Below are positions 1 through 64,000 of a stretch of 64,000 bases of DNA, in pieces (the stretch's first letter is position 1; every line of letters begins with the position of its first letter). Source of the DNA: Agrobacterium tumefaciens (GTDB taxonomy: Bacteria > Pseudomonadota > Alphaproteobacteria > Rhizobiales > Rhizobiaceae); NCBI GenBank assembly GCA_025560025.1, contig CP048485.1, forward strand, positions 2,771,501-2,835,500, in the 5' to 3' direction. A model generated the notes under the pieces. The model saw only the letters and a list, made by a program, of their open reading frames with translations, did not search any database and was not told the origin of the DNA. Position numbers and translations under genes: made by a program.

Positions 1-885
1 CGCGCGGTCGACCAGCGACATGGCCATGGCCTTGCGCTCGCTCTGGCCGAACACCAGACCGTAGCCACGGGTGAATTGCGGCGGCGCTTTTGCCGAACCC
101 TTGAACTGGTTGACCATCTGGCATTCGGTGACCTGTATGTCGCCCAGCGAGACGGCAAAGCCGAGTTCCGGCACGTCCAGTTCAATCTCCACTTCACCGA
201 TGCGTATTTCACCGACAAAGGGGTGCGTGCGGCCATAACCGCGCTGTGTTGAATAAGCGAGCGCCAGAAGGAAACCCTCATCACCACGCGCCAACGATTG
301 CAGGCGCAGGTCACGCGGCATTGGAAACTCCATCGGCTCCCGCGTCAGATCGCCGGCAATATGATCATCAGGCATATCGCCGTCGGTCTCTATCAGTCCC
401 TCTTGCGCCAGAATGTCGGAGACGCGCATGACATATTCCGGCTCGCCTTCACGCCGGGCAGCGGTTTCGACGGTCTCGTCCTCGAGAAGAGAGGGGTCAA
501 GCAGGCGGTGGGTGTAATCGAAGGTCGGCCCCAGCAATTGCCCGCCCGGCAAATCCTTGTAGGTCGCGGAAACGCGCCGGTGCACCGTCATCTCAGCGGT
601 ATCGACCGGAACCGAATAACCGAAACGTGGCAGCGTCGTGCGGTAGGCGCGCAGCAGAAAGATGGCCTCGATCATGTCGCCGCGGGCCTGCTTGACCGCG
701 AGGGCTGCAAGCGACTGATCGTAAAGAGACGCTTCCGCCATAACCCGGTCGACGGCGAGCGAAAGCTGCGAAACGATCTGCGACACTGTCATCGCGGGCA
801 GGTCGCGGTCTCCGCGCCGCTTGTCGGCAAGAAGCCGGTGGGCGTTGGCAATGGCGGTTTCCCCGCCTTTGACAGCAACATACAT
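1..885 (-). CDS. phnI: Carbon-phosphorus lyase subunit PhnI, 3' part missing
   Basis: PhnI is a core subunit of the C-P lyase complex and is needed to form the ribose-1-triphosphate phosphonate intermediate from ATP and a phosphonate. The reading frame is open for 295 codons from the ATG at 885 to the window edge with no stop, so about the last fifth of the roughly 370-residue family is outside the window. The N-terminus (MYVAVKGGETAI) and later stretches such as YTHRLLDPSLLEDE and LALAYSTQRGYGRTHPFVGE are typical of PhnI. It starts one base after the phnH stop and is therefore the third gene of a phnGHI operon. Seen: frame and family similarity. Inferred: phosphate-starvation and PhnF control. 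Confidence 0.93.
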   Translation of the reverse strand, partial: MYVAVKGGETAIANAHRLLADKRRGDRDLPAMTVSQIVSQLSLAVDRVMAEASLYDQSLAALAVKQARGDMIEAIFLLRAYRTTLPRFGYSVPVDTAEMTVHRRVSATYKDLPGGQLLGPTFDYTHRLLDPSLLEDETVETAARREGEPEYVMRVSDILAQEGLIETDGDMPDDHIAGDLTREPMEFPMPRDLRLQSLARGDEGFLLALAYSTQRGYGRTHPFVGEIRIGEVEIELDVPELGFAVSLGDIQVTECQMVNQFKGSAKAPPQFTRGYGLVFGQSERKAMAMSLVDRA

Positions 886-886
886 C

Positions 887-1495
887 TTATGCCTCCACGG
901 GTTGGATGCGCGTCGTGCGCGGCAGGCAGACAAATCTGTCGGCGGATGTCAGGATGACGTCGACGCCGCGCGGGAAAATGGCATTGTTCTCCGCCCACAG
1001 CCGCGGGAATATGTCCGGCAGGCCGGTGGGGCTGATGATGTTGACGTGGCGGATACCGGGGCCGGAGAGCAGCAATTCCCGCCCGCCATCCAGGCCAGGC
1101 AACTCGATGATGAGCGTGGTGGAGCGGTCCGGATATTCCTGACTTCCCTGGGCGAAGAGACCGAAGGAAGCTATGGCGCTGCCCGCTTCGATGACGGCGA
1201 AATGCGCCGCATTTTTTTCATCCGTCGCGACCGCGCCGGTATGAAATGCAACCCAACCGGGGACGGTGGTTTTTCGTAGCGCGCCGCTCAGCCACACCGG
1301 CGTATCGTGATCGCAGAGCGCCAGCAGAACCGCGCCGGTGGCGGGGGCGAGAGGCGATGGCGGGGCGACCGCGGTTTCGATTGTCTGCGGCGTGCCCGGC
1401 CGGGCCATGCCATCCATGAGTTTCTTGAAAATCCGTTGGGAATCGAAGACGGCGTCGGAGAAGCCGCCCGTCAATGCTTCGGCCTTGACGCTCAT
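887..1495 (-). CDS. phnH: Carbon-phosphorus lyase subunit PhnH
   Basis: PhnH is a structural subunit of the C-P lyase core complex (PhnGHIJ). The 202-residue product begins MSVKAEALTGGFSDAVFDSQ and contains the family stretch FKKLMDGMARPGTPQ near residue 30, with a length typical of PhnH. I choose the ATG at 1495 rather than the TTG three bases upstream, because it overlaps the phnG stop codon (TGATG), the usual translational coupling in this operon. Its stop lies one base before phnI. It should be co-transcribed with phnG and phnI from the promoter at about 1960-2038. Confidence 0.93.
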   Translation of the reverse strand: MSVKAEALTGGFSDAVFDSQRIFKKLMDGMARPGTPQTIETAVAPPSPLAPATGAVLLALCDHDTPVWLSGALRKTTVPGWVAFHTGAVATDEKNAAHFAVIEAGSAIASFGLFAQGSQEYPDRSTTLIIELPGLDGGRELLLSGPGIRHVNIISPTGLPDIFPRLWAENNAIFPRGVDVILTSADRFVCLPRTTRIQPVEA

Positions 1496-1956
1496 CAATC
1501 TTCTCCTCGAACCATGGTGAAGAAATCGACCCGTGTTGCGGCGGTTTCTTTTGTTTTCCTGTCCTTCTCCTCGATCAGTCGTTTCTCGACCGGTGAAAGA
1601 AGCTCGGTCTCGACAAAGCCGCGGGTCGGGCTTTCCTGCCAGAGCGCATCGAAAACGGCGGCGTACCAGGCCTTCTTGCGGCCGGTGCCGAGAACATGCG
1701 CGTGACCGACGGTGCCCGAGGCAAGCTTGACGGTTGCCCGGGTAACGGTCGTCTCACCCAGATTGAAGGGCGCGCCGCCGCCGCCGATACGGCCTTTGAC
1801 CATGACGAGGCCGGTTTCCGGCCCACGCACATTTTCCGTCCGGGGGCTTTCATCCTGCCGGTTCCAGACGGTTTCAAGTTCCTGAACCGTGGCGCGGGCA
1901 AGAAGCGCCGCCACCCGCTTTTTGTCTGCATGCAAATCTGCAGTTTCGTGAATCAT
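1495..1956 (-). CDS. phnG: Carbon-phosphorus lyase subunit PhnG
   Basis: PhnG is a small subunit of the C-P lyase complex that degrades phosphonates. An ATG at 1989 is in frame, but I choose the ATG at 1956 (product MIHETADLHADKKR..., 153 residues). It has a GAGG Shine-Dalgarno at a good distance, and the 1989 ATG would place the perfect palindrome at 1971-1988 inside the gene. The core contains GLVMVKGRIGGGGAPFNLGE and the VTRATVKL stretch, typical of PhnG. First gene of the phnGHI operon, divergent from phnF. The stop overlaps the phnH start by one base. Confidence 0.9.
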   Translation of the reverse strand: MIHETADLHADKKRVAALLARATVQELETVWNRQDESPRTENVRGPETGLVMVKGRIGGGGAPFNLGETTVTRATVKLASGTVGHAHVLGTGRKKAWYAAVFDALWQESPTRGFVETELLSPVEKRLIEEKDRKTKETAATRVDFFTMVRGED

Positions 1957-1970
1957 CGCTTGACCTCTAA

Positions 1971-1988
1971 TGTCTATTGATATAGACA
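1971..1988. promoter_or_regulatory. Probable PhnF operator (perfect 7-bp inverted repeat)
   Basis: TGTCTAT, four bases (TGAT), then ATAGACA forms a perfect inverted repeat. It lies in the 82-bp gap between the divergent phnG and phnF starts, 15 bp upstream of the phnG ATG. HutC-subfamily GntR proteins such as PhnF bind short inverted repeats of this size. Assignment to PhnF is inference from position and symmetry. Confidence 0.65.
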
Positions 1989-2038
1989 ACTATACAATAT
2001 AAGGTACATTTAACGTTAGTGAATGACAAGCGTGTGAC

Positions 2039-2776
2039 ATGGGCCCTTCGGCAGCGATGAAAAGAAAGAACGGCGTGGCGCTCTGGCGGCAGATCGCCGA
2101 CAGGATCAGAGGCGAGATCGCGGCGGGCGATCACGATGAAACCGGCATGTTGCCGCCGGAAATGACGCTGGCTGAAAAATTCGGCGTCAACCGCCATACC
2201 GTCCGAAGCGCCATTGCCGCACTCGCCAGCGAAGGCATCCTCGAGCCGGTGCAGGGGCGCGGCACGATAATCGCCCGCAAGGAGCGCCTGAGTTTTCCGA
2301 TCTCACGGCGCACGCGATTTACGGCGGGGATCGCCGATCAGGTCAAGGAAATGGAAGCGCTGCTTCTGTCCCACACGACCGAGCCGGCAAATGCCGATCT
2401 GGCCACACGGCTGCAACTACCGGCCGGTGCGCCGCTCATACGTCTCGAAACGCTGCGCAAGGCGGATAACCGGCCGGTGTCCCGCTCAACCACATGGTTT
2501 CCGGCCGATCGTTTCGCCGGAATAGGCGAGGCCTACCAGAAGAGCGGCTCGATTACCGCTGCCTTCAATATGCTGGGCGTGGCGGATTACGTGCGTATTT
2601 CCACCGTCATTTCCGCCAGCCATGCGGACACGCAGGATCTGGCCGATCTGGAACTGTCGCCGGGCGCAATCCTGCTCGTCACCCAGGCGCTGAATGCCGA
2701 TATGGATGGCGTGCCGGTACAATATGCCATCAGCCGCTTCTCGGCTGATACGGTCGAATTCACGGTTGAAAATTAA
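2039..2776 (+). CDS. phnF: GntR-family (HutC type) phosphonate regulator PhnF
   Basis: A 245-residue one-component repressor with an N-terminal winged helix (about residues 14-80, including PPEMTLAEKFGVNRHTVRSA) and a C-terminal UTRA effector domain (about 95-240). This is the HutC/PhnF architecture. It is transcribed away from phnGHI, and the gap between them carries a perfect inverted repeat that is its likely operator. The ATG at 2039 has no clear Shine-Dalgarno. A second ATG at 2057 is an alternative start that would remove six residues without touching the domain. Role as phn repressor is inferred from neighbours. Confidence 0.88.
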   Translation: MGPSAAMKRKNGVALWRQIADRIRGEIAAGDHDETGMLPPEMTLAEKFGVNRHTVRSAIAALASEGILEPVQGRGTIIARKERLSFPISRRTRFTAGIADQVKEMEALLLSHTTEPANADLATRLQLPAGAPLIRLETLRKADNRPVSRSTTWFPADRFAGIGEAYQKSGSITAAFNMLGVADYVRISTVISASHADTQDLADLELSPGAILLVTQALNADMDGVPVQYAISRFSADTVEFTVEN

Positions 2777-2785
2777 GGTGCAGGC

Positions 2786-3613
2786 TTATTCCGGCTGCGA
2801 AAGCCCCAGCACATCCAGCATGGAATAAAAGCCCGGCTTTTTGTCTAAGGCCCAAAGTGCCGCGACAATTGCCCCGCGTGCGAAGATGGAGCGGTCACCG
2901 GCGTAGTGGGAGAGCTCGACGCGCTCTCCCTCGCCAGCGAAAATGACAGAATGTTCGCCGATCACCGAACCGCCACGCAGCGTGGCAAAACCGATGGTGC
3001 CCGCCTCACGCGCGCCCGTATGCCCGTCGCGTACGCGCACCGAGGAGGCGGTGAGATCGACCTTGCGGCCCGCCGCCGCCGCCTCGCCGAGCAGAAGGGC
3101 GGTGCCCGAGGGCGCATCCACCTTATGTTTGTGGTGCATTTCAAGGATTTCGACATCCCAGTTCTGCGCATCCAGCGCCTGCGCCGCCTGCTGCGTTAAA
3201 ACGCTGAGCAGGTTGACGCCGAGGCTCATATTGCCCGACTTGACGATGCGGGCATGGCGCGACGCCGCCTTGAATTTTTCCTCGTCTTCCGCCGAGCAAC
3301 CCGTGGTGCCGATGATATGCACGATGCGGGCCTGTGCGGCGAGGCCGGCAAAGGTGAGGCTGGTTGCCGGCGAGGTGAAATCGATCACCCCTTCCGCATG
3401 CAGAAATGCCTGCAGCGGATCGCTGGTGATTTCGACGCCGATCGGGCCGAGACCGGCGATTTCGCCCGCATCGCGGCCGACAAAGGCAGAGCCCTCGCGC
3501 GCGACGGCGGCGTGCAACTGGACGCCGGGCGTCTGGTGAATAAGGCGGATCAGCGCCTGTCCCATGCGGCCCGCCGCGCCGACCACCACCAGTTTCATGC
3601 CGCTGCTGCCCAT
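2786..3613 (-). CDS. dapB: 4-hydroxy-tetrahydrodipicolinate reductase
   Basis: DapB reduces the DapA product to tetrahydrodipicolinate with NAD(P)H, in the diaminopimelate/lysine pathway needed for peptidoglycan. The N-terminal dinucleotide-binding motif GAAGRMGQ is near residue 12, and the catalytic/substrate motif [13 protein letters not shown] is present in the middle. The total of 275 residues matches the family. I start at ATG 3613; a GTG at 3625 and an ATG at 3598 (directly before KLVVVGAAG) are alternatives. It is minus-strand, downstream of glk with a 134-bp gap, and converges on phnF with only 9 bp between stops. Confidence 0.95.
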
Positions 3614-3747
3614 GCTTTTACTCACTTTTCATGTCGGGCGGATCGAGACCCGCCGGTATCGGACGATTGATGTTGCCGCGGTGACGTTAAAGACCGTCCG
3701 GCCGCTTCGCAAGCATCACATCAAATGGTCGACCGCTGGAAACGCGA

Positions 3748-4770
3748 TCACGCCCTCCAGCGTCGTCCATCGAGTGAAAGGCCGAAATCGGAAGGCGTTC
3801 TCGCATAGGTTGCCAGCCCGGAAAGGGCAGCCTGCGGATGGGTGACGACGAAGGTGGGGATGGTCCGCATCAGCGCGCTGTGCGGCGCCTTGTCCTCGAA
3901 CGCGGCCCGGAATTCAGGGCTTTTCAGCGCCGGAATGATTTTCTGCGAAATGCCGCCGGCCAGATAGACGCCGCCCTTGGCCATGAAGATCAAGGCCAGA
4001 TCGCCAGCCAGGCGGCCGAGATAGGTGCTGAAAAGCGAAAGCGTTTCTTTCGCCTGCGCATTCTGGCCGGAAAGCCCGTGAGAGGTGATGTCGGCCGGAT
4101 CGGAAAAGACGGGGTCTATGCCATCGGCTTTGCAGACGGCGCGATAAAGATTGACAAGTCCACGCCCGCACAGGATCTGCTCGCCGGCGACACGGCCCTC
4201 AATGGTTTCAATATGCGGAAAAACCGCATAGTCACGCGCGCTTCTGGGGCCGATGTCGACATGGCCGCCTTCACCCGGTACCGGGAACCACATGTGGCGG
4301 GCGTAAACCAGCCCGGCGACGCCAAGGCCCGTGCCCGGCCCAAGAACCACACGCGACGCCAGCACGTCTTTTTTGCCGGCGCCGATGGGCTCGCGATTGT
4401 CATCGTCGAGCGCTGCAATCGCCAGAGCCTGCGCTTCGAAGTCGTTGATGACGATGACATCCTTCAGGCCGAGTTTCGCCAGCATATCCTTCGGCTTCAC
4501 GACCCAATGGCAATTGGTCAGCGGAATTTCGTCGCCTTCGATGGGGCCAGCAATCGCAAGGATGGTCGAGACCGGCTGCAGCGAGGTCTTGTCCAGAACC
4601 GCCTGCTGAATGGCGTCGTCAATCGTCGGATATTCCGCTGTTTTCACGGTGGTGAGGTGCACGGGTTCCGCAAAGGAATCGATCAGAATGGAAAAGCGGG
4701 CATTGGTGCCGCCGATGTCGCCAAGCAGGATCGGAAAGGACAGATATTCGGTATCGGACGTCTTCGGCAT
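3748..4770 (-). CDS. glk: Glucokinase
   Basis: ATP-dependent glucose phosphorylation to glucose 6-phosphate in the cytosol. The 340-residue product has the bacterial glucokinase motifs: phosphate-binding [11 protein letters not shown] near residue 17, [18 protein letters not shown], and [10 protein letters not shown] with the catalytic-region residues, then CGRGLVNLY. The ATG at 4770 gives the usual MPKTSDTE start and length. An in-frame ATG four codons upstream is possible. It follows mgsA by 21 bp and probably shares its transcript, linking glucose entry with the methylglyoxal bypass. Confidence 0.95.
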
Positions 4771-4791
4771 TACCTGTTCCATGTTGGCGCG

Positions 4792-5175
4792 TCATTCGGC
4801 GAGGTTGAAGTCGATGAGGTTTTCTGCGGTGGCGCGGTTGAGCGCCATGGGAATATCGTAAACCGTGGCAAGCCGGGTCAGTGCCTTCACATCCACATCA
4901 TGCGGCATCGCCGTCAGCGGGTCGGTGAAGAAGATCAGCATATCCACCTCGCCGGTCGCAATCATCGCGCCGATCTGCTGGTCGCCGCCGAGTGGGCCGC
5001 TCTTGAGGCGAATGACATCGAGCCCCGGACAGGCTTCCTGAACCCGCCCGCCGGTCGTGCCGGTGGCGACGATCTTGAATCCGGCCAGCGCCTTTTGATG
5101 GTGACGTGCGAAATCCGCCATATCGTCTTTTTTCTCGTCGTGAGCGATGAGTGCGATACAGCGTTGCCCTGCCAT
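4792..5175 (-). CDS. mgsA: Methylglyoxal synthase
   Basis: Converts dihydroxyacetone phosphate to methylglyoxal and phosphate, an overflow route when glycolytic phosphosugars accumulate. The 127-residue product from ATG 5175 ([16 protein letters not shown]) has the family features: the HDEKK segment, the phosphate-binding TGTTGG, and [14 protein letters not shown], followed by MLIFFTDPL. The frame continues upstream to an ATG at 5241, but those 22 extra residues are not MgsA-like. Minus strand, upstream of glk. Confidence 0.95.
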
Positions 5176-5277
5176 GTCCCCAGCCTGTTCCCGGTAAAGA
5201 ATTAAATCGATTTGAAGCCTTCTATAACAGCTTGCAGCCATTTGAAAAGGGAAGCTGTTGAATGCCGCATTTCTGTA

Positions 5278-6327
5278 TCAGTTCAATGTCGGACGCTGGG
5301 TCGGAAGCGGAATATCTGAAGGCGGCTGAATGGCCGGAGCATTCTGGATGACCTGTTCGACGCTCTGTTGCCGCACGGCCTGGGCCGGGGAATAGGCCTG
5401 GGCGGCAAAACCCTCCGGATTGGCGGAAGGAGCGGCAGCCACGGCAGCGCAGGCCGATGGCAGGTCGGAAACCATGACGGGGCGGGGTTTAACCGGCTTG
5501 GCGTTGGGATCCTTTTTCGGAGGCGCCCAAGGCTCCTTGCTGAACCACCAGGCCAGCGACTTGTCGCAGCCATCACCCTTGCCCACGGCCGCCTGCGGTT
5601 TGCAGTTGGGCGCGCCGGGCGGGCATTCGAGCCTGACGTGGAAATGCTCGTCGTGACCGTAAATCGGCCTGATCTTGCCCATGAAAGTGCGGTCGCCCGT
5701 CCAGGTCTGGCAGAGTTTCTGCTTGATCGCCGGGTTGACGAAAATCCGCTCCACCTGCGGATAGCTTGCGGCCATCATCACCAGCCGGGCATTGAGCGGT
5801 GACCATTTGCGGTCGTCCACCGTCAGAAACTTGCTTTTGTCCAGCATGGATACGAAAGGCACCGTTTCACGCTGCTCCACGCTCAGCCGGGGCGTGGGCA
5901 TCGGCCGCCACCAGATATCGACATCGAGACCGATCTGGTGCGAGGCATGGCCTGTCAGCATCGGCCCGCCGCGCGGCTGGGAAATATCGCCCAGCAGCAG
6001 CCCCGGCCAGCCGATTTTCTGGGCGTCCTGCGAAAATTGCTCGAGGAAGGAAATCAGCTGCGGCTGTCCCCAGCGCCGGTTGCGGGAAAGGCGCATGGCC
6101 TGCCAGCCTGGACCATCCGTCGGCATGGCGATCGCGCCGGACTGGCATCCCTTGGCATAGGAGCCGATCGGCTGCGAGCTCGCGGCGGAAGGCAGAGCCA
6201 TGTGGCCAAACACTTCTTTTGCGGGCCTGTCTTCAGCCGATACGGTTTGAACCTGCAGCTGCACCGCGGAAACAACCGAAATCGCCAGCATGGCCGCCTT
6301 GAAAACTCTGGATGATCCCGCCGTCAT
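5278..6327 (-). CDS. mepA: Penicillin-insensitive murein endopeptidase MepA
   Basis: Periplasmic zinc D,D/L,D-endopeptidase (family M74) that cuts peptidoglycan crosslinks. An N-terminal hydrophobic signal segment ends about residue 31. The zinc ligand pattern is visible: H127 and H130 in the GHASHQIG segment, D137, and a later His in GHDEHFHVRLECP. The C-terminal tail of about 80 residues is rich in Pro and Ala and looks disordered. At 349 residues it is somewhat longer than the E. coli protein because of this tail. Divergent from yejA across a 204-bp gap; 102 bp upstream of mgsA. Confidence 0.92.
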   Translation of the reverse strand: MTAGSSRVFKAAMLAISVVSAVQLQVQTVSAEDRPAKEVFGHMALPSAASSQPIGSYAKGCQSGAIAMPTDGPGWQAMRLSRNRRWGQPQLISFLEQFSQDAQKIGWPGLLLGDISQPRGGPMLTGHASHQIGLDVDIWWRPMPTPRLSVEQRETVPFVSMLDKSKFLTVDDRKWSPLNARLVMMAASYPQVERIFVNPAIKQKLCQTWTGDRTFMGKIRPIYGHDEHFHVRLECPPGAPNCKPQAAVGKGDGCDKSLAWWFSKEPWAPPKKDPNAKPVKPRPVMVSDLPSACAAVAAAPSANPEGFAAQAYSPAQAVRQQSVEQVIQNAPAIQPPSDIPLPTQRPTLN

Positions 6328-6531
6328 ATAGTCGTGCCCGTCCGATCAGATGATTCTCTTCTCCTCAAGATAAACTGGAACGGGATTTTGTTGAAACCAT
6401 GTTTCGACCGCTGGCGCCAAAGCATGAGGATAAAGACGCCGATAAAGAGCTTGTGAGGCGGCGCATCTGTTTTTTGCCAATCTTTGTTTTATGCTCTCTC
6501 CAACAAACACGAAAACAGGGACATTCCCCCA

Positions 6532-8376
6532 ATGATATTGGCACCACTGAAATCCCGCTGCCTCATCGCTCTTGCGGCATCCGCCCTGCTGATACCGGCG
6601 GCGGCCTCCGCACAATCGGCCGATGTATGGCGAAAGGGGATTTCGACGGTCGGGGAACTGAAACATCCCGATGGCTTCGATCATTTCGACTATGTGAACA
6701 CCAAGGCGCCGAAAGGGGGCATCCTTCGCCTGTCGACGGCGGGCACCTTCGATACGCTCAATCCGCTGCTCGCCAAGGGCGAGGCGGCGACCGGCCTTTC
6801 TCTTGTTTTCGATACATTGATGAAATCGACGGAAGAGGAGCTGTCGGCCTCCTACGGTCTTCTGGCCGAGGGCGTGAGCTATCCGAACGATATTTCGAAA
6901 GCCACCTTCCGGCTGCGCGCCGAAGCGAAATGGGCCGATGGCAAGCAGGTGACGCCGGAGGATGTCGTCTTCAGCTTCGAAAAGGCCAAGGATCTGAGCC
7001 CGCAGCTTGCGACCTATTACACCCACGTCACCAAGGCGGAGGTGAGTGGCGAAAGGGACATTACCTTCACTTTCGATGAAAAGAACAATCGCGAATTGCC
7101 GCAGATTGTCGGGCAATTGCTGATCGTTCCCAAGCACTGGTGGGAAGCCGCCGGCCCGGATGGCAAGCCGCGCGACATATCGCGTGGCACGCTGGAGCCG
7201 GTGATGGGTTCCGGCCCCTACAAGATTGCCTCAGTCTCTCCCGGCTCGACAATTACTTATGAACGCCGCGACGACTACTGGGGCAAGGACGTCAACGTGA
7301 ATGTCGGGCTGAACAATTTCAAAACCATCGCCTACACCTTCTTCGCCGATCAGGATGTCGAATTCCAGGCCTTCAAGTCCGGCACCGTTGATTTCCGGCA
7401 GGAAGCCTCCTCCAGCCGCTGGGTCACGGGTTATGATTTCCCAGCCGTTAAGGAAGGCCGCGTCAAGAAGGAAGAACTGCCGAATATCTATCGTTCCGTC
7501 GGCATCATGCAGGCCTTTGTGCCGAACCTGCGCCGCGAAAAATTCCAGAACCCGAACCTGCGCAAGGCACTCAACTACGCTTTCGATTTCGAGGAGCTGA
7601 ACCGAACGCTGGCTTACGGCCAGTTCCAGCGCATCAACAGCTTCTTCATGGGCAGCGAGCTGGCCTCTTCCGGCCTGCCCACCGGGCGAGAGCTGGAAAT
7701 TCTTCAGGAACTGAAGGATCAGGTTCCGCCGGAGGTCTTCACGACAGAATATCGCAACCCCGTGGCAGGCGATCCCGCCAAGCAGCGCGACAATCTGCGC
7801 GAGGCGGTTAGGCTGATGAAGGAAGCCGGTTACGAGCTGCGCGGCAACCGCATGGTCAATGCGAAAACCGGACAGCCGCTCGATATGGAGTTTCTGATCG
7901 ATTCCGCCGGCATGGAAAGAACCATCCTGCCCTATGTCCAGAACCTCAAGAAGATTGGCATCAACGCGACGATCCGCACAGTCGACGCCTCGCAATATAC
8001 CAACCGCACCCGCAGCTTCGATTATGACGTCATCGTCAAGCTCTGGGCGACTTCCGCCAACCCCGGAAACGAACAGGCGGATTTCTGGGGCTCGGCCGCC
8101 GCCGACCGGCAAGGGTCCAACAATATTGCCGGCATCAAGAACCCCGCCGTCGATGCGTTGGTCAGGAAGGTCATATTTGCGCCCAACCGGGATGAACAGG
8201 TCGCCGCCGCACGCGCGCTCGACCGGGTACTTCTGGCAAACAGCTACGTCATACCGCAATTCTACCGTGGTGAGATGTTCATCGCTTACTGGAATACGCT
8301 CATCCGTCCGGAAAACCTGCCCCAATATGGTGTCGGTTTTCCGGAAGCATGGTGGTCCAGCCAGGCCGCGAACTGA
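6532..8376 (+). CDS. yejA: Peptide/microcin C-type ABC transporter, substrate-binding protein YejA
   Basis: Periplasmic family-5 extracellular solute-binding protein of the YejABEF importer, which in enterobacteria and rhizobia takes up oligopeptides and microcin C-like compounds. I use ATG 6532, which gives a standard signal peptide (hydrophobic stretch ending AAASA at residue 27). A longer in-frame start at 6484 would precede the signal. The mature protein contains the SBP-bac-5 pattern (GILRLSTAGTFDTLNPLL, later LEPVMGSGPYKI and NPNLRKALNYAFDFE). 614 residues. First gene of yejABEF, 139 bp before yejB. Confidence 0.92.
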   Translation: MILAPLKSRCLIALAASALLIPAAASAQSADVWRKGISTVGELKHPDGFDHFDYVNTKAPKGGILRLSTAGTFDTLNPLLAKGEAATGLSLVFDTLMKSTEEELSASYGLLAEGVSYPNDISKATFRLRAEAKWADGKQVTPEDVVFSFEKAKDLSPQLATYYTHVTKAEVSGERDITFTFDEKNNRELPQIVGQLLIVPKHWWEAAGPDGKPRDISRGTLEPVMGSGPYKIASVSPGSTITYERRDDYWGKDVNVNVGLNNFKTIAYTFFADQDVEFQAFKSGTVDFRQEASSSRWVTGYDFPAVKEGRVKKEELPNIYRSVGIMQAFVPNLRREKFQNPNLRKALNYAFDFEELNRTLAYGQFQRINSFFMGSELASSGLPTGRELEILQELKDQVPPEVFTTEYRNPVAGDPAKQRDNLREAVRLMKEAGYELRGNRMVNAKTGQPLDMEFLIDSAGMERTILPYVQNLKKIGINATIRTVDASQYTNRTRSFDYDVIVKLWATSANPGNEQADFWGSAAADRQGSNNIAGIKNPAVDALVRKVIFAPNRDEQVAAARALDRVLLANSYVIPQFYRGEMFIAYWNTLIRPENLPQYGVGFPEAWWSSQAAN

Positions 8377-8515
8377 CGCTGGCCTTGCTTTCGTGCCGAA
8401 GGCTTGATTCACATAGGGCGAGACGAATCGCTTAAAGCGCAGGCAGCGCTTTCAGGAAAGGACCGGGTTTGACAGAAACGAAAACCGCTGACGTATCGGC
8501 CGGGAGCAGAGGCTG

Positions 8516-9610
8516 ATGGGCGCCTATATCCTCAGACGTCTGGCGCTGATGATCCCGACCATCATCGGCATTATGGGCATTTCGTTTCTCGTCATCCAGT
8601 TCGCGCCGGGCGGGCCGGTGGAACAGGTCGTCGCGCAATTGACCGGGCAGGGCGACAGCGCCTCCGACCGGCTCTCGGGCGGCGGCGATCTCATGGGCCA
8701 GTCCGGCGGTTTCGATGACAGCGGTTCGAAATATCGCGGCGCGCAGGGTCTCGATCCGGAACTGATCGCCAAGCTCGAAAAGCAGTTCGGTTTTGACAAG
8801 CCGCCGCTCACCCGTTTTCTCGAAATGATGTGGAATTATATCCGCTTCGATTTCGGCGACAGCTTCTTCCGCAATTCCTCCGTCATCGATCTCATCATCG
8901 ACAAGCTGCCGGTGTCCGCATCGCTCGGCTTCTGGATTCTGATCATTTCCTACATCATCTCCATTCCGCTCGGCATCAAGAAAGCCGTGTCCGACGGCTC
9001 GACCTTCGATGTCTGGACCTCCGGCATCATCATCATCGGTTATGCCGTGCCGAGCTTCCTGTTCGGTATCCTGCTCATCGTCCTCTTTGCCGGTGGATCC
9101 TTCTTCGACTGGTTTCCGCTCCGCGGTCTGGTGTCGGATAATTTTGATCAGCTGAACTGGTGGCAGAAGATCATCGACTATTTCTGGCACCTGACCCTGC
9201 CGCTCATTGCGCTGTCGCTTTCGGCCTTTGCGACGACGACGCTGCTGACCAAGAACTCCTTCATCGACGAGATCAAGAAGCAATATGTCATCACCGCCCG
9301 CGCCAAGGGGCTCACGGAGCGCAAGGTTCTTTATGGTCATGTGTTCCGCAACGCGATGCTGATCGTGATCGCCGGTTTTCCGGGCGCCTTCATCTCGGCC
9401 TTCTTCACCGGATCGCTGCTGATCGAGAATATCTTCTCGCTCGATGGCCTTGGCCGCCTCGGTTATCTCTCGGTCGTCAACCGTGACTATCCGATCGTGT
9501 TCGGCACGCTCTTCATCTTCTCGTTGATGGGCCTCGTGGTCGGCCTCATTTCCGACCTTATCTATACATGGATCGATCCGCGCATTGATTTCGAGCGGAG
9601 GGACGTGTGA
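8516..9610 (+). CDS. yejB: ABC transporter permease YejB
   Basis: Inner-membrane permease of the YejABEF importer, 364 residues. It starts with a transmembrane segment ([19 protein letters not shown]), has a long periplasmic loop of about 100 residues, then the BPD-transp-1 domain. The coupling (EAA-like) loop is visible near [23 protein letters not shown] good Shine-Dalgarno (GGGAG) lies ahead of the ATG. Its stop codon overlaps the yejE ATG by one base, so the two permeases are translationally coupled. Confidence 0.93.
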
Positions 9611-10755
9611 TGACGCTTGCCCATACCGCCGCAGCCGAAACGATAGAAAAGCCGAAGCGCCCGTGGTTTTCGCCGACCACCAAGCGCCGCTGGCAGAATT
9701 TCAAGGCTAACCGGCGCGGTTATTGGTCCTTCTGGCTGTTCCTGATCCTGTTTTTCCTGAGCCTGATCGCGGAATTCATCGCCAATGACAAACCCGTCCT
9801 TGCCTCCTACAAGGGCGAGCTGCTGGTGCCCGTCATGGTGGATTATCCGGAGGAAAAATTCGGCGGCTTCCTTGCCCAGACCGATTACAAATCCTCCTTC
9901 ATTCAGGACGAGATCAACGCCAATGGCTGGATGATCTGGCCGCCGATCCGTTATTCCTATCAGACGGTCAATTCCAATATTCCCCATTCGGCACCTACCG
10001 CGCCGTTCTGGCTGATGGACGAAAAAGACCGCTGCTCGGCCTATCCGCAAGGCAATGCCGATCCCGGCTGCACTCTCGGCAACCTCAACTGGCTCGGAAC
10101 GGACAATCAGGCGCGCGATGTCACGGCGCGGATGATCTACGGTTTCCGTATTTCCGTGCTGTTCGGTCTGACGCTGACCATCGCGTCGGCCCTTGTCGGC
10201 GTCACCGCCGGCGCGATTCAGGGTTATTTCGGCGGCTGGACCGACCTGCTGTTGCAGCGTTTCATCGAAATCTGGTCGTCCATGCCAGTGCTTTATATCC
10301 TGCTCATCATCGCGGCCATCCTGCCGCCGGGTTTCTTCGTGCTGCTCGGCATCATGCTGCTCTTTTCATGGGTCGGCTTCGTCGGCATCGTGCGCGCCGA
10401 ATTCCTGCGGGCCAGAAACTTCGAATACGTCCGCGCCGCCCGCGCCCTTGGCGTCGGCAACTGGACGATCATGTTCCGGCATCTTCTGCCCAACGCCATG
10501 GTGGCGACACTGACCTTCCTGCCTTTCATCCTCTCCGGTTCGATCACGACGCTCACCTCGCTCGATTTCCTCGGCTTCGGCATGCCGCCGGGATCGCCGT
10601 CGCTGGGCGAGATGATCGCGCAGGGCAAGAACAACCTTCAGGCCCCCTGGCTTGGCCTCACTGCGTTTTTCACCATGTCCATCATGCTCTCACTGTTGAT
10701 TTTCGTCGGTGAAGCGGTGCGCGACGCCTTCGATCCACGCAAGACGTTCCGGTGA
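9610..10755 (+). CDS. yejE: ABC transporter permease YejE
   Basis: Second inner-membrane permease of YejABEF, 381 residues from ATG 9610 (a GTG one codon upstream is also in frame). It has an N-terminal cytoplasmic tail, one transmembrane helix (YWSFWLFLILFFLSLIAEF), a periplasmic segment of about 110 residues, then the permease domain with the EAA loop YVRAARALGVGNWTIMFRH and the LDFLGFGMPPGSPSLGEM stretch of DppC/OppC-type permeases. Overlaps yejB by one base and the possible GTG start of yejF by four. Confidence 0.93.
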   Translation: MTLAHTAAAETIEKPKRPWFSPTTKRRWQNFKANRRGYWSFWLFLILFFLSLIAEFIANDKPVLASYKGELLVPVMVDYPEEKFGGFLAQTDYKSSFIQDEINANGWMIWPPIRYSYQTVNSNIPHSAPTAPFWLMDEKDRCSAYPQGNADPGCTLGNLNWLGTDNQARDVTARMIYGFRISVLFGLTLTIASALVGVTAGAIQGYFGGWTDLLLQRFIEIWSSMPVLYILLIIAAILPPGFFVLLGIMLLFSWVGFVGIVRAEFLRARNFEYVRAARALGVGNWTIMFRHLLPNAMVATLTFLPFILSGSITTLTSLDFLGFGMPPGSPSLGEMIAQGKNNLQAPWLGLTAFFTMSIMLSLLIFVGEAVRDAFDPRKTFR

Positions 10756-12401
10756 TCGCCATGACGGAAACAAAGACCCAACCGCTTCTCTCCGTCCGCG
10801 ATCTCTCCGTCGCTTTCCACCAGGGCGGCGCGACCAGCATAGCCGTTGATCACGTTTCTTTCGATCTGATGCCGGGTGAGGTCGTCGCCCTCGTTGGCGA
10901 GTCCGGTTCCGGCAAGTCCGTGACGGCGAACTCCATTCTCAAATTGCTGCCCTATCCGGCGGCAAGCCATCCATCGGGAAAAATCCTGTTCGACGGCAAG
11001 GACATGCTGACTTTGCCGGAACGCTCCCTGCGCGCGGTCCGCGGCAACGACGTCACCATGATTTTTCAGGAGCCGATGACTTCGCTCAATCCGCTCCACA
11101 CCATCGAGCGGCAGATCGGCGAGATTCTGGAGCTGCATCAGGCAATCACCGGAGCGCTGGCGCGGGCGCGCACGCTGGAACTGCTGCTGCAGGTGGGTAT
11201 CCGCGAACCGGAAAAGCGCCTGAAGGCCTATCCGCATGAATTGTCCGGCGGCCAGCGGCAGCGCGTGATGATTGCCATGGCGCTTGCCAACCGGCCGAAA
11301 CTGCTGATCGCCGACGAACCGACGACGGCGCTCGACGTGACGGTTCAGGCCCAGATCCTCGAACTTCTGAGCGACCTCAAGACCAAGCACGGCATGTCCA
11401 TGCTGTTCATCACCCACGATCTCGGCATTGTCCGCAAATTTGCCGACCGCGTCTGCGTCATGACCAAGGGCAAGATTGTCGAGACCGGCACCGTGGAGCA
11501 GGTTTTCAACGATCCGCAGCACGCCTATACCCGCCATCTTCTGGCGGCGGAGCCAAAGGGCGAGCCTCCCCATTCCGACGCCAGCAAACCCGTGGTCATG
11601 CAGGGCGACGATATCAAGGTCTGGTTCCCCATCAAGGCGGGGCTGATGCGCCGTGTGGTCGACCATGTGAAGGCGGTCGATGGCATCGATATTACCCTGC
11701 GCGCCGGGCAGACGGTTGGTGTGGTGGGCGAATCCGGTTCCGGCAAGACGACGCTCGGCCTGGCGCTCTCGCGGTTGATTGCGTCTGAAGGGCGTATCAG
11801 CTTCATCGGCCAGTCGATTGACCACTATTCCTATGAAATGATGAAGCCGCTCAGAAACCGGCTGCAGGTGGTGTTTCAGGATCCTTACGGTTCGCTCAGC
11901 CCGCGCATGTCGGTAGGCGAGATCGTCGCCGAGGGCTTGAAGGTGCATGAGCGGTCTCTGTCTGCCGACGAGCGCGATACGCGTGTCGCCACCGCGCTGG
12001 AAGAGGTCGGTCTCGACCCCGCGACGCGCTGGCGGTATCCGCACGAATTTTCCGGCGGCCAGCGCCAGCGCATCGCCATTGCCCGCGCCATGGTGCTTAA
12101 ACCCCGTTTTGTCATGCTGGACGAGCCGACATCCGCGCTCGACATGAGCGTGCAGGCGCAGGTGGTCGATCTGCTGCGCGATCTTCAGGCCAAGCACGAA
12201 CTCGCCTATCTCTTCATCAGCCACGACCTGAAGGTGGTGAAGGCGCTTGCCAACGATCTGATCGTCATGCGCCATGGCAAGGTGGTGGAGAGCGGCCCGG
12301 CGGCGAATATATTCGCTGATCCGCAGCAGGAATATACCAGGGCGTTGCTGGCGGCGGCCTTTAATATCGAGGCTGTCGAAACCAAAGCGGTAAGCCAGTA
12401 G
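10752..12401 (+). CDS. yejF: ABC transporter ATPase YejF (two fused ATP-binding domains)
   Basis: Energises the YejABEF importer. One 549-residue chain carries two nucleotide-binding domains. Each has a Walker A (GESGSGKS near residue 47, GESGSGKT near 327), an ABC signature ([18 protein letters not shown]) and a Walker B followed by DEPT. This tandem arrangement is usual for YejF/GsiA. The start may be the GTG at 10752, overlapping the yejE stop, or the ATG at 10761. Last gene of the operon; no clear terminator stem follows before the next gene at 12502. Confidence 0.94.
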
Positions 12402-12501
12402 GCGTGTCGCTATTTCTATTAAGGCAATGATTTTTCTGTTGCTTTGCAAAAAATGCCGACCCATGTTGCGCAGGACGTGACGCGGAAACGGATTGATTGC
12501 A

Positions 12502-13749
12502 ATGGCAGCGGATGTGATCGTTTTGGGGGCGGGTATCATCGGGGTTTCGGTTGCCCTGCAACTGGCTCGCAGGGGCAAGTCGGTGGTGCTGGTGGACCGG
12601 CGCGGACCGGGTGAGGAAACTTCCTTCGGCAATGCCGGGCTTATCCAGAGAGAAGGCGTCGTTCCCTACGCCTTCCCGCAGGACCTTGCTCTGCTGTTGC
12701 GCTATTCCCTGAACAACAGCATCGATGCCCGTTATCACCTCTCCGCTTTGCCGAAGATCGCGCCCTTTCTCGGCCGTTACTGGTACAATTCCGCAGCCAC
12801 GCGGCACGCAGCGATTGCCCGCGCCTATGCGCCGCTGATCGAGCATTCGGTTTCCGAACACAGCATTTTGATCGATGAGGCAAAGGCCGCCGATCTCATC
12901 GTCAAGAACGGCTGGATGGAGGCCTATAGAACCGCTGCAAGGCGGGATGCAGACTATGCCTTCGCCGAGCGTCTGGCGCGTGACCACGGTATTTCCCACA
13001 CGAAACTCGGGGACGAAGAACTCGCGACTGCCGAACCGCATCTAAGCCGCGATTTCGTCGGTGGTCTGAAATGGGACGATCCCTGGTCGGTGCGTGATCC
13101 GCACGCGCTGACACTGGCCTATGTCAAACTGTTCGAAAGTCTCGGCGGAACCTTTGTGCGGGGCGATGCCTCCACCCTCAGCCAGACTGTCGCGGGCTGG
13201 ACGGTGCGCACCGAAACCGGCGCGGTCGAGGCCGAACATGCCGTCGTCGCACTTGGCCCCTGGGCGGATACGGTGACGGAACGCCTGGGTTACCGCTTTC
13301 CGCTCGGTGTGAAGCGTGGCTATCACATGCACTATGCGCCGCAGGAGGGCACGAAGCTTAACAACTGGCTGATCGATGCGGAGCGTGGTTATTTTCTGGC
13401 GCCGATGCGAAAGGGTATCCGCTTGACGACGGGCGCGGAATTTGCCGAACGCGATGCGCCGAAATCTCCGGTGCAGATCGAGCGGGCGGAACGGGTGGCT
13501 CGCACGGTCTTTCCTCTTGGCGGCAGGCTGGATGCAGAACCGTGGATGGGTGCGCGCCCCTGCACGCCGGATATGATGCCGATCATCGGAAAGGCGCCAA
13601 GGCATAGGACATTGTGGCTCGCCTTCGGGCATGCCCATCACGGCCTCACACTCGGGCCCATCACCGGCCGCGTGCTGGCGGAAACCATGCTGGGGGAAAC
13701 GCCTGTTATCGCCATCGACGCCTATCGCCCGGAAAGGTTCAATCCCTGA
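12502..13749 (+). CDS. FAD-dependent amino-acid/amine oxidoreductase (DadA-like)
   Basis: DAO-family flavoprotein of 415 residues. The N-terminal ADP-binding fold VIVLGAGIIGVSVALQLARRG is followed by an acidic residue that should bind the FAD ribose, then the ETSFGNAG motif seen in D-amino acid dehydrogenases. The C-terminal MGARPCTPDMMPIIGKAP segment is also DadA-like. Substrate is not determined by the sequence. It sits between yejABEF and a PuuA/PuuB-like pair, so it may oxidise amino acids or amines from imported peptides; that is inference. Start taken at ATG 12502; a TTG at 12493 is in frame. Confidence 0.8.
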   Translation: MAADVIVLGAGIIGVSVALQLARRGKSVVLVDRRGPGEETSFGNAGLIQREGVVPYAFPQDLALLLRYSLNNSIDARYHLSALPKIAPFLGRYWYNSAATRHAAIARAYAPLIEHSVSEHSILIDEAKAADLIVKNGWMEAYRTAARRDADYAFAERLARDHGISHTKLGDEELATAEPHLSRDFVGGLKWDDPWSVRDPHALTLAYVKLFESLGGTFVRGDASTLSQTVAGWTVRTETGAVEAEHAVVALGPWADTVTERLGYRFPLGVKRGYHMHYAPQEGTKLNNWLIDAERGYFLAPMRKGIRLTTGAEFAERDAPKSPVQIERAERVARTVFPLGGRLDAEPWMGARPCTPDMMPIIGKAPRHRTLWLAFGHAHHGLTLGPITGRVLAETMLGETPVIAIDAYRPERFNP

Positions 13750-13819
13750 TAGCCGAATCCGCTGGCCTTCCTGCGGCGGGCCACGTAACATGGGCTTATC
13801 CAAGGGGAAAAGGGGCAAG

Positions 13820-13832
13820 CGTCATCATGACG
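13820..13832. promoter_or_regulatory. Short perfect inverted repeat upstream of puuA-like gene
   Basis: CGTCAT-C-ATGACG, about 90 bp before the glutamine-synthetase-like gene, in a 172-bp gap. Possible operator. No regulator gene lies beside it, so the assignment is weak. Confidence 0.3.
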
Positions 13833-13921
13833 GCGAGGTTTCTCATCTATCAGCAGCAGGACGATTTTCGTTAGCGAAGCGCTTCCGCGCGCGAAACAGA
13901 AGAGAAACGGCCTGCTGGTGC

Positions 13922-15283
13922 ATGATGGATGATATTGAAAACGCAAAGAAATTCTTCGCCGATAACCCCGATATCGAAATTCTCGAAGCTTTTGTCATAG
14001 ATGCGAACGGCGTGCCGCGCGGCAAATGGATTCCGCGCGAAAGGGCCATCGACGTTCTTGAAAAGGGAATGGCGATCCCACGCTCCGTTTATGCGCTGGA
14101 TATCTGGGGTCGCGATGTGCACGCCGCAGGCCTCGCCGAAGGCACGGGTGATCCGGATGGGTTCTGCTTTCCTGTTCCGGGCACGCTGTCGCGAGTGACG
14201 TGGCTCGGCCGGCCGACCGCGCAGGTCCTGCTTGCGATGAAGAACCCGGATGGAACAGGATTTTACGGCGACCCGCGCAATGTTCTGGCGCGGGTTCTGG
14301 AAGCATACAAAAAAGCCGGTCTCACGCCGGTCGTGGCGACGGAACTCGAATTTTACCTGATCGACCCGGTCCGCTCCGCGCTCGATCCCGTTCGTCCGCC
14401 GCATAGTCGCGAAGGCCGGTGGCATACCGGCCAGACACAGGTTCTGTCGATTTCCGAATTGCAGGATTTCGAGGACGTCTTCCACGATATCGCCACGGCC
14501 TGCCGGGCCCAGGGTGTGCTTGCCGATACGACACTGCGGGAAAACGGCCCAGGACAATATGAGATCAACCTCAATCATGTACCGGACGCGTTGCAGGCTG
14601 CAGATTTTGCCGTCTTCCTGAAGCGCATCGTCAAGGGTGTGGCGCGGCGGCATGATCTCGATGCCACCTTCATGGCCAAGCCTTACGGGTTGCAGGCCGG
14701 TAATGGCATGCATGTCCATTTTTCCGTCCTCGATAAGGACGGCAGGAATATCTACGCCGGAGAAAACGGCCCGTCGGATGCGCTGATGCATTCGGTTGGC
14801 GGCCTGTTGGAAAACATGGGGGAGAGCATGGCGATCTTCGCTCCCCATGCCAATTCATATCGTCGCCTGACGCCGAGCGAACATGCGCCCACCTACGCCT
14901 CCTGGGGCATCGACAACCGCTCGGCGGCGGTGCGCGTCATCGTCGCCAGCAAGGCCGCAACGCGTATCGAACACCGCGTGGCCGGCGCCGATACCAATCC
15001 CTATCTCGTCGTCGCGATGATCCTGAGCGCGGCACTTGCCGGCATGAAGGAAAAACGCCAGCCCGGCGGGGCGATTTCCGGCGACAGCCATGCCATCAAT
15101 CACGAACCTTTGCCCACCAACTGGGACTACGCCCTGCAGCGTTTCACACGCTCCAGCTTCGCTTATGCGACGCTTGGCCAGCGCTATCGTACGCTGTTTT
15201 CCGCCTGCAAACAGCAGGAGCTTTCCGAATTTTCCCTGCGTGTAACCGACGTCGAATATGACGCCTATATCAGGACGGTGTGA
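13922..15283 (+). CDS. puuA: Glutamine synthetase family protein (gamma-glutamylputrescine synthetase-like)
   Basis: 453-residue GS-fold ligase. The N-terminal beta-grasp region (DANGVPRGKWIPRERA) precedes the catalytic domain with ELEFYLID, the ENGPGQYEINLNH segment and the GMHVHFSVLD metal/ATP region. These resemble PuuA, which joins glutamate to putrescine at the expense of ATP, more than biosynthetic GlnA. The pairing with a downstream PuuB-like oxidase one base later supports this. The frame is open for 97 codons upstream, but ATG 13922 gives the standard N-terminus. Exact amine substrate is unproven. Confidence 0.82.
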   Translation: MMDDIENAKKFFADNPDIEILEAFVIDANGVPRGKWIPRERAIDVLEKGMAIPRSVYALDIWGRDVHAAGLAEGTGDPDGFCFPVPGTLSRVTWLGRPTAQVLLAMKNPDGTGFYGDPRNVLARVLEAYKKAGLTPVVATELEFYLIDPVRSALDPVRPPHSREGRWHTGQTQVLSISELQDFEDVFHDIATACRAQGVLADTTLRENGPGQYEINLNHVPDALQAADFAVFLKRIVKGVARRHDLDATFMAKPYGLQAGNGMHVHFSVLDKDGRNIYAGENGPSDALMHSVGGLLENMGESMAIFAPHANSYRRLTPSEHAPTYASWGIDNRSAAVRVIVASKAATRIEHRVAGADTNPYLVVAMILSAALAGMKEKRQPGGAISGDSHAINHEPLPTNWDYALQRFTRSSFAYATLGQRYRTLFSACKQQELSEFSLRVTDVEYDAYIRTV

Positions 15284-15284
15284 G

Positions 15285-16586
15285 ATGGCTGAGGTGACGA
15301 ACATACCCAATCCCGGCCACACCTCCTCCTGGTATGCGGCCTCCGCCAATGTCAAATCCGTGCGGCCCTCGCTTGAGGGCGCACTGGAAGCGGATGTCTG
15401 CGTCATCGGCGGCGGCTTTACCGGCATTTCCGCCGCTCTCGAACTTTCCGAACGTGGCTATTCGGTCATCGTGCTGGAAGGCGTGCGGGTCGGTTTTGGC
15501 GCTTCGGGCCGCAATGGCGGCCAGATCGTCAATGGTTATAGCCGCGATCTCGAAACCATTGCCGGTCGCTACGGGCATGAAAAGGCGGTGAGGCTCGGTG
15601 AAATGTCGCTGGAAGGCGGCGCGATCATCCGCAGCCGCATCGCGAAATACGCCATCGATTGTGATCTTGTCGATGGCGGCTTCTTCGCAGCCTTTACGCC
15701 AAAACAGATTCGCGAGATGGAGGCCCATAAGGCCCATTGGGAAAAACACGGCCATGGCGGGCTTGAAATGGTCGCCAAGGCCGATGTCGGAAAATACGTG
15801 CAGACCGATCGTTATGCCGGCGGCATGATCGACCGTTTCGGCGGCCACATCCATCCGCTCAATCTGGTGCAGGGGGAAGCGGCGGCGGCCGAAAGTCTCG
15901 GTGCGCGCATATTCGAGAATTCGCGGGTTATTTCGGTGGAGCAGGGCGCAAATCCGGTTGTGCGCACGGCGACGGGCAGCGTGAAGGCGAAATATGTTCT
16001 CGTCTGCGGCAACGCCTATCTCGGCAAGTTGCTGCCGGAAATCGGTGACCGTATGATGCCGGTCTCAAGTCAGGTCATGGCGACGGAGCCGCTCGATGCC
16101 GACCTGATCGAGGAACTTCTGCCCGCAAATTATTGCGTGGAGGATGCGAATTACATTCTCGATTATTATCGCCGCACCTCCGACAATCGCCTGCTTTATG
16201 GCGGCGGTATCGGTTATGGCGGCAGCGATCCGGCGGATCTGACCGGCGTTATCCGCCCGAACATGCTGAAGACCTTCCCGCAACTTGAAAAGACGAAGAT
16301 CGACTTCGCCTGGAGCGGCAATTTTGCGCTGACGCTGACGCGCATCCCGCATATGGGCAAGCTATCGGACTATGTCTATTTTTCACACGGCGACAGCGGC
16401 CACGGTGTCACCACCACGCATTTGCTGGGCAAGATACTGGGCGAGGCCGTTGCGGGCCACGCCGAGCGTTTCGATGTCTGGAGTTCCCTGCCGAACTATC
16501 CGTTCCCGGGCGGCAAGACCTTCCGTGTGCCGCTGACCGTGCTTGGTGCGTGGTGGTACGGCATGCGCGACAGGCTCGGATTTTAA
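15285..16586 (+). CDS. puuB: FAD-dependent oxidoreductase, gamma-glutamylputrescine oxidase-like
   Basis: 433-residue DAO-fold flavoenzyme. The FAD-binding motif VIGGGFTGISAALELSERG is near residue 40, followed by GFGASGRNGGQIVNGYS, which is the PuuB/OrdL signature. The C-terminal HGDSGHGVTTTHLLGK segment also fits. It should oxidise the gamma-glutamyl amine made by the upstream ligase. It begins one base after the puuA stop (TGAGATG), so the two are coupled. Its stop overlaps the gluconokinase stop on the other strand in a TTAA. Confidence 0.85.
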   Translation: MAEVTNIPNPGHTSSWYAASANVKSVRPSLEGALEADVCVIGGGFTGISAALELSERGYSVIVLEGVRVGFGASGRNGGQIVNGYSRDLETIAGRYGHEKAVRLGEMSLEGGAIIRSRIAKYAIDCDLVDGGFFAAFTPKQIREMEAHKAHWEKHGHGGLEMVAKADVGKYVQTDRYAGGMIDRFGGHIHPLNLVQGEAAAAESLGARIFENSRVISVEQGANPVVRTATGSVKAKYVLVCGNAYLGKLLPEIGDRMMPVSSQVMATEPLDADLIEELLPANYCVEDANYILDYYRRTSDNRLLYGGGIGYGGSDPADLTGVIRPNMLKTFPQLEKTKIDFAWSGNFALTLTRIPHMGKLSDYVYFSHGDSGHGVTTTHLLGKILGEAVAGHAERFDVWSSLPNYPFPGGKTFRVPLTVLGAWWYGMRDRLGF

Positions 16587-17092
16587 AACGTCACCGCTTT
16601 CAAACCGGCAAGTGCGTTGTTCGCAATATCCTCAGGTGTGGCGTCGATGCTGACGGTCACGACACCCGGTTCGCCGGTCGGCACTTCCAGCGTGGCAAGC
16701 TGGGTCTGGAGCAGCGAGAGCGGCATGAAGTGGCCCTTGCGTTCGCCCATGCGCCCGCTGAGGAGTTCGAGGCTGCCATCCAAATAAACGAAAGCGAGCG
16801 GGCCGCCGGTAGCCTCGCGAAGGCGGTCGCGGTAGATTTTCTTGAGCGCCGAGCAGGAAACGACGACACCATTGTTTTCATAGCCCTTGCGCAATTCTGC
16901 GCCGATCACGTCCAGCCACGGCCAGCGATCGTCGTCGGTCAGCGGAATGCCGTCGGACATTTTATCGATATTGGATTTAGGGTGAAGCTTGTCGCCCTCA
17001 ATAAAGGCAACGCCCAGTTTTTCCGCCAGTTCCTCTGCGACCGTGGTCTTGCCAGAGCCGCTCACTCCCATCACGACGATTGCCTGTGTCAC
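16583..17092 (-). CDS. gntK: Gluconokinase (GntK type)
   Basis: Phosphorylates gluconate to 6-phosphogluconate, feeding the Entner-Doudoroff and pentose phosphate routes. 169 residues with the P-loop GVSGSGKT at residues 9-16, the EGDKLHPKSNIDKMSDGIPLTDDDRWPWL stretch diagnostic of thermoresistant-type gluconokinases, and CSALKKIYRDRLR. It is alone on the minus strand, tail to tail with the puuB-like gene (four-base overlap of stops). Confidence 0.94.
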   Translation of the reverse strand: MTQAIVVMGVSGSGKTTVAEELAEKLGVAFIEGDKLHPKSNIDKMSDGIPLTDDDRWPWLDVIGAELRKGYENNGVVVSCSALKKIYRDRLREATGGPLAFVYLDGSLELLSGRMGERKGHFMPLSLLQTQLATLEVPTGEPGVVTVSIDATPEDIANNALAGLKAVTF

Positions 17093-17179
17093 CCGAACCT
17101 CGAATGTTTCTGTTTCGACGGTCAGCCCCTAACATGCGAGGCGGATGTCGGGAACATAAAAATGCAGTGGCTCCTCATG

Positions 17180-17920
17180 TCAGTGCCCGGTTTTGCGGGC
17201 CGCTGCTCTTTCCAGTGCAGAAAAGGCAGCGTGAATCAGGATCGCGAGTGCGGCAACGATCAACCCGCCCTGAAGGATAAAGGCGAGATTGTTGGATTGC
17301 AGGCCCGCAATAATGACTTCTCCGAGCGTGCGGGCCGCGACCGTCGAGCCTATGGTCGCGGTTGAAAGGCTGATGACTGCCGAAAGCCGGATGCCCGCAA
17401 GGATCGCCGGGAGGGCAAGAGGCAGTTCCACTTTGACAAGCCGTTGCCAGCCGGTCATGCCGCTGCCTCTGGCAGCATCCATCACGGCCGCCGGCAGGGT
17501 CGTCAGTCCCGTCAGCGTGTTTTCGAAAACCGGCAGCAGCGCATAGAGGAACAGTGCGATGAGCGTGGGTTTCTCGCCAAAACCGATCATCGGCACCGCG
17601 AGCGCCAGAACCGCCACCGGCGGAAAGGTCTGGCCTATGTTGACGATGCTGCGCGACAGCGGCAGAAAATCCGCTCCGAAGGGGCGGGTGACGAGAACCG
17701 CGAGCGCTCCGGCCACCAGCGTGGCAAGCCCCGTGGCAATCCCGACAATGGCGAGATGCGACAGTGTGAGTGAAAACAGGTCGGCCTGGGTGTAGATCGC
17801 CGGCGCATTGGCCTGCACGAGAGGGCGGAACAATGGCGCAAAGACCTGCGGCGTTGCGAGAAAGACGATTAGCGCCACTACCAGAAGGCCGGGGGCGAAA
17901 AACGAAGCGGCATTCTTCAT
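17180..17920 (-). CDS. yehW: Osmoprotectant ABC transporter permease YehW
   Basis: Inner-membrane permease of a glycine betaine/choline-type importer. 246 residues from ATG 17920 (MKNAASFF...), with about six hydrophobic helices and the permease loop MDAARGSGMTGWQRLVKVELPLALP. The ATG overlaps the yehX stop by four bases. A longer frame to 18019 exists but those residues are Arg/Pro-rich and run inside yehX. Last gene of the four-gene set. Confidence 0.9.
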   Translation of the reverse strand: MKNAASFFAPGLLVVALIVFLATPQVFAPLFRPLVQANAPAIYTQADLFSLTLSHLAIVGIATGLATLVAGALAVLVTRPFGADFLPLSRSIVNIGQTFPPVAVLALAVPMIGFGEKPTLIALFLYALLPVFENTLTGLTTLPAAVMDAARGSGMTGWQRLVKVELPLALPAILAGIRLSAVISLSTATIGSTVAARTLGEVIIAGLQSNNLAFILQGGLIVAALAILIHAAFSALERAAARKTGH

Positions 17921-18855
17921 GGGGTTCCGGCAGCACGCTGGAGGAGAACATCGCGCCGCACCCGGCCCGCCGGCTGGCCGTCGTCTTTCAGCACCGGAAG
18001 GGCATCGCAGCCCGCCCACAACATTGCCGACAGGGCATCGCGCTGGCTGGTATGCTCGTTCAGCGGTTTGCCTTCAGCGCTTCCCGGCTCCACGACCTCT
18101 GCAACGGACAGGACCGACAGCAGTTTCAGCGCGCGTTCGTTTTCGCCAATCATGGTACGCACGAAATCCGTTGCCGGTTTCAGCACCAGCTCGGCTGGCG
18201 GGCAATCCTGAACGATACGGCCCTTGTCCATCACGGCGATGCGGTTCGCCAGATGGAAGGCCTCATCCATATCATGGGTGACGAGAACGATGGTAACGCC
18301 GAGCTTTTTCTGGATATCGAGAAGATCGTTCTGCGCCTTGGCGCGGATCACCGGGTCCAGCGCACCGAAAGGTTCGTCCATCAGAAGAATGTTCGGCTCT
18401 GCCGCAAGCGCGCGTGCCACGCCGACGCGTTGCTGCTGCCCGCCCGAAAGCTCATGCGGAAAGCGGTCGGCATAAAGCGCCGGATCGAGCTGGAAGAGAT
18501 GCATCAGCGCATCGATTTTCGCATTGATGCGCTTTCGGTCCCAGCCGATCAGCTGTGGAACGGTCGCGATATTCTCCGCCACGGTGCGATGCGGAAACAG
18601 ACCATGGCCCTGAATGGCGTAGCCGATCTGACGGCGCAGCTTGTAGCCCGGAATAGTGCTCACATCCTCTCCGTCGATACGGATCGTGCCGGATGTCGGC
18701 TCCACCAGCCGGTTTATCATGCGCAGCAGGGTGGTTTTTCCCGACCCGGAAGTGCCGACGATGACGGTAACGGTGTGCGGCGCCACGGTCAGCGATACCT
18801 GATCGACCACGGCCGCATCGCCATATCGTTTCGTGATGGTGTCGATCTCGATCAT
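17917..18855 (-). CDS. yehX: Osmoprotectant ABC transporter ATPase YehX
   Basis: ATP-binding subunit, 312 residues from ATG 18855 (MIEIDTITKRYG). Walker A is GTSGSGKTT near residue 37, signature LSGGQQQRVGVARALA, Walker B LLMDEPFGALD, switch His in LVTHDMDEA. The C-terminal 70 residues (AEVVEPG...LPVLKDDGQPAGRV) look like a reduced CBS-type segment, as found in OpuA/OsmV ATPases, which may sense ionic strength. Start overlaps yehY stop by four bases; stop overlaps the yehW start. Confidence 0.92.
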   Translation of the reverse strand: MIEIDTITKRYGDAAVVDQVSLTVAPHTVTVIVGTSGSGKTTLLRMINRLVEPTSGTIRIDGEDVSTIPGYKLRRQIGYAIQGHGLFPHRTVAENIATVPQLIGWDRKRINAKIDALMHLFQLDPALYADRFPHELSGGQQQRVGVARALAAEPNILLMDEPFGALDPVIRAKAQNDLLDIQKKLGVTIVLVTHDMDEAFHLANRIAVMDKGRIVQDCPPAELVLKPATDFVRTMIGENERALKLLSVLSVAEVVEPGSAEGKPLNEHTSQRDALSAMLWAGCDALPVLKDDGQPAGRVRRDVLLQRAAGTP

Positions 18856-20069
18856 GCCTTTTGCCTTCCGCCTGCGCTGAAGAGATTGCTGTCGATGATG
18901 GCATCGAGCGCGATCGCAGCGGCAAAGCCGATGAGAACGGTCGGCACGGTGCCAAGCAGCACGAGGTCCATCGCCGTCTGTCCGATGCCCTGAAACACGA
19001 AAACGCCAAATCCGCCGCCGCCGATCAATGCCGCGATGGTCGCAAGCCCGATATTCTGCACCAAAACGATGCGGATACCGGTGAGAATGACCGGCATGGC
19101 CAGCGGAAATTCCACCCGCAGCAGTCTTTGCACAGGTGTCATGCCAAGCCCGCGCGCGGCCTCCCGCACGGCCTGCGAGACGCCGGAAAGACCGACAACC
19201 GTGTTGGAAACGACCGGCAGCAGCGAATAGAGAAACAGCGCCACGAAGGCGGGCGCCATGCCGATGCCGGCGATGCCGATCTTCGCCGCGCCGGGCACAT
19301 TGGCTGCGATCCATCCGAGTGGTGCAATCAGAAGACCGAAAAGGGCAATGGAGGGAATGGTCTGGACGATGTTGAGCGCGTTCAGCACACCGGCGCGCAA
19401 CCGCTCGACCTTATAACAGAGAATGCCGAGCGGGATACCAGCCACGGTCGCTGCAACCAGCGAGCCGATGGCAAGCTCCACATGCCGTAGCGCCTCGGTC
19501 CAGAAGATATCCGCCCGGCCGGTATATTCCTTGATGATGGAGAGATCGTCCCAGAGGCCGCTTGTCAGAACCGCCGCGAGCGTCGCGATTGCCCCCAGCA
19601 ACAGCAAAATCCGTATAGACGGTTTCGGCTGGAGACGTGCAATGCAATCAGTAGTGAGCAGCGCAAGCCCTGCAAACATCAGCCAGAAACCGCTGGCGGG
19701 CGAAACGCGGGCAAAACTGTTGCCTTCAGGCGTCAGCGCAGAGGCCGCCTGCCCGACGAAGATCGCCAGCACTGCCAGGCCAACCAGCGCGGCTGCGAGT
19801 TTCAGGCGCGTCGGAAACCGAAAAAAGGCGATGAAGGCGGCGACGAGAATGATGGCGGCGAGGAGGGTAGCAGCAGGGACCGGAAGGGCTTCGAAGATCG
19901 TGCGCGTTTCGCCCTGAATGATCCGGTTGGCGCGGAATGTCATGAAGGGGGATGCAAAAAGCGCGTAGAGAAGCAGGCACGAAATCAGCACGCCCACCTT
20001 GTCAGGCCATTTCGTCAAATTCCGCTCCCCCGGATCATAGGTTCGTACGGGATGGTGAAAACCGCGCAT
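18852..20069 (-). CDS. yehY: Osmoprotectant ABC transporter permease YehY
   Basis: Permease subunit of the same importer, 405 residues. The N-terminal half (about residues 25-200) has several additional hydrophobic segments and the C-terminal half holds the permease domain with VREAARGLGMTPVQRLLRVEFPLAMP. This long form matches YehY rather than the short OpuCB type. It starts 31 bp after the osmF stop. Four-base overlap with yehX. Confidence 0.91.
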   Translation of the reverse strand: MRGFHHPVRTYDPGERNLTKWPDKVGVLISCLLLYALFASPFMTFRANRIIQGETRTIFEALPVPAATLLAAIILVAAFIAFFRFPTRLKLAAALVGLAVLAIFVGQAASALTPEGNSFARVSPASGFWLMFAGLALLTTDCIARLQPKPSIRILLLLGAIATLAAVLTSGLWDDLSIIKEYTGRADIFWTEALRHVELAIGSLVAATVAGIPLGILCYKVERLRAGVLNALNIVQTIPSIALFGLLIAPLGWIAANVPGAAKIGIAGIGMAPAFVALFLYSLLPVVSNTVVGLSGVSQAVREAARGLGMTPVQRLLRVEFPLAMPVILTGIRIVLVQNIGLATIAALIGGGGFGVFVFQGIGQTAMDLVLLGTVPTVLIGFAAAIALDAIIDSNLFSAGGRQKA

Positions 20070-20100
20070 GGGTTTCCGCCATCCCGCTTCCCAAAGGCTG

Positions 20101-21012
20101 TTATTTGAGGAAACCGTTCTTCGTCAGGAAGTCGGCGGCAACTGCCTTGGCCTGTTCGCCACCCACCTGCACGCGGGCGTTCAGGTCCTGCAGGGTCGCG
20201 AGATCCAGCTTTTCGAATACGGGTTTCAGCAACTCCTCGATATTGGGATACTTTTTCAGCACCTCTTCGCGGATGATCGGTGCGGGCTGGTAGACGGGCT
20301 GCACATGCTTGTCGTCTTCAAGAACGACCAGACCGGATGGGGCGATGCCGCCATCGGTGCCATAGACCATGGCTGCATTGGCATTGTTCGTCTGATTGGC
20401 GGCAGCGGCGATGGTGGCCGCGGTATCGCCGCCGGACAGCGTGATCAGCTGATCCGGCTTCATGGTGAAGCCGTAGGTGGTCTGAAATGCCGGCAGGGCA
20501 GCAGCGGAATTGACGAATTCCGAGGAGGCGGCAAGAACCACCGCACCGCCACCAGCGATGTATTTTCCGAAATCCGACAGCGTTTTCAGATTGTTTTTGT
20601 CGGCGACATCCTTGCGAAGCGCAATCGCCCAGGTGTTGTTTGCGGGTGATGGCGTCAGCCAGACGATCTTGTTGGCGTCATAATCGAGCGTTTTCGCTTC
20701 CTCATAGCCCTTTGCGGCATCCTTCCAGAGTGGATCGTCCGCCTTGGAGAAAAAGAAGGCGGCATTGCCGGTATATTCCGGATAGATGTCGATCTCGCCC
20801 GCAGTGATCGCTTTTCTCACCACCGGGGTGGCGCCGAGCTGGATGCGATCCGTCGTCTGGATATTGTTTTTGTTCAGCACGGCAAGGATGATGTTGCCGA
20901 GAACGCCGCCCTCCGTGTCGATCTTCGACGACACGACCACCTGCGCCTGAGCGATGGAACCATAAAGTGCAAGCGCCAATCCGACGCCTGTCAACATCAT
21001 CACGCGTTTCAT
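20101..21012 (-). CDS. osmF: Osmoprotectant-binding periplasmic protein (OsmF/YehZ)
   Basis: ProX/OpuAC-type solute-binding protein, 303 residues, first gene of the osmF-yehYXW set. The signal peptide ends at AQA (residue 23). The mature part begins VVVSSKIDTEGGVLGNII, and later GEIDIYPEYTGNAAFFF is a hallmark of the glycine betaine/choline-binding family. A good Shine-Dalgarno (GGAGGAA) precedes the ATG. The 140-bp gap upstream should hold the promoter; I see no distinctive operator in it. Confidence 0.92.
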   Translation of the reverse strand: MKRVMMLTGVGLALALYGSIAQAQVVVSSKIDTEGGVLGNIILAVLNKNNIQTTDRIQLGATPVVRKAITAGEIDIYPEYTGNAAFFFSKADDPLWKDAAKGYEEAKTLDYDANKIVWLTPSPANNTWAIALRKDVADKNNLKTLSDFGKYIAGGGAVVLAASSEFVNSAAALPAFQTTYGFTMKPDQLITLSGGDTAATIAAAANQTNNANAAMVYGTDGGIAPSGLVVLEDDKHVQPVYQPAPIIREEVLKKYPNIEELLKPVFEKLDLATLQDLNARVQVGGEQAKAVAADFLTKNGFLK

Positions 21013-21152
21013 GAAAATTCCTCCGGTGGGTCAGCCTGTCGAACACGCGAAAATTGCCGTCGCAATTGCGGAGAAACAGGAACGGCCAGAAGAACAAATG
21101 GTTGCAACACCACCAGCTTTTTTTGCGGGAATGGCAGGCGCGCTGGTCCCGC

Positions 21153-22199
21153 TCAGGTTTTGTCGTCCTGCTTGCGTGCGTCCTTGCCCATGACGAGCGG
21201 CATGAGGACGGACAGGAACAGAAGCCTCAGAACATGATGCGACCCGACATAGGCGGTATCGGCATGCATCATCACCGCCATGGCCGCCATGGTTTCAAGG
21301 CCGCCCGGCGAATAGGCGATCATCACGGCATTGAGCGGAACGCCGGTGATGCCGGAAATCATCCAGGCAATGCTTCCGGCGATCACCATCACGGCGATGG
21401 TGACGACGAAACCCGCCAGAAAGCCTTTCCGAACGTCCATCAGGGATACATTCGAAAAGCGCGTACCGATGAGACAGCCGATCAGCACATAGACCGGCAG
21501 GCTGAGCCAGGTCGGAACACCGCCCTCGGTGAGGCCGGTAATATGGGTGCCGATGGACACGGCAACACCGCCGAGCAGCAGGGCTGCCGGAAATTTCCAT
21601 CGCAGGAAGAGCCATCCCATAGCAAGGGATGCGCCAATGGTCAGCGCCAGTGTGAAAAGACCCATCGGCGGGTTGACGATGAGCGGCTCCGTGCTGACGA
21701 GGTCGAAATATTCGACGATCAGCGGCACGGAAAGGGTGAGCGCCAGCACCCGCACGCTTTGCACGATACTGACCGTCGCAAGGTCACTTTTTGTCTCCGC
21801 GCCAAGGCTGATGATGTAGCTGAGGTGCCCGGGCGAAGCGCCGAGCATCGCCGTGGTGCGGTCGTATCCGAAGCCGTAATGCAGGATCCAGTAGGCGACA
21901 TAAAGCATGATGACGACGGCGACGAGCACGACGACGAAGCTCAGGGGCCATGTTTTTGCAGCATCGATGACCGAAGGCGTGACGCTCGTTCCCATCGAAA
22001 TGCCGACAACGACGAAACAGGCATTGCGGATGAAGGCGGGAATTCCGAGCCTCACGCCGGCCAGTCCCGTGATCGTCACGGCGAGTGCCGGGCCGGAAAG
22101 AAAGGGGGCCGGGATATTGAGGAGGCTGGCGACGAGCGCACCCATGCTGCCGACAAGCGCGGTAAGCGCAAATGTATGGAATTCAGGCTTGATGATCAT
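21153..22199 (-). CDS. AbrB-family membrane transporter
   Basis: 348-residue polytopic membrane protein with about ten hydrophobic segments arranged as two similar halves, each opening with a GxxxP-type pattern (FLSGPALAVTITGL and related). It belongs to the AbrB/COG3180 family, historically called ammonia monooxygenase-like but now regarded as a transporter or regulator; the substrate is unknown. GASPGHLSYIISLGAE and AYSPGGLETMAAMA are the two repeat motifs. Not in an obvious operon: the osmF promoter region lies downstream and the rirA terminator upstream. Confidence 0.82.
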   Translation of the reverse strand: MIIKPEFHTFALTALVGSMGALVASLLNIPAPFLSGPALAVTITGLAGVRLGIPAFIRNACFVVVGISMGTSVTPSVIDAAKTWPLSFVVVLVAVVIMLYVAYWILHYGFGYDRTTAMLGASPGHLSYIISLGAETKSDLATVSIVQSVRVLALTLSVPLIVEYFDLVSTEPLIVNPPMGLFTLALTIGASLAMGWLFLRWKFPAALLLGGVAVSIGTHITGLTEGGVPTWLSLPVYVLIGCLIGTRFSNVSLMDVRKGFLAGFVVTIAVMVIAGSIAWMISGITGVPLNAVMIAYSPGGLETMAAMAVMMHADTAYVGSHHVLRLLFLSVLMPLVMGKDARKQDDKT

Positions 22200-22314
22200 T
22201 GCGACGCTGATGGGTTGCTTCAGAAAAGCTCGCGACCAAATGCGCCGCTTCGTCTTGCGACGTCAACATGCGGGGCCAAAAATATTATATTTCAAGAGCG
22301 ATTTTATAAAAGAA

Positions 22315-22341
22315 AAGCCCGTGGCCTGCGGACACGGGCTT
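22315..22341 (-). terminator. Rho-independent terminator of rirA
   Basis: A perfect 9-bp stem, AAGCCCGTG with CACGGGCTT and a 9-base loop, 26 bp after the rirA stop. On the minus strand it is followed by TTTTCTTTT. Confidence 0.85.
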
Positions 22342-22366
22342 GGCGACTGCCGATAGGCAGGGACGA

Positions 22367-22840
22367 TCAGGCAGCCGGCAGAGGAGCGGCAACTTTCGGC
22401 ATTTCCGTATCGATCCCGAGCAGGAAGTTGATCTGCGGCCGTGCCTTGACGAGATCGTCGATCGAATATTCCGTCAACACGTCAAAGAAGGCATTGAGCG
22501 CCTTGCGAAGTGCTGAGTTCAGCCCGCAGCTGTCCACAAGCGGACATTCCACAGCGCCATCCTCGAAGCATTCCGCCATCGCAAAGCTGTCTTCCGTCAC
22601 CTTCACCACGTCAAACAGGCTGATCTTTTCTGCAGGCTTGCCAAGACGCACGCCGCCATTGCGGCCGCGCACGGTTTCCACCAGGCCGGCCTTGTTGAGC
22701 GGCTGCAGAATTTTGAAAAGGAACAGCTCAGAGACGCCGTAAGCCCGTGCAATCTCCGGAATGCGGCTCAGCTTACCTTCATTCGCGGCGCAATACATCA
22801 ACATGCGAACGGCATAGTTGGTCTGTTTGGTCAAACGCAT
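22367..22840 (-). CDS. rirA: Iron-responsive Rrf2-family regulator RirA
   Basis: RirA is the rhizobial/agrobacterial iron-sulfur repressor of iron uptake genes under iron sufficiency. The 157-residue protein has an Rrf2 winged helix (residues 1-65, RIPEIARAYGVSELFLFKIL) and the three conserved cluster ligands C91, C99 and C105. A Shine-Dalgarno AGGAG lies 7 bases before the ATG. Its promoter (TTGTTC, 17 bp, TATATA) is overlapped by an Irr-type box, consistent with the known cross-regulation of rirA by Irr. Divergent from an Fe3+-binding protein gene. Confidence 0.95.
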   Translation of the reverse strand: MRLTKQTNYAVRMLMYCAANEGKLSRIPEIARAYGVSELFLFKILQPLNKAGLVETVRGRNGGVRLGKPAEKISLFDVVKVTEDSFAMAECFEDGAVECPLVDSCGLNSALRKALNAFFDVLTEYSIDDLVKARPQINFLLGIDTEMPKVAAPLPAA

Positions 22841-22868
22841 GCTGGTCTCCTAACTCTCAATGTGGAGT

Positions 22869-22897
22869 TATATAGTCTCTTTTTCAGTTTAGAACAA
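22869..22897 (-). promoter_or_regulatory. rirA promoter (-35 TTGTTC, -10 TATATA)
   Basis: On the minus strand TTGTTC (22897-22892), a 17-bp spacer and TATATA (22874-22869), or CTATAT one base upstream as in the rhizobial consensus. The -10 lies about 30 bp upstream of the rirA ATG. The -35 is inside the Irr-type box. Confidence 0.65.
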
Positions 22898-22904
22898 TTC
22901 CAGA
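22888..22904. promoter_or_regulatory. Irr box / iron control element
   Basis: TTTAGAACAATTCCAGA matches the ICE consensus (TTTAGAA, three bases, TTCTAAA) at 12 of 14 defined positions. It covers the rirA -35 hexamer, so bound Irr would block rirA in low iron and could act on the divergent iron-binding protein gene. It is nested in a larger 11-bp perfect inverted repeat (22880-22890 with 22904-22914). Confidence 0.7.
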
Positions 22905-23013
22905 AACTGAAAAAACTGGCATCCATCCGATATTTCTCGAACGGCCTTGTTGACCGGCCCGATGATTCATGAACAAACAAGTCAAGAATCTGAATGTAAT
23001 GGAGGCATTCGTA

Positions 23014-24063
23014 ATGGCAAGCTTGAAATCATGTTTTTCCGCTGCCGTTTTTTCCGGGTTGACGATGGTTCTGGCCGCGCCCGCCGCTTTTGCGGAGGGT
23101 GAGGTAAACGTCTATTCCTATCGACAGCCGGAGCTGATCCAGCCGTTGCTCGATGCCTTCACGAAAGAAACGGGCATAGAGACCAACGTTCTTTTCCTCG
23201 ATAAGGGACTGGTGGAGCGCATTCAGGCCGAGGGGGTCAATTCGCCGGCCGATATTCTGCTGACGGTCGATATTGCCCGTCTCGTCGAGGCGAAGGAAGG
23301 CGGTGTCACGCAGCCGGTGCTGAACGATCCCGTCATCGAGAAGGATATTCCGGCCAATCTGCGCGATCCGCAGGGCGAATGGTTCGGCCTGACGACGCGT
23401 GGCCGGGTTGTTTATGCTTCCAGGGAACGGGTGACCCAGAAGGACATCACCTATGAGGAGCTCGCCGATCCGAAATGGAAGGGCAAGATCTGCATTCGCG
23501 ACGGCCAGCATTCCTACAATATTGCGCTGATCGCCTCGATGATCGCCCACCACGGCGTTGATTATACCCGCACATGGCTGACCGGCCTGAAGAACAACCT
23601 GGCGCGCAAGCCTGACGGAACCGACCGCAGCCAGGCAAAATCGATCTTTTCAGGCGAGTGCGATATTGCGCTCGGCAATACCTATTATGTCGGCCTGATG
23701 CTGACCAACGACCGCGAGCCGGAAGAAAAGGAATGGGCGGGATCGGTGCGGGTGATCTTTCCCAATGCGGGTGATCGCGGCACGCATGTGAATATTTCCG
23801 GCATGGCGCTGACGAAATACGCGCCCAACAAGGACAATGCGCTGAAGCTGATGGAATTCCTCGCCTCGCGCGAAGCACAGGAAATCTATGCCAAGCAGGT
23901 CTTCGAATATCCGGTCCTGCCCGGCGCGGAGCCTTCCGATGTGGTGAAGGGCTTCGGCCCCATTAATCCGGACAAGCTGCCGCTGACGGATATCGCCGCC
24001 CATCGCAAACAGGCATCCGAGCTGGTGGATGAAGTCGGTTTCAACGACGGCCCAACCAATTGA
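23014..24063 (+). CDS. Periplasmic Fe(3+)-binding protein (FbpA/FutA type)
   Basis: Extracellular solute-binding protein for ferric iron, 349 residues from ATG 23014, which has GGAGG 8 bases upstream. Earlier in-frame ATGs at 22969 and 22999 lack this. Signal peptide ends at AFA (residue 27). The mature protein shows VNVYSYRQPELIQPLL, the FGLTTRGRVVYAS segment and GNTYYVGLM, which contains the tandem tyrosines that bind iron in this family. No permease or ATPase gene is adjacent, so it must share a transporter encoded elsewhere or act alone. Divergent from rirA across an Irr-type box. Confidence 0.9.
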   Translation: MASLKSCFSAAVFSGLTMVLAAPAAFAEGEVNVYSYRQPELIQPLLDAFTKETGIETNVLFLDKGLVERIQAEGVNSPADILLTVDIARLVEAKEGGVTQPVLNDPVIEKDIPANLRDPQGEWFGLTTRGRVVYASRERVTQKDITYEELADPKWKGKICIRDGQHSYNIALIASMIAHHGVDYTRTWLTGLKNNLARKPDGTDRSQAKSIFSGECDIALGNTYYVGLMLTNDREPEEKEWAGSVRVIFPNAGDRGTHVNISGMALTKYAPNKDNALKLMEFLASREAQEIYAKQVFEYPVLPGAEPSDVVKGFGPINPDKLPLTDIAAHRKQASELVDEVGFNDGPTN

Positions 24064-24103
24064 GGCCTTTCTTCATGCCTGAGATCGGTTGAGGATCGGG
24101 ATA

Positions 24104-24131
24104 CCGGCGGGTCAATTTCCCGCCGGCTTTT
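24104..24131 (+). terminator. Rho-independent terminator of the Fe3+-binding protein gene
   Basis: CCGGCGGG pairs with CCCGCCGG across a 7-base loop and is followed by CTTTT. It lies 40 bp after the stop and overlaps the 3' end of the convergent M48 protease gene. Confidence 0.65.
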
Positions 24132-25182
24132 CGTCCAGAGACGCATTGTAGTCGAGGATAGCCTTGCGCCTTTCCGGCGTACCGGGATGGGTGGACACGA
24201 TGCTGGTGCCGCTCTTGTCGCCGAGTTTTTCCTCAAGAAGCGCAAAGAAACGCTCTATCGCGGTGGGATCCAACCCGGCCTTGCGCATCAATTCCACGGA
24301 GCGCTGGTCGGCCTGCCGTTCGGCGTCGCGCGAATGCGATAAAGCCAGAAGGCCGCCGCCCTGGGTGAGAATATCTTCCATGGCCGAACCGACATCGCCG
24401 GCAATCAGCATGACGAGACCGGCGACGCCGGCGGCGCGATAGAGCTGCCGCAGGCTGTGTTGATATTCGACATGGCCGATTTCATGCGCAAGAACCCCGA
24501 TGATCATCTGCCTGTCGTCACCGGCCAGCTCCACCAGCTCATCCGTCAGAACAATGGTGCCGTCCGGAAGCGCAAAAGCATTGGGGCCGATATAGCCGCC
24601 TTCGCGAAAATTCAGCTTGTAGTCCTCGGGCGAGCCTTCAGCATGGGCGACGATCTTTGCGAAGTCTGAACGGATCGCGTCCTGTTCCGGCTGCGGCAGG
24701 GCGCTCGGAGAAAACACCGTCTTGTCGAAGGCCTGCAGCGTGCTGGCCGACATGACCTGCGGAACGATTGGCGGCGTGACGGCAACCGCCACTTCCACGA
24801 GGGCCGGAAGAGCAAGCTTGTAGGTACTGTAGGCGAGAAGAACGGCCGCGGCCGCGATGCCGACCAGCCGCGGGCGAAATTGTTCCAGCCAATGCACAAA
24901 GCCGGCACGTTTCGTGATGTGCCGGCCGAGCAGCCGGTCCACGCCATCATTGTCGCGTGTTTCAAAGAGCGAGCCGTCAGGAAAGTGCAGCTCGCGGGGA
25001 ATGGCCCCGACCCGATGGCTGATCTCAACCGTATTTATCTCGGCCTGGGTTCTGACATGGTTGTCCCCGGCGTCGAGCACGAGAAGGACAGTGCCGCCAA
25101 GTTTTAACCTGGCGGCGCTCGAAAGGTTTGAGCGAGCGGCATGCCACTCGCCCGAAACGGTTTCTCCGGTATCAGAAACCAA
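24112..25182 (-). CDS. M48-family zinc metalloprotease, membrane anchored
   Basis: A 356-residue protein with a transmembrane segment near residues 105-135 (LVGIAAAAVLLAYSTYKLALPALVEVAVAV) and a C-terminal peptidase M48 domain. The zinc motif HEIGH is at about residues 233-237, and a downstream SRDAERQAD segment supplies the third ligand region. Likely a membrane or periplasmic quality-control protease. The start is best placed at TTG 25182, with GGAAGG 8 bases upstream, overlapping the end of the DUF898 gene by 11 bp. The ATG at 25263 lies deep in that gene. N-terminal 80 residues carry a small beta-rich segment of unknown role. Confidence 0.82.
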   Translation of the reverse strand: MVSDTGETVSGEWHAARSNLSSAARLKLGGTVLLVLDAGDNHVRTQAEINTVEISHRVGAIPRELHFPDGSLFETRDNDGVDRLLGRHITKRAGFVHWLEQFRPRLVGIAAAAVLLAYSTYKLALPALVEVAVAVTPPIVPQVMSASTLQAFDKTVFSPSALPQPEQDAIRSDFAKIVAHAEGSPEDYKLNFREGGYIGPNAFALPDGTIVLTDELVELAGDDRQMIIGVLAHEIGHVEYQHSLRQLYRAAGVAGLVMLIAGDVGSAMEDILTQGGGLLALSHSRDAERQADQRSVELMRKAGLDPTAIERFFALLEEKLGDKSGTSIVSTHPGTPERRKAILDYNASLDEKPAGN

Positions 25183-26242
25183 ATTCGAAACCTTCCATAT
25201 CCATATATTCGGCGCTGACGGCCGCACCCGTCGCCTCCATGGAGGAGAGTACCTCGCCCACATCGCCGTTGAAACGGATTGCCGTGCGCTCGACGGTGTA
25301 ACGCGCCTCGCGCACCGCCGCCCAAGGCCGCATCAGGCCGAAGGTGAAAACGGTGACGATCAGGTTGGAGATGACGATCCAGAGGTAACGGCCGCGGTGA
25401 AGGTCGCTGTGCAGGTCGTGCTTTCCGTCAAGCAACATGGACGAGATGACGACGTTGCGAACACCGGTGCGATAAACCACGCCGGCAAGGCCATAGACGA
25501 GAAATGCGCCAAAAAGACCGATATAGAGAGAGGCAAGCGCAGTCACCATGGCAGTCGTCTCATCTTCGAGCATCGCGCTGTTGGCGGCAAAGGCAGCAAT
25601 GCCGAAGAAGCCGACCACGACGCTGCCGATCACCACCATGATGGCGGGAATGATCCAGACCCGGTAAAGCGCGCCGATCTTGGGATCGGCAGTGAACGGG
25701 CGATCACCATAACGCAGATTGCTGAAAATGTAGCGGTTCGCCCAACGGCTGGCCAGAGGCGCCAGAATGCCGAAGGAAAAGAGCGCGACCAGGCCGCCGA
25801 GCAGAATGGAAACGAAAGCCCCGCCGGCGGTACCGACGAAATCGAAGCGCACATTGCGATAGCTCGTCACCCGCGCATTAAAACGGATGCTGCGTGTGAT
25901 CAGCCAGGGAAAGAAGATCATCAGCAGGATCAACGGCAGGAAGACCAGAAACGGATGGATGAGGCCAACAAGCTGCGAGATGACGATGAAGGCAAAGGCG
26001 ATCAGGCGGCCCTTGAAGATTTGTCCGCCGGTGGCGTGATAACCGAAGGCGCGGCCGGCAAGCACGGTATTGCCGTTGAAGTAACGCTTGCGGCGCACCT
26101 TCGCCCAGGCGGAATAGATGCCGATGGTGATGATCGTCAGAAGGATATTGACGATCCAGATTCCGAAATATTCCTTCGCGTTTCCGGTGAAGGAGCCGCG
26201 TTCGATCCCGCGCTGATCCGCACGGACAGAGATGTCACTCAT
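25172..26242 (-). CDS. DUF898 (YjgN-like) integral membrane protein
   Basis: 356-residue polytopic membrane protein from ATG 26242 (MSDISVRADQRG). The pattern of short repeated FxGNxxEYFGIWIVNILLTIITIGIYSAWAKVRRKRYF, seen again in weaker form later (GRYLWIVISNLIVTVFTFGLMRPWAAVREARY), is the DUF898/YjgN signature. Function is unknown in the family. It overlaps the M48 protease gene and is probably co-expressed with it, suggesting a shared envelope role. Confidence 0.85.
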   Translation of the reverse strand: MSDISVRADQRGIERGSFTGNAKEYFGIWIVNILLTIITIGIYSAWAKVRRKRYFNGNTVLAGRAFGYHATGGQIFKGRLIAFAFIVISQLVGLIHPFLVFLPLILLMIFFPWLITRSIRFNARVTSYRNVRFDFVGTAGGAFVSILLGGLVALFSFGILAPLASRWANRYIFSNLRYGDRPFTADPKIGALYRVWIIPAIMVVIGSVVVGFFGIAAFAANSAMLEDETTAMVTALASLYIGLFGAFLVYGLAGVVYRTGVRNVVISSMLLDGKHDLHSDLHRGRYLWIVISNLIVTVFTFGLMRPWAAVREARYTVERTAIRFNGDVGEVLSSMEATGAAVSAEYMDMEGFEFGF

Positions 26243-26414
26243 AAATAATCCCTCATGGCATGCCCCTCTCCGGGCAGATTGAGTTTGCAAGCTTCCCCGT
26301 TATTCGTCGGTTGGCAGCGTCCCCACGCCGCAACGGCACTCTTACGCGATAACAGCTTTAAGTGGAATTATTTTGACAGGAGAAAACTTGATTTTTCTAG
26401 TTATCTTTTTAATC

Positions 26415-26450
26415 AAAAAAGCCCCGCTGTGAAAACAGCGGGGCTTTTTA
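26415..26450. terminator. Bidirectional rho-independent terminator after mmsA
   Basis: GCCCCGCTGT, loop GAAA, ACAGCGGGGC: a perfect 10-bp stem flanked by A6 on the left and T5 on the right, so it works on both strands. It lies 27 bp past the mmsA stop. Confidence 0.92.
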
Positions 26451-26470
26451 GCATTTCGGGGCGTGTCGGC

Positions 26471-27967
26471 TTATTTCATCGTCGGCATGACGAATTCAGC
26501 GCCCGATTTGATACCGGACGGCCAGCGCGAGGTGATCGTCTTGGTCTTCGTCCAGAACTTGATCGAATCCGTGCCGTGCTGGTTGAGGTCGCCGAAGCTC
26601 GAAGCCTTCCAGCCGCCGAAGGAGTGATAGGCAAGCGGAACCGGGATCGGAACGTTGATGCCGATCATGCCGATATTCACGCGGCTTGCGAAGTCGCGGG
26701 CGGCATCGCCGTCGCGGGTGTAGATCGCGACACCGTTGCCATATTCATGCTTCATCGGCAGTTCCAGCGCGTCTTCGTAGTTCTTGGCGCGAACGACGGA
26801 GAGAACGGGTCCGAAGATTTCCGTCTTGTAGATGTCCATATCAGGAGTGACGTGGTCAAACAGGCAGCCGCCGACGAAATAGCCGTCCTCATAGCCCTGC
26901 AGCTTGAAGTCGCGGCCATCGACCAGAAGCTTCGCGCCCTGTTCGACGCCGCTGTCGATCAGGCCCTTGACGCGCGTCTGCGCTTCTTTGGTGACGAGCG
27001 GGCCCATATCGGCCTTGTCGTCGGTATAGGGGCCGATCTTCAATGCTTCGATCTGGGGGATAAGTTTTTCAACGAGACGGTTTGCCGTCTCTTCGCCAAC
27101 CGGAACCGCAACGGAAACGGCCATGCAGCGCTCGCCGGCCGAACCGTAACCCGCGCCCATCAGTGCGTTCACCGCCTGATCGAGATCGGCGTCCGGCATG
27201 ATGATCATGTGGTTCTTCGCGCCGCCGAAGCACTGCGCGCGCTTGCCGTTCATGGCGGCTGTGCCGTAGACGTAGCGGGCGATCGGCGTCGAGCCGACGA
27301 AGGATACAGCGCCGATATCCGGATCGGTCAGGATGGCGTCGACAGCGCCCTTGTCGCCGTTGACGACGTTGAGAATACCAGCCGGAAGACCGGCCTCGAT
27401 CATCAGTTCGGCAAGACGGATCGGCAGCGACGGGTCGCGCTCGGAAGGCTTGAGGATGAAGGCGTTACCGCAGGCAATCGCCGGCGCAAACATCCACATC
27501 GGGATCATGCCGGGGAAGTTGAACGGCGTAATGCCTGCGCCAATGCCGACCGGCTGGCGGATCGAATACATGTCGATGGCCGGGCCGGCGCCTTCGGTGA
27601 ACTCACCCTTCTGCAGATGCGGAATGCCGCAGACGAATTCGCAGACTTCAAGGCCGCGCACGATATCGCCCTTGGAATCCTCGACGGTCTTGCCGTGCTC
27701 GCTGGAGAGCAGCACAGCCAGCTCGTTCATGTCGCGGTTCAGAAGTTCGACGAACTTGAAGAAAACGCGGGCGCGGCGCTGCGGGTTGGTGGCCGCCCAC
27801 TTGGGCTGCGCCGCCTTGGCGCTTTCAACGGCGGCGCGCAGTTCGGCGTCGCTGGCAAGCGCAACGGTTGCCTGCACTTCGCCGGTGGCCGGGTTGTAGA
27901 CATTCGATGTGCGGCCGCTGGTACCGGGCACATGCTTGCCGTTAATGAAATGACCGATTTCCTTCAT
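26471..27967 (-). CDS. mmsA: Methylmalonate-semialdehyde dehydrogenase (CoA-acylating)
   Basis: Oxidises methylmalonate/malonate semialdehyde to propionyl- or acetyl-CoA in valine, beta-alanine and inositol catabolism. 498 residues from ATG 27967 (MKEIGHFINGKH), preceded by GGAGG. ALDH-family features include TPFNFPGMIPMWM, the GSTPIARY cofactor region, and the catalytic Cys in GSAGERCMAVSVAV. The frame stays open 193 codons upstream, but that part lies antisense to the LysR gene. Divergent from a LysR regulator with a 9-bp inverted repeat in between. Confidence 0.94.
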   Translation of the reverse strand: MKEIGHFINGKHVPGTSGRTSNVYNPATGEVQATVALASDAELRAAVESAKAAQPKWAATNPQRRARVFFKFVELLNRDMNELAVLLSSEHGKTVEDSKGDIVRGLEVCEFVCGIPHLQKGEFTEGAGPAIDMYSIRQPVGIGAGITPFNFPGMIPMWMFAPAIACGNAFILKPSERDPSLPIRLAELMIEAGLPAGILNVVNGDKGAVDAILTDPDIGAVSFVGSTPIARYVYGTAAMNGKRAQCFGGAKNHMIIMPDADLDQAVNALMGAGYGSAGERCMAVSVAVPVGEETANRLVEKLIPQIEALKIGPYTDDKADMGPLVTKEAQTRVKGLIDSGVEQGAKLLVDGRDFKLQGYEDGYFVGGCLFDHVTPDMDIYKTEIFGPVLSVVRAKNYEDALELPMKHEYGNGVAIYTRDGDAARDFASRVNIGMIGINVPIPVPLAYHSFGGWKASSFGDLNQHGTDSIKFWTKTKTITSRWPSGIKSGAEFVMPTMK

Positions 27968-28009
27968 GGGTTTTCCTCCAGAATGTGATGGCGCAGCATT
28001 ACCTTTCGA

Positions 28010-28052
28010 TTTGCACAAATCAATCGCCTGAAATAAGCATCCATTGTGCAAA
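28010..28052. promoter_or_regulatory. Spaced inverted repeat between mmsA and its LysR regulator
   Basis: TTTGCACAA (28010-28018) and TTGTGCAAA (28044-28052) are perfect complements separated by 25 bp, 34 bp centre to centre (about three helical turns). Placement in the 106-bp divergent gap suggests two LysR dimer contacts. The right arm ends 21 bp before the regulator start, which would also allow autoregulation. Confidence 0.55.
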
Positions 28053-28073
28053 AATAGACATAAAGAGGGTGCC

Positions 28074-28955
28074 GTGAACTGGGATGATGTGCGTTTGTTT
28101 CTAAGCGTTGCGCGAAGCGGCCAGTTTCTTTCGGCAGCGAGAAAGCTTGGCGTCAACCATGCCACCCTCAGCCGGCGCATTTCCGCACTGGAAGCGGCCA
28201 TCGGCACGCAGCTGTTTTTGCGAAGCACCAATGGCTGCGAGCTGACGGAAGAAGGCCAGCGCCTTCTTGCCGGGGCCGAGCGCATGGAAACCGAAATGCT
28301 GAACGCCCAGGCAAATCTCGGCCGGGTCGATACGGCTGTGGCGGGAACGGTGCGTATCGGCGCACCGGATGGTCTCGGCGTGTCCTTTCTCGCGCCTCGG
28401 CTTGGCAGGCTCACGGCACGGTATCCCGAGCTGAAGATCCAGCTTGTGCCGGTGCCGCGCTCATTCTCCTTGTCGCAGCGCGAGGCCGATATCGCCATCA
28501 CCATCGAAAGGCCGGAGCAGGGCAGGCTGATGTTTTCAAAACTCACCGACTATTCGCTGGGGCTGTACGCATCGGAGGCCTATCTCGCTGAATACGGAGC
28601 GCCGGCGGATGTCGAGGCACTGAAGCGCCATCGCCGCATCGGTTACGTGGAGGACCTGATCTTTTCACCCTCCCTGAACTACACCGGCGAGATCATGCGC
28701 GATTGGGATGCCGCCTTTGAAATCTCCAGCGCCACAGGCCAGACGGAGGCGGTGCGCTCCGGCGCCGGTATCGGTATCCTGCATAATTACATCGCCGGGC
28801 AATATCCCGAACTTCTGCGGATCATGCCACATCTCGGTATCAGCCGGTCCTACTGGACGGCCTATCACGAGTCCGCCCGCCAATTGGTTCGGGTCCGCAC
28901 CGTGGTCGATTTTCTTCAGGAACTCGTAGCCGAAGAACGGCGAATCTTCACCTGA
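28074..28955 (+). CDS. LysR-family transcriptional regulator
   Basis: 293 residues from GTG 28074 (preceded by AGAGGG). The N-terminal winged HTH (VRLFLSVARSGQFLSAARKLGVNHATLSRRISALE) is followed by a LysR substrate domain (IGAPDGLGVSFLAPRLGRL). It belongs to the group in which a shortened effector domain ends near residue 290. Divergent from mmsA and probably its regulator; inducer unknown. An ATG-type start at 28044 would overlap the right arm of the inverted repeat. Confidence 0.88.
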   Translation: MNWDDVRLFLSVARSGQFLSAARKLGVNHATLSRRISALEAAIGTQLFLRSTNGCELTEEGQRLLAGAERMETEMLNAQANLGRVDTAVAGTVRIGAPDGLGVSFLAPRLGRLTARYPELKIQLVPVPRSFSLSQREADIAITIERPEQGRLMFSKLTDYSLGLYASEAYLAEYGAPADVEALKRHRRIGYVEDLIFSPSLNYTGEIMRDWDAAFEISSATGQTEAVRSGAGIGILHNYIAGQYPELLRIMPHLGISRSYWTAYHESARQLVRVRTVVDFLQELVAEERRIFT

Positions 28956-29071
28956 AACCGACGTTCCCGATCTATTAGTAATATTATTGTGTGAGTCCGA
29001 TGGCTCCGGGCTTGACAAGGCATGGTTGGGTGAACGACCAATGCAGCCATTGGGAGAAATCGGAATCTGAC

Positions 29072-29998
29072 ATGTCGAATATGATAAGAAAGCTGTCGCC
29101 GACTGGCCTTGGCGTGGCCGTCATGCTGCTTGGAATGCTGCTTTTTGCATTGAACGATGCCATGGGAAAATGGCTCGTCTCCACCTATAGCCAGGGTCAG
29201 GTTATCCTGATCCGAAGTGCTGCGGCCCTTGTCATCCTCGTTCCGATTGTCTGGCGAGCCGGTCTTCCCGGCCTCGTGAAAATCGAGCGGCCATTTCTCC
29301 AGGTGGCCCGCGTATTTTTCTCGACAGCCGAGCTTTTCTGTTTCTATTTCGCCGTTGCGAGCCTGCCGCTGGCCGACGTCATGACTTACTGGCTTGCGGC
29401 CCCGATCTATGTGGCGGCGCTCTCGCCGTTTCTGCTTGGGGAAAAGGTGGGCTGGCGTCGCTGGACGGCCATTGCCATTGGTTTTGTCGGCGTTCTTATC
29501 GCGCTGAAACCAAGTTCGGCAAGCCTCACCTCCGCCGCGCTGTTCTCCATTCTCGGCAGCGCCGCATTTGCCTTCATGATGTTGTCCGGACGCCAGCTGC
29601 GCAACACGCCGGATACCGTACTCGCCTTCTGGCAGATCATCGGCGCCGCCCTTGCGGGCATTGTTGCGGTGTTCGTCACGCCATCCGGCTGGTTGCCGGT
29701 CCAGTCCAGCTTCGATCTGGCGTTTCTCGGCCTGCTCGGCGTGGTCGCCATGGCGGCGCATGTACTGGTCAACCGGGCCCTGAAACTCGCGGACGCCGCC
29801 ACTGTCGCGCCGCTGCAATATACATTGCTGCTCTGGGCGGTGATTTTCGGCTGGCTTTTCTTCGGTGATGTGCCCCAGACGAGTATCGTCGTCGGTGCGG
29901 GCCTGATTGTTCTCTCCGGCCTCTATATCTTCTTCCGCGAAAATACGCTCAAACGCCGTCGCGAAACCGCCGAAGGACTGGCTGCCGAGCAGGTTTGA
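29072..29998 (+). CDS. DMT-superfamily (EamA) permease
   Basis: 308-residue inner-membrane protein with ten predicted helices in two EamA repeats (first repeat starts GVAVMLLGMLLFALNDAMGKWL, second ALFSILGSAAFAFMMLSGRQL). Substrate cannot be read from the sequence; relatives export amino acids or nucleotide-type metabolites. ATG 29072 is the only plausible start before the first helix. Stand-alone gene between the LysR regulator and the structured leader of the TerC-family gene. Confidence 0.85.
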   Translation: MSNMIRKLSPTGLGVAVMLLGMLLFALNDAMGKWLVSTYSQGQVILIRSAAALVILVPIVWRAGLPGLVKIERPFLQVARVFFSTAELFCFYFAVASLPLADVMTYWLAAPIYVAALSPFLLGEKVGWRRWTAIAIGFVGVLIALKPSSASLTSAALFSILGSAAFAFMMLSGRQLRNTPDTVLAFWQIIGAALAGIVAVFVTPSGWLPVQSSFDLAFLGLLGVVAMAAHVLVNRALKLADAATVAPLQYTLLLWAVIFGWLFFGDVPQTSIVVGAGLIVLSGLYIFFRENTLKRRRETAEGLAAEQV

Positions 29999-30044
29999 TC
30001 TTTCTTGTCCGCCGTTGTTACACTCACGGGACTTGACGAAGGCG

Positions 30045-30290
30045 TGATCTTCAGGGAGTAAGAAGGGGCCCTGCGATGATTTGTCTCGCAAGGGCAGAGG
30101 AAACAAAGGTGCCGGGCCCCTCTGGCGAGAGTTTTACGGCGCTCTCGCGATGTCGGTACCGCCTGCAAAAATTGGCCGGCGGATTAAAAACTATGAAAAA
30201 CCTGAATGTGCTTCGCGCGCGTACTTTCTGCGTGCGGCCTGACGCCTCGCGTCGGTCCGCTATCGCTCTCGTTACCGGAGGTAACCGGAC
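30045..30290 (+). ncRNA. Structured 5' leader of the TerC-family gene (candidate metal riboswitch)
   Basis: The 292-bp gap before the DUF475 gene can fold extensively. A perfect 8-bp helix (AGGGGCCC 30064-30071 with GGGCCCCT 30114-30121) encloses a hairpin (TGCGA/TCGCA, 30072-30090). It is followed by GCGAGAG/CTCTCGC (30125-30148), and CAGG at 30052 could close with CCTG at 30152. A GGGAGTA element at 30054 resembles the start of the yybP-ykoY manganese riboswitch, which often precedes TerC-family genes. The second conserved half (ACATAC region) is not evident, so the class is unproven. The structure is seen; ligand sensing is inferred. Confidence 0.5.
30271..30285 (+). promoter_or_regulatory. 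Hairpin sequestering the Shine-Dalgarno of the DUF475 gene
   Basis: GTTACC-GGA-GGTAAC, a perfect 6-bp stem with a 3-base loop, 5 bp before the ATG. The ribosome site GGAGG (30277-30281) is the loop plus the first two pairs, so a closed hairpin would block translation. This is a natural expression platform for the upstream leader. Confidence 0.6.
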
Positions 30291-31397
30291 ATGAGCGCCG
30301 CCCAGAAAACCACGCTGTCCTACTTCAAGTGGGCTTTTATCGTCACCGTCGTCGGTCTCATCCTCGGCGGCTATCTCGGCTGGGAAATGACCGGAACGGT
30401 CAGCGGCACGGCGACGATCTTCTTCATCTGTGCGGTGCTCGCCGTGCTGGAAATCTCGCTTTCCTTCGACAACGCCATCGTCAACGCCAACAAGCTCAAG
30501 GAGATGACGCCGGTCTGGCAGCATCGCTTCCTGACCTGGGGTATTCTGATTGCCGTTTTCGGCATGCGTATCGTCTTCCCGCTGCTGATCGTGGTCGTTG
30601 CCGCGAATGTCGGCCCCTGGACGGCGCTCGTCATGGCCGCCACGGAGCCGGAACGTTATTCCGAGATCATGCGTGACGCCCATCTGCCGATCGCTGCTTT
30701 CGGTGGCACCTTCCTGATGATGGTTGGCCTCAACTTCTTCTTCGACCATGAAAAGGACGTGCACTGGGTGCGTTGGATCGAGGAAAAGGCTGCGGTCTAT
30801 TCCTCCGTCAAGGGCATCGAGATCGCCTTCGTGCTGGTCGTCATGCTGATCTTCTCCCGCATCATCGGCGCCAGCGACAATCCGGAGCTCGGTCCGGTCG
30901 CGGCCAATACCTTCTTCCATTCGGCGATCTGGGGTCTTCTGACCTTTCTGCTGGTGGAAGTCGTCGGCGGTATTCTCGATCGCAGCCAGGAAGTGCTGGA
31001 AGGCGCTGCAAAGGGTGGCTTCGGTGCGTTTCTTTATCTCGAAGTGCTCGATGCGAGCTTCTCCTTCGATGGCGTTATCGGCGCCTTCGCGCTTACGCAG
31101 AACCTGTTCATCATCGCCATCGGCCTCGGTATCGGCGCCATGTATGTGCGCTCGATGACGATCATGCTGGTGGAAAAGGGAACGCTTGCCGAATACCGCT
31201 ATCTGGAGCACGGCGCTTTCTACGCGATCCTTATCCTGTCGGTCATCATGTATGTCCAGACCATGTTCCATATACCGGAGGTCATTACCGGCCTTGGTGG
31301 TGCGACCCTGATCGGCATCTCGCTCTGGTCGTCGATCCGGCATAACCGGCAGCAAAGCGCCGATGCGGTTGACGCTGCACGCGGCGCAGAAATCTGA
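30291..31397 (+). CDS. DUF475 / TerC-superfamily integral membrane protein, probable metal exporter
   Basis: 368 residues with about nine hydrophobic helices. Two acidic repeat motifs stand out: EISLSFDNAIVN near residue 53 and DASFSFDGVIGAF near residue 257. In the TerC/LysE superfamily these paired FDN/FDG motifs line the metal site, and characterised members (Alx, MeeF/MeeY) export Mn2+. DUF475 proteins themselves are not well studied, so metal export is inference. The long structured leader and the SD-masking hairpin suggest ligand-controlled translation. Followed by a strong terminator. Confidence 0.82.
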   Translation: MSAAQKTTLSYFKWAFIVTVVGLILGGYLGWEMTGTVSGTATIFFICAVLAVLEISLSFDNAIVNANKLKEMTPVWQHRFLTWGILIAVFGMRIVFPLLIVVVAANVGPWTALVMAATEPERYSEIMRDAHLPIAAFGGTFLMMVGLNFFFDHEKDVHWVRWIEEKAAVYSSVKGIEIAFVLVVMLIFSRIIGASDNPELGPVAANTFFHSAIWGLLTFLLVEVVGGILDRSQEVLEGAAKGGFGAFLYLEVLDASFSFDGVIGAFALTQNLFIIAIGLGIGAMYVRSMTIMLVEKGTLAEYRYLEHGAFYAILILSVIMYVQTMFHIPEVITGLGGATLIGISLWSSIRHNRQQSADAVDAARGAEI

Positions 31398-31410
31398 TCA
31401 GCGATGATCC

Positions 31411-31444
31411 CTGCCTTCCGCCGCTGAGGCGGAAGGCAGTTTTT
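31411..31444 (+). terminator. Rho-independent terminator of the DUF475 gene
   Basis: CTGCCTTCCGCC, loop GCTGA, GGCGGAAGGCAG: a perfect 12-bp stem followed by T5, 13 bp after the stop. Confidence 0.93.
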
Positions 31445-31567
31445 AGGCATTGAATCTTGCGTTGCCTATTTTTGTTGCCATTTATTCTTTGCGTAAAATT
31501 TAAACTGTAAAGCTGATTTGCCTTCTAAAGGCCTGTTTCTGCTCTCTTTTGTGCGCCGCAATAAAAC

Positions 31568-31583
31568 TGGCACGCTTCCTGCA
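31568..31583 (+). promoter_or_regulatory. Sigma-54 (RpoN) promoter
   Basis: TGGCACG, four bases, CTGCA: matches the -24/-12 consensus (TGGCACG-N4-TTGCA) at 11 of 12 positions with the GG and GC elements correctly spaced. Predicted transcription start near 31594. It needs an enhancer-binding protein; no clear NtrC site was recognised in the 120 bp upstream. Confidence 0.8.
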
Positions 31584-31593
31584 TCTCACATTG

Positions 31594-31691
31594 CAAGTCC
31601 AGAGGGGACACTAAAGCCCGGAAAACGGGTCGATAAATACCGCCGCGCCGCGCGACCTTAAAGGTTTGCGAAGGCGCGGCGGTTTTGTTTG
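31594..31691 (+). ncRNA. Predicted sigma-54 dependent small RNA (alpha-r8/MmgR, suhB-like)
   Basis: A transcript of about 95 nt is bounded by the -24/-12 promoter and a strong terminator. Inside are GGGGACACTAAAG, a small hairpin (CCCG-GAAAA... with CGGG, 31617-31629) and a single-stranded GTCGATAAATACC before the terminator stem. No open reading frame with a ribosome site fits. The size, the RpoN promoter and the hairpin-plus-terminator layout resemble the rhizobial alpha-r8 family (MmgR; Rfam suhB), which is nitrogen-regulated in Sinorhizobium. Family assignment is from memory of that group, not a search. The transcript could also read into the MarR gene if termination is incomplete. Confidence 0.7.
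31640..31691 (+). terminator. Terminator of the predicted sRNA
   Basis: CCGCCGCGCC (31640-31649) and GGCGCGGCGG (31673-31682) form a perfect 10-bp GC stem, with further pairing inside the 23-base loop (CGACC with GGTTTG). It is followed by TTTTGTTTG. Confidence 0.85.
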
Positions 31692-31697
31692 TGCGGT

Positions 31698-32108
31698 ATG
31701 GTTCTTGAGTTTTGCTTCCGGTTGAATGAAAACGGTGGGACAACGACTGGAAGGTTTAGCCTTTTGCCTGCAGAACTTTCGCCTACGGAGGCCCTTGGGC
31801 TTTGGCATCGTGTATCCACGGCGCAGGTAACGGCCGATGCGCCGGATTTGACCTTGCGTCAGACCGCGATCCTGCTGCAGATTTACCTCGTGCCGCCGCC
31901 CCATACTGTTCGTGGACTGGCCGCGATGCTGGGCGTGACCAAGCCGGTCATCACCCGCGCACTCGACAGTCTCGGGGCGCTGGGATTGGTTGACAGGGTG
32001 CGTGACGAGCGGGACAAGCGTAATGTTGTGATAAAACGCACGGTGGCAGGTGCGCTCTATCTGGAAAAATTCGGCGATCTGATTATTGATCAGGCGCGCA
32101 AGATCTAA
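31698..32108 (+). CDS. MarR-family transcriptional regulator
   Basis: 136-residue winged-helix protein. The recognition region TVRGLAAMLGVTKPVITRALDSLGALGLVDRVRDERDKRNVVI carries the MarR pattern, including the wing DxRDKR. The ligand is unknown. The ATG at 31698 lies seven bases after the predicted sRNA terminator; a TTG three codons earlier is an alternative. It ends 17 bp before an NlpC/P60 hydrolase gene and probably shares its transcript. Confidence 0.82.
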   Translation: MVLEFCFRLNENGGTTTGRFSLLPAELSPTEALGLWHRVSTAQVTADAPDLTLRQTAILLQIYLVPPPHTVRGLAAMLGVTKPVITRALDSLGALGLVDRVRDERDKRNVVIKRTVAGALYLEKFGDLIIDQARKI

Positions 32109-32125
32109 CCCCTGGATGTGAACCC

Positions 32126-32977
32126 ATGATGCTCGACCGCCGCCTGAATGTCTTCCGCTCCGATCTGGCCGACGAGAAACTGCAAGGTTTGGTCCAGGCC
32201 GAACGTTTTGTAACCGGCACCGCGGCACAGATTACCGCCCCCGTGACCGGTCTGCGGCCAACGCCCGACCTTGCTGCCGGTATCGATACGGAGCTCCTCT
32301 TTGGCGAAACCGTGCGCGTTTTCGACCGGGCGAATGGCTGGGCCTGGGTGCAGGCGGATGCGGATGGTTATGCCGGTTATGTGCCCGAGACGGTGATCGG
32401 CGATGTGGTCGCCGCTACCCATCGGGTGGTTGCGCCGCGCACCTTCCTCTATCCTTCCGCCGAATTGCGCAAGCCGCCCGTTGCTGCCTTGTCCATGGGA
32501 AGCCTGATCCGGATCGTCGGTGAGGCGGAAACACGCGGCACCCGTTATCTGTTGACCGAAAAAGGCGAGGGTGTCATCGCCGCCCATTGCCGGGAAACCG
32601 ATGCGGCTCTTGAAGAAGACTATGTGGCGGTGGCGCTACGTTTTATCGAAACGCCTTATCTCTGGGGTGGACGCTCCGGCTTCGGCATTGATTGTTCCGG
32701 CCTCGTGCAATTGTCCATGGCGATGACGGGCCGCCGGGTTCTGCGCGATACCGACATGCAGGTGAAATCGCTTGGCCTGGAGATCGAACGTGATGAATTG
32801 CGCCGCGGCGATCTGGTCTTCTGGAAGGGCCATGTCGGCCTCATGGAGAATGAGGAAACGCTGCTGCACGCCAATGGCCATACGATGAATGTCGCGCGCG
32901 AAAATCTCGATGCGGCCATCGAGCGTATCGGCTGGCTTTATGAAAAGCCGACGGCTTTCCGGCGTCTGGAAAGCTGA
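32126..32977 (+). CDS. NlpC/P60-family hydrolase with SH3-like domain
   Basis: 283-residue peptidoglycan or cell-wall-peptide amidase. Residues about 40-130 form a bacterial SH3-type segment (LFGETVRVFDRANGWAWVQ). The C-terminal NlpC/P60 domain has the catalytic Cys in FGIDCSGLVQ, the His in WKGHVGLM and a polar third residue in LLHANGHTM. No signal peptide is visible, so it may act in the cytosol on recycled peptides, like other rhizobial members of this type. Two ATG codons (32126, 32129) are adjacent. Confidence 0.88.
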   Translation: MMLDRRLNVFRSDLADEKLQGLVQAERFVTGTAAQITAPVTGLRPTPDLAAGIDTELLFGETVRVFDRANGWAWVQADADGYAGYVPETVIGDVVAATHRVVAPRTFLYPSAELRKPPVAALSMGSLIRIVGEAETRGTRYLLTEKGEGVIAAHCRETDAALEEDYVAVALRFIETPYLWGGRSGFGIDCSGLVQLSMAMTGRRVLRDTDMQVKSLGLEIERDELRRGDLVFWKGHVGLMENEETLLHANGHTMNVARENLDAAIERIGWLYEKPTAFRRLES

Positions 32978-33072
32978 GGGGAAGCTTTTCACGAAATTGT
33001 GCCTGCCTCGCCCTTTGTGCGAATGCTGCCGAGAGCCTACATCGAATGTGTGATGGTACGGGACCGGCATCG

Positions 33073-33432
33073 ATGAAAACAAAAACGGCAACACGATTGG
33101 CAGCGGTTATCGCGGCGGTTCTCTTGAGCGCTTCCGCCGAGGCGCAGACTGTTTATCAGAACGGTTTTGCTCCCGCGCCCGACGCCTACGCGAATTTGCC
33201 CGGCGTGAAGGACCCGCGAACGCTGCAACCTAAAGTCCGTTACACCTGCCACAGCGAACTTGGAGTGACTGGATATGCCAGGGGTCCGCACCGTGATGTT
33301 TTCGGCAGCCGTGGGCTTCCCGTTCAGGGTTACCGCTGCACCGATGAAAACGGCATTTCCAGCTTTGGCGGCAGAAATCCCGTCTCCAAAGACTGGTATC
33401 CTGGCATCAATCCCGTCGACCCGACCTTCTGA
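33073..33432 (+). CDS. Small exported protein of unknown function
   Basis: 119-residue protein from ATG 33073 (MKTKTATRLAAVIAAVLLSASAEAQTVYQNG). The signal peptide ends at AEA near residue 24. The mature part has two Cys (TCHSELG and RCTDENG) that could form a disulfide, and is rich in Gly, Pro and aromatic residues. I recognise no family. It lies alone between the NlpC/P60 gene and pncB. Confidence 0.7.
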   Translation: MKTKTATRLAAVIAAVLLSASAEAQTVYQNGFAPAPDAYANLPGVKDPRTLQPKVRYTCHSELGVTGYARGPHRDVFGSRGLPVQGYRCTDENGISSFGGRNPVSKDWYPGINPVDPTF

Positions 33433-33590
33433 AGTAATATGACTTAAAGCGGCGTTTGCGACGCCCGCACTCTGGACTTGTTGTCGCTTTTTCAGATAAA
33501 TCTTTGACATGACAGGCTGATAATAGCTGTCGAGGTGCGGGGTGACGTCGGCCCTGCCGATGTTCTGGGCCGATGCTGGGGAATGCAAGC

Positions 33591-34895
33591 ATGACGAAGA
33601 CCGATATAGCAACCCGTGTCCACAATCACACCTGGAAGCTCGATCCGATCGTCCGCAGCCTGATCGATACGGATTTCTACAAACTCCTGATGTTGCAGAT
33701 GATCTGGAAACTCTATCCGGAAGTCGACGCGACATTTTCCCTGATCAATCGCACCAAGACTGTGCGGCTGGCCGAAGAGATCGACGAGATGGAACTGCGC
33801 GAGCAGCTCGATCATGCGCGCACCCTGCGGCTCTCCAAGAAAGAAAACATCTGGCTCGCGGGTAATACATTCTACGGCCGTTCACAGATTTTCGAGCCGG
33901 AATTCCTCTCCTGGCTTTCGAGCTATCAATTGCCGGAATATGAGCTTTTCAAACGCGACGGGCAGTATGAGCTGAATTTCCATGGTCGCTGGATGGACAC
34001 GACGCTCTGGGAAATCCCGGCGCTGGCGATTATCAACGAGCTGCGCTCGCGCAGCGCCATGCGCTCACTTGGTTATTTCACGCTGGACGTCCTTTATGCC
34101 CGTGCAAAGGCCAAGATGTGGGAAAAGGTCGAGCGGCTGCGGGAACTGCCAGGCCTGCGCATATCCGATTTCGGCACTCGCCGCCGCCACAGCTTCCTGT
34201 GGCAGCGCTGGTGTGTCGAGGCGCTGAAGGAAGGCATCGGACCCGCTTTTACCGGCACGAGCAATGTTCTTCTCGCCATGGATTCCGATCTCGAAGCCGT
34301 TGGCACCAATGCGCATGAATTGCCGATGGTGGTTGCGGCGCTGGCGCAGACCGACGAGGAACTGGCCGCCGCTCCCTATCAGGTTCTGAAGGACTGGAAC
34401 CGTCTTTACGGCGGCAACCTGCTGATCGTCTTGCCGGACGCCTTCGGCACGGCGGCGTTTCTGCGCAACGCGCCGGAATGGGTAGCGGACTGGACGGGCT
34501 TCCGTCCCGACAGCGCACCGCCCATCGAAGGCGGGGAAAAGATCATCGACTGGTGGCAGAAGATGGGCCGCGACCCACGCAAGAAGATGCTGATCTTCTC
34601 GGACGGGCTGGATGTCGACGCCATCATCGACACCTACAGGCATTTCGAAGGCCGGGTGCGCATGAGCTTTGGTTGGGGCACCAACCTCACGAATGATTTT
34701 GCCGGCTGCGCGCCCAAGACCATCGCCAGCCTCAAGCCGATCTCCATCGTCTGCAAGGTCAGCGACGCCAATGGCCGGCCTGCGGTGAAGCTTTCCGACA
34801 ACCCGCAAAAGGCGACGGGCGAGCCGGCCGAAGTGGAACGTTATCTGAAGTTCTTCGGCGAAGAAGATCACAAGGAACAAAAGGTCCTGGTGTGA
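33591..34895 (+). CDS. pncB: Nicotinate phosphoribosyltransferase
   Basis: Joins nicotinate and PRPP with ATP hydrolysis to give nicotinate mononucleotide, in the NAD salvage route. 434 residues from ATG 33591 ([15 protein letters not shown]), with a GGGGAA ribosome site. Family marks include [13 protein letters not shown], the [15 protein letters not shown]-region motif, GTSNVLLA and the phosphorylated His region [21 protein letters not shown] is near the C-terminus. Converges on the M17 aminopeptidase. Confidence 0.95.
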
Positions 34896-34903
34896 TCGAG
34901 ACC

Positions 34904-34930
34904 GGGCGCTCCGCTTCACGAAGCGCCCGC
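34904..34930. terminator. Stem-loop between convergent pncB and aminopeptidase genes
   Basis: CGGGCGCT pairs with AGCGCCCG over an 11-base loop. It sits 9 bp after the pncB stop. No T-run follows on either strand, so it may be a weak terminator or 3'-end stabiliser. Confidence 0.45.
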
Positions 34931-34958
34931 AACTGTTCAGATCAATAGTGTAACAGGC

Positions 34959-36353
34959 TCACTTCGCAAACTGGTGGGCGATGTAATGGAAGAGCGCTCT
35001 GATACCCTGCGCTTCTCCACCGATCGACGAGTGATGCCGCTCGCTGAGCGACCAGCCGTAAATATCGAAATGCGCCCAGCGCTTTGTGTTGGTGACGAAA
35101 CGCTTGAGAAACAGGGCGGCGGTGATCGATCCCGCCATGCCGCCTGAGGGCGCATTGGTAATATCGGCCGCGCGTGAGCGGATATCCTTGTCGTAGCCCA
35201 TGTAGAGCGGCATGCGCCACAGGGGATCGTCGGTATCGATGCTGGCTTCGGCGATATCATGGGCCAGATCACTGTCGTCGGTATAGAATGGCGGCAAATC
35301 CGGGCCGAGAGCGACGCGGGCGGCGCCTGTCAGCGTTGCCATGTCGATCATCAGGTCCGGTGCATCCTCGTCGGCATAGGCCAGCGCATCCGCCAGAACG
35401 AGACGGCCTTCCGCATCCGTATTGTCGATCTGTACCGTCAACCCCTTGCGGCTTTTGTATATGTCGCCAGGACGGAAGGCATTGGAGGAGATGGAGTTTT
35501 CAACGGCGGGCACGAGCACGCGCAGATCGATCGGCAGCTTCGCATCCATGATCATCAGCGCGAGGCCAAGAACATTGGCAGCACCGCCCATGTCCTTCTT
35601 CATCAGGGCCATGGAAGCGGCAGGCTTGATATCGAGACCGCCGGTATCGAAGCAGACGCCCTTGCCGACGAGCGTCAGGCGCGGATTGCCCTTCTTGCCC
35701 CAGTTCATCTCAAGAAGGCGCGGCGCACTTTCGCTGGCGCGGCCAACGGCGTGAATCAGCGGGAAATTTTCCTTCAGCAGATCGTCACCGGTGGTAACGC
35801 TCACCTTCGCCTTGTAATGGGCCGCAAGCGCACGGAAAGCGATTTCAAGTTCGTCCGGCCCCATGTCGTTGGCCGGAACATTGATGAGATCGCGGGCCAG
35901 GAAAACGCCCGCCAGAATGCGCTTGATCTCGCCGTCTTCGGCATCCTGCGGAATGAGAAGTTTTGCCCCGCTGGTCTTGGTGGTCCTGTATTTGTCGAAG
36001 CGGTAGCTGCCAAGGCCGAAGCCGAGCGCCAGACGATTGGCCGTCAATGGCGCGGTCTCGATATGCCATTCACCTTCCGGCAGTTCGCGGGCGAGTTTGC
36101 CGGTGATGAAGGGGATTTCGGACGGATTGCCGCCAAGCCCGAGAAGGACGCCGCCCAGCGAACCATCGGAGGAGGGAACGAGCAAAATGGCGCCTGCCTC
36201 TGCCTTGAAACCCGCTTTTTTCGCCCAGTCCAAAGCAACAGGATCAATGGCACCCTGTTCGATATGGGCTGGCGTGACGGCGAAAACCGGCAGGGTGCTG
36301 CCGGCTTTTGAGCTGAAAGGGGTCGGGCGTTCGATGAACTGATAGGGCGCCAT
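34959..36353 (-). CDS. Leucyl aminopeptidase, family M17
   Basis: 464-residue cytosolic dizinc/manganese aminopeptidase. The metal-binding core is clear: VGKGVCFDTGGLDIKPAASMALMKKDMGGAANVLG and NTDAEGRLVLADALAYA, with catalytic Lys and Arg in these motifs. The N-terminal domain is shorter than in PepA, as in PepB-like rhizobial proteins. ATG 36353 gives MAPYQFIERPTPF. It is transcribed divergently from tadD across a 142-bp gap that contains CTGTTA-GGGT-TAACAG (36394-36409), a possible operator. Confidence 0.9.
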   Translation of the reverse strand: MAPYQFIERPTPFSSKAGSTLPVFAVTPAHIEQGAIDPVALDWAKKAGFKAEAGAILLVPSSDGSLGGVLLGLGGNPSEIPFITGKLARELPEGEWHIETAPLTANRLALGFGLGSYRFDKYRTTKTSGAKLLIPQDAEDGEIKRILAGVFLARDLINVPANDMGPDELEIAFRALAAHYKAKVSVTTGDDLLKENFPLIHAVGRASESAPRLLEMNWGKKGNPRLTLVGKGVCFDTGGLDIKPAASMALMKKDMGGAANVLGLALMIMDAKLPIDLRVLVPAVENSISSNAFRPGDIYKSRKGLTVQIDNTDAEGRLVLADALAYADEDAPDLMIDMATLTGAARVALGPDLPPFYTDDSDLAHDIAEASIDTDDPLWRMPLYMGYDKDIRSRAADITNAPSGGMAGSITAALFLKRFVTNTKRWAHFDIYGWSLSERHHSSIGGEAQGIRALFHYIAHQFAK

Positions 36354-36495
36354 GGTCTGCTTTCGTAACTGTCGAGAATCGGTGCGATTAACGCTCTGTT
36401 AGGGTTAACAGATTATTGCTTTAGCGAAAGTTGCGTCATGTGAGTCTGTCGTATGTCGGGCGCAAGATCGATAATTCTCGGGCGGGGGCGCTGCC

Positions 36496-37320
36496 ATGAC
36501 TGCTTTTTCTTTGGGTGAGACAGGCCGGACAGGGTTGCTGCGGAGTGTATGTCTCGCAGCGCTTGTTTTAACCGTCTCCGGATGCGCAAGCACCAACAAG
36601 CCGGACCGCATGTCGACCGGCTCCATTCCCGCGGCCACGCGCTCCTATGACCAGATGAACATGGACCAGCTGCGGCAGGCGGAAGAGAGCGCCGGCAAAG
36701 CCTATGAGCGCAGCCCCAAAGACAAATCCATCGGCATGAATTATGCCAATATGCTGATGATGACCGGCAAGAACACGCAGGCCCTTGCCGTGATGCAGCA
36801 GATTGCCATCGCCAACCCGGCTGACCGCGAGGTGCTTGCCGCCTATGGCAAGGCGCAGGCCGCTTCAGGTCAGCTCGAACAGGCCCTTTCGACCATCCAG
36901 AGAGCCCAGACGCCTGACCGCCCCGACTGGCGGCTCTATTCCGCCGAAGGCGCCGTGCTTGATCAGCTTGGTCGCTCCAACGAAGCACGTGCCAGATACC
37001 GGCAGGCGCTCGACCTGAAGCCGAACGATCCTAGCGTGCTTTCAAACCTCGGCATGTCCTATGTTTTGTCGAGTGATCCCCGCACGGCCGAGACATATCT
37101 GCAATCCGCCATCGCACAGCCGGGTGCGGACAGCCGCGTCCGCCAGAACCTCGCGCTCGTCGTCGGTCTCCAGGGCCGCTTTGCCGAGGCCGAGCGCATC
37201 GCGGTTCAGGAACTTTCGCCGCAGCAGGCGCAGGCAAATCTGGGCTATCTGCGCGCGATGCTGTCGCAGCAGAATTCCTGGCAGCAACTGGCGAAGAAAG
37301 ACAATAAGCCAGCCGGTTGA
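36496..37320 (+). CDS. tadD: Tad pilus lipoprotein with TPR repeats, TadD
   Basis: 274-residue outer-membrane-associated lipoprotein needed for Flp pilus assembly in other Tad systems. The lipobox VSGC places the lipidated Cys at residue 30. At least four TPR units follow, e.g. GMNYANMLMMTGKNTQALAVMQQ and VLSNLGMSYVLSSDPRTAETYLQ. Unlike the other pilus genes it is on the plus strand, converging on tadC with 76 bp between stops. Confidence 0.87.
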   Translation: MTAFSLGETGRTGLLRSVCLAALVLTVSGCASTNKPDRMSTGSIPAATRSYDQMNMDQLRQAEESAGKAYERSPKDKSIGMNYANMLMMTGKNTQALAVMQQIAIANPADREVLAAYGKAQAASGQLEQALSTIQRAQTPDRPDWRLYSAEGAVLDQLGRSNEARARYRQALDLKPNDPSVLSNLGMSYVLSSDPRTAETYLQSAIAQPGADSRVRQNLALVVGLQGRFAEAERIAVQELSPQQAQANLGYLRAMLSQQNSWQQLAKKDNKPAG

Positions 37321-37365
37321 TCCGCTCTTATGTGCCTCAATCCGTGTGCTGGCCGACAACAGATC

Positions 37366-37397
37366 GCCGCTCAATTTGTTGGGCGGCCTTTGTTTTT
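37366..37397 (+). terminator. Probable terminator of tadD
   Basis: GCCGC (37366-37370) and GCGGC (37383-37387) over a 12-base loop, followed by CTTTGTTTTT. It reaches the tadC stop codon on the other strand. Confidence 0.4.
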
Positions 37398-38383
37398 CAG
37401 AATGTGTCGAGAACCCGTATGATCGCCGGGCCGAGAATGACGGCGATAAGCACCGGCAGGAAAAATATGATCATCGGCACGGTCAATTTCGGCGGCAGAG
37501 CCGCAGCTTTCTTTTCGGCTTCGTTCATACGCTCGTCGCGGCCTTCCTGTGCCAAAACGCGCAGCGCCTGAGCCAGCGGCGTGCCGTATCGTTCCGCCTG
37601 GATAAGCGCCTGCACCACGCTTTTGACACCGTCCAGCTGCGTGCGCATGCCAAAATTTTCAAGTGCAATTCGCCTGTCCTGCAGGAAGGAAAGCTCGGCT
37701 GTCGTCAGCATCATTTCCTCCGCCAGTTCGGGGGATTGCTCGCCCATCTCTTCCGCGACACGGCGCATCGCGGCCTCCATCGATACACCGGATTCGATAC
37801 AGATCAGCATCAGATCCAGCGCATCCGGCCAAGCGCGCCGGATCGAACCCTGCCGCTTTGACATTGCGTTGGAAACGTAGATATTCGGCGCGTAAAAACC
37901 GATGTAACCGAAGAGTAGAACAGCCATCAGCCTGACGACAAAAGCCTTCTCGGCAAGGTTTCCGAGAACGAAAACCCAGATGAAGGCCACGACAAGAAAA
38001 GCAAATGGCAGCAAGAATCGCGCGGCAAGAAAGGTGTTGAGTGCATTCTGTGAACGAAAACCTGCTGCACGCAGCTTGTTCATCGTATTCTTGTCGGCAA
38101 GTGCTTCCTGAAGGTTGAATTTTTCGACAATGCGGCGTGCGGACTGGTTGTTATTGCCACGCAGGGAGGCCTTGCCGTCTCTGGTGCTGGTCGCGAGACG
38201 CTCGCGCTCGCGGCTGCGGATGAAATCGCGTTCTGACGATACGGCCTTCATGCGTTTGGCAAAGTCTTTCCGCTCGAAGAACGGCATGATGAGCGTGTAG
38301 AGGGTCGCAAAAACAGCAAGCGTCACCAAAATGGCGATGATCGTTTGCGGATTTGTCAGGCTTGCAAAAAGGTTTTCTGTCAT
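37397..38383 (-). CDS. tadC: Tad pilus inner-membrane platform protein TadC
   Basis: 328-residue type II secretion GspF-domain protein. There are helices near the N-terminus (AILVTLAVFATLYTLIMPFF) and in the middle, then the GspF domain with DALDLMLICIESGVSMEAAMRRVAEEMG and ERYGTPLAQALRVLAQEGR, and C-terminal helices. With TadB it forms the platform on which pilin is assembled. Last gene of the minus-strand pilus set (CtpI of the agrobacterial naming), 9 bp after tadB. Confidence 0.92.
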   Translation of the reverse strand: MTENLFASLTNPQTIIAILVTLAVFATLYTLIMPFFERKDFAKRMKAVSSERDFIRSRERERLATSTRDGKASLRGNNNQSARRIVEKFNLQEALADKNTMNKLRAAGFRSQNALNTFLAARFLLPFAFLVVAFIWVFVLGNLAEKAFVVRLMAVLLFGYIGFYAPNIYVSNAMSKRQGSIRRAWPDALDLMLICIESGVSMEAAMRRVAEEMGEQSPELAEEMMLTTAELSFLQDRRIALENFGMRTQLDGVKSVVQALIQAERYGTPLAQALRVLAQEGRDERMNEAEKKAAALPPKLTVPMIIFFLPVLIAVILGPAIIRVLDTF

Positions 38384-38392
38384 CGCGCGCCC

Positions 38393-39397
38393 TCAGATAT
38401 CGAAATTGATCATTTGGCGCATGATGAATATCCCGATAAGCATCCATATGCCGGATGCGCCGAGGATGATGTGCCCCCGCAGGTCGGAGAAGAGAATCGA
38501 CAGATAGTCGGGCGACGTGAAATGCACCAATAGCATAACGATGAAAGGCAGCGCGCCGATGATGACTGCCGACGCTTTTGCCTCCATCGAAAGGGCATTT
38601 ACCTTGGCGCGCATCTTCTTGCGGTCGCGCAAAACTTTCGAAAGGTTCGACAATGCTTCCGAAAGATTGCCGCCCGCCTGCGCCTGAATGTTGATGACGG
38701 TGCCGAAGAAGCTGACCTCGAAGAGCGGCATGGTCAGCATCATGCGCTCGATTGCCTGTGGAATACTGATGCCGACCTGCTGCGCATCGACCACGCGCTG
38801 GAACTCTGCTTTCACCGGTTCCTGACCATCTGATGCGATCAGTCGCACGGCGTCGTTCAGTGGCAGGCCGGATTTGATCGACCGGCACATGACATCCAGT
38901 GCATTCGGAAACTCCTCAAGGAACTTTTTCTGCCGGCGCTTGAGTAGAAACGCCAATACCCACCGCGGCAACCCAAGTGCCACGACCGCTCCCAAAAGCA
39001 GGGCGATGAGCAATGACAACCCGTAAAGAATGGACATAAGGCAAGCGAAGATTGCCGCGCCCAGGCTCAGTAAATGAAATTGCCGGACCGAAATCTGCAG
39101 ACCGGCTTGAACAAGCCTGTCGCGCAAGCTGACATTCTTTGCCTTTTTTGCTTTTTCATCCTGCTTTTTTTCCATGTCGCGCAGGCTGTCCTGCATGGAC
39201 TTGCGACGCTTGCTGAGTTCTTGAACCCGGTCACGCGCGGCTTTGATACTCGTATGATCGGTTTCGGCCGCCTTTACCCTTTTGACGCGGTTTGTGGTTT
39301 TCTTCTCGACCTCTATCTGCTGGAAAAGGAAGGCGTAAGCCAGCGCTCCCGCCGAAATGGCGACGAGTACGGCCAGCAATACGATTGTGGGGTCCAT
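38393..39397 (-). CDS. tadB: Tad pilus inner-membrane platform protein TadB
   Basis: 334-residue GspF-domain protein. It has an N-terminal helix (IVLLAVLVAISAGALAYAFLF), a charged coiled segment (residues 40-100, KAARDRVQELSKRRKSMQDSL), then paired helices and the GspF domain (NALDVMCRSIKSGLPLNDAVRLIASDGQEPV). Partner of TadC in the pilus platform. 15 bp downstream of cpaF and 9 bp upstream of tadC. Confidence 0.92.
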   Translation of the reverse strand: MDPTIVLLAVLVAISAGALAYAFLFQQIEVEKKTTNRVKRVKAAETDHTSIKAARDRVQELSKRRKSMQDSLRDMEKKQDEKAKKAKNVSLRDRLVQAGLQISVRQFHLLSLGAAIFACLMSILYGLSLLIALLLGAVVALGLPRWVLAFLLKRRQKKFLEEFPNALDVMCRSIKSGLPLNDAVRLIASDGQEPVKAEFQRVVDAQQVGISIPQAIERMMLTMPLFEVSFFGTVINIQAQAGGNLSEALSNLSKVLRDRKKMRAKVNALSMEAKASAVIIGALPFIVMLLVHFTSPDYLSILFSDLRGHIILGASGIWMLIGIFIMRQMINFDI

Positions 39398-39412
39398 GGC
39401 GTTCGCCTTCCC

Positions 39413-40885
39413 TTAGGATGTCTTTTCCATTTCATCGAGCGCGGCCGCCAGACGTTTTTCCTCACCGTAGTAACGCGCGCGATCCCAGAAATGGGGCTTG
39501 CTGATACCCGTGGATACGTGTTTGCCAATCAGCTTGCCGTGAGCGTCTTCGCCTTCGATTTCGTATCGCATCAGGTCCTGGGTCACGATGACGTCGCCTT
39601 CCATGCCGATCACTTCGGTGATCTGCGTTATCCGACGTGAACCGTCGCGCAGGCGCGCGGCCTGAACGACGATGTCGATCGAGCCTGAAATGATTTCGCG
39701 GACGGTTTTCGCCGGCAAAGTGAAGCCGCCCATGGCGATCATCGATTCGATACGGCTGAGGCATTCGCGCGGCGTATTGGCGTGGAGCGTTCCCATCGAG
39801 CCGTCGTGACCGGTATTCATGGCCTGCAGAAGGTCGAATACCTCCGGTCCACGCACTTCGCCCACGATGATGCGTTCAGGACGCATACGAAGGCAGTTCT
39901 TTACCAGATCACGCATGGTGATCTCGCCTTCGCCTTCGATATTCGGCGGACGTGTTTCCAGCCTCACCACATGTGGCTGCTGAAGTTGCAGTTCGGCGGT
40001 GTCCTCGCAGGTAATGACACGTTCATCCCTGTCGATGAAGCTTGTCAGGCAGTTGAGAAGTGTGGTCTTGCCGGAGCCTGTGCCACCCGAGATAACGACA
40101 TTGCAGCGGACGCGACCGATGATCTTGAGCAATGTCGCGCCTTCGGGTGTGATCGCCCCGAAGCGCACGAGCTGGTCAAGCGTCAGCTTGTCCCTCTTGA
40201 ATTTTCGGATGGTGAGCGCCGGACCGTCAATGGCGAGCGGCGGCGCGATGACGTTGACACGCGAGCCGTCCGGCAGGCGGGCGTCGCAGATCGGGCTCGA
40301 TTCATCCACGCGTCGGCCAACCTGACTGACGATGCGCTGGCAGATGGAGAGCAGCTGACTGTTGTCACGAAAGCGAATGTCGGATTCGATGGTCTTGCCG
40401 CCAACTTCGATGAAAGTCTGGCCGGAACCATTGACCATGATATCGGCAATATCGTCGCGTGCGAGAAGCGGCTCCAGCGGTCCGTATCCAAGAACGTCGT
40501 TACAGATGTCTTCGAGCAGTTCTTCCTGCTCGGCGATGGACATCGCGAAACTCTTGATCGTGATGATGTCATTGACAATATCACGGATTTCCTCGCGCGC
40601 GCTCTCCGCATCGAGCTTGGCGAGCTGCGAAAGGTCGATCGTGTCGATGAGTGCGGAAAACACCTGGCTTTTGGTGTTGTAATAATCTTCCGTACGGGCA
40701 CGTTTTTTCTGCGGCGACTGTGCGGCCGCCTGTGCCTGTCGCGTTGCTGGCGACTGGCCCGGCTCCAGAGTATCTATCGCCAAAGGTCGCGGCTCGGATA
40801 CAGCCGACACCTGCGCAACGGCGGGTGCAACAAAATCCGGCTTTGTGGTTCTGGCTGGGCCTTCAGGCCCCCGTTTTCCGAACAT
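39413..40885 (-). CDS. cpaF: Tad pilus assembly ATPase CpaF/TadA
   Basis: 490-residue secretion ATPase that powers Flp pilus assembly (and probably retraction). The Walker A GGTGSGKT is at about residues 267-274, followed by the Asp box ([14 protein letters not shown]), the His/Walker B region ([38 protein letters not shown]). The first 90 residues are Pro/Ala-rich and disordered. Upstream of tadB, 34 bp downstream of cpaE. Confidence 0.95.
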
Positions 40886-40919
40886 CGGCGTTTCCGTCTA
40901 TAGGCGCGAAAGAGAAGAC

Positions 40920-42203
40920 CTATTTGCGCTTGAGAATACTCTTGAGCTTGTCCAGGCCGCCGCGCCTGCTTTTGCGCAGGACGGCACGGCCGGTGATGGT
41001 ATGGGCGATCTGCGAGAAAGTTTCCGCGATCTGGGATTTCTCATCCATCTCGCTGATCATGCGCCCGCTATTGGCGGCATTTCCGAACAGCTGGGTATCG
41101 AATGGAATGATTGCGATCGGCTCGATTTCCAACGGATCGAGAAAATCCGCCGGAGAGATTTCCGGACGTTTCGGCATGCCGACCTGATTGAGAATGAGGT
41201 GGGGCAACTTGTCGTTAGGCCTCAGTTTTATCAGCGCGTCGAACAGGTTCTTCGTATTGCGCAGATTTGCGAGGTCCGGAACGGCCGTGATCACGACCTC
41301 GTCGGCTTCCGCCAGCACTGCCCGCGTCCAGTCGCACCATTGGTGGGGAAGATCGAGAACCGCGACCGGCGCACTGCGCTGCAGAACCTCCAGGATCGGC
41401 AGAAAAGCCTGACGATCGAGATCATAGGTCCTGTCGAGGAGAGACGGTGCCGCCAGCAGTGACAGATGGTCGGAACATTTCGTCAGAAGACGGTCGAGAA
41501 ACACCTCGTCCAGCCGTTCTGGCGAAAACACCGCTTCCGCCATGCCCTGGGCGGGATCCTGATCGAAATCGATATTGGCCGTGCCATAGGCAAGATCCAT
41601 GTCTGCCAGAATGGTCTCGGTGGAAAACAGGGTGGAGATTCCAAAAGCGCAATTGTGCGCGATCGTCGACGAGCCCACCCCGCCTTTGGCGCCGATGAAG
41701 GCGATGTTGCGACCGAGCGGTTCGGCCTCCGGATCTACGAAGATCGTCGCAATCGAGGCCAATAGATCGGCCATGTTGATTGGGGCGACAAGATATTCTG
41801 AAATGCCGTTACGGATGAGATCGCGATAAAGCGTGATGTCGTTGTGCCGGCCGACGATGATGACACGGGTGGAGGGGTCGCAAACCTCGGCCAGAGGGGC
41901 GAGATCGTCCAGAAGCGAAGCCGGTGGACCTGCCGTTTCGAGAACGATCAGATTGGGAGTGGGCGAGGCAGAAAACATCGTCGCCGCTGCATTGATGTCA
42001 CCTTTGGTCACCCGCAGGGTAACCTTGCTCATGCGCCTGTCGCCGGACAATGCGTCCATGACACCCTGCATGCTGTCGCTGACGCAGAAAGCGTGAATGG
42101 ATATACGCGGCAGCGGCCGCAGGCGATCCATATCCGCAGCCCGGACCGACTGCTGTGGCTCTGCTCCGTCGCTTGATTTTATATCGTACTCTACCGCGCT
42201 CAT
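40920..42203 (-). CDS. cpaE: Pilus localisation ATPase CpaE/TadZ
   Basis: 427-residue MinD/ParA-like protein that positions the pilus machine. It has an N-terminal receiver-like domain (residues about 40-150, no clear phospho-Asp set) and then a deviant Walker A, IGAKGGVGSSTIAHN, in which the usual last Lys/Thr is replaced by Ser-Ser. DLAYGTANIDF and ADEVVITAVPDLANLRN follow. ATG 42203 has AGGAAAG just upstream; the longer frame to 42302 overlaps the cpaD 3' end. Confidence 0.9.
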   Translation of the reverse strand: MSAVEYDIKSSDGAEPQQSVRAADMDRLRPLPRISIHAFCVSDSMQGVMDALSGDRRMSKVTLRVTKGDINAAATMFSASPTPNLIVLETAGPPASLLDDLAPLAEVCDPSTRVIIVGRHNDITLYRDLIRNGISEYLVAPINMADLLASIATIFVDPEAEPLGRNIAFIGAKGGVGSSTIAHNCAFGISTLFSTETILADMDLAYGTANIDFDQDPAQGMAEAVFSPERLDEVFLDRLLTKCSDHLSLLAAPSLLDRTYDLDRQAFLPILEVLQRSAPVAVLDLPHQWCDWTRAVLAEADEVVITAVPDLANLRNTKNLFDALIKLRPNDKLPHLILNQVGMPKRPEISPADFLDPLEIEPIAIIPFDTQLFGNAANSGRMISEMDEKSQIAETFSQIAHTITGRAVLRKSRRGGLDKLKSILKRK

Positions 42204-42237
42204 CGTCTTTCCTGCCGTGACCATTGTTGGAATAGCA

Positions 42238-42927
42238 TCAGTTCGACGCCGTATTCTTGCCTTGCCGATAGTTGTCGATGACCACCGCACGACGCTCCGC
42301 ATCGATCGGGCTCATGCCACGCGGACCAACGAGGTCCATGGGATTGGCCACCTGTGCCGCAAGATTGCTCTGGGAGGCGCACCCGAAATTGTACCAGTTC
42401 TTGTTGGCGAAAGTGTTATCCGAGAGGTCTTCGGGCCACTGGCCGCATTGCCCGGTCATGGCGGTGACCGCCACATAGCTCAAACGAATGGGGGCAGCGT
42501 CGCCGTTCGGAGATGCGGCGTAACGTGTCTCCACGATCTTGCCCGAGGACACGCCGGCGCCTGAAAGCGTCGAGCGGATTTGTTTCGCCATCCTTGAGGC
42601 TGCCGCCGAATTGGCTGATCCCGATGGTGTCTGGATATTGATAACGCCCGTCGACATCGACGCATAATTCTGCGCGAAACCGCGGACATTGTCCGCCATT
42701 GCCGTGGTCAGCCGGCTGTCGCCCGCCGAAACCGGAATATCCAGAGAATGTTCGGCTTCCGACAGGGTGATCGGATGGCGTGTACGGTAGTCGTCGGGGA
42801 TGGCATTGGTCGTCAAGGGATCGCGTGCGCAGCCTTGCAACAACCCCGCAGCGAGCGCGATGATGGCGACGAGACCGGCGCGTCTACCGGACAGGTTAAG
42901 GGAAAAAGAGGAAGAGGTTTCCTGCAT
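42238..42927 (-). CDS. cpaD: Pilus assembly lipoprotein CpaD
   Basis: 229 residues from ATG 42927 (MQETSSSFSLN), which has GGCAGGAAA upstream. The lipobox LLQGC puts the lipidated Cys near residue 33. The body shows the CpaD pattern DYRTRHPITLSEAEHSLDIPV and ends with a Cys pair (GQCGQWP and NFGCASQSNLA). It probably pilots or stabilises the CpaC secretin in the outer membrane. Lies between cpaC and cpaE. Confidence 0.9.
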   Translation of the reverse strand: MQETSSSFSLNLSGRRAGLVAIIALAAGLLQGCARDPLTTNAIPDDYRTRHPITLSEAEHSLDIPVSAGDSRLTTAMADNVRGFAQNYASMSTGVINIQTPSGSANSAAASRMAKQIRSTLSGAGVSSGKIVETRYAASPNGDAAPIRLSYVAVTAMTGQCGQWPEDLSDNTFANKNWYNFGCASQSNLAAQVANPMDLVGPRGMSPIDAERRAVVIDNYRQGKNTASN

Positions 42928-42983
42928 GATGTTTCCTGCCACCACCGGGCTTGTTCTGAAGAGGGGATTTAGCGCGCGTGCCG

Positions 42984-44561
42984 TCATTTGTAGATGAACC
43001 CCACTGAACCCTGATAAGGGGCCGCCTGAACCTGATCTTTCCGGCCATAGACCTTGTTGACACGGTTCATGAAATACATGGCGGCGTCATTTTCCGGGTT
43101 GAAGTTGTCGTCCGGCCGGGCGATCTGGTTGCGCGCGACAGGTCGCACCAGATAGGGCGTCGCGATGATGACCAGTTCCGTCTCGTTACGGAGAAAATCC
43201 TTGCTGCGGAAAAGCGTGCCGAAAATCGGGATTTTCGATATGCCCGGAAGTCCCGACATGGCCTGACGGATATTGTCCTGAACCAGACCGGCGATGACGA
43301 TTGAGCCACCTGATGGAAGCTCGACCGTTGTGGAGGTCTCGCGCTTGCGAATAGACATATAGGTGGTGCCCGGGATGTTACGGCCCGCATTTCCGGTCAC
43401 AACATTGCCTTCATAGGTTGGTTCGGAAACATTGGTCTCGATTTTAAGGCTGATCCGCCCGGGCGACAGCACAACCGGCCTGAAGTTCAACGTGATGCCA
43501 TAGTCAACCGTATCGGTCGTGCGCGTTATGGTCTGCTGGTTTGTGTCTTTGTCGATGGAGACTTCCTGGTCCGCGGGCAGACGGAAATCTCCCCCCACAT
43601 AGAACTTTGCCTGTTCGCCGGAGATGGCGGTGAGGCTGGGTTCGGCAAGGGTGCGCACGACGCCCGCCTGCTCCATGGCGTTGAGATAGCTAGCAAAGTT
43701 GAGCGAGCCGGAACCGATCGAACCACTGGCTATTCGCGAGGCAGTGCTAATTGCATTTCCAAGATTGGACGGATTTGAGAACTCGAAGCCGTTATTGCTT
43801 GTCGAGATGGAGCCGTTGAAGCCGAGTTGCTTCAACACCTGTCGGCTGACTTCGGCGACGGTCACCTTCAGTGTCACCTGATCTTCGCCTTCGATCGTCA
43901 GCATATTGACGATTTGCGATACTTGACGGTTTTCAGCAAAAATCGCCGCATCTCCGCCGTTGTCACCACCGGTCAGCGATATATTGCGTGTGGTGGCTTC
44001 GCCGCCTTTCAGAAAGGCTTCGGCAAGCTGTACGGCGCGCGCTGAATCCTGCGGCGTGCGCACACTACCGGTCAGAACGATGTTATCCGAAACGATTTCT
44101 ACCTTGATGTCGGATTCGGGAATAAAGCGACGAATATTGGCTTCCAGCCCGACAATATCTCGTTCCACCTCGAGGTCGAGGCTGACAATTTCGCGACCAC
44201 CCTCACCGAAAATGAAAATATTGGTCTGTCCTACGGCTTTGCCGAAGAGATAAATCCGTCTGGACGTGCGAGTGACGGCATCAGCGAGACTCGGATCGGC
44301 AACAAGAATGTCGTGAGCATCCTCCGGCAGGTCAATGACCAGCGCCTTGTTGAGGCCGAGTTTCAGGCGTTTACGAATACCTGTGCCGCTTTCGGTGATC
44401 CGTACGATGCTGGCGCTTTGTGCCACAGCCTCGCCGAGACGCAGGAATTCAGGCGAATGCCTTCCCGGAATGCCTGAAAAAGCCACGCAGAACGCAAGCC
44501 CACCCACCATTGATGAACGCAGGTGTCTTTTTAAGTGTCTCGCCATGAACCCCTCGGTCAT
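42984..44561 (-). CDS. cpaC: Pilus outer-membrane secretin CpaC/RcpA
   Basis: 525-residue secretin that forms the pilus pore. The signal region is followed by the pilus-formation N-domain (LKLGLNKALVIDLPEDAHDILVADPSLADAVTRTSRRIYLFGKAVGQTNIFI), a BON-like segment, and the secretin domain (LAEPSLTAISGEQAKFYVGGDF through VELPSGGSIVIAGLVQDN). The start ATG 44561 overlaps the cpaB stop by four bases. Its first domain is the same family as the stand-alone protein at 46717-47127. Confidence 0.94.
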   Translation of the reverse strand: MTEGFMARHLKRHLRSSMVGGLAFCVAFSGIPGRHSPEFLRLGEAVAQSASIVRITESGTGIRKRLKLGLNKALVIDLPEDAHDILVADPSLADAVTRTSRRIYLFGKAVGQTNIFIFGEGGREIVSLDLEVERDIVGLEANIRRFIPESDIKVEIVSDNIVLTGSVRTPQDSARAVQLAEAFLKGGEATTRNISLTGGDNGGDAAIFAENRQVSQIVNMLTIEGEDQVTLKVTVAEVSRQVLKQLGFNGSISTSNNGFEFSNPSNLGNAISTASRIASGSIGSGSLNFASYLNAMEQAGVVRTLAEPSLTAISGEQAKFYVGGDFRLPADQEVSIDKDTNQQTITRTTDTVDYGITLNFRPVVLSPGRISLKIETNVSEPTYEGNVVTGNAGRNIPGTTYMSIRKRETSTTVELPSGGSIVIAGLVQDNIRQAMSGLPGISKIPIFGTLFRSKDFLRNETELVIIATPYLVRPVARNQIARPDDNFNPENDAAMYFMNRVNKVYGRKDQVQAAPYQGSVGFIYK

Positions 44562-45364
44562 TGTGACGCTCCCTGATTGCCCTTGACGATTGAGCCGGAT
44601 TTGATCACCTGAATTTCCGGCTGGCCGGAGCCGCCGTTGAGGAGATAGTCCGCTGAAAGCGTATCGTTTTCCTGTGCATCTGCGATCGAGCGCAGAGCAA
44701 GCGTGAGGCGATCGGCCATCTGCTGCGCCACAGTGATGATCTTCGCCTGCTCAGGCGTCAGTTCCAGGGTTGCAGTCGCACCCACGACGGCGGAAATACC
44801 GTCTTCGCCCTCTTTGATCTGTTGGTCGATTGCCAGAACGCGGACATTGTTCAAGACGTTCTCGGTCAGGAAGTTGCCGTTATCGCCCTTGCGAACCATG
44901 ATGACGTCAACCCGGTCATTCGGCAGCACGAAGCCGCCCGCGCCGGTCGAGACGGAAATTTCCGTGGCTACGGCGCGTTTGCCGGCTGGCAAAAGCGAAG
45001 ACATAATGCGGGTGCTGGAGTCTACGACCTTTTCCGGACGCACCGGTTCGCCCTCGAACAGAGGTAACCGCACGACGGCGCCCGTGAGTTCGGTGATCGC
45101 GTTCGGGCTTTTGGTTTCGGTTATGAAGCTATCAACGACATTACCCTGCGGCCAGGGCGTCCAGCGCATAGAACTGTCATTCAGGCGGCTACCGACGGGA
45201 AGATTGACCGAGGAAACGAGAACGTTGACCGTCGGCTCCTTCTGGATGATCGTTTCCGCTTTTTCAATGACCTCCTTGGTGCCGGAAATCTGCATGGCGA
45301 CAAGACCTGCAAGACCGGCAGCGACAAGGGCAACGGAGAGAATGACGATACGCGACGGTTTCAT
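44558..45364 (-). CDS. cpaB: Pilus assembly protein CpaB/RcpC
   Basis: 268 residues with an N-terminal membrane anchor (IVILSVALVAAGLAGLVAMQI) and an SAF domain (VNVLVSSVNLPVGSRLNDSSMRWTPWP) in the periplasm, which probably contacts peptidoglycan or the secretin. GAGGFVLPNDRVDVIMVRK is the conserved RcpC core. Overlaps cpaC by four bases and lies 114 bp after cpaA. Confidence 0.92.
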   Translation of the reverse strand: MKPSRIVILSVALVAAGLAGLVAMQISGTKEVIEKAETIIQKEPTVNVLVSSVNLPVGSRLNDSSMRWTPWPQGNVVDSFITETKSPNAITELTGAVVRLPLFEGEPVRPEKVVDSSTRIMSSLLPAGKRAVATEISVSTGAGGFVLPNDRVDVIMVRKGDNGNFLTENVLNNVRVLAIDQQIKEGEDGISAVVGATATLELTPEQAKIITVAQQMADRLTLALRSIADAQENDTLSADYLLNGGSGQPEIQVIKSGSIVKGNQGASQ

Positions 45365-45478
45365 GCCCGATCCTTGAGGGAATCAAATTTTCTCCCCTCA
45401 GGATGGCGTGCGATTGGTATAATTATGGTTAATATTATGCTTGGATTTGTAGTTAACAGGCCTTTAACCTGGCTTCGC

Positions 45479-45991
45479 TCAAGAAAGACTGGCGATGGCT
45501 GCTTTTACAAGTGGTGCTTCACCATAGGTCAAAAGCCCAGCTATAGCGATGCCGATACCATAGGGGATTTTTTTTGCTACCAGGAGAGAATCCGGGATCG
45601 GAATACCCACCGCCATTATTTCCTGCGATCGCGATCGCAAGAGCAGGATGCCCAGTGTTAACACACCGCCAATAAAAGTTACCGCTAGCAGAAACTCAGC
45701 GAGTGCGGCGTTGAAGCCGAACCACACAGCCGCAGCCGTGAGTAGCTTTGCGTCTCCACCGCCCATGACGTTGGCGGCAAACAGCGCAAAACAGGCGAAG
45801 AGGACAGCGGCGCCCGCCACGAGGCTCATTGCGAAAGTTTGCCAGTCCATGCCCGATAACGGTGCGACCACGATAAAAGACAATAGAAGTACAAGCGATA
45901 TTCTATTGGGTATGGTCATGCTGAAGAGATCGTTCAGCGCGGCAAAGGCGAGGCACAGAGGCAATATCAGGAAAATTGCGGCTACGATCAT
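45479..45991 (-). CDS. cpaA: Prepilin peptidase CpaA (family A24)
   Basis: 170-residue polytopic aspartyl protease that removes the Flp prepilin leader. The two catalytic Asp residues are in ALNDLFSMTIPN near residue 19 and in the GGGDAKLL motif. It lacks the N-methylase domain of PilD, as usual for CpaA/TadV. Located between the pilin gene (123 bp upstream) and cpaB. Confidence 0.92.
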   Translation of the reverse strand: MIVAAIFLILPLCLAFAALNDLFSMTIPNRISLVLLLSFIVVAPLSGMDWQTFAMSLVAGAAVLFACFALFAANVMGGGDAKLLTAAAVWFGFNAALAEFLLAVTFIGGVLTLGILLLRSRSQEIMAVGIPIPDSLLVAKKIPYGIGIAIAGLLTYGEAPLVKAAIASLS

Positions 45992-46066
45992 GTGGTTAAT
46001 TCCGTCAGGGATTTAGCATTTACGGTAGTGGCAAATGTTGGAACAACCATAGTGACAAACGGCTAA

Positions 46067-46095
46067 GGTGGCCGCTCGGTTCAGGAGCGGCCACC
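46067..46095 (-). terminator. Strong stem-loop downstream of the pilin gene
   Basis: GGTGGCCGCTC pairs perfectly with GAGCGGCCACC (11 bp, 7-base loop), 20 bp after the pilin stop and before cpaA. There is no T-run, so it is more likely a partial terminator or mRNA-stabilising element than a full stop. Confidence 0.6.
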
Positions 46096-46114
46096 AGATT
46101 AAGCTAAATAGCTC

Positions 46115-46303
46115 TTACTTTGCCGCTTCGGTCGCAGCAGTCGTCATCTTCGTTCCGATGCTGGTGAAGAGCGCATTCAGACGGGTGCCAACGGTTGTGG
46201 CGCCGCCAATGATGGCAACGGAAAGCAGGGCGGCGATCAGGCCATATTCAATTGCCGTGGCGCCAGATTCGTCCTTGAGGAAACGAGCAAAAATCTTGGT
46301 CAT
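46115..46303 (-). CDS. pilA: Flp/Fap-type pilin subunit
   Basis: 62-residue type IVb prepilin, the major subunit of the Flp (common) pilus. The short leader MTKIFARFLKDESG ends at Gly14, and the mature protein starts ATAIEYGLIAALLSVAII with the conserved Glu at mature position 5 and the aromatic after it, followed by one long hydrophobic helix. First gene of the minus-strand pilus cluster, with AGGAG before the ATG and a long AT-rich upstream region. Confidence 0.95.
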   Translation of the reverse strand: MTKIFARFLKDESGATAIEYGLIAALLSVAIIGGATTVGTRLNALFTSIGTKMTTAATEAAK

Positions 46304-46716
46304 GAGTATCTCCTAACTCTTGTTTGGTTCAGCACGCCGACAACTGTTTTCCGTTGTTCGGTTGGGTTCAAACTACAGCCGAGCAATTTCCAAGCGCTTA
46401 AAAAAAACGATTAATCCAAAGTAAACGTCGGGATGAGTTTCTTTTGGTAAATAAAGATAAAAAGTATTTCTTGTATTTTTATATTTCCTGAGAAACAAAT
46501 ATATGCCGCGACAAGTTGTTTTCCATTTCGGGAAAAGCGCTCTCTCAATGATACATATGTGTTCAGTTTTGACGCGAGATGGACGGGGTCGAAAATGACT
46601 TCAATTACACATGGTTACCGCCCGTATCGCACATTTTCGTCATTTAACGCTTCATTCACTAAAACCCCGCATCCTATGTGGCATCAGAGTGCGGGTAGTG
46701 AGCAGGGGCCAAACGA
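46304..46716. promoter_or_regulatory. AT-rich divergent promoter region of the pilus locus
   Basis: 413 bp without a gene between the pilin and the PF13629-like gene. The stretch 46400-46520 is markedly AT-rich (runs such as AAATAAAGATAAAAAGTATT) in an otherwise GC-rich window, as in UP elements or sites for nucleoid proteins. GATACATATGTG at 46551 is a near-palindrome. I could not assign -35/-10 boxes with confidence. Confidence 0.5.
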
Positions 46717-47127
46717 GTGTCATCCGGAAAACTGGCGAAAATTGTGGTCGGCGTGTCCGTCATTCTGGCAGGGGCGCTGCAACCCGTTTTTGCCCAGGAG
46801 GACATATTGCGTGTGTCGATGAATCACGCCCGTGTCCTTCGCCTCGATCGTCCCGTGAGCAAGGTTATCGTCGGCAACTCGAAGGTCGCCGATGCAACAG
46901 TTGCCGACGCCACCACGATCGTTCTTACCGGCCGTAGTTTCGGCACGACAAATCTCGTTCTTCTCGATGCGGAAGGCAATCCGATCGTGGATGAACGCAT
47001 TCTCGTTTCCATCGATGAGGGCAACACGGTTCGCGTGTTTCGCCAGACCGAGCGGACAGTGCTTTCCTGTACGCCAAATTGTGAGCAGCACTCGCAAAAC
47101 AGCGGCGACAAAGACGCCCAGCCGTAA
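46717..47127 (+). CDS. Stand-alone pilus-formation N-domain protein (PF13629-like), exported
   Basis: 136 residues from GTG 46717, with AGGGG seven bases upstream. A signal peptide ends at VFA near residue 26. The mature part (LRVSMNHARVLRLDRPVSKVIVGNSKVADATVADATTIVLTGRSFGTTNLVLLD) is the same family as the first domain of CpaC, but there is no secretin behind it. The C-terminal tail ends with a Cys-rich segment (VLSCTPNCEQHSQ). Divergent from the pilin gene. It may bind the secretin or compete with its N-domain; this is inference. Confidence 0.85.
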   Translation: MSSGKLAKIVVGVSVILAGALQPVFAQEDILRVSMNHARVLRLDRPVSKVIVGNSKVADATVADATTIVLTGRSFGTTNLVLLDAEGNPIVDERILVSIDEGNTVRVFRQTERTVLSCTPNCEQHSQNSGDKDAQP

Positions 47128-47369
47128 CGGGTCTCGAGTTCCGTTTCAAAGCTGAACTGGTCAATAATGCCCCATCCGGGGATGGCACGCATCATGTCAA
47201 AATAGCAGAGGCCTGGCGCTCGCTATCAGCAGCATTTTTTGCAGGGAAAATTGGTGCTGATCGTCAGCAAAACGAAAAACCGCAACATGTTCTCCGGCGT
47301 TTTGCAGGAGGACTATATGTTGCAGTTTTTTCGTTTAAGTATTTGATCTGGCTAAGATCAAAAATGGAA

Positions 47370-47456
47370 TGGTGCCCAGAAGAGGACTCGAACCTCCACA
47401 CCCTTTCGAGTACCAGCACCTGAAGCTGGCGCGTCTACCAATTCCGCCATCTGGGC
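47370..47456 (-). tRNA. tRNA-Leu (anticodon CAG)
   Basis: 87-nt class II tRNA on the minus strand with a complete cloverleaf. The acceptor GCCCAGA pairs near the 3' end, the anticodon arm is CCAGC-TTCAGGT-GCTGG giving anticodon CAG, there is a long variable arm, T arm GGTTCGAGTCC, and an encoded CCA at 47370-47372. Confidence 0.95.
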
Positions 47457-47466
47457 GACGGAGAGC

Positions 47467-47495
47467 GATGTACGAGGGCAGCCGCCCGGTGTCAA
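47467..47495 (-). promoter_or_regulatory. Promoter of tRNA-Leu
   Basis: On the minus strand TTGACA (47495-47490), a 17-bp spacer, then TACATC (47472-47467). The predicted start is only a few bases before the tRNA 5' end at 47456. Confidence 0.7.
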
Positions 47496-47576
47496 CAGAC
47501 TTTTTGAACTTTTATGACGATCATTGATTTTAAAGGGAAAAAACTTGGTTGCGGGCTGTTGAAACATTTTGCCGCG

Positions 47577-47882
47577 TCAATTGTCGAGCCCTTCATGCTT
47601 CGTCCGGTCGACGTGACCGAGGTCGCGCTCCGGGTCGATGACATCGCGGATTCTCTGTTTGAGTTCTTTTGCGCCGGGAAAACCACCATCGCGTTTGCGC
47701 TCCCATATGGTTTCGCCGTCGACGGCGATCTCGAACTGGCCACCCGTTGAAGGAACAAGGCTGACTTCGCCGACATCGGAAGCGAAGGTCTGTAAGATTT
47801 CCTGTGCCATCCAGCCTGCACGAAGCAGCCAGTTGCATTGCGTGCAGTAGCGAATGCTGATTCGGGGTTTGGTCTCGGTCAT
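47577..47882 (-). CDS. SelT/SelW/SelH (Rdx) family protein, Cys form
   Basis: 101-residue thioredoxin-like-fold redox protein (MTETKPRISIRYCTQCNWLLRAGW). The family CxxU motif appears as CTQC near residue 13, so this is the selenium-free form. The GGQFEIAVDGETIWERKRDGGFPGAKELKQRIRD segment is diagnostic. Three consecutive ATG codons open the frame (47888, 47885, 47882); the last has the best distance from GGAGA. Substrate unknown. Confidence 0.88.
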   Translation of the reverse strand: MTETKPRISIRYCTQCNWLLRAGWMAQEILQTFASDVGEVSLVPSTGGQFEIAVDGETIWERKRDGGFPGAKELKQRIRDVIDPERDLGHVDRTKHEGLDN

Positions 47883-48015
47883 CATCATGTCTCCTTCAAC
47901 GCCCGGTCACGATAATGTCAACTATAATACTCATGTTTTTACCGGGCGCACGCTTGTTCTTATCATGCTGCTTTGCAAACAGATAAGCCATCGAAGGCTG
48001 AAACGTGGAGATCCT

Positions 48016-48465
48016 ATGGCCCAGTTCGATAATAATCGTGAGCGTCTTTTCGTTCCGGCGGTCGCACCGCTCTATAACTCGACACATGACCTGGTGGAGA
48101 CCATCCTGCGTGTCACGGCCGGGCTTCTGCTTGTCACCCATGGCTTTGGCAAGATCGTCAATCCTTTCGGGGCGGTCGGCATGGTGGAGAGCCTTGGTTT
48201 TTATCCCGGCATATTCTGGTCGCCCCTCTTGGCCGCCACGGAATTTTTCGGTGGCATTCTGGTGGCTATCGGTCTGTTCACACGGCCGGCGTCATTTGCC
48301 GCCATGATCGTCCTTTTGGTAACGGTCTATTTCCACGGCATCGTAAAGGCGGAAGGCCTGGGCGGTGCGGAAAAGTCGATTCTCTGGGCGGCGATCTTCC
48401 TGTTCTTTGCCGTACGCGGTGGCAACAGGCATTCCGCCGATGCGAGACTGTCACGGGAGTTCTGA
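48016..48465 (+). CDS. DoxX-family membrane protein
   Basis: 149 residues with four predicted helices and the DoxX core (ILRVTAGLLLVTHGFGKIVNPFGAVGMVESLGFYPGIFW, LLAATEFFGGILVAIGLFTRP). ATG 48016 has GGAG upstream. Some members join redox or thiol-stress complexes, but the role here is not shown. Adjacent genes on both sides are unrelated in direction or family. Confidence 0.85.
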   Translation: MAQFDNNRERLFVPAVAPLYNSTHDLVETILRVTAGLLLVTHGFGKIVNPFGAVGMVESLGFYPGIFWSPLLAATEFFGGILVAIGLFTRPASFAAMIVLLVTVYFHGIVKAEGLGGAEKSILWAAIFLFFAVRGGNRHSADARLSREF

Positions 48466-48595
48466 GGCGGATCAGGCCGGGCCTATTGTCCTGTTGACGA
48501 TGTAGCGCCACTTGAAAAACCGGTTTTCTCATGGTGAAGGTGGGTTCACTCGGTTATCTGCGCCGATTGAACCCACCTTTGTCGAAAGAGGCCCC

Positions 48596-49294
48596 ATGCG
48601 CGTTGCAATTATCGAAAACATGGCGGGCACGCCGCATGGCCAACTCGGCGTCGCTCTGCAAGAGGTAAAGGCAGATGTACATGTCATCCACGCCTATGCG
48701 GGTGAGCCTCTTCCTGCCGGTGCGCATGATCATGATGCACTTATCGTTCTGGGCGGCGAGCAGAACGCCCTTGATGATACACTTTACCCCTATCTTCCGG
48801 AACTTGCGCTTCTGATGAAAGCCTTTGGCGATGCGAACAAGGCCGTGATGGGCGTCTGCCTTGGCAGCCAGTTGCTGGCGCGCGCCTATGGGGGAGAGAA
48901 TATTCTGGCCGGGCCGCCCGAATTCGGCTGGGAAGACGTATCGCTCACGGAGGAGGGCATGTCCGATCCTCTATTGGCAGGGCTCAAAAAGACATTCTCC
49001 ATTTTCCAGTGGCATTGCGATACATTCACCCTTCCGCCCGAGGCGACACGGCTTGCCACCAATGATGCGACGCGAAATCAGGCCTTTCGTATCGGCCGGG
49101 CCGCCTATGGCACGCAATTTCATTTCGAGGCATCGACCTCCGTGGTCGATGGATGGTGCCAGTCATTCCCGGCTTCCATCGAGAAAATGGCGCCCGGCTG
49201 GCTTGAAAATTACCGTGACCATCGAGGCCAGCACGCAGATACGGCCGACGCGGCCGGTCTGGAAATTGCCCGTGCCTGGGTAGGCCTCATCTGA
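48596..49294 (+). CDS. Class I glutamine amidotransferase-like protein
   Basis: 232 residues from ATG 48596 (AGAGG upstream). The nucleophile elbow GVCLGSQLLARAYGG carries the catalytic Cys. The His is in YGTQFHFE and an acidic partner follows, so the triad appears complete. Stand-alone amidotransferases of this GMP-synthase-like type often deglutamylate gamma-glutamyl amines (as PuuD does) or act as unknown amidases. The PuuA/PuuB-like genes are 32 kb away, so a link is speculative. Confidence 0.82.
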   Translation: MRVAIIENMAGTPHGQLGVALQEVKADVHVIHAYAGEPLPAGAHDHDALIVLGGEQNALDDTLYPYLPELALLMKAFGDANKAVMGVCLGSQLLARAYGGENILAGPPEFGWEDVSLTEEGMSDPLLAGLKKTFSIFQWHCDTFTLPPEATRLATNDATRNQAFRIGRAAYGTQFHFEASTSVVDGWCQSFPASIEKMAPGWLENYRDHRGQHADTADAAGLEIARAWVGLI

Positions 49295-49378
49295 CGGAGC
49301 AATTATCGGTTGCGAAAAGAACGGAGGCCGCTCAGAATTGCCGCCGTCCATCATCATTCGCAAACGGGGCGTAACGTC

Positions 49379-49567
49379 ATGTATAAATTCGAAATCTATC
49401 AGGACAAGGCCGGGGAATATCGCTTTCGCTTCAAGGCATCCAACGGGGAAACGATGTTTTCATCCGAAGGATACAAGGCGAAGGCATCGGCCATTCACGC
49501 AATTGAGTCGATCAAGAAAAATTCCCCCGGCGCCAATACCGTCGATCTGACGACAATGACCGCCTGA
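49379..49567 (+). CDS. YegP-family (DUF1508) small protein
   Basis: 62 residues. A single DUF1508 unit, MYKFEIYQDKAGEYRFRFKA followed by NGETMFSSEGYKAKASAIHAIESIKKN. E. coli YegP has two such units. Function unknown; typically a small cytosolic protein. It is 84 bp after the amidotransferase gene. Confidence 0.85.
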   Translation: MYKFEIYQDKAGEYRFRFKASNGETMFSSEGYKAKASAIHAIESIKKNSPGANTVDLTTMTA

Positions 49568-49744
49568 ACAGACCCGTTTTGTGAGACCTCCCTGCTTTCG
49601 GCCTGCCAGAATTGACGGGCGCATTGGCAGGTGCCGGCGTAAAGATAAGATTCAGTCTTTTTTGATAATCTTCCGTTAGCAATTGTATTTCGAGGTCTCC
49701 GGGCGGCGTCAGAGTGCCCCCGATTGTTTTGCGTACGGGTTCTC

Positions 49745-50854
49745 ATGCGTTCATCGGCTGTGCCAGCACTTCTCTTCGGTTGCCTTCTGCTTGGTGGCTG
49801 TACGTCCAGTTCCGGGCCGGAAAGCCTGATGGCCGGTTTGCCCTCGAAGGAAACGACGAGTTCGGTCACACCGTCCGCGCCGGTGCCGCAGGCGAGCGTC
49901 GGCACCCAGGCCATCGCCGCCCAGCCAAGGCAGGAGGTCCTGGCATGGGGTGGGCCGGTGCCTGAAGAGCCAAGAGCCTTTTCCGCTGTCACACCCAAAG
50001 CACCCCTGTCGCAGAATGCACCTGAAATCCGTTTGCCTGCCCCGTCTCAGGCCGGAATGGTGCGGCCGGCGGAGCGCCCCACGATCAACCAGATGGAGCG
50101 CCCGGTACAATTGGCCATGGCTGCAGCCCCGGCGGCCGGCGCTGGCGCCCAGATTCGCTCGCGCATCTTCCGCTCTAGCTTCAGCGATGCAAAACCGATC
50201 AATTTCGGCAGGGTCCAGCCGCGCCATTTCCAGGTCCATGGGGTGGATGTATCCCGCTGGCAGGCCAATATAAATTGGCCGCAACTGCGCACGCGCGGCG
50301 CCAATTTCGCGTTCATCAAGGCGACGGATGGCGGCGATCATCTCGATCCGATGTTCCGCACCAACTGGCAGCGTTCAAAGGAAGCCGGCATCCGCCGTGG
50401 CGCCTATCACTTCTTCTATTGGTGCCGTTCTGCCAGCGAGCAGGCAGACTGGTTCATTCGCAATGTTCCGCGCGATCCCGATGCGCTACCGCCTGTCATC
50501 GACGTGGAATATAACGGCGAATCGAGCTGCAAGATGCGCCATTCCCGCGAACGCGTTCTGGAAAAGATGCGCGTATTCATGGACAAGCTGGAGCGCCACT
50601 ACGGGCAGCGGCCGATCATCTACACGGCCCCTGATTTCTATAAGGACAATCTGACCGGCGAGTTCCAGGATTATCCCTTCTGGCTTCGTGCCGTGGCGCA
50701 GCACCCGTCCGTTGTTTATCCGGGCCGCAAGTGGCTGTTCTGGCAATATTCCGGCTCCGGCCTGTCGCACGGCGTCGATGGCCGCATCGACCTCAACGTC
50801 TTCAACGGCAGCGAGGATGCCTGGCATCGCTGGGTGGACCGCCGCTCGAGCTGA
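49745..50854 (+). CDS. GH25 muramidase lipoprotein
   Basis: 369 residues from ATG 49745. The lipobox LLGGC gives a lipidated Cys at residue 19. A Pro/Ala/Ser linker covers about residues 20-155. The C-terminal glycosyl hydrolase family 25 domain starts VHGVDVSRWQANINW and has the catalytic acidic pair in PPVIDVEYNGES, with FAFIKATDGGDHLDPMF before it. It should cleave the peptidoglycan glycan at the periplasmic side. Stand-alone gene, not near any prophage. Confidence 0.9.
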   Translation: MRSSAVPALLFGCLLLGGCTSSSGPESLMAGLPSKETTSSVTPSAPVPQASVGTQAIAAQPRQEVLAWGGPVPEEPRAFSAVTPKAPLSQNAPEIRLPAPSQAGMVRPAERPTINQMERPVQLAMAAAPAAGAGAQIRSRIFRSSFSDAKPINFGRVQPRHFQVHGVDVSRWQANINWPQLRTRGANFAFIKATDGGDHLDPMFRTNWQRSKEAGIRRGAYHFFYWCRSASEQADWFIRNVPRDPDALPPVIDVEYNGESSCKMRHSRERVLEKMRVFMDKLERHYGQRPIIYTAPDFYKDNLTGEFQDYPFWLRAVAQHPSVVYPGRKWLFWQYSGSGLSHGVDGRIDLNVFNGSEDAWHRWVDRRSS

Positions 50855-50866
50855 GGACGACGGACG

Positions 50867-51742
50867 TCAGCGTGCGAATTTTCTGGCGCCTGCAACGCAC
50901 AGCACCACCACAAGCGTGATGCCGACCATTGCCGGGCTGACATCCTCGTGCAGCAGAGTTGCCGCGAGCACCAGCCCGAAGAACGGCTGCAGCAATTGCA
51001 ACTGGCCCACGGCGGCGATGCCGCCCAGCGCCAGCCCGCGATACCAGAAGATAAAGCCGATCAGCATGCTGAACAGCGAGACATAGGCAAGGCCGCCCCA
51101 GGCCTGCGGATCGATGCCGGCAAGGGTTTCCGGCCCTGTGAAAAAGCTGAGTGGCAGCATTACGGGCAGGGATAGAACCAGCGCCCAGGAGATAACCTGC
51201 CAGCCACCCAGTTTGCGGGAAAGGGCTGCACCTTCGGCGTAACCAAGCCCGCAGACGACAATTGCGCCCAGCATCAGAAGATCGCCGGCAAGAGAGCCCC
51301 CAATCCCGGCGGCAAGCGAATTCCACAATGAATAACCCGCCACCAGAGCGCTGCCCAGGCAGGAGAACAACCAGAAGACAGGGCGAGGTCGCTCTCCACC
51401 GCGCAACACGGCAAAAATCGCGGTGGCGAGTGGCAACAATCCGACGAAGACGATGGAGTGCGCGGATGTCACATGCCGCAGCGCCAATGCAGTCAAAAGC
51501 GGAAAACCCACCACCACGCCGAAGGACACGATGAAAAGCGATGTCAGATCATCGCGCACCGGCCGTTTTTGCTTGAACAGAAAAAGCAAAGCGAGCGCCA
51601 GAAGTCCGGCAATGGTGGCGCGGGCGACGGTCAGGAACACCGGGTCAAAACCCGTTACCGCGACGCGTGTGGCGGGCAGGGAACCGCTGAATATCACCAC
51701 CCCGATAAGGCCGCTCAGCCAGCCGCTTGTCGTCTTGTCCAT
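50867..51742 (-). CDS. DMT-superfamily (EamA) permease
   Basis: 291 residues from ATG 51742 with ten predicted helices in two EamA repeats (first WLSGLIGVVIFSGSLPATRVAV, second SLAGDLLMLGAIVVCGLGYAEGAAL). Substrate unknown. It is divergent from a MocR-type regulator across 85 bp. Such pairs are common, so it is probably the regulated target. Confidence 0.87.
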   Translation of the reverse strand: MDKTTSGWLSGLIGVVIFSGSLPATRVAVTGFDPVFLTVARATIAGLLALALLFLFKQKRPVRDDLTSLFIVSFGVVVGFPLLTALALRHVTSAHSIVFVGLLPLATAIFAVLRGGERPRPVFWLFSCLGSALVAGYSLWNSLAAGIGGSLAGDLLMLGAIVVCGLGYAEGAALSRKLGGWQVISWALVLSLPVMLPLSFFTGPETLAGIDPQAWGGLAYVSLFSMLIGFIFWYRGLALGGIAAVGQLQLLQPFFGLVLAATLLHEDVSPAMVGITLVVVLCVAGARKFAR

Positions 51743-51827
51743 GATTGTCTCCTGTATCTCCTGCCTTTCTTGATCCGGAACAGCTGGTGACAACAGCGAC
51801 AATCATGTACAATTTCAAGAAACTGTT

Positions 51828-53249
51828 ATGGTGGTCCAGGCGGTACGGCTGGAGGAAATTGTGGACGGGCAGGTTGTTGCGGGCACGCGCATAGAAAAGG
51901 TGATGGCAAATGTGCGGCAACGCATCGCCTCGCGCAGCCTCGTCCCGGGGGGCAGATTGCCGTCTGTCAGGGCGCTGGCAAAGGCCATGCAGCTCTCCAC
52001 CTCCACCGTTGTCGAGGCCTATGACCGACTTGTGGCGGATGGCACCATAAGCTCTCGCCCGGGCTCCGGTTTTTTTGTGGCAGGTCCACTTGCGCCCCTG
52101 TCTCTGGCCGATATCGAGCCGCAGCTGGACAGGGCGGTGGATCCGCTATGGGTGTCGCGGCAGGCGCTGGACGAGGGGGCGGCTCTTGCCAAGCCCGGTT
52201 GCGGCTGGCTTCCCGCATCATGGATGCCGCAAGAGGCGCTGAGGCGGGCGATGAGAGGGCTTGCCCGGGCAGATGCCGTGTTGCTGACGGACTATGCGAG
52301 CCCGATGGGGCTGTTACCCCTGCGCCAGCTTTTATCGCGCAGGCTTGCCGAACATGGTGTGCAGGCGGGCGTCAGCCAGATCATGCTCACCGATTCCGGC
52401 ACGCAGGCGATCGATCTTCTGTGCCGTTTCCTGCTGCAGCCGGGAGATACGGTGATTGTTGATGATCCCTGTTATTTCAATTTCCACGCCCTGTTGCGGG
52501 CGCATCGGGTGAAGATCGTCGGGGTGCCCTATACACCGACGGGGCCGGATTTGCCGTTATTCGAGCAGGCGCTGAAAGAGCACGCGCCGCGTCTTTATAT
52601 TACCAATTCGGCTATCCATAATCCGACAGGCGCCAGACTTTCCGCGGTTTCCGCCCATCGCCTGCTGATGCTGGCCGAACAGGCGGGGCTGACCATCATC
52701 GAAGACGATATTTTTGCCGATTTCGAAACGCAAGCGGCACCAAGGCTCGCCGCTTTCGATGGTCTGAACCGTGTGGTTCAGATCGGCAGTTTTTCGAAAA
52801 CGCTGTCCGCATCCGTCCGGTGCGGTTTCATCGCGGCGCCTGTGGCTTGGGTGGAAGCCTTGACCGATCTCAAGATTGCCACCGCTTTTGGTGGGGCGCA
52901 TTTTTCGGCGGCGCTGGTCCTGTCGCTTTTGACGGATGGCAGTTATCGCAAGCATGTCGAGGCTCTCAGGCGACGTCTCGCCGCGGCGGTGCCGGAGGTA
53001 TCGGCGCGTTTGAAGTCGATTGGATGCGTGCCCTGGATCGAGCCGCAGGCGGGCATGTTTTTGTGGTGCCGCCTGCCGGAAGGCGTCGATGCCGCCGATG
53101 TGGCGCGCCGGGCGCTTGCGCAGCAGGTGGTGCTGGCCCCCGGCAATGTTTTCAGCTCCTCGCAGAACGCATCCGGTTTCATGCGTTTCAACGTGTCGCA
53201 AATGGCTGATCCGCAGGTTCTGGCAACGCTGGCGCAAGCTCTCCGATAA
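51828..53249 (+). CDS. MocR-family regulator (GntR HTH fused to PLP aminotransferase fold)
   Basis: 473 residues. The N-terminal GntR winged helix (residues 15-85, SLVPGGRLPSVRALAKAMQLSTSTVVEAYDRL) is fused to a type I aminotransferase domain. The PLP lysine lies in IGSFSKTLSASVRCGF, with the NPTGARLS and DDIFADFE motifs also intact. MocR proteins sense an amino compound or PLP. Divergent from the EamA permease. Confidence 0.9.
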   Translation: MVVQAVRLEEIVDGQVVAGTRIEKVMANVRQRIASRSLVPGGRLPSVRALAKAMQLSTSTVVEAYDRLVADGTISSRPGSGFFVAGPLAPLSLADIEPQLDRAVDPLWVSRQALDEGAALAKPGCGWLPASWMPQEALRRAMRGLARADAVLLTDYASPMGLLPLRQLLSRRLAEHGVQAGVSQIMLTDSGTQAIDLLCRFLLQPGDTVIVDDPCYFNFHALLRAHRVKIVGVPYTPTGPDLPLFEQALKEHAPRLYITNSAIHNPTGARLSAVSAHRLLMLAEQAGLTIIEDDIFADFETQAAPRLAAFDGLNRVVQIGSFSKTLSASVRCGFIAAPVAWVEALTDLKIATAFGGAHFSAALVLSLLTDGSYRKHVEALRRRLAAAVPEVSARLKSIGCVPWIEPQAGMFLWCRLPEGVDAADVARRALAQQVVLAPGNVFSSSQNASGFMRFNVSQMADPQVLATLAQALR

Positions 53250-53342
53250 GGGCGAACAGTGCCGTTTCCAGGCATGTTGCCACAAATCGGAACAAAATCC
53301 CGTGAACGCCGTTTTCTCCTCAGAATGAAGAGGAGGAATACC

Positions 53343-53660
53343 ATGACATTCGATCCCAACAACCCGCGCCCGGACCGTGATCTTCGTCCGGAAGTGAATA
53401 TCAGCAATGATCCGCGTGTCCGCACGTCTCCGTCCTGGATGCCGTGGTTGGCGATTATCGTTGTTGTTCTGGTCGGCGTCTTCGCTTGGTCGCAGATGAG
53501 TGGCCCGACAACAGATCCGGCAACGACATCCTCGACCACGCCGCCCGCAGTAACGGATCAGGCGCCGGCCCCCATGACACCGACGACCCCGGCAACGCCG
53601 CCTGCCAACAACACGGCACCGGCCAGCCCGAATACCGGCGGCACGCAGACCCAGCCGTAA
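53343..53660 (+). CDS. Small single-pass membrane protein with Pro/Thr/Ala-rich tail
   Basis: 105 residues from ATG 53343, with a very strong ribosome site (GAGGAGGAA). A hydrophilic N-terminus (residues 1-32) is followed by one helix (MPWLAIIVVVLVGVFAWSQM) and a 50-residue tail composed almost only of P, T, A, S, N and Q. The tail is probably periplasmic and disordered. No known family is recognised. A good terminator follows. Confidence 0.75.
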   Translation: MTFDPNNPRPDRDLRPEVNISNDPRVRTSPSWMPWLAIIVVVLVGVFAWSQMSGPTTDPATTSSTTPPAVTDQAPAPMTPTTPATPPANNTAPASPNTGGTQTQP

Positions 53661-53678
53661 CGGCTTTAATGATCTGAT

Positions 53679-53708
53679 AAAACCGCCTGCCTATCGGCAG
53701 GCGGTTTT
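53679..53708 (+). terminator. Rho-independent terminator
   Basis: AAAACCGCCTGCC, loop TATC, GGCAGGCGGTTTT: a perfect 13-bp stem including the A/T tracts, 18 bp after the small membrane protein stop. Confidence 0.88.
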
Positions 53709-53722
53709 CATTGCGATAAGGC

Positions 53723-54181
53723 TCAAAGCTGCTCCATGGCGGAGGGGTGATTGGAAAGCCTGGACCAGCGGGCGATCGATTCTTCGGCGAGCGCTGAAAG
53801 CGTAATACTTCCAAACCGGGAGAGAAGAATTGTCTCCGCCTCCCTCATGGCATCGAAAAGCGCTGCATTGACGGCCTGCTCGATGACACAGTTGGGATTG
53901 TCGCCGGCCAGACCGATTGAGAAGAGTTCGGGAGTGCCAAGTGCCCGATAGATATCGAGCAGCGTGATTTCGCTGAGCGGCCGCGCCAGCACCCAGCCGC
54001 CGCCATGACCCTTTTCAGAGGAAACGTAACCGTGCTCCCGAAGGCCCGCCATGGTTCTGCGCACCACCACCGGATTGGTCTGAAGCATGGCGGCGATACT
54101 CTCGGAGGTCGCGGCGCCCTCATGTTTTTCCATATGGATCAGAATATGCAGCACCCGTGAGAGGCGCGTGTCGTGTCTCAT
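53723..54181 (-). CDS. Rrf2-family transcriptional regulator
   Basis: 152 residues from ATG 54181 (MRHDTRLSRVLHILIHME). The winged helix (TSESIAAMLQTNPVVVRRTMAGLREHGYV) is followed by GHGGGWVLARPLSEITLLDIYRAL, the Rrf2 signature. Only one Cys (C98) lies where iron-sulfur members have three, so it is not an IscR/NsrR-type cluster protein and may sense thiols through that residue. Divergent from a thioredoxin-reductase-like gene, with twin repeats on both promoters. Confidence 0.87.
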   Translation of the reverse strand: MRHDTRLSRVLHILIHMEKHEGAATSESIAAMLQTNPVVVRRTMAGLREHGYVSSEKGHGGGWVLARPLSEITLLDIYRALGTPELFSIGLAGDNPNCVIEQAVNAALFDAMREAETILLSRFGSITLSALAEESIARWSRLSNHPSAMEQL

Positions 54182-54226
54182 TGCTGAAGCCCGCCTGTTT
54201 TGCGCGACGCTACCAGTTTTAGAATG

Positions 54227-54283
54227 ACGTAACAATATAAGTTGCATGACTATTGACTCCAAAAATCACGTAACAATATAAGT
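54227..54283. promoter_or_regulatory. Twin 16-bp direct repeats covering both divergent promoters
   Basis: ACGTAACAATATAAGT occurs at 54227-54242 and again at 54268-54283 (41-bp period). The first contains the minus-strand -10 (TATATT, with TTGGAG 17 bp upstream) of the Rrf2 gene. The second contains the plus-strand -10 (TATAAG, with TTGACT 18 bp upstream) of the flavoprotein gene. These are probably two operators for the Rrf2 protein. Confidence 0.7.
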
Positions 54284-54336
54284 ATCGTGAAATCGAGCGA
54301 GCGCTTCCGGCTCGGCTTTGAAACGATAGGTGCATC

Positions 54337-55224
54337 ATGAAATACGACGTCATCATCATTGGCGGCAGCTATGCCGGCCTCTCCGCCGCCTTGCAGCTCG
54401 GCCGCGCCAGAAAAAACATCCTGGTGGTGGATGCAGGCGAGCGAAGAAACCGCTTCGCCAGCCATTCCCACGGGTTTCTCGGACAGGATGGCAAGGCTCC
54501 GGGAGAAATCATCGCCGAGGCGCGCCATCAGATCGAGCGCTATCCGACGATAGATTGGTTACAGGGCAGGGTGACGGATGCCGCAGGGGTCTTTGACGAT
54601 TTCGTCGTCGAGATCGATGGCGACCGTCGCGAGAGGGCAGCCCGCCTTATCCTTGCCATGGGCGTTACCGACGAGTTGCCTGATATAATTGGGCTGAAAG
54701 AGCGCTGGGGCAGCACCGTCTTCCATTGCCCCTATTGCCATGGGTACGAACTGAACCAGGGCAAGATCGGCGTCATCGCGGCCTCGCCGCTTGCCATCCA
54801 CCATGCGCTGATGCTGCCGGACTGGGGTGAGACGACCTTTTTTACCAATGGTGCCTTCGCACCTGATGCGGAACAGAATGCACTGTTGTCGGCGCGCCGG
54901 GTGCGAGTGGAAAAGGACCGCATCAAGGAAATCGCAGGACATGCCGATGTCGTTCTCGCGGACGGACGCAGCATCGCATTGGCTGGCCTTTTCACTCAAC
55001 CGAGCTTGAAAATTCCCGCCGGCTGGATCGAAAAGCTCGGCTGCACGGTGGAAGAAGGCCCGATGGGATCGAGCATCGTGACGGACGCTATGAAACAGAC
55101 CACGGCCCGCGGCGTCTTCGCCTGCGGCGATGTGGCAAGGCCTGCCGGCTCGGTCGCCCTTTCTGTGGGCGACGGCGCAATGGCAGGGACTGCGGCTCAC
55201 AGGTCGATCATGTTCCCGGAGTGA
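54337..55224 (+). CDS. Thioredoxin-reductase-like FAD oxidoreductase
   Basis: 295 residues. The N-terminal FAD fold is GGSYAGLSAALQLGRARKNILVVD (residues 9-32), the redox pair CPYC is at 131-134, and the C-terminal FAD motif is GVFACGDVARPAGS. The second nucleotide-binding site is degenerate: IGVIAASPLAIHHAL stands where TrxB has GGGDSA for NADPH. This makes it like the ferredoxin- or small-molecule-linked TrxR relatives rather than true TrxB. Probably controlled by the divergent Rrf2 protein. Converges on the AraC gene. Confidence 0.85.
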   Translation: MKYDVIIIGGSYAGLSAALQLGRARKNILVVDAGERRNRFASHSHGFLGQDGKAPGEIIAEARHQIERYPTIDWLQGRVTDAAGVFDDFVVEIDGDRRERAARLILAMGVTDELPDIIGLKERWGSTVFHCPYCHGYELNQGKIGVIAASPLAIHHALMLPDWGETTFFTNGAFAPDAEQNALLSARRVRVEKDRIKEIAGHADVVLADGRSIALAGLFTQPSLKIPAGWIEKLGCTVEEGPMGSSIVTDAMKQTTARGVFACGDVARPAGSVALSVGDGAMAGTAAHRSIMFPE

Positions 55225-56103
55225 TCAGTGCGAAACAAGGCTCAGCCAGCGCCCCGGAGGAATGCCGTAAGCATTTTTGAAGTGGCGGGTAAAATGCGCC
55301 TGATCCGCAAAGCCGCAGGCAAATGCCGTCTCCGCAAGACCCGCACCCGCCCGCATCATGCCCTTGCATTTTTGCAGCCGCCGCATGATGAGATAGCGGT
55401 GCGGGCTCGTGCCTAACAGGCAACGGAAGTGCCGAAAGAGGGTAAAGCGATCAAGCCCGCTTATTTGCTCCAGCTCCTCCGAACCCACGGCGGTGGCGCT
55501 GTTTTCAAGCAGATAGTCCCGGCAACGAAAAACGGCGATCCGGTCAGGCCGCTTGATGGTTGTCGCGCCTCCGTTTGAATGTTTCCAAAGCAAATCCGCC
55601 AGTCTCGATTGCCAGTCAATCAATAGCAGATTGTCCGGCTCCCCTTCGAGATTGGCGAGAGCCTCTGTCAGGCATTGCCGGAACTCATCGTCCTCGATGA
55701 CCGGATTTTTTGCAAAGGGCAGTGAGCGCAAGCCGGTCGTCGCCTCGCTCGTTTTTTCCGGCGGAAGGTAGAGCATGCGGTAGCGCAGACCTTCATCGGT
55801 GCCCGCGCCGCCGTCGTGAATTTCATCCGGATGAAGCACGATCACCTTTCCGGGCGTGCTGAAATGCGATGTGCCGCGATAGGAAAAAGTCTGGACGCCG
55901 GCAAGCGTGACACCCAGCGCATAGGTGTCATGGCGATGCGGCGCATAGGCATTGCCATGAAAACGCGCTTCGATACGCTCGATGCCCTCGCTGGAAGGTG
56001 CCTGCACGATCCCCTCGAATCTGCACGAACGTTCAAGATCACTGACGCCCTGGGGCTTTATGATCGCTTCTCTCTCAAAACCACAGCCAGATTGAGTTCG
56101 CAT
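55225..56103 (-). CDS. AraC-family transcriptional regulator
   Basis: 292 residues from ATG 56103 (MRTQSGCGFERE). An N-terminal AraC cupin-type domain (HRHDTYALGVTLAGVQTFSYRG) is followed by two C-terminal HTH motifs (GSEELEQISGLDRFTLFRHFRCLLGTSP and GLAETAFACGFADQAHFTRHFKNAYGIPPGRW). The start overlaps the divergent DUF2000 start within CATG, so the true start may be a later codon such as a GTG near residue 33, or the regulator is transcribed from within the DUF2000 gene. Confidence 0.86.
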   Translation of the reverse strand: MRTQSGCGFEREAIIKPQGVSDLERSCRFEGIVQAPSSEGIERIEARFHGNAYAPHRHDTYALGVTLAGVQTFSYRGTSHFSTPGKVIVLHPDEIHDGGAGTDEGLRYRMLYLPPEKTSEATTGLRSLPFAKNPVIEDDEFRQCLTEALANLEGEPDNLLLIDWQSRLADLLWKHSNGGATTIKRPDRIAVFRCRDYLLENSATAVGSEELEQISGLDRFTLFRHFRCLLGTSPHRYLIMRRLQKCKGMMRAGAGLAETAFACGFADQAHFTRHFKNAYGIPPGRWLSLVSH

Positions 56104-56509
56104 GTTTGATACCAAGATCGCCATCATCCTTCGCGATGACCTTGCCGTGTGGCAAAAACTGAACGTCACCGCATTCCTTATGTCCGGTATTGTCGCCCAG
56201 ACCGGAGAAATCATCGGAGAACCATACCGCGACGGGGCGGGCAACGTCTATAATCCCCTGTCCGTCCAGCCCGTTGTCGTCATGGCCACGGATCAGGAGG
56301 CGCTGCGTAAAATCCATCAGCGATCCCTCGAACGCGATGTTACGACGTCGCTCTATATCGAAGAAATGTTCTCCACCGGGCACGATGTCGCCAACCGTCA
56401 GGTATTCTTGGAGTTTTCTCCTGACAACGCCAGAGTGGTCGGCATGGCGCTGAGGGCGGATAAGAAGATCGTCGACAAGATCACCAAAGGCGCGAAGTTA
56501 CACGATTGA
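56102..56509 (+). CDS. DUF2000-family protein
   Basis: 135 residues, MFDTKIAIILRDDLAVWQKLNVTAFLMSGIV, the well-conserved start of DUF2000. Members have a peptidyl-tRNA-hydrolase-2-like fold but no shown activity. Divergent from the AraC regulator with overlapping start codons, suggesting a functional regulator-target pair. No separate intergenic promoter exists, so transcription must start inside the AraC gene. Confidence 0.85.
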   Translation: MFDTKIAIILRDDLAVWQKLNVTAFLMSGIVAQTGEIIGEPYRDGAGNVYNPLSVQPVVVMATDQEALRKIHQRSLERDVTTSLYIEEMFSTGHDVANRQVFLEFSPDNARVVGMALRADKKIVDKITKGAKLHD

Positions 56510-56529
56510 GAATCGTGTCGCCAAACAAA

Positions 56530-56552
56530 AAGGGAGGCCGAAAGCCTCCCTT
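56530..56552 (-). terminator. Rho-independent terminator of lepA
   Basis: GGGAGGC/GCCTCCC extended by AA/TT to 9 bp with a 5-base loop, 26 bp past the lepA stop. On the minus strand it is followed by TTTGTTTGG after the stem T's. It also lies after the convergent DUF2000 stop and may serve both. Confidence 0.8.
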
Positions 56553-56577
56553 GTAAAAAACAATGCGATGGAGCCGC

Positions 56578-58404
56578 TTATTCGTCGTTCATCTTCAAGG
56601 CGGCGATGAAGGCTTCCTGCGGAATTTCCACCTTGCCGAACTGGCGCATGCGCTTCTTGCCTTCCTTCTGCTTGTCCAGAAGCTTGCGTTTGCGCGTCGC
56701 ATCGCCGCCATAGCATTTCGCCGTCACGTCCTTGCGCAGCGCGCGTACGGTTTCGCGGGCGATGACCTTGCCGCCGATGGCTGCCTGGATCGGGATCTGG
56801 AACATGTGCGGCGGAATGAGTTCCTTCAGCTTTTCGCACATGCCGCGTCCGCGCCGGTCGGCCGCCGAGCGGTGCACCAGCATCGACAGCGCATCCACCG
56901 GATCGCCGTTGACGAGGATCGACATCTTGACGAGATCGCCTTCGCGATAGTCGATGATGTTGTAGTCGAACGAGGCGTAACCCTTGGAGATGGATTTCAG
57001 CCGGTCGTAGAAATCGAACACCACTTCGTTGAGCGGCAATTCATAGGTGATCATCGCGCGGTTGCCGACATAGGTCAGCTCCGTCTGCAGGCCGCGCCGG
57101 TCCTGACAGAGTTTCAGGATGCCGCCGAGATATTCGTCCGGCGTCAGGATCGTCGCCTTGATCCACGGCTCGCGGATTTCCTTGATCTTCACAACGTCAG
57201 GCATGTCGGCCGGGTTGTGAAGTTCCTTCTCCGTGCCATCCGTCAGTGTCATTTCATAGACAACCGAAGGCGCCGTGGCGACGAGATCGAGATTGAACTC
57301 GCGCTCGAGGCGTTCCTGAATGATCTCGAGATGCAGCAGGCCGAGGAAGCCGCAGCGGAAACCGAAGCCGAGGGCGGCGGAGGATTCCATTTCAAAGGAG
57401 AAGGAGGCGTCGTTGAGGCGAAGCTTGCCCACCGCCGCGCGCAAATCTTCGAAGTCGGCCGCGTCGACCGGGAAGAGGCCGCAGAATACCACGGGCTGCG
57501 CCGGCTTGAAGCCGGGCAGGGCCTGCGCCGTCGGGCGCTTGTCGTCGGTGATGGTGTCGCCAACACGCGTATCGGCGACTTCCTTGATTGAGGCGGTGAT
57601 GAAACCGATCTCGCCGGGGCCGAGGCTGTCGACATTGACCATCTTCGGGGTCAGCACGCCAACGCGCTCGATGCCGTATTTCGCGCCGGAACCCATCATG
57701 CGGATCTGCTGGCCCTTGCTCAGCACACCGTCGATGACGCGCACGAGAACCATGACGCCGAGATAGGTGTCGTACCAGCTATCGACCAGCAGGGCTTTCA
57801 GCGGTCCGTTTTCGCCGACTTCGCTCTTCGGCGGCGGCAGACGGTGGACGATGGCTTCCAGAACATCGGGAATGCCAAGACCGGTCTTAGCGGAAATCAT
57901 CACGGCGTCAGAAGCATCGATGCCGATCACTTCTTCGATCTGTTCCTTGATGCGGTCGGGCTCGGCCGCCGGCAGGTCGATCTTGTTCAGTACCGTGACC
58001 AGCTCGTGATCGTTGTCGATCGCCTGATAGACGTTGGCGAGCGTCTGGGCTTCCACGCCCTGCGATGCGTCCACCACCAGCAGCGAACCTTCACAGGCCG
58101 AAAGCGAGCGGGACACTTCATAGGCAAAGTCGACGTGGCCGGGGGTGTCGATGAGGTTCAGCACATAGGTCTCGCCGTTATTCGCCTTGTAATGCAGGCG
58201 CACGGTCTGGGCCTTGATGGTGATGCCGCGCTCGCGTTCGATATCCATCGAATCGAGAACCTGTTCCGACATGTCGCGTTCGGCAAGGCCGCCCGTCGAC
58301 TGGATCAACCGGTCGGCCAGCGTCGATTTGCCGTGATCGATGTGGGCAACGATCGAGAAGTTGCGGATATGGTCCAGGGGCGTGCGGGTCGAATTTGTGC
58401 TCAT
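56578..58404 (-). CDS. lepA: Elongation factor 4 (LepA)
   Basis: 608-residue ribosomal back-translocase GTPase. G1 AHIDHGKST is at residues 20-28, followed by ERGITIKAQ (G2), DTPGHVDF (G3), NKIDLP (G4) and SAKTG (G5). The LepA C-terminal domain ends [21 protein letters not shown], the usual length. Minus strand, own promoter and terminator. Confidence 0.98.
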
Positions 58405-58477
58405 GTCCCGCGCTATAGCAGGGGCTTGTCACACCGCAAAGCGGGAATTTGGTTAAAAGCCTTTTAAAATGGGCTTT

Positions 58478-59347
58478 TCAGATCGCAAATTGCTCCGGCC
58501 AGTCGCGGCGGGTGGCCACCTGTCCTTCGGTTCGGAGCCTTGCGACGGCGGCAAGATCGATATCGGCAATCAGAAGCGTGCTCTGTGTCACCGCATCGCT
58601 TTCGCTTTCCGCGACGATACCGGATGCGGGCATGCCGTAGTCGGACGGCACGTAAAGGGCGGCGCGGCCGCGATTCTCATCGACGGCGGGAGACCATGGG
58701 GCCTCCCCCGCCGTGGGGGCGGAAAGAACGGCATATTGATTTTCCAGCGCCCGTGCCTGCGCGCCAATCCGCACCCGGTAAGCGCCCGCCAGCGTGTCGG
58801 TGCAGCTGGGGGCGAGAACGAGTTCGACGCCCAGCTCCGCCAGCCTGCGGCCCAGCATCGGAAACTCGTTGTCGTAGCAGATGAGAATGCCGAGCCTGCC
58901 GATTGGCGTCGCGAAGGCTTTCAGACCCTCGATGCCGGCATCAATGTTCCATTGCTCCCGCTCGAAACGGGTCATGATCTGCTTGTCCTGATAACCGATC
59001 AGCCCATCCGGGCCGAACAGCCATGCGCGGTTGCGGAACTTGCCGTCGGGGTCCTTCACCGGCGCGCTACCCGGCTGGAAGAGGATTTGATGTTGCCGCG
59101 CCAGTTCCTCGCAAAGCTCCACCCAGGAGGGGATCAGTCGTTGAAGTTCTTCAATGGAACGATGCAGATCGGCCCGGATATCTGGCGGCAATTGCCCGGT
59201 CAGCGTCATCGCCGAATATTCCGGCAAAAGCAGCAGCTCGGCACCCTTTTCCTTCGCCTCGCGGACAATGGCGGAAAGATGTGCGGCGTAAGCCTCCCAT
59301 GTCTCGATCAGTTCGATGGCATATTGGCTGGCGGCAACTCGGGTCAT
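58478..59347 (-). CDS. Carbon-nitrogen hydrolase (nitrilase superfamily)
   Basis: 289 residues from ATG 59347 (MTRVAASQYAIELIE). The Glu-Lys-Cys triad is placed at about E43 (LLLLPEYSAM), K122 (GYQDKQIM) and C157 (GILICYDNEFP). It probably hydrolyses an amide. The start overlaps the upstream GNAT stop by four bases; nitrilase-GNAT pairs recur in bacteria, sometimes as fusions. Substrate is unknown. Confidence 0.88.
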   Translation of the reverse strand: MTRVAASQYAIELIETWEAYAAHLSAIVREAKEKGAELLLLPEYSAMTLTGQLPPDIRADLHRSIEELQRLIPSWVELCEELARQHQILFQPGSAPVKDPDGKFRNRAWLFGPDGLIGYQDKQIMTRFEREQWNIDAGIEGLKAFATPIGRLGILICYDNEFPMLGRRLAELGVELVLAPSCTDTLAGAYRVRIGAQARALENQYAVLSAPTAGEAPWSPAVDENRGRAALYVPSDYGMPASGIVAESESDAVTQSTLLIADIDLAAVARLRTEGQVATRRDWPEQFAI

Positions 59348-59958
59348 CTGTTTCCGTCTCCTGCGGCGATGTTCTTCATCCAGAAGGACAGGGGTTTCGG
59401 GCTTTCGGCGCTTTCGTCGAGGTCCTGCCATGTGAAACTGGTGCGCAGTTCCGGGTGATGGCGATAACCGCGCTTTTCCCAGAAGGCGTTCAGCGGAACG
59501 TAGTCCGCCGGCCGGCGTGGATGGTCTGCGGGCCGCTCCACCGCACAGAAAGTGCACCGCTCGAAGCCGAGCCGCCTTGCATGCGCCTCCCGTTCCTCGA
59601 AGAAGCGCACGCCGACGCCATGGCCGCGATAGCCGGGCAGCAGCACGCTTTCACCGAAGTAGAATATCCGGTCCGGATCGTAACCCGCTTTGACGAAAGG
59701 CGTCTTTACCTCTTCGGTCTCCGACACCATCGGCATGCCGGTCGACATGCCGACCACTTTGCCGCCATCGAGCGCCAGAACGAAAACCGCGCCGTCCGTA
59801 TCGGCATAGGTCGCGAGATAGTTGCGCTCATAGTCCAGCGAGCCATCATAGAGATAGGGAAAGGCGCGGAATACTTCGATCCGCAGCCGCGCCAGGTCAT
59901 CGAAATAGGGGACGGCGTCGATGCCGGAAAGAGACTTGATTTCGACGGTCATGGGCAT
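59344..59958 (-). CDS. GNAT-family N-acetyltransferase
   Basis: 204 residues from ATG 59958 (MPMTVEIKSL); ATG 59952 and 59976 are alternatives. The acetyl-CoA loop is GESVLLPGYRGHGVGVRFFEEREAHARRLG, with the RGxGVG form of motif A. Overlaps the downstream nitrilase gene by four bases (ATGA), so the two are translationally coupled. The substrate may be the amine that the hydrolase releases. Confidence 0.85.
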   Translation of the reverse strand: MPMTVEIKSLSGIDAVPYFDDLARLRIEVFRAFPYLYDGSLDYERNYLATYADTDGAVFVLALDGGKVVGMSTGMPMVSETEEVKTPFVKAGYDPDRIFYFGESVLLPGYRGHGVGVRFFEEREAHARRLGFERCTFCAVERPADHPRRPADYVPLNAFWEKRGYRHHPELRTSFTWQDLDESAESPKPLSFWMKNIAAGDGNR

Positions 59959-60025
59959 TTTCACTTTCGGTTGCACTGGTTATACCGTCATGGAAAACCC
60001 GCGCAAGCATTGAACGGAGAAGACG

Positions 60026-60427
60026 ATGACCGCCACAGAGACCATCCGCGCTTACTACGATGCCTTCAACCGTCAGGACATGGATGCCTTTCTGGCCCTT
60101 CTTCACGATGAGGTGGTGCATGACATCAATCAGGGCGAGCGCCAGACCGGCAAGGCCGCTTTCGCCTCCTTCATGGACCACATGAACCGCTGCTATAAGG
60201 AAAATCTCACCGACATGGTGATCATGGCGAGCGACGACGGCAAGCGTGCTTCCGCGGAATTCATCGTGAACGGCGAATATCTCGCAACCGATGAAGGTTT
60301 GCCCGAAGCCGATGGCCAGAAATACGTCCTGCCAGCCGGTGCCTTCTTTGATCTCAAGGACGGGAAAGTTAGTCGAGTAACGAACTACTATAATCTGAAC
60401 GACTGGATTGCCCAGGTTGGCGCCTGA
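60026..60427 (+). CDS. SnoaL-like / ketosteroid isomerase-related NTF2-fold protein
   Basis: 133 residues, MTATETIRAYYDAFNRQDMDAFLALLHDEVVHDIN with the typical NTF2-fold N-terminal helix pair and LPAGAFFDLKDGKVSRVTNYYNLNDW near the end. Such proteins are small isomerases or hydrolases of unknown substrate. A ribosome site GGAGAAG precedes the ATG. It lies between the nitrilase-GNAT pair and the XRE-cupin regulator. Confidence 0.82.
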   Translation: MTATETIRAYYDAFNRQDMDAFLALLHDEVVHDINQGERQTGKAAFASFMDHMNRCYKENLTDMVIMASDDGKRASAEFIVNGEYLATDEGLPEADGQKYVLPAGAFFDLKDGKVSRVTNYYNLNDWIAQVGA

Positions 60428-60492
60428 GACACGCATTTTGCTGCCAAACAACCGGCGGCAAACACGATGATCAATTTCCACTGTCATGGATA

Positions 60493-60531
60493 TTGACTCC
60501 ATCATATGAGAGTGCAATTCTCATATGATGG
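60493..60531 (+). promoter_or_regulatory. Promoter and palindromic operator of the XRE-cupin gene
   Basis: CCATCATATGAGA (60499-60511) and TCTCATATGATGG (60519-60531) form a perfect 13-bp inverted repeat with a 7-base spacer. TTGACT (60493-60498), 17 bp, AATTCT (60516-60521) is a plausible -35/-10 within it. The right arm contains the gene's ATG codons, so the mRNA may be leaderless and the protein could autorepress. Confidence 0.7.
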
Positions 60532-61106
60532 AAAACGAAGATCATATTCTTGAACGCTCTATCGGGGAGCGGATCAAAACATTGCGGGCTGAAAACGGCC
60601 TGACGCTGGACCGGCTTGCGTCCGAATCCGGCGTCAGTCGCGCCATGATTTCCCGGATCGAGCGTGGTGAGGCGAGCCCCACGGCCTCGCTGCTGGCCCG
60701 CATCTGCGCAGCCCTTGGCCTTTCGCTCTCCGGTTTCTTCGCCGAAAACGAAGAGGCTGTTTCCCCGCTCATGAAAAAGCGTGATCAGCAGCTCTGGAAA
60801 GATCCGGAGACCGGTTATGTCCGCCGCGCCATTTCCCCGCCGCGTGTGGGATCCGATGTCGATATCGTTGAAGTCGAATTTCCGGCTGGTGCGCGCGTGG
60901 GTTTCCCTCCGCATGCGGCGAGCCGGGGGATGACGCAATATGTCTGGCTTTTCGAAGGTGTGCTGGAAATGACGAGCGGCGGAGACGTTCACCGGCTGGA
61001 ACCCGGCGATTGCCTTTTCATGCCGGTTGGCGAGGGGCATGTTTTCCACAATCCTACCGAAAAACCCGCCCGTTATGCCGTCGTACTGGATCAAAGACAG
61101 CGCTGA
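60525..61106 (+). CDS. XRE-family regulator with C-terminal cupin domain
   Basis: 193 residues (192 from the second ATG). The N-terminal HTH3 (residues 13-67, LDRLASESGVSRAMISRIERGEASPTASLLARICAALGLSLS) is followed by a cupin (DVDIVEVEFPAGARVGFPPH through HRLEPGDCLFMPVGEGHVFHNP). This is the PuuR/SinR-like architecture that senses small metabolites. No Shine-Dalgarno is visible, fitting a leaderless start within its palindromic operator. The next gene, a GNAT, starts 20 bp later and is its probable partner. Confidence 0.88.
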   Translation: MMENEDHILERSIGERIKTLRAENGLTLDRLASESGVSRAMISRIERGEASPTASLLARICAALGLSLSGFFAENEEAVSPLMKKRDQQLWKDPETGYVRRAISPPRVGSDVDIVEVEFPAGARVGFPPHAASRGMTQYVWLFEGVLEMTSGGDVHRLEPGDCLFMPVGEGHVFHNPTEKPARYAVVLDQRQR

Positions 61107-61126
61107 TTTTCCCGACAGGAGTTCAT

Positions 61127-61645
61127 ATGACCACCATCCGCGTGTTGAACGGGCAAGAGACCATCGATGTCTTGCCCGAACTCTGTGAGGTTCTGGCTGC
61201 CTGTGTGAACGGCGGCGCATCCGTCGGTTTCATGTTGCCTTTTTCGCCGCAGGATGCGCAGCCTTTCTGGCAGGCCGTTGCAGAAGCGGCAGGCGAGGGC
61301 AGCACCATTCACGTGGTGGCGGAGGTGGATGGCAGGGTGGTGGGCACTGTTCAGGTCGGCCTTGCCTCCAAACCCAACCAGCCGCATCGCGGCGATCTGA
61401 TGAAGCTCCTCGTGCACCCGTCCGCGCGGGGCCTCGGGCTTGCCCGCAAACTCATGCAAAAGGTGGAAGAGGAGGCGGCGAAACGTGGTCGTACCCTTTT
61501 GGTGCTGGATACGGCCACGGGCAGCGACGCCGAGGCGATTTATCCTCGCCTCGGCTGGGAGCGGGTCGGCGTCATCCCCGATTACGCTTTGTTTCCGGAT
61601 GGACGCTTTTGCGGCACGACCCTGTTTTACAAGCGGATCGGCTAG
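61127..61645 (+). CDS. GNAT-family N-acetyltransferase
   Basis: 172 residues from ATG 61127 (AGGAG upstream). Motif A is LVHPSARGLGLARKLMQKVEEEAAKRG, and the C-terminal IYPRLGWERVGVIPDYALFPDGRFCGTTLFYKRI is a GNAT finish often found in antibiotic- or amine-detoxifying members. Probably co-transcribed with and regulated by the XRE-cupin protein. Substrate unknown. Confidence 0.86.
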   Translation: MTTIRVLNGQETIDVLPELCEVLAACVNGGASVGFMLPFSPQDAQPFWQAVAEAAGEGSTIHVVAEVDGRVVGTVQVGLASKPNQPHRGDLMKLLVHPSARGLGLARKLMQKVEEEAAKRGRTLLVLDTATGSDAEAIYPRLGWERVGVIPDYALFPDGRFCGTTLFYKRIG

Positions 61646-61663
61646 GCCTCTCAGTCTGCCGCC

Positions 61664-62737
61664 TTACTGACCCGGCTTAAGCGTGCGGTTGAAGGCGGCA
61701 GCGATCATCGTCTCCAATTGTGCGTGAATATCCGCACGGTCCCGTGGTCCGGCCGGTTCGCAGATCGGATCGCGCTCGCCGACGGATTTGAGAAAGGCGT
61801 CGGCACCCGGTTTGCACAGCGGCAGGAAGCTGAAATGATTGGCCTCATCTACCTGCTGATAGGTCGCGCCGGGCACTTCGTCCGCGAGTTTATCCGCAAG
61901 CACGGCGGGCGGAATTTTGCCCCTGCTGCCCAGATTGATGAAGGTCAGCGGAATATCGATCTGCTTCAGGCTATCAGGCTGAAAGGCGAGCGCCAGACCG
62001 GGATCAACCAGCACTGCGGAACGGATGCGGGGATCGCGGTTCTGCTGCTCGAAACGGGCCTTGTCGAGGGTTCTGAGATCGAGCTTCGGCACGTCGACCG
62101 CCTCGTCATTGAGGTAACCCCGGCCACCGGCGAACCATTGGCAATCCATCATCGTGGAATAGTCTTTGCAATAGCGCGCATAGGCATCGAGATCGGCGCG
62201 CGCACCCGAAATCTCCATCGCCGCGCTACCGCCGAGCGAAAAGCCGAGCACGCCAATCCTTTGCGCGTCAATCGCGCTCGACCATTTGCCCTTCGCCGTT
62301 AGAACAGTGACAATCGTGGAGAGATCGTCCTTTCGCTCCCAGATTTTCGGCGTGTCGGCGGGTGTGGAATCGCCGCTAGTCGTGCCGGGGTGGTTGGCTC
62401 CCGCCACAATGAAACCTTCGCTCGCAAGTCTTGCGGCTATCCACGCCATGCCGGACACTCGTGAACCCGAGCCGTGGGATAGAAGCACAAGCGGCAGGCG
62501 CCCCGGTTTCACGGCGCCATCCTTGACCATTGGCGTGCCCTGAAAAATCCGGTCATCGCCGGAAAGCGTCTGCGTGCCCTTTCCGTCGGATGGGTACCAG
62601 ATTGTGACGGCAAGGTCCTTGCCGCGTGCTGGCGAATGGATGGTGGTTTCGCTGACGCCGACAGCCTCGCCTGCAAGAACAGGCTGGGTGACGAGAGCTG
62701 AAAACAGGATGGTCGTGATGGTGGTGATAGGGCGCAT
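61664..62737 (-). CDS. Exported alpha/beta hydrolase (PAF-acetylhydrolase/dienelactone hydrolase-like)
   Basis: 357 residues. A signal peptide ends at VLA near residue 22. The fold shows LPLVLLSHGSGS (oxyanion region), the nucleophile Ser in GVLGFSLGGSAA, and a later Asp and His (DEANHFSF). Probably a periplasmic esterase with lipid or xenobiotic substrates. Divergent from a membrane-anchored AraC regulator 103-145 bp away. No phage or mobile features nearby. Confidence 0.85.
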   Translation of the reverse strand: MRPITTITTILFSALVTQPVLAGEAVGVSETTIHSPARGKDLAVTIWYPSDGKGTQTLSGDDRIFQGTPMVKDGAVKPGRLPLVLLSHGSGSRVSGMAWIAARLASEGFIVAGANHPGTTSGDSTPADTPKIWERKDDLSTIVTVLTAKGKWSSAIDAQRIGVLGFSLGGSAAMEISGARADLDAYARYCKDYSTMMDCQWFAGGRGYLNDEAVDVPKLDLRTLDKARFEQQNRDPRIRSAVLVDPGLALAFQPDSLKQIDIPLTFINLGSRGKIPPAVLADKLADEVPGATYQQVDEANHFSFLPLCKPGADAFLKSVGERDPICEPAGPRDRADIHAQLETMIAAAFNRTLKPGQ

Positions 62738-62882
62738 GAAAACCTCGTGCGGTTGGAAAGAACGGGGTTCAATCTGCGCCGCGACATGTTTTTTGCGTCC
62801 TTGATCGTGTTAAAGGTCGTCCCGAAACGCGATCTGGTCCATGAATTGGCGATATAGGCCGTTGTTCCGGGGATATTCATTC

Positions 62883-63977
62883 GTGCTGTTCATTCCGCTG
62901 CCTTTCGTCGTGGCGCTTCTGCTGGTTGTCATGTTCATCGTTTTCTTGCGAGGCGGAGACGATGTGCGAACCAATCGGGCCTTTCTGACGCTGATCACGC
63001 TTTGTGCCGTGCAATCTGTCCTTGTCGGCCTGCGCTGGGGGTATGGCGTCAGCGAAACGCGTTATGTTTTGCCGGTCCTCGCCGCCTGCCTGCCGCCGCT
63101 CGTCTACATCGCTTTTCGTGGGCTGATGAGAGTGGCGGCCGAGAGCAGGATAGCGATGCTCGCCAACCTCGTCCTGTCGCCTTTGCTCGTCGTCATCATG
63201 GAATTCACCTGGCCGATGGCGATTGATCTTGCGCTGATTGTCATCTTTGTCGGCCACGCCATTGCCCTGCTTCTTCTTGGCAGAAAGGGCCCAGATGGGC
63301 TGGACGAGGCGCAATTTGCCAGCGTCACCTCGGCGCACCGGGCGCTTATTATCGCTGCCATCGCTCTTTGTGTTTCTGCCCTGTTTGATCTTCTGGTGTT
63401 TTTCGATTTCGAATGGGCGCATGGGCAGAATGTTGCAGCGCTGGTCAGCAACGCCAATCTTTTCGGCCTGCTGCTGATTGGCCTCATGGCCGCGCTGGCC
63501 GGCAGGAGCAAGGCGCCGCAAACAGCCATAGAACCTATCGCGGAATTGTCAGCGTCGGCGGAGCCATCGGAACAGGATTGGGATATCGTTGCAAGGGTTG
63601 ACCGGCTGATGGAGACGCAGGCGCTTTACCGCGACGAGAACCTCAACCTGTCGCGGCTTGCAAGACGCCTCGGCCTGCCGAGCCGGCAGATATCAGGCGC
63701 GATTAACCGCTCGCTCGGCGTCAATGTCTCGCAATATGTCAACCAGTTGCGCATCCGCGAAGCCTGCCGGCTGCTGGAAGAGACGGAGCAATCGGTGACG
63801 GCGATCATGCTATCCTCCGGCTTCCAGACCAAGTCCAACTTCAACCGCGAATTTCGCCGCGTCACCGGCATGAGCCCGGTCGACTGGCGGGAGCGTGAAG
63901 TGTGGAAGCTGGTCTCGCCAAACAAAACGGTCACCCGGCCGATACCGGATGACCGTCTCAAGATCGTCGGAAAATGA
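62883..63977 (+). CDS. Membrane-anchored AraC-family regulator
   Basis: About 364 residues from GTG 62883 (GGGGA upstream); an ATG at 62841 adds 14 residues and is the alternative. The first 220 residues hold about seven hydrophobic helices (VLFIPLPFVVALLLVVMFIVF, ALIVIFVGHAIALLLLG, and others). The C-terminal 110 residues are a classic AraC double HTH (NLSRLARRLGLPSRQISGAINRSLG and TAIMLSSGFQTKSNFNREFRRVTGMSP). It probably senses an envelope signal directly. Likely regulator of the divergent exported hydrolase. Confidence 0.85.
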   Translation: MLFIPLPFVVALLLVVMFIVFLRGGDDVRTNRAFLTLITLCAVQSVLVGLRWGYGVSETRYVLPVLAACLPPLVYIAFRGLMRVAAESRIAMLANLVLSPLLVVIMEFTWPMAIDLALIVIFVGHAIALLLLGRKGPDGLDEAQFASVTSAHRALIIAAIALCVSALFDLLVFFDFEWAHGQNVAALVSNANLFGLLLIGLMAALAGRSKAPQTAIEPIAELSASAEPSEQDWDIVARVDRLMETQALYRDENLNLSRLARRLGLPSRQISGAINRSLGVNVSQYVNQLRIREACRLLEETEQSVTAIMLSSGFQTKSNFNREFRRVTGMSPVDWREREVWKLVSPNKTVTRPIPDDRLKIVGK

Positions 63978-64000
63978 TGGGGGATCAGAGCGTGCCGTTG

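Follow-up and report, generated by a model that had tools for sequence, protein, structure and literature searches.

A small RNA gene with a sigma-54 promoter lies between a TerC-family gene and a MarR-family gene in the window (the whole 64-kb stretch of DNA analysed, from a genome of 5.68 Mb), and sequence comparison gives good support for the reality of both the gene and its promoter. The reading that we favour, with a little better than even confidence, is that the gene specifies a stand-alone sponge of the small RNAs AbcR1 and AbcR2, which would be induced by NtrC and RpoN and would have descended from the leader of the nas (nitrate assimilation) operon. The evidence lies in the conservation of the promoter and of a 5' hairpin, in NtrC-like boxes upstream, in a position shared with nas leaders, in the lack of an ANTAR tandem in stand-alone copies and in complementarity to AbcR. 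The features of the locus are as follows.

30291..31397, plus strand: flanking TerC/DUF475 gene (PF04332 and PF03741 above cut-off)
31411..31439, plus strand: the terC gene's own terminator (12-pair stem and T run), which separates terC from the RNA gene
31463..31479, plus strand: NtrC-like box TGCCTATTTTTGTTGCC, found with the left-out de novo matrix, second half-site imperfect
31490..31506, plus strand: NtrC-like box TGCGTAAAATTTAAACT, found with the left-out de novo matrix, second half-site degenerate
31568..31583, plus strand: sigma-54 (-24/-12) promoter TGGCACGCTTCCTGCA, conserved in the copies examined, by itself at chance level
31594..31691, plus strand: predicted small RNA of ~95 nt, ends approximate (+1 rule, fold, conservation)
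31597..31609, plus strand: 5' hairpin P1, GUCC-AGAGG-GGAC, its four pairs conserved
31598..31608, plus strand: 11-mer UCCAGAGGGGA, complement of UCCCCUCUGGA in AbcR1 and AbcR2, found by genome scan
31616..31630, plus strand: second hairpin P2, GCCCG-GAAAA-CGGGU, its stem found in diverse copies
31640..31691, plus strand: Rho-independent terminator, a 10-bp GC stem with an inner hairpin followed by TTTTGTTTG (from sequence, fold and relatives)
31689..32108, plus strand: flanking MarR-family gene (PF12802 and PF01047 above cut-off), true start uncertain

The Rfam terC RNA element (RF03067, 63.3 bits) was also found on the plus strand at 30104-30165, 5' of the DUF475/TerC gene.

Promoter, fold and upstream boxes

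The promoter sequence is one mismatch away from the rhizobial sigma-54 consensus TGGCACG-N4-TTGCW, and the -24/-12 element expected of a member of the NtrC/sigma-54 regulon is thereby present at 31568-31583. Chance matches to the motif averaged 1.02 per 64 kb, with at least one in 65 of 100 shuffles, so that it is conservation, not the motif match by itself, that raises the element above chance. The A of TGGCA, the T before GC and the T after GCW were invariant in all 78 distinct promoter segments, and these three bases were required by none of the searches. A search with a 14-nt hairpin core, in which the promoter was not part of the pattern, matched 10 of 297 family genomes; TGGCA...TGC was present 27-29 nt upstream of every one of these matches. 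The start of transcription was set near 31594, 12 nt past the -12 element, by a rule that we assume to apply here.

The RNA of ~95 nt predicted from this start folds at -50.5 kcal/mol (z -5.3). Near its 3' end the arms CCGCCGCGCC (31640-31649) and GGCGCGGCGG (31673-31682) can pair, and TTTTGTTTG comes next. A terminator scan limited to loops of 3-8 nt reported just the inner part of this stem, 31666-31679; the same scan gave six sites in the window versus 1.8 in shuffles. In folds of relatives the terminator arms vary in sequence and their pairing is kept. Across 79 aligned loci, which make up 74 distinct rows, the four pairs of P1 are intact in all 296 cells and include two double changes from GC to AU. 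P2 was folded sequence by sequence, because RNAalifold on the whole alignment misregistered it and showed little covariation; folded separately, it forms in every one of 62 diverse copies, which use 53 different pairs of arms (mean z -3.2). The loop is GGAGG in place of AGAGG in three of the 79 copies (L183, L212 and L218), L183 and L218 being nas-linked. An extra conserved stretch near GUGAUCCCGGAUGUACGGACAC occurs within the terminator loop of L177-L182, L185-L192, L203, L217 and L232; many of the mrp-linked copies have such a stretch.

The preliminary description had reported a -24/-12 element and a GC-rich terminator at 31568-31691, which conservation in relatives confirms as real. It had also stated that no coding frame fits between them, and this holds for plus-strand ORFs of at least 50 aa: none overlaps 31398-31688, and the MarR frame opens at 31689. 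The true start of marR is uncertain, since there is no ATG near the start and the listed TTG at 31689 sits within the terminator tail; in relatives, marR homology starts ~90-200 nt past the hairpin core.

Expectation-maximisation upstream of 41 loci found de novo the palindrome tGCncAAAaTTTgnGCa (log-likelihood 163 versus 22-30 in six shuffled sets). Its geometry is that of TGC-N11-GCA, which has been published, with an A/T-rich centre, as the rhizobial NtrC motif (PMC10746234). A left-out matrix was made from 26 loci with the genus of the window excluded (log-likelihood 122 versus 25-31 in five shuffled sets). Among the 63,984 positions of the window, this matrix placed the boxes at 31463 and 31490 at ranks 23 and 12, respectively; when the locus itself was included in the matrix, box 31490 was the top site and box 31463 also scored. 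Box 31490 lies 78 nt upstream of the -24 element. The left-out matrix gave scores of 14.6 and 13.0 at this genome's nas promoter and of 12.2 and 10.9 upstream of its two P-II genes. In other genomes it scored 20.1 (L214) and 10.2 (L220) at glutamine-synthetase promoters and 16.8 (L224) and 19.5 (L227) at P-II promoters. The proteins behind these nas, P-II and glutamine-synthetase promoters were checked by Pfam.

Many relatives have strong NtrC-like boxes, and both boxes of the window are imperfect. Scores of at least 7 with the left-out matrix were reached by 26 of 35 Agrobacterium loci, the other nine falling below, and that level is reached by ~30 positions in the 64-kb window; the window boxes are therefore plausible rather than perfect. 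Published NtrC patterns written as regular expressions matched 3 of 36 Agrobacterium loci, and the de novo motif did better. The boxes indicate that NtrC is likely the activator of the RNA gene. A discrete sRNA with a sigma-54 promoter and a link to nitrogen, as first proposed for this locus, is thus what the conserved -24/-12 element, the NtrC-like boxes, the paired hairpins and the terminator together predict.

Distribution and the nas leader

The DNA of 31560-31700 had matches in 36 of 36 genomes of the same genus; among 24 other genomes of the order, it had two weak matches, both to the GC stem only. A loose-pattern search of named genomes yielded 70 loci, in Agrobacterium, Rhizobium, Allorhizobium, Ciceribacter, Peteryoungia and others; L068 was a chance match and was dropped, and the remaining 69 are copies. 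A search of other Rhizobiaceae had been suggested as a check; a model of the promoter and 5' hairpin matched 28 of the 109 genera of the family at E <=1e-5, and 234 of 394 family genomes at E 0.05. Weaker matches to this model can be sigma-54 promoters without the RNA; the hairpin was present in 34 of 40 loci fetched. The six loci in which it was absent were excluded from the P1 counts. Four of them are glutamine-synthetase or P-II promoters (L214, L220, L224 and L227) and two are nas leaders (L226 and L231), which keep the ANTAR hairpin and have a different first hairpin in place of GUCC-AGAGG-GGAC. An order-level search matched 5 of 199 genomes, three within the family and the other two at E 1e-4 and 9e-4. 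In Agrobacterium genomosp. 13 (L059) the RNA sequence is identical over the printed stretch, and the neighbouring proteins are 98-100% identical. One contig filed as an Arenimonas MAG carries a Ciceribacter-like copy beside mrp (L034) and is probably misbinned.

The genomic context of the copies falls into several types. The Agrobacterium copies are flanked by terC and marR (26 terC-linked loci, with marR within the stretch in 25). The 30 model loci that were read comprised 8 in the terC/marR context, 19 with mrp downstream, 14 of which also had a LuxR-type gene upstream, and 3 that were nas-linked; the 40 fetched loci comprised 12 with mrp, 7 with NasT/NasS and 21 with neither. Domains of the neighbouring proteins included those of the autoinducer-binding LuxR type, ApbC/Mrp, the ANTAR protein (NasT), NirB and a molybdopterin oxidoreductase. 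NasS and NrtA each gave a match to NMT1_2, and we take their names from the gene order. This order is LuxR-nasT-nasS-RNA-nrtA...nirB-nitrate reductase...mrp in L248 and nasT-nasS-RNA-nrtA...nirB...mrp in L249; by these orders, the mrp-side RNA of genomes lacking the operon occupies the position of the nas leader. The nasS gene adjoins both the RNA and mrp in L052, L096, L077, L092 and L221.

ANTAR proteins recognise two hairpins whose hexaloops have A at position 1 and G at position 4 (PMC3369931). Such a tandem was found in 12 of 13 nas-linked copies versus 1 of 90 others (nasS-mrp group, 0/7; mrp groups, 0/18 and 0/20; Agrobacterium, 0/28; other, 1/17), the groups consisting of loci picked to represent clades and not of every locus collected; shuffles gave a tandem in 0.1-0.3%. 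L032 and L049 were assigned to the nasS-mrp group through a shared antisense frame. The RNA of the window (L001) lacks the tandem, as do all 28 Agrobacterium copies. Promoter, terminator and 5' hairpin are kept across copies, and the exceptions without the hairpin are the nas leaders L226 and L231 mentioned above.

The nas operon of this genome is on another contig. Its leader has an AACGGC hexaloop and lacks both GUCCAGAGGGGAC and the hairpin GUCC-AGAGG-GGAC, and the single ANTAR protein of the genome is encoded in the nas locus. The mrp loci of this genome (L246) and of C58 (L245) contain a nasS-like gene, mrp, corA and the start of kup, and the RNA core was absent from both. The gene just 5' of mrp in L246 and L245 is ~40% identical to NasS, with neither nasT nor the RNA in between, and may be a relic of a nas locus.

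These comparisons suggest that the RNA probably descends from the nas operon leader. We infer the direction, from leader to small RNA, from gene order; the nas operon may instead have captured the RNA. A fuller history can be proposed tentatively, at somewhat less than even confidence. The nas leader would have carried the AbcR-sponge hairpin ahead of the NasT hairpins, and would have outlived nitrate genes that were lost or moved, as a permanently terminated, nitrate-blind sRNA without the ANTAR hairpins that under nitrogen starvation now frees the uptake regulon silenced by AbcR. The Agrobacterium copy would have moved to a new site, leaving the nasS-like gene beside mrp. Some genomes have this RNA as a leader that carries NasT-type hairpins, and others have it on its own in the matching position; this would be a concrete example of an attenuator that turned into an independent RNA, with the parts lost and the parts kept still visible.

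Complementarity to AbcR1 and AbcR2

A genome scan with the 13-nt hairpin at up to two mismatches gave 57 places in this genome and 51 in C58. The inner 11-mer has three occurrences in this genome, once in this RNA and twice as the complement, in AbcR1 and AbcR2, and the same three occurrences were found in C58. Genome G006 is taken as C58, because its alpha-r7 and its AbcR pair agree in position with C1_112676R and AbcR1 as published for C58 (PMC3738593). AbcR1 and AbcR2 both contain CUGUUCCCCUCUGGAGG. The longest runs of consecutive Watson-Crick pairs with the RNA were 11 for AbcR1, 11 for AbcR2, 5 for an MmgR-like RNA and 7 for alpha-r7. The AbcR stretch matched by the 11-mer contains aSD2, UUCCCCUC. 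This seed, one of two in AbcR1/2 that have been dissected by mutation, is part of an ultraconserved stretch and is used by AbcR1/2 to deplete aapQ (PMC8844928).

The 11-mer is kept in 72 of 79 loci. Five loci carry A to G substitutions, three in the loop and two at the end, all of which are compatible with AbcR through G.U pairs, and two carry insertions. Pairing with the genome's own AbcR amounted to 10-11 pairs (G.U allowed) in 13 of 16 other genomes checked; the exact AbcR 15-mer is present in the remaining three. That 15-mer was found in 26 of 26 picked model-positive genomes, 24 of them with the hairpin, versus 5 of 18 model-negative ones (p 2e-7, with no correction for relatedness). Genomes with and without this RNA alike conserve the AbcR seed.

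As a control, 11 pairs with AbcR1 arose in 4 of 20,000 plain shuffles of the 13-mer and in 178 of 20,000 when stem and loop were shuffled separately. Duplex energies of P1 were -24.2 kcal/mol with AbcR1, -25.7 with AbcR2 and -24.0 with the MmgR-like RNA, and 9, 0 and 2 of 300 dinucleotide shuffles, respectively, were as low; AbcR is not singled out by this energy. Duplex folds of the P1 stretch with AbcR fell below most shuffles, and those of the full-length RNA did no better than shuffles. Co-folding of the whole RNA with AbcR gained 12-14 kcal/mol and placed P1 on aSD2; P1 is a closed hairpin and would have to open for pairing. The RNA does have what is expected of a sponge, namely conserved complementarity to the seed of the sRNA that it would titrate. 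In view of the stem and loop shuffles, the duplex energies and the conservation of the seed, its action as an AbcR sponge is a strong prediction rather than a demonstrated function.

According to the proposed mechanism, sigma-54 would transcribe the ~95-nt RNA (31594-31691) when NtrC is active, that is, under nitrogen limitation, and the RNA would be ended by its own terminator. The 5' hairpin would then serve as a decoy. Contact would begin between its AGAGG loop and CCUCU in the aSD2 seed that AbcR1 and AbcR2 expose, from where pairing would spread to 11 bp, UCCAGAGGGGA with UCCCCUCUGGA. One of the seeds that AbcRs use for silencing nutrient ABC transporters would thus be occupied, and amino-acid uptake would be relieved under nitrogen shortage. 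Transcription, NtrC dependence, pairing in cells and the effect on transporters are all what we would expect from the sequences compared here. In S. meliloti, large sets of mRNAs for nutrient transport are silenced by AbcR1/2; AbcR sponges have been considered plausible and worth seeking (PMC8844928). If the reading is true, a nitrogen-controlled AbcR sponge would explain the release of uptake under nitrogen limitation.

The complementarity could also be a by-product of SD-like sequence, the RNA being an NtrC/RpoN sRNA that works through its invariant 5' hairpin on mRNAs or a protein instead of AbcR. We consider this possible, though unlikely. The SD-like sequence AGAGGGGA is indeed present, the shuffle that preserves the hairpin reaches 11 AbcR1 pairs at the rate given above, and the duplex energy with the MmgR-like RNA is equally low. 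However, the AbcR complementarity runs past the SD-like sequence into UGGA, pairing with AbcR survives the substitutions seen in the 11-mer, and in two genomes the 11-mer was found solely in this RNA or in AbcR1/2.

The other explanations concern what the RNA is attached to and what drives it. It seems improbable that the RNA serves the downstream marR-nlpC genes as a sigma-54 leader or attenuator. marR is downstream in the same direction in 25 of 26 terC-linked loci (the stretch of the 26th, L090, ends first), and mrp or nrtA is downstream in the same direction in other clades. Nevertheless a strong terminator lies between the RNA and marR, the ANTAR tandem that would allow read-through is missing from all 28 Agrobacterium copies, and elsewhere the next gene faces the RNA, as do the DeoR genes of L204 and L215 and the cyclase gene of L225; on these grounds a leader of marR is disfavoured. 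A decoy for the antiterminator NasT, that is, a sponge made of ANTAR targets, is the least probable reading of those weighed. Positional homology with nas leaders, the location of the genome's single ANTAR gene in the nas locus, and the A at 1 and G at 4 of the P1 loop AGAGG would agree with it, yet the A1/G4 hexaloop tandem is almost confined to nas-linked copies (12/13, versus 0/28 in Agrobacterium and 1/90 in non-nas copies), P1 lies outside the tandem in those nas-linked copies, and the A of its loop is G in three loci. The tandem counts disfavour this candidate. It is also doubtful, to about the degree of the marR leader, that the locus is a conserved sigma-54 RNA gene with an unrelated function that is activated by a regulator other than NtrC or is mostly silent. 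The weak NtrC boxes of 9 of 35 Agrobacterium loci would fit such a gene, but the same matrix detects the nas, P-II and glutamine-synthetase promoters.

Related RNAs

A resemblance to the alpha-r8/MmgR (suhB) family had been suggested for this RNA and was not upheld. The covariance scan with suhB (RF00519) gave no match at gathering score in the 64-kb window and nothing up to E 10 in 31380-31800, and the 10-nt single-stranded core UUUCCUCCCU printed for alpha-r8 RNAs (PMC12559287) is absent from 31594-31691. The suhB-model RNAs of this genome are located elsewhere, and two of them are AbcR1 and AbcR2. The relation of the RNA to this group is likely one of partnership with AbcR1 and AbcR2, not of membership; like it, AbcR1/2 and alpha-r8 (MmgR) are sRNAs from intergenic regions of the same genomes and have a terminator at their end. 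Identity with alpha-r7 (RF02342), which has been printed as adjoining a marR gene (PMC3927594), was rejected because the alpha-r7 of this genome lies at C1:2699320-2699459, outside the window.

One close counterpart by description is CrfA of Caulobacter crescentus, a carbon-starvation sponge of the alphaR8 RNAs SisA-D (PMC12559287). Both would be starvation-induced alphaproteobacterial RNAs in which a G/A-rich segment pairs with the anti-SD core of sibling RNAs, a pairing that is predicted in the present case. CrfA binds the UUUCCUCCCU of alphaR8, whereas here the promoter indicates nitrogen starvation and the predicted partner is AbcR1/2 through UCCCCUCUGGA; under nitrogen starvation, the present RNA would be to AbcR what CrfA is to the alphaR8 RNAs. 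The NasT-controlled nas leaders (P. denitrificans nasA, PMC5424462; ANTAR motif, PMC3369931) resemble the nas-linked copies, which sit between nasS and nrtA and have two A1/G4 hexaloop hairpins and a terminator. In contrast, the stand-alone copies lack the tandem and have an extra 5' hairpin, GUCC-AGAGG-GGAC. NfeR1, likened by description and not by sequence, is a rhizobial sRNA tied to NtrC by a TGC-N11-GCA site; NtrC represses it and its promoter is without a sigma-54 signature, whereas the sigma-54 promoter found here predicts activation (PMC10746234).

No naming of this RNA, and no title or abstract reporting an AbcR sponge, was found in the literature covered, which lacked most subscription papers and the C58 survey of Wilms et al. 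2012. Table 4 of PMC3738593, which gives 17 circular-chromosome RNAs on Northern blots from rich and AB media, has no entry close to the C58 copy, which spans about 215.09-215.19 kb of the circular chromosome. A tiling array of R. etli recorded no significant RpoN site upstream of candidate RNAs (PMC2881028), and a start-site study of S. meliloti assigned sigma-54 motifs to 112 starts (PMC3616915). The MmgR-like RNA named above, a suhB-model RNA at C2:1078150-1078219 of this genome (L235), is a possible second partner; the duplex that it can form with P1 plus the preceding CAAGUC has an energy of -24.0 kcal/mol, and 2 of 300 shuffles were as low.
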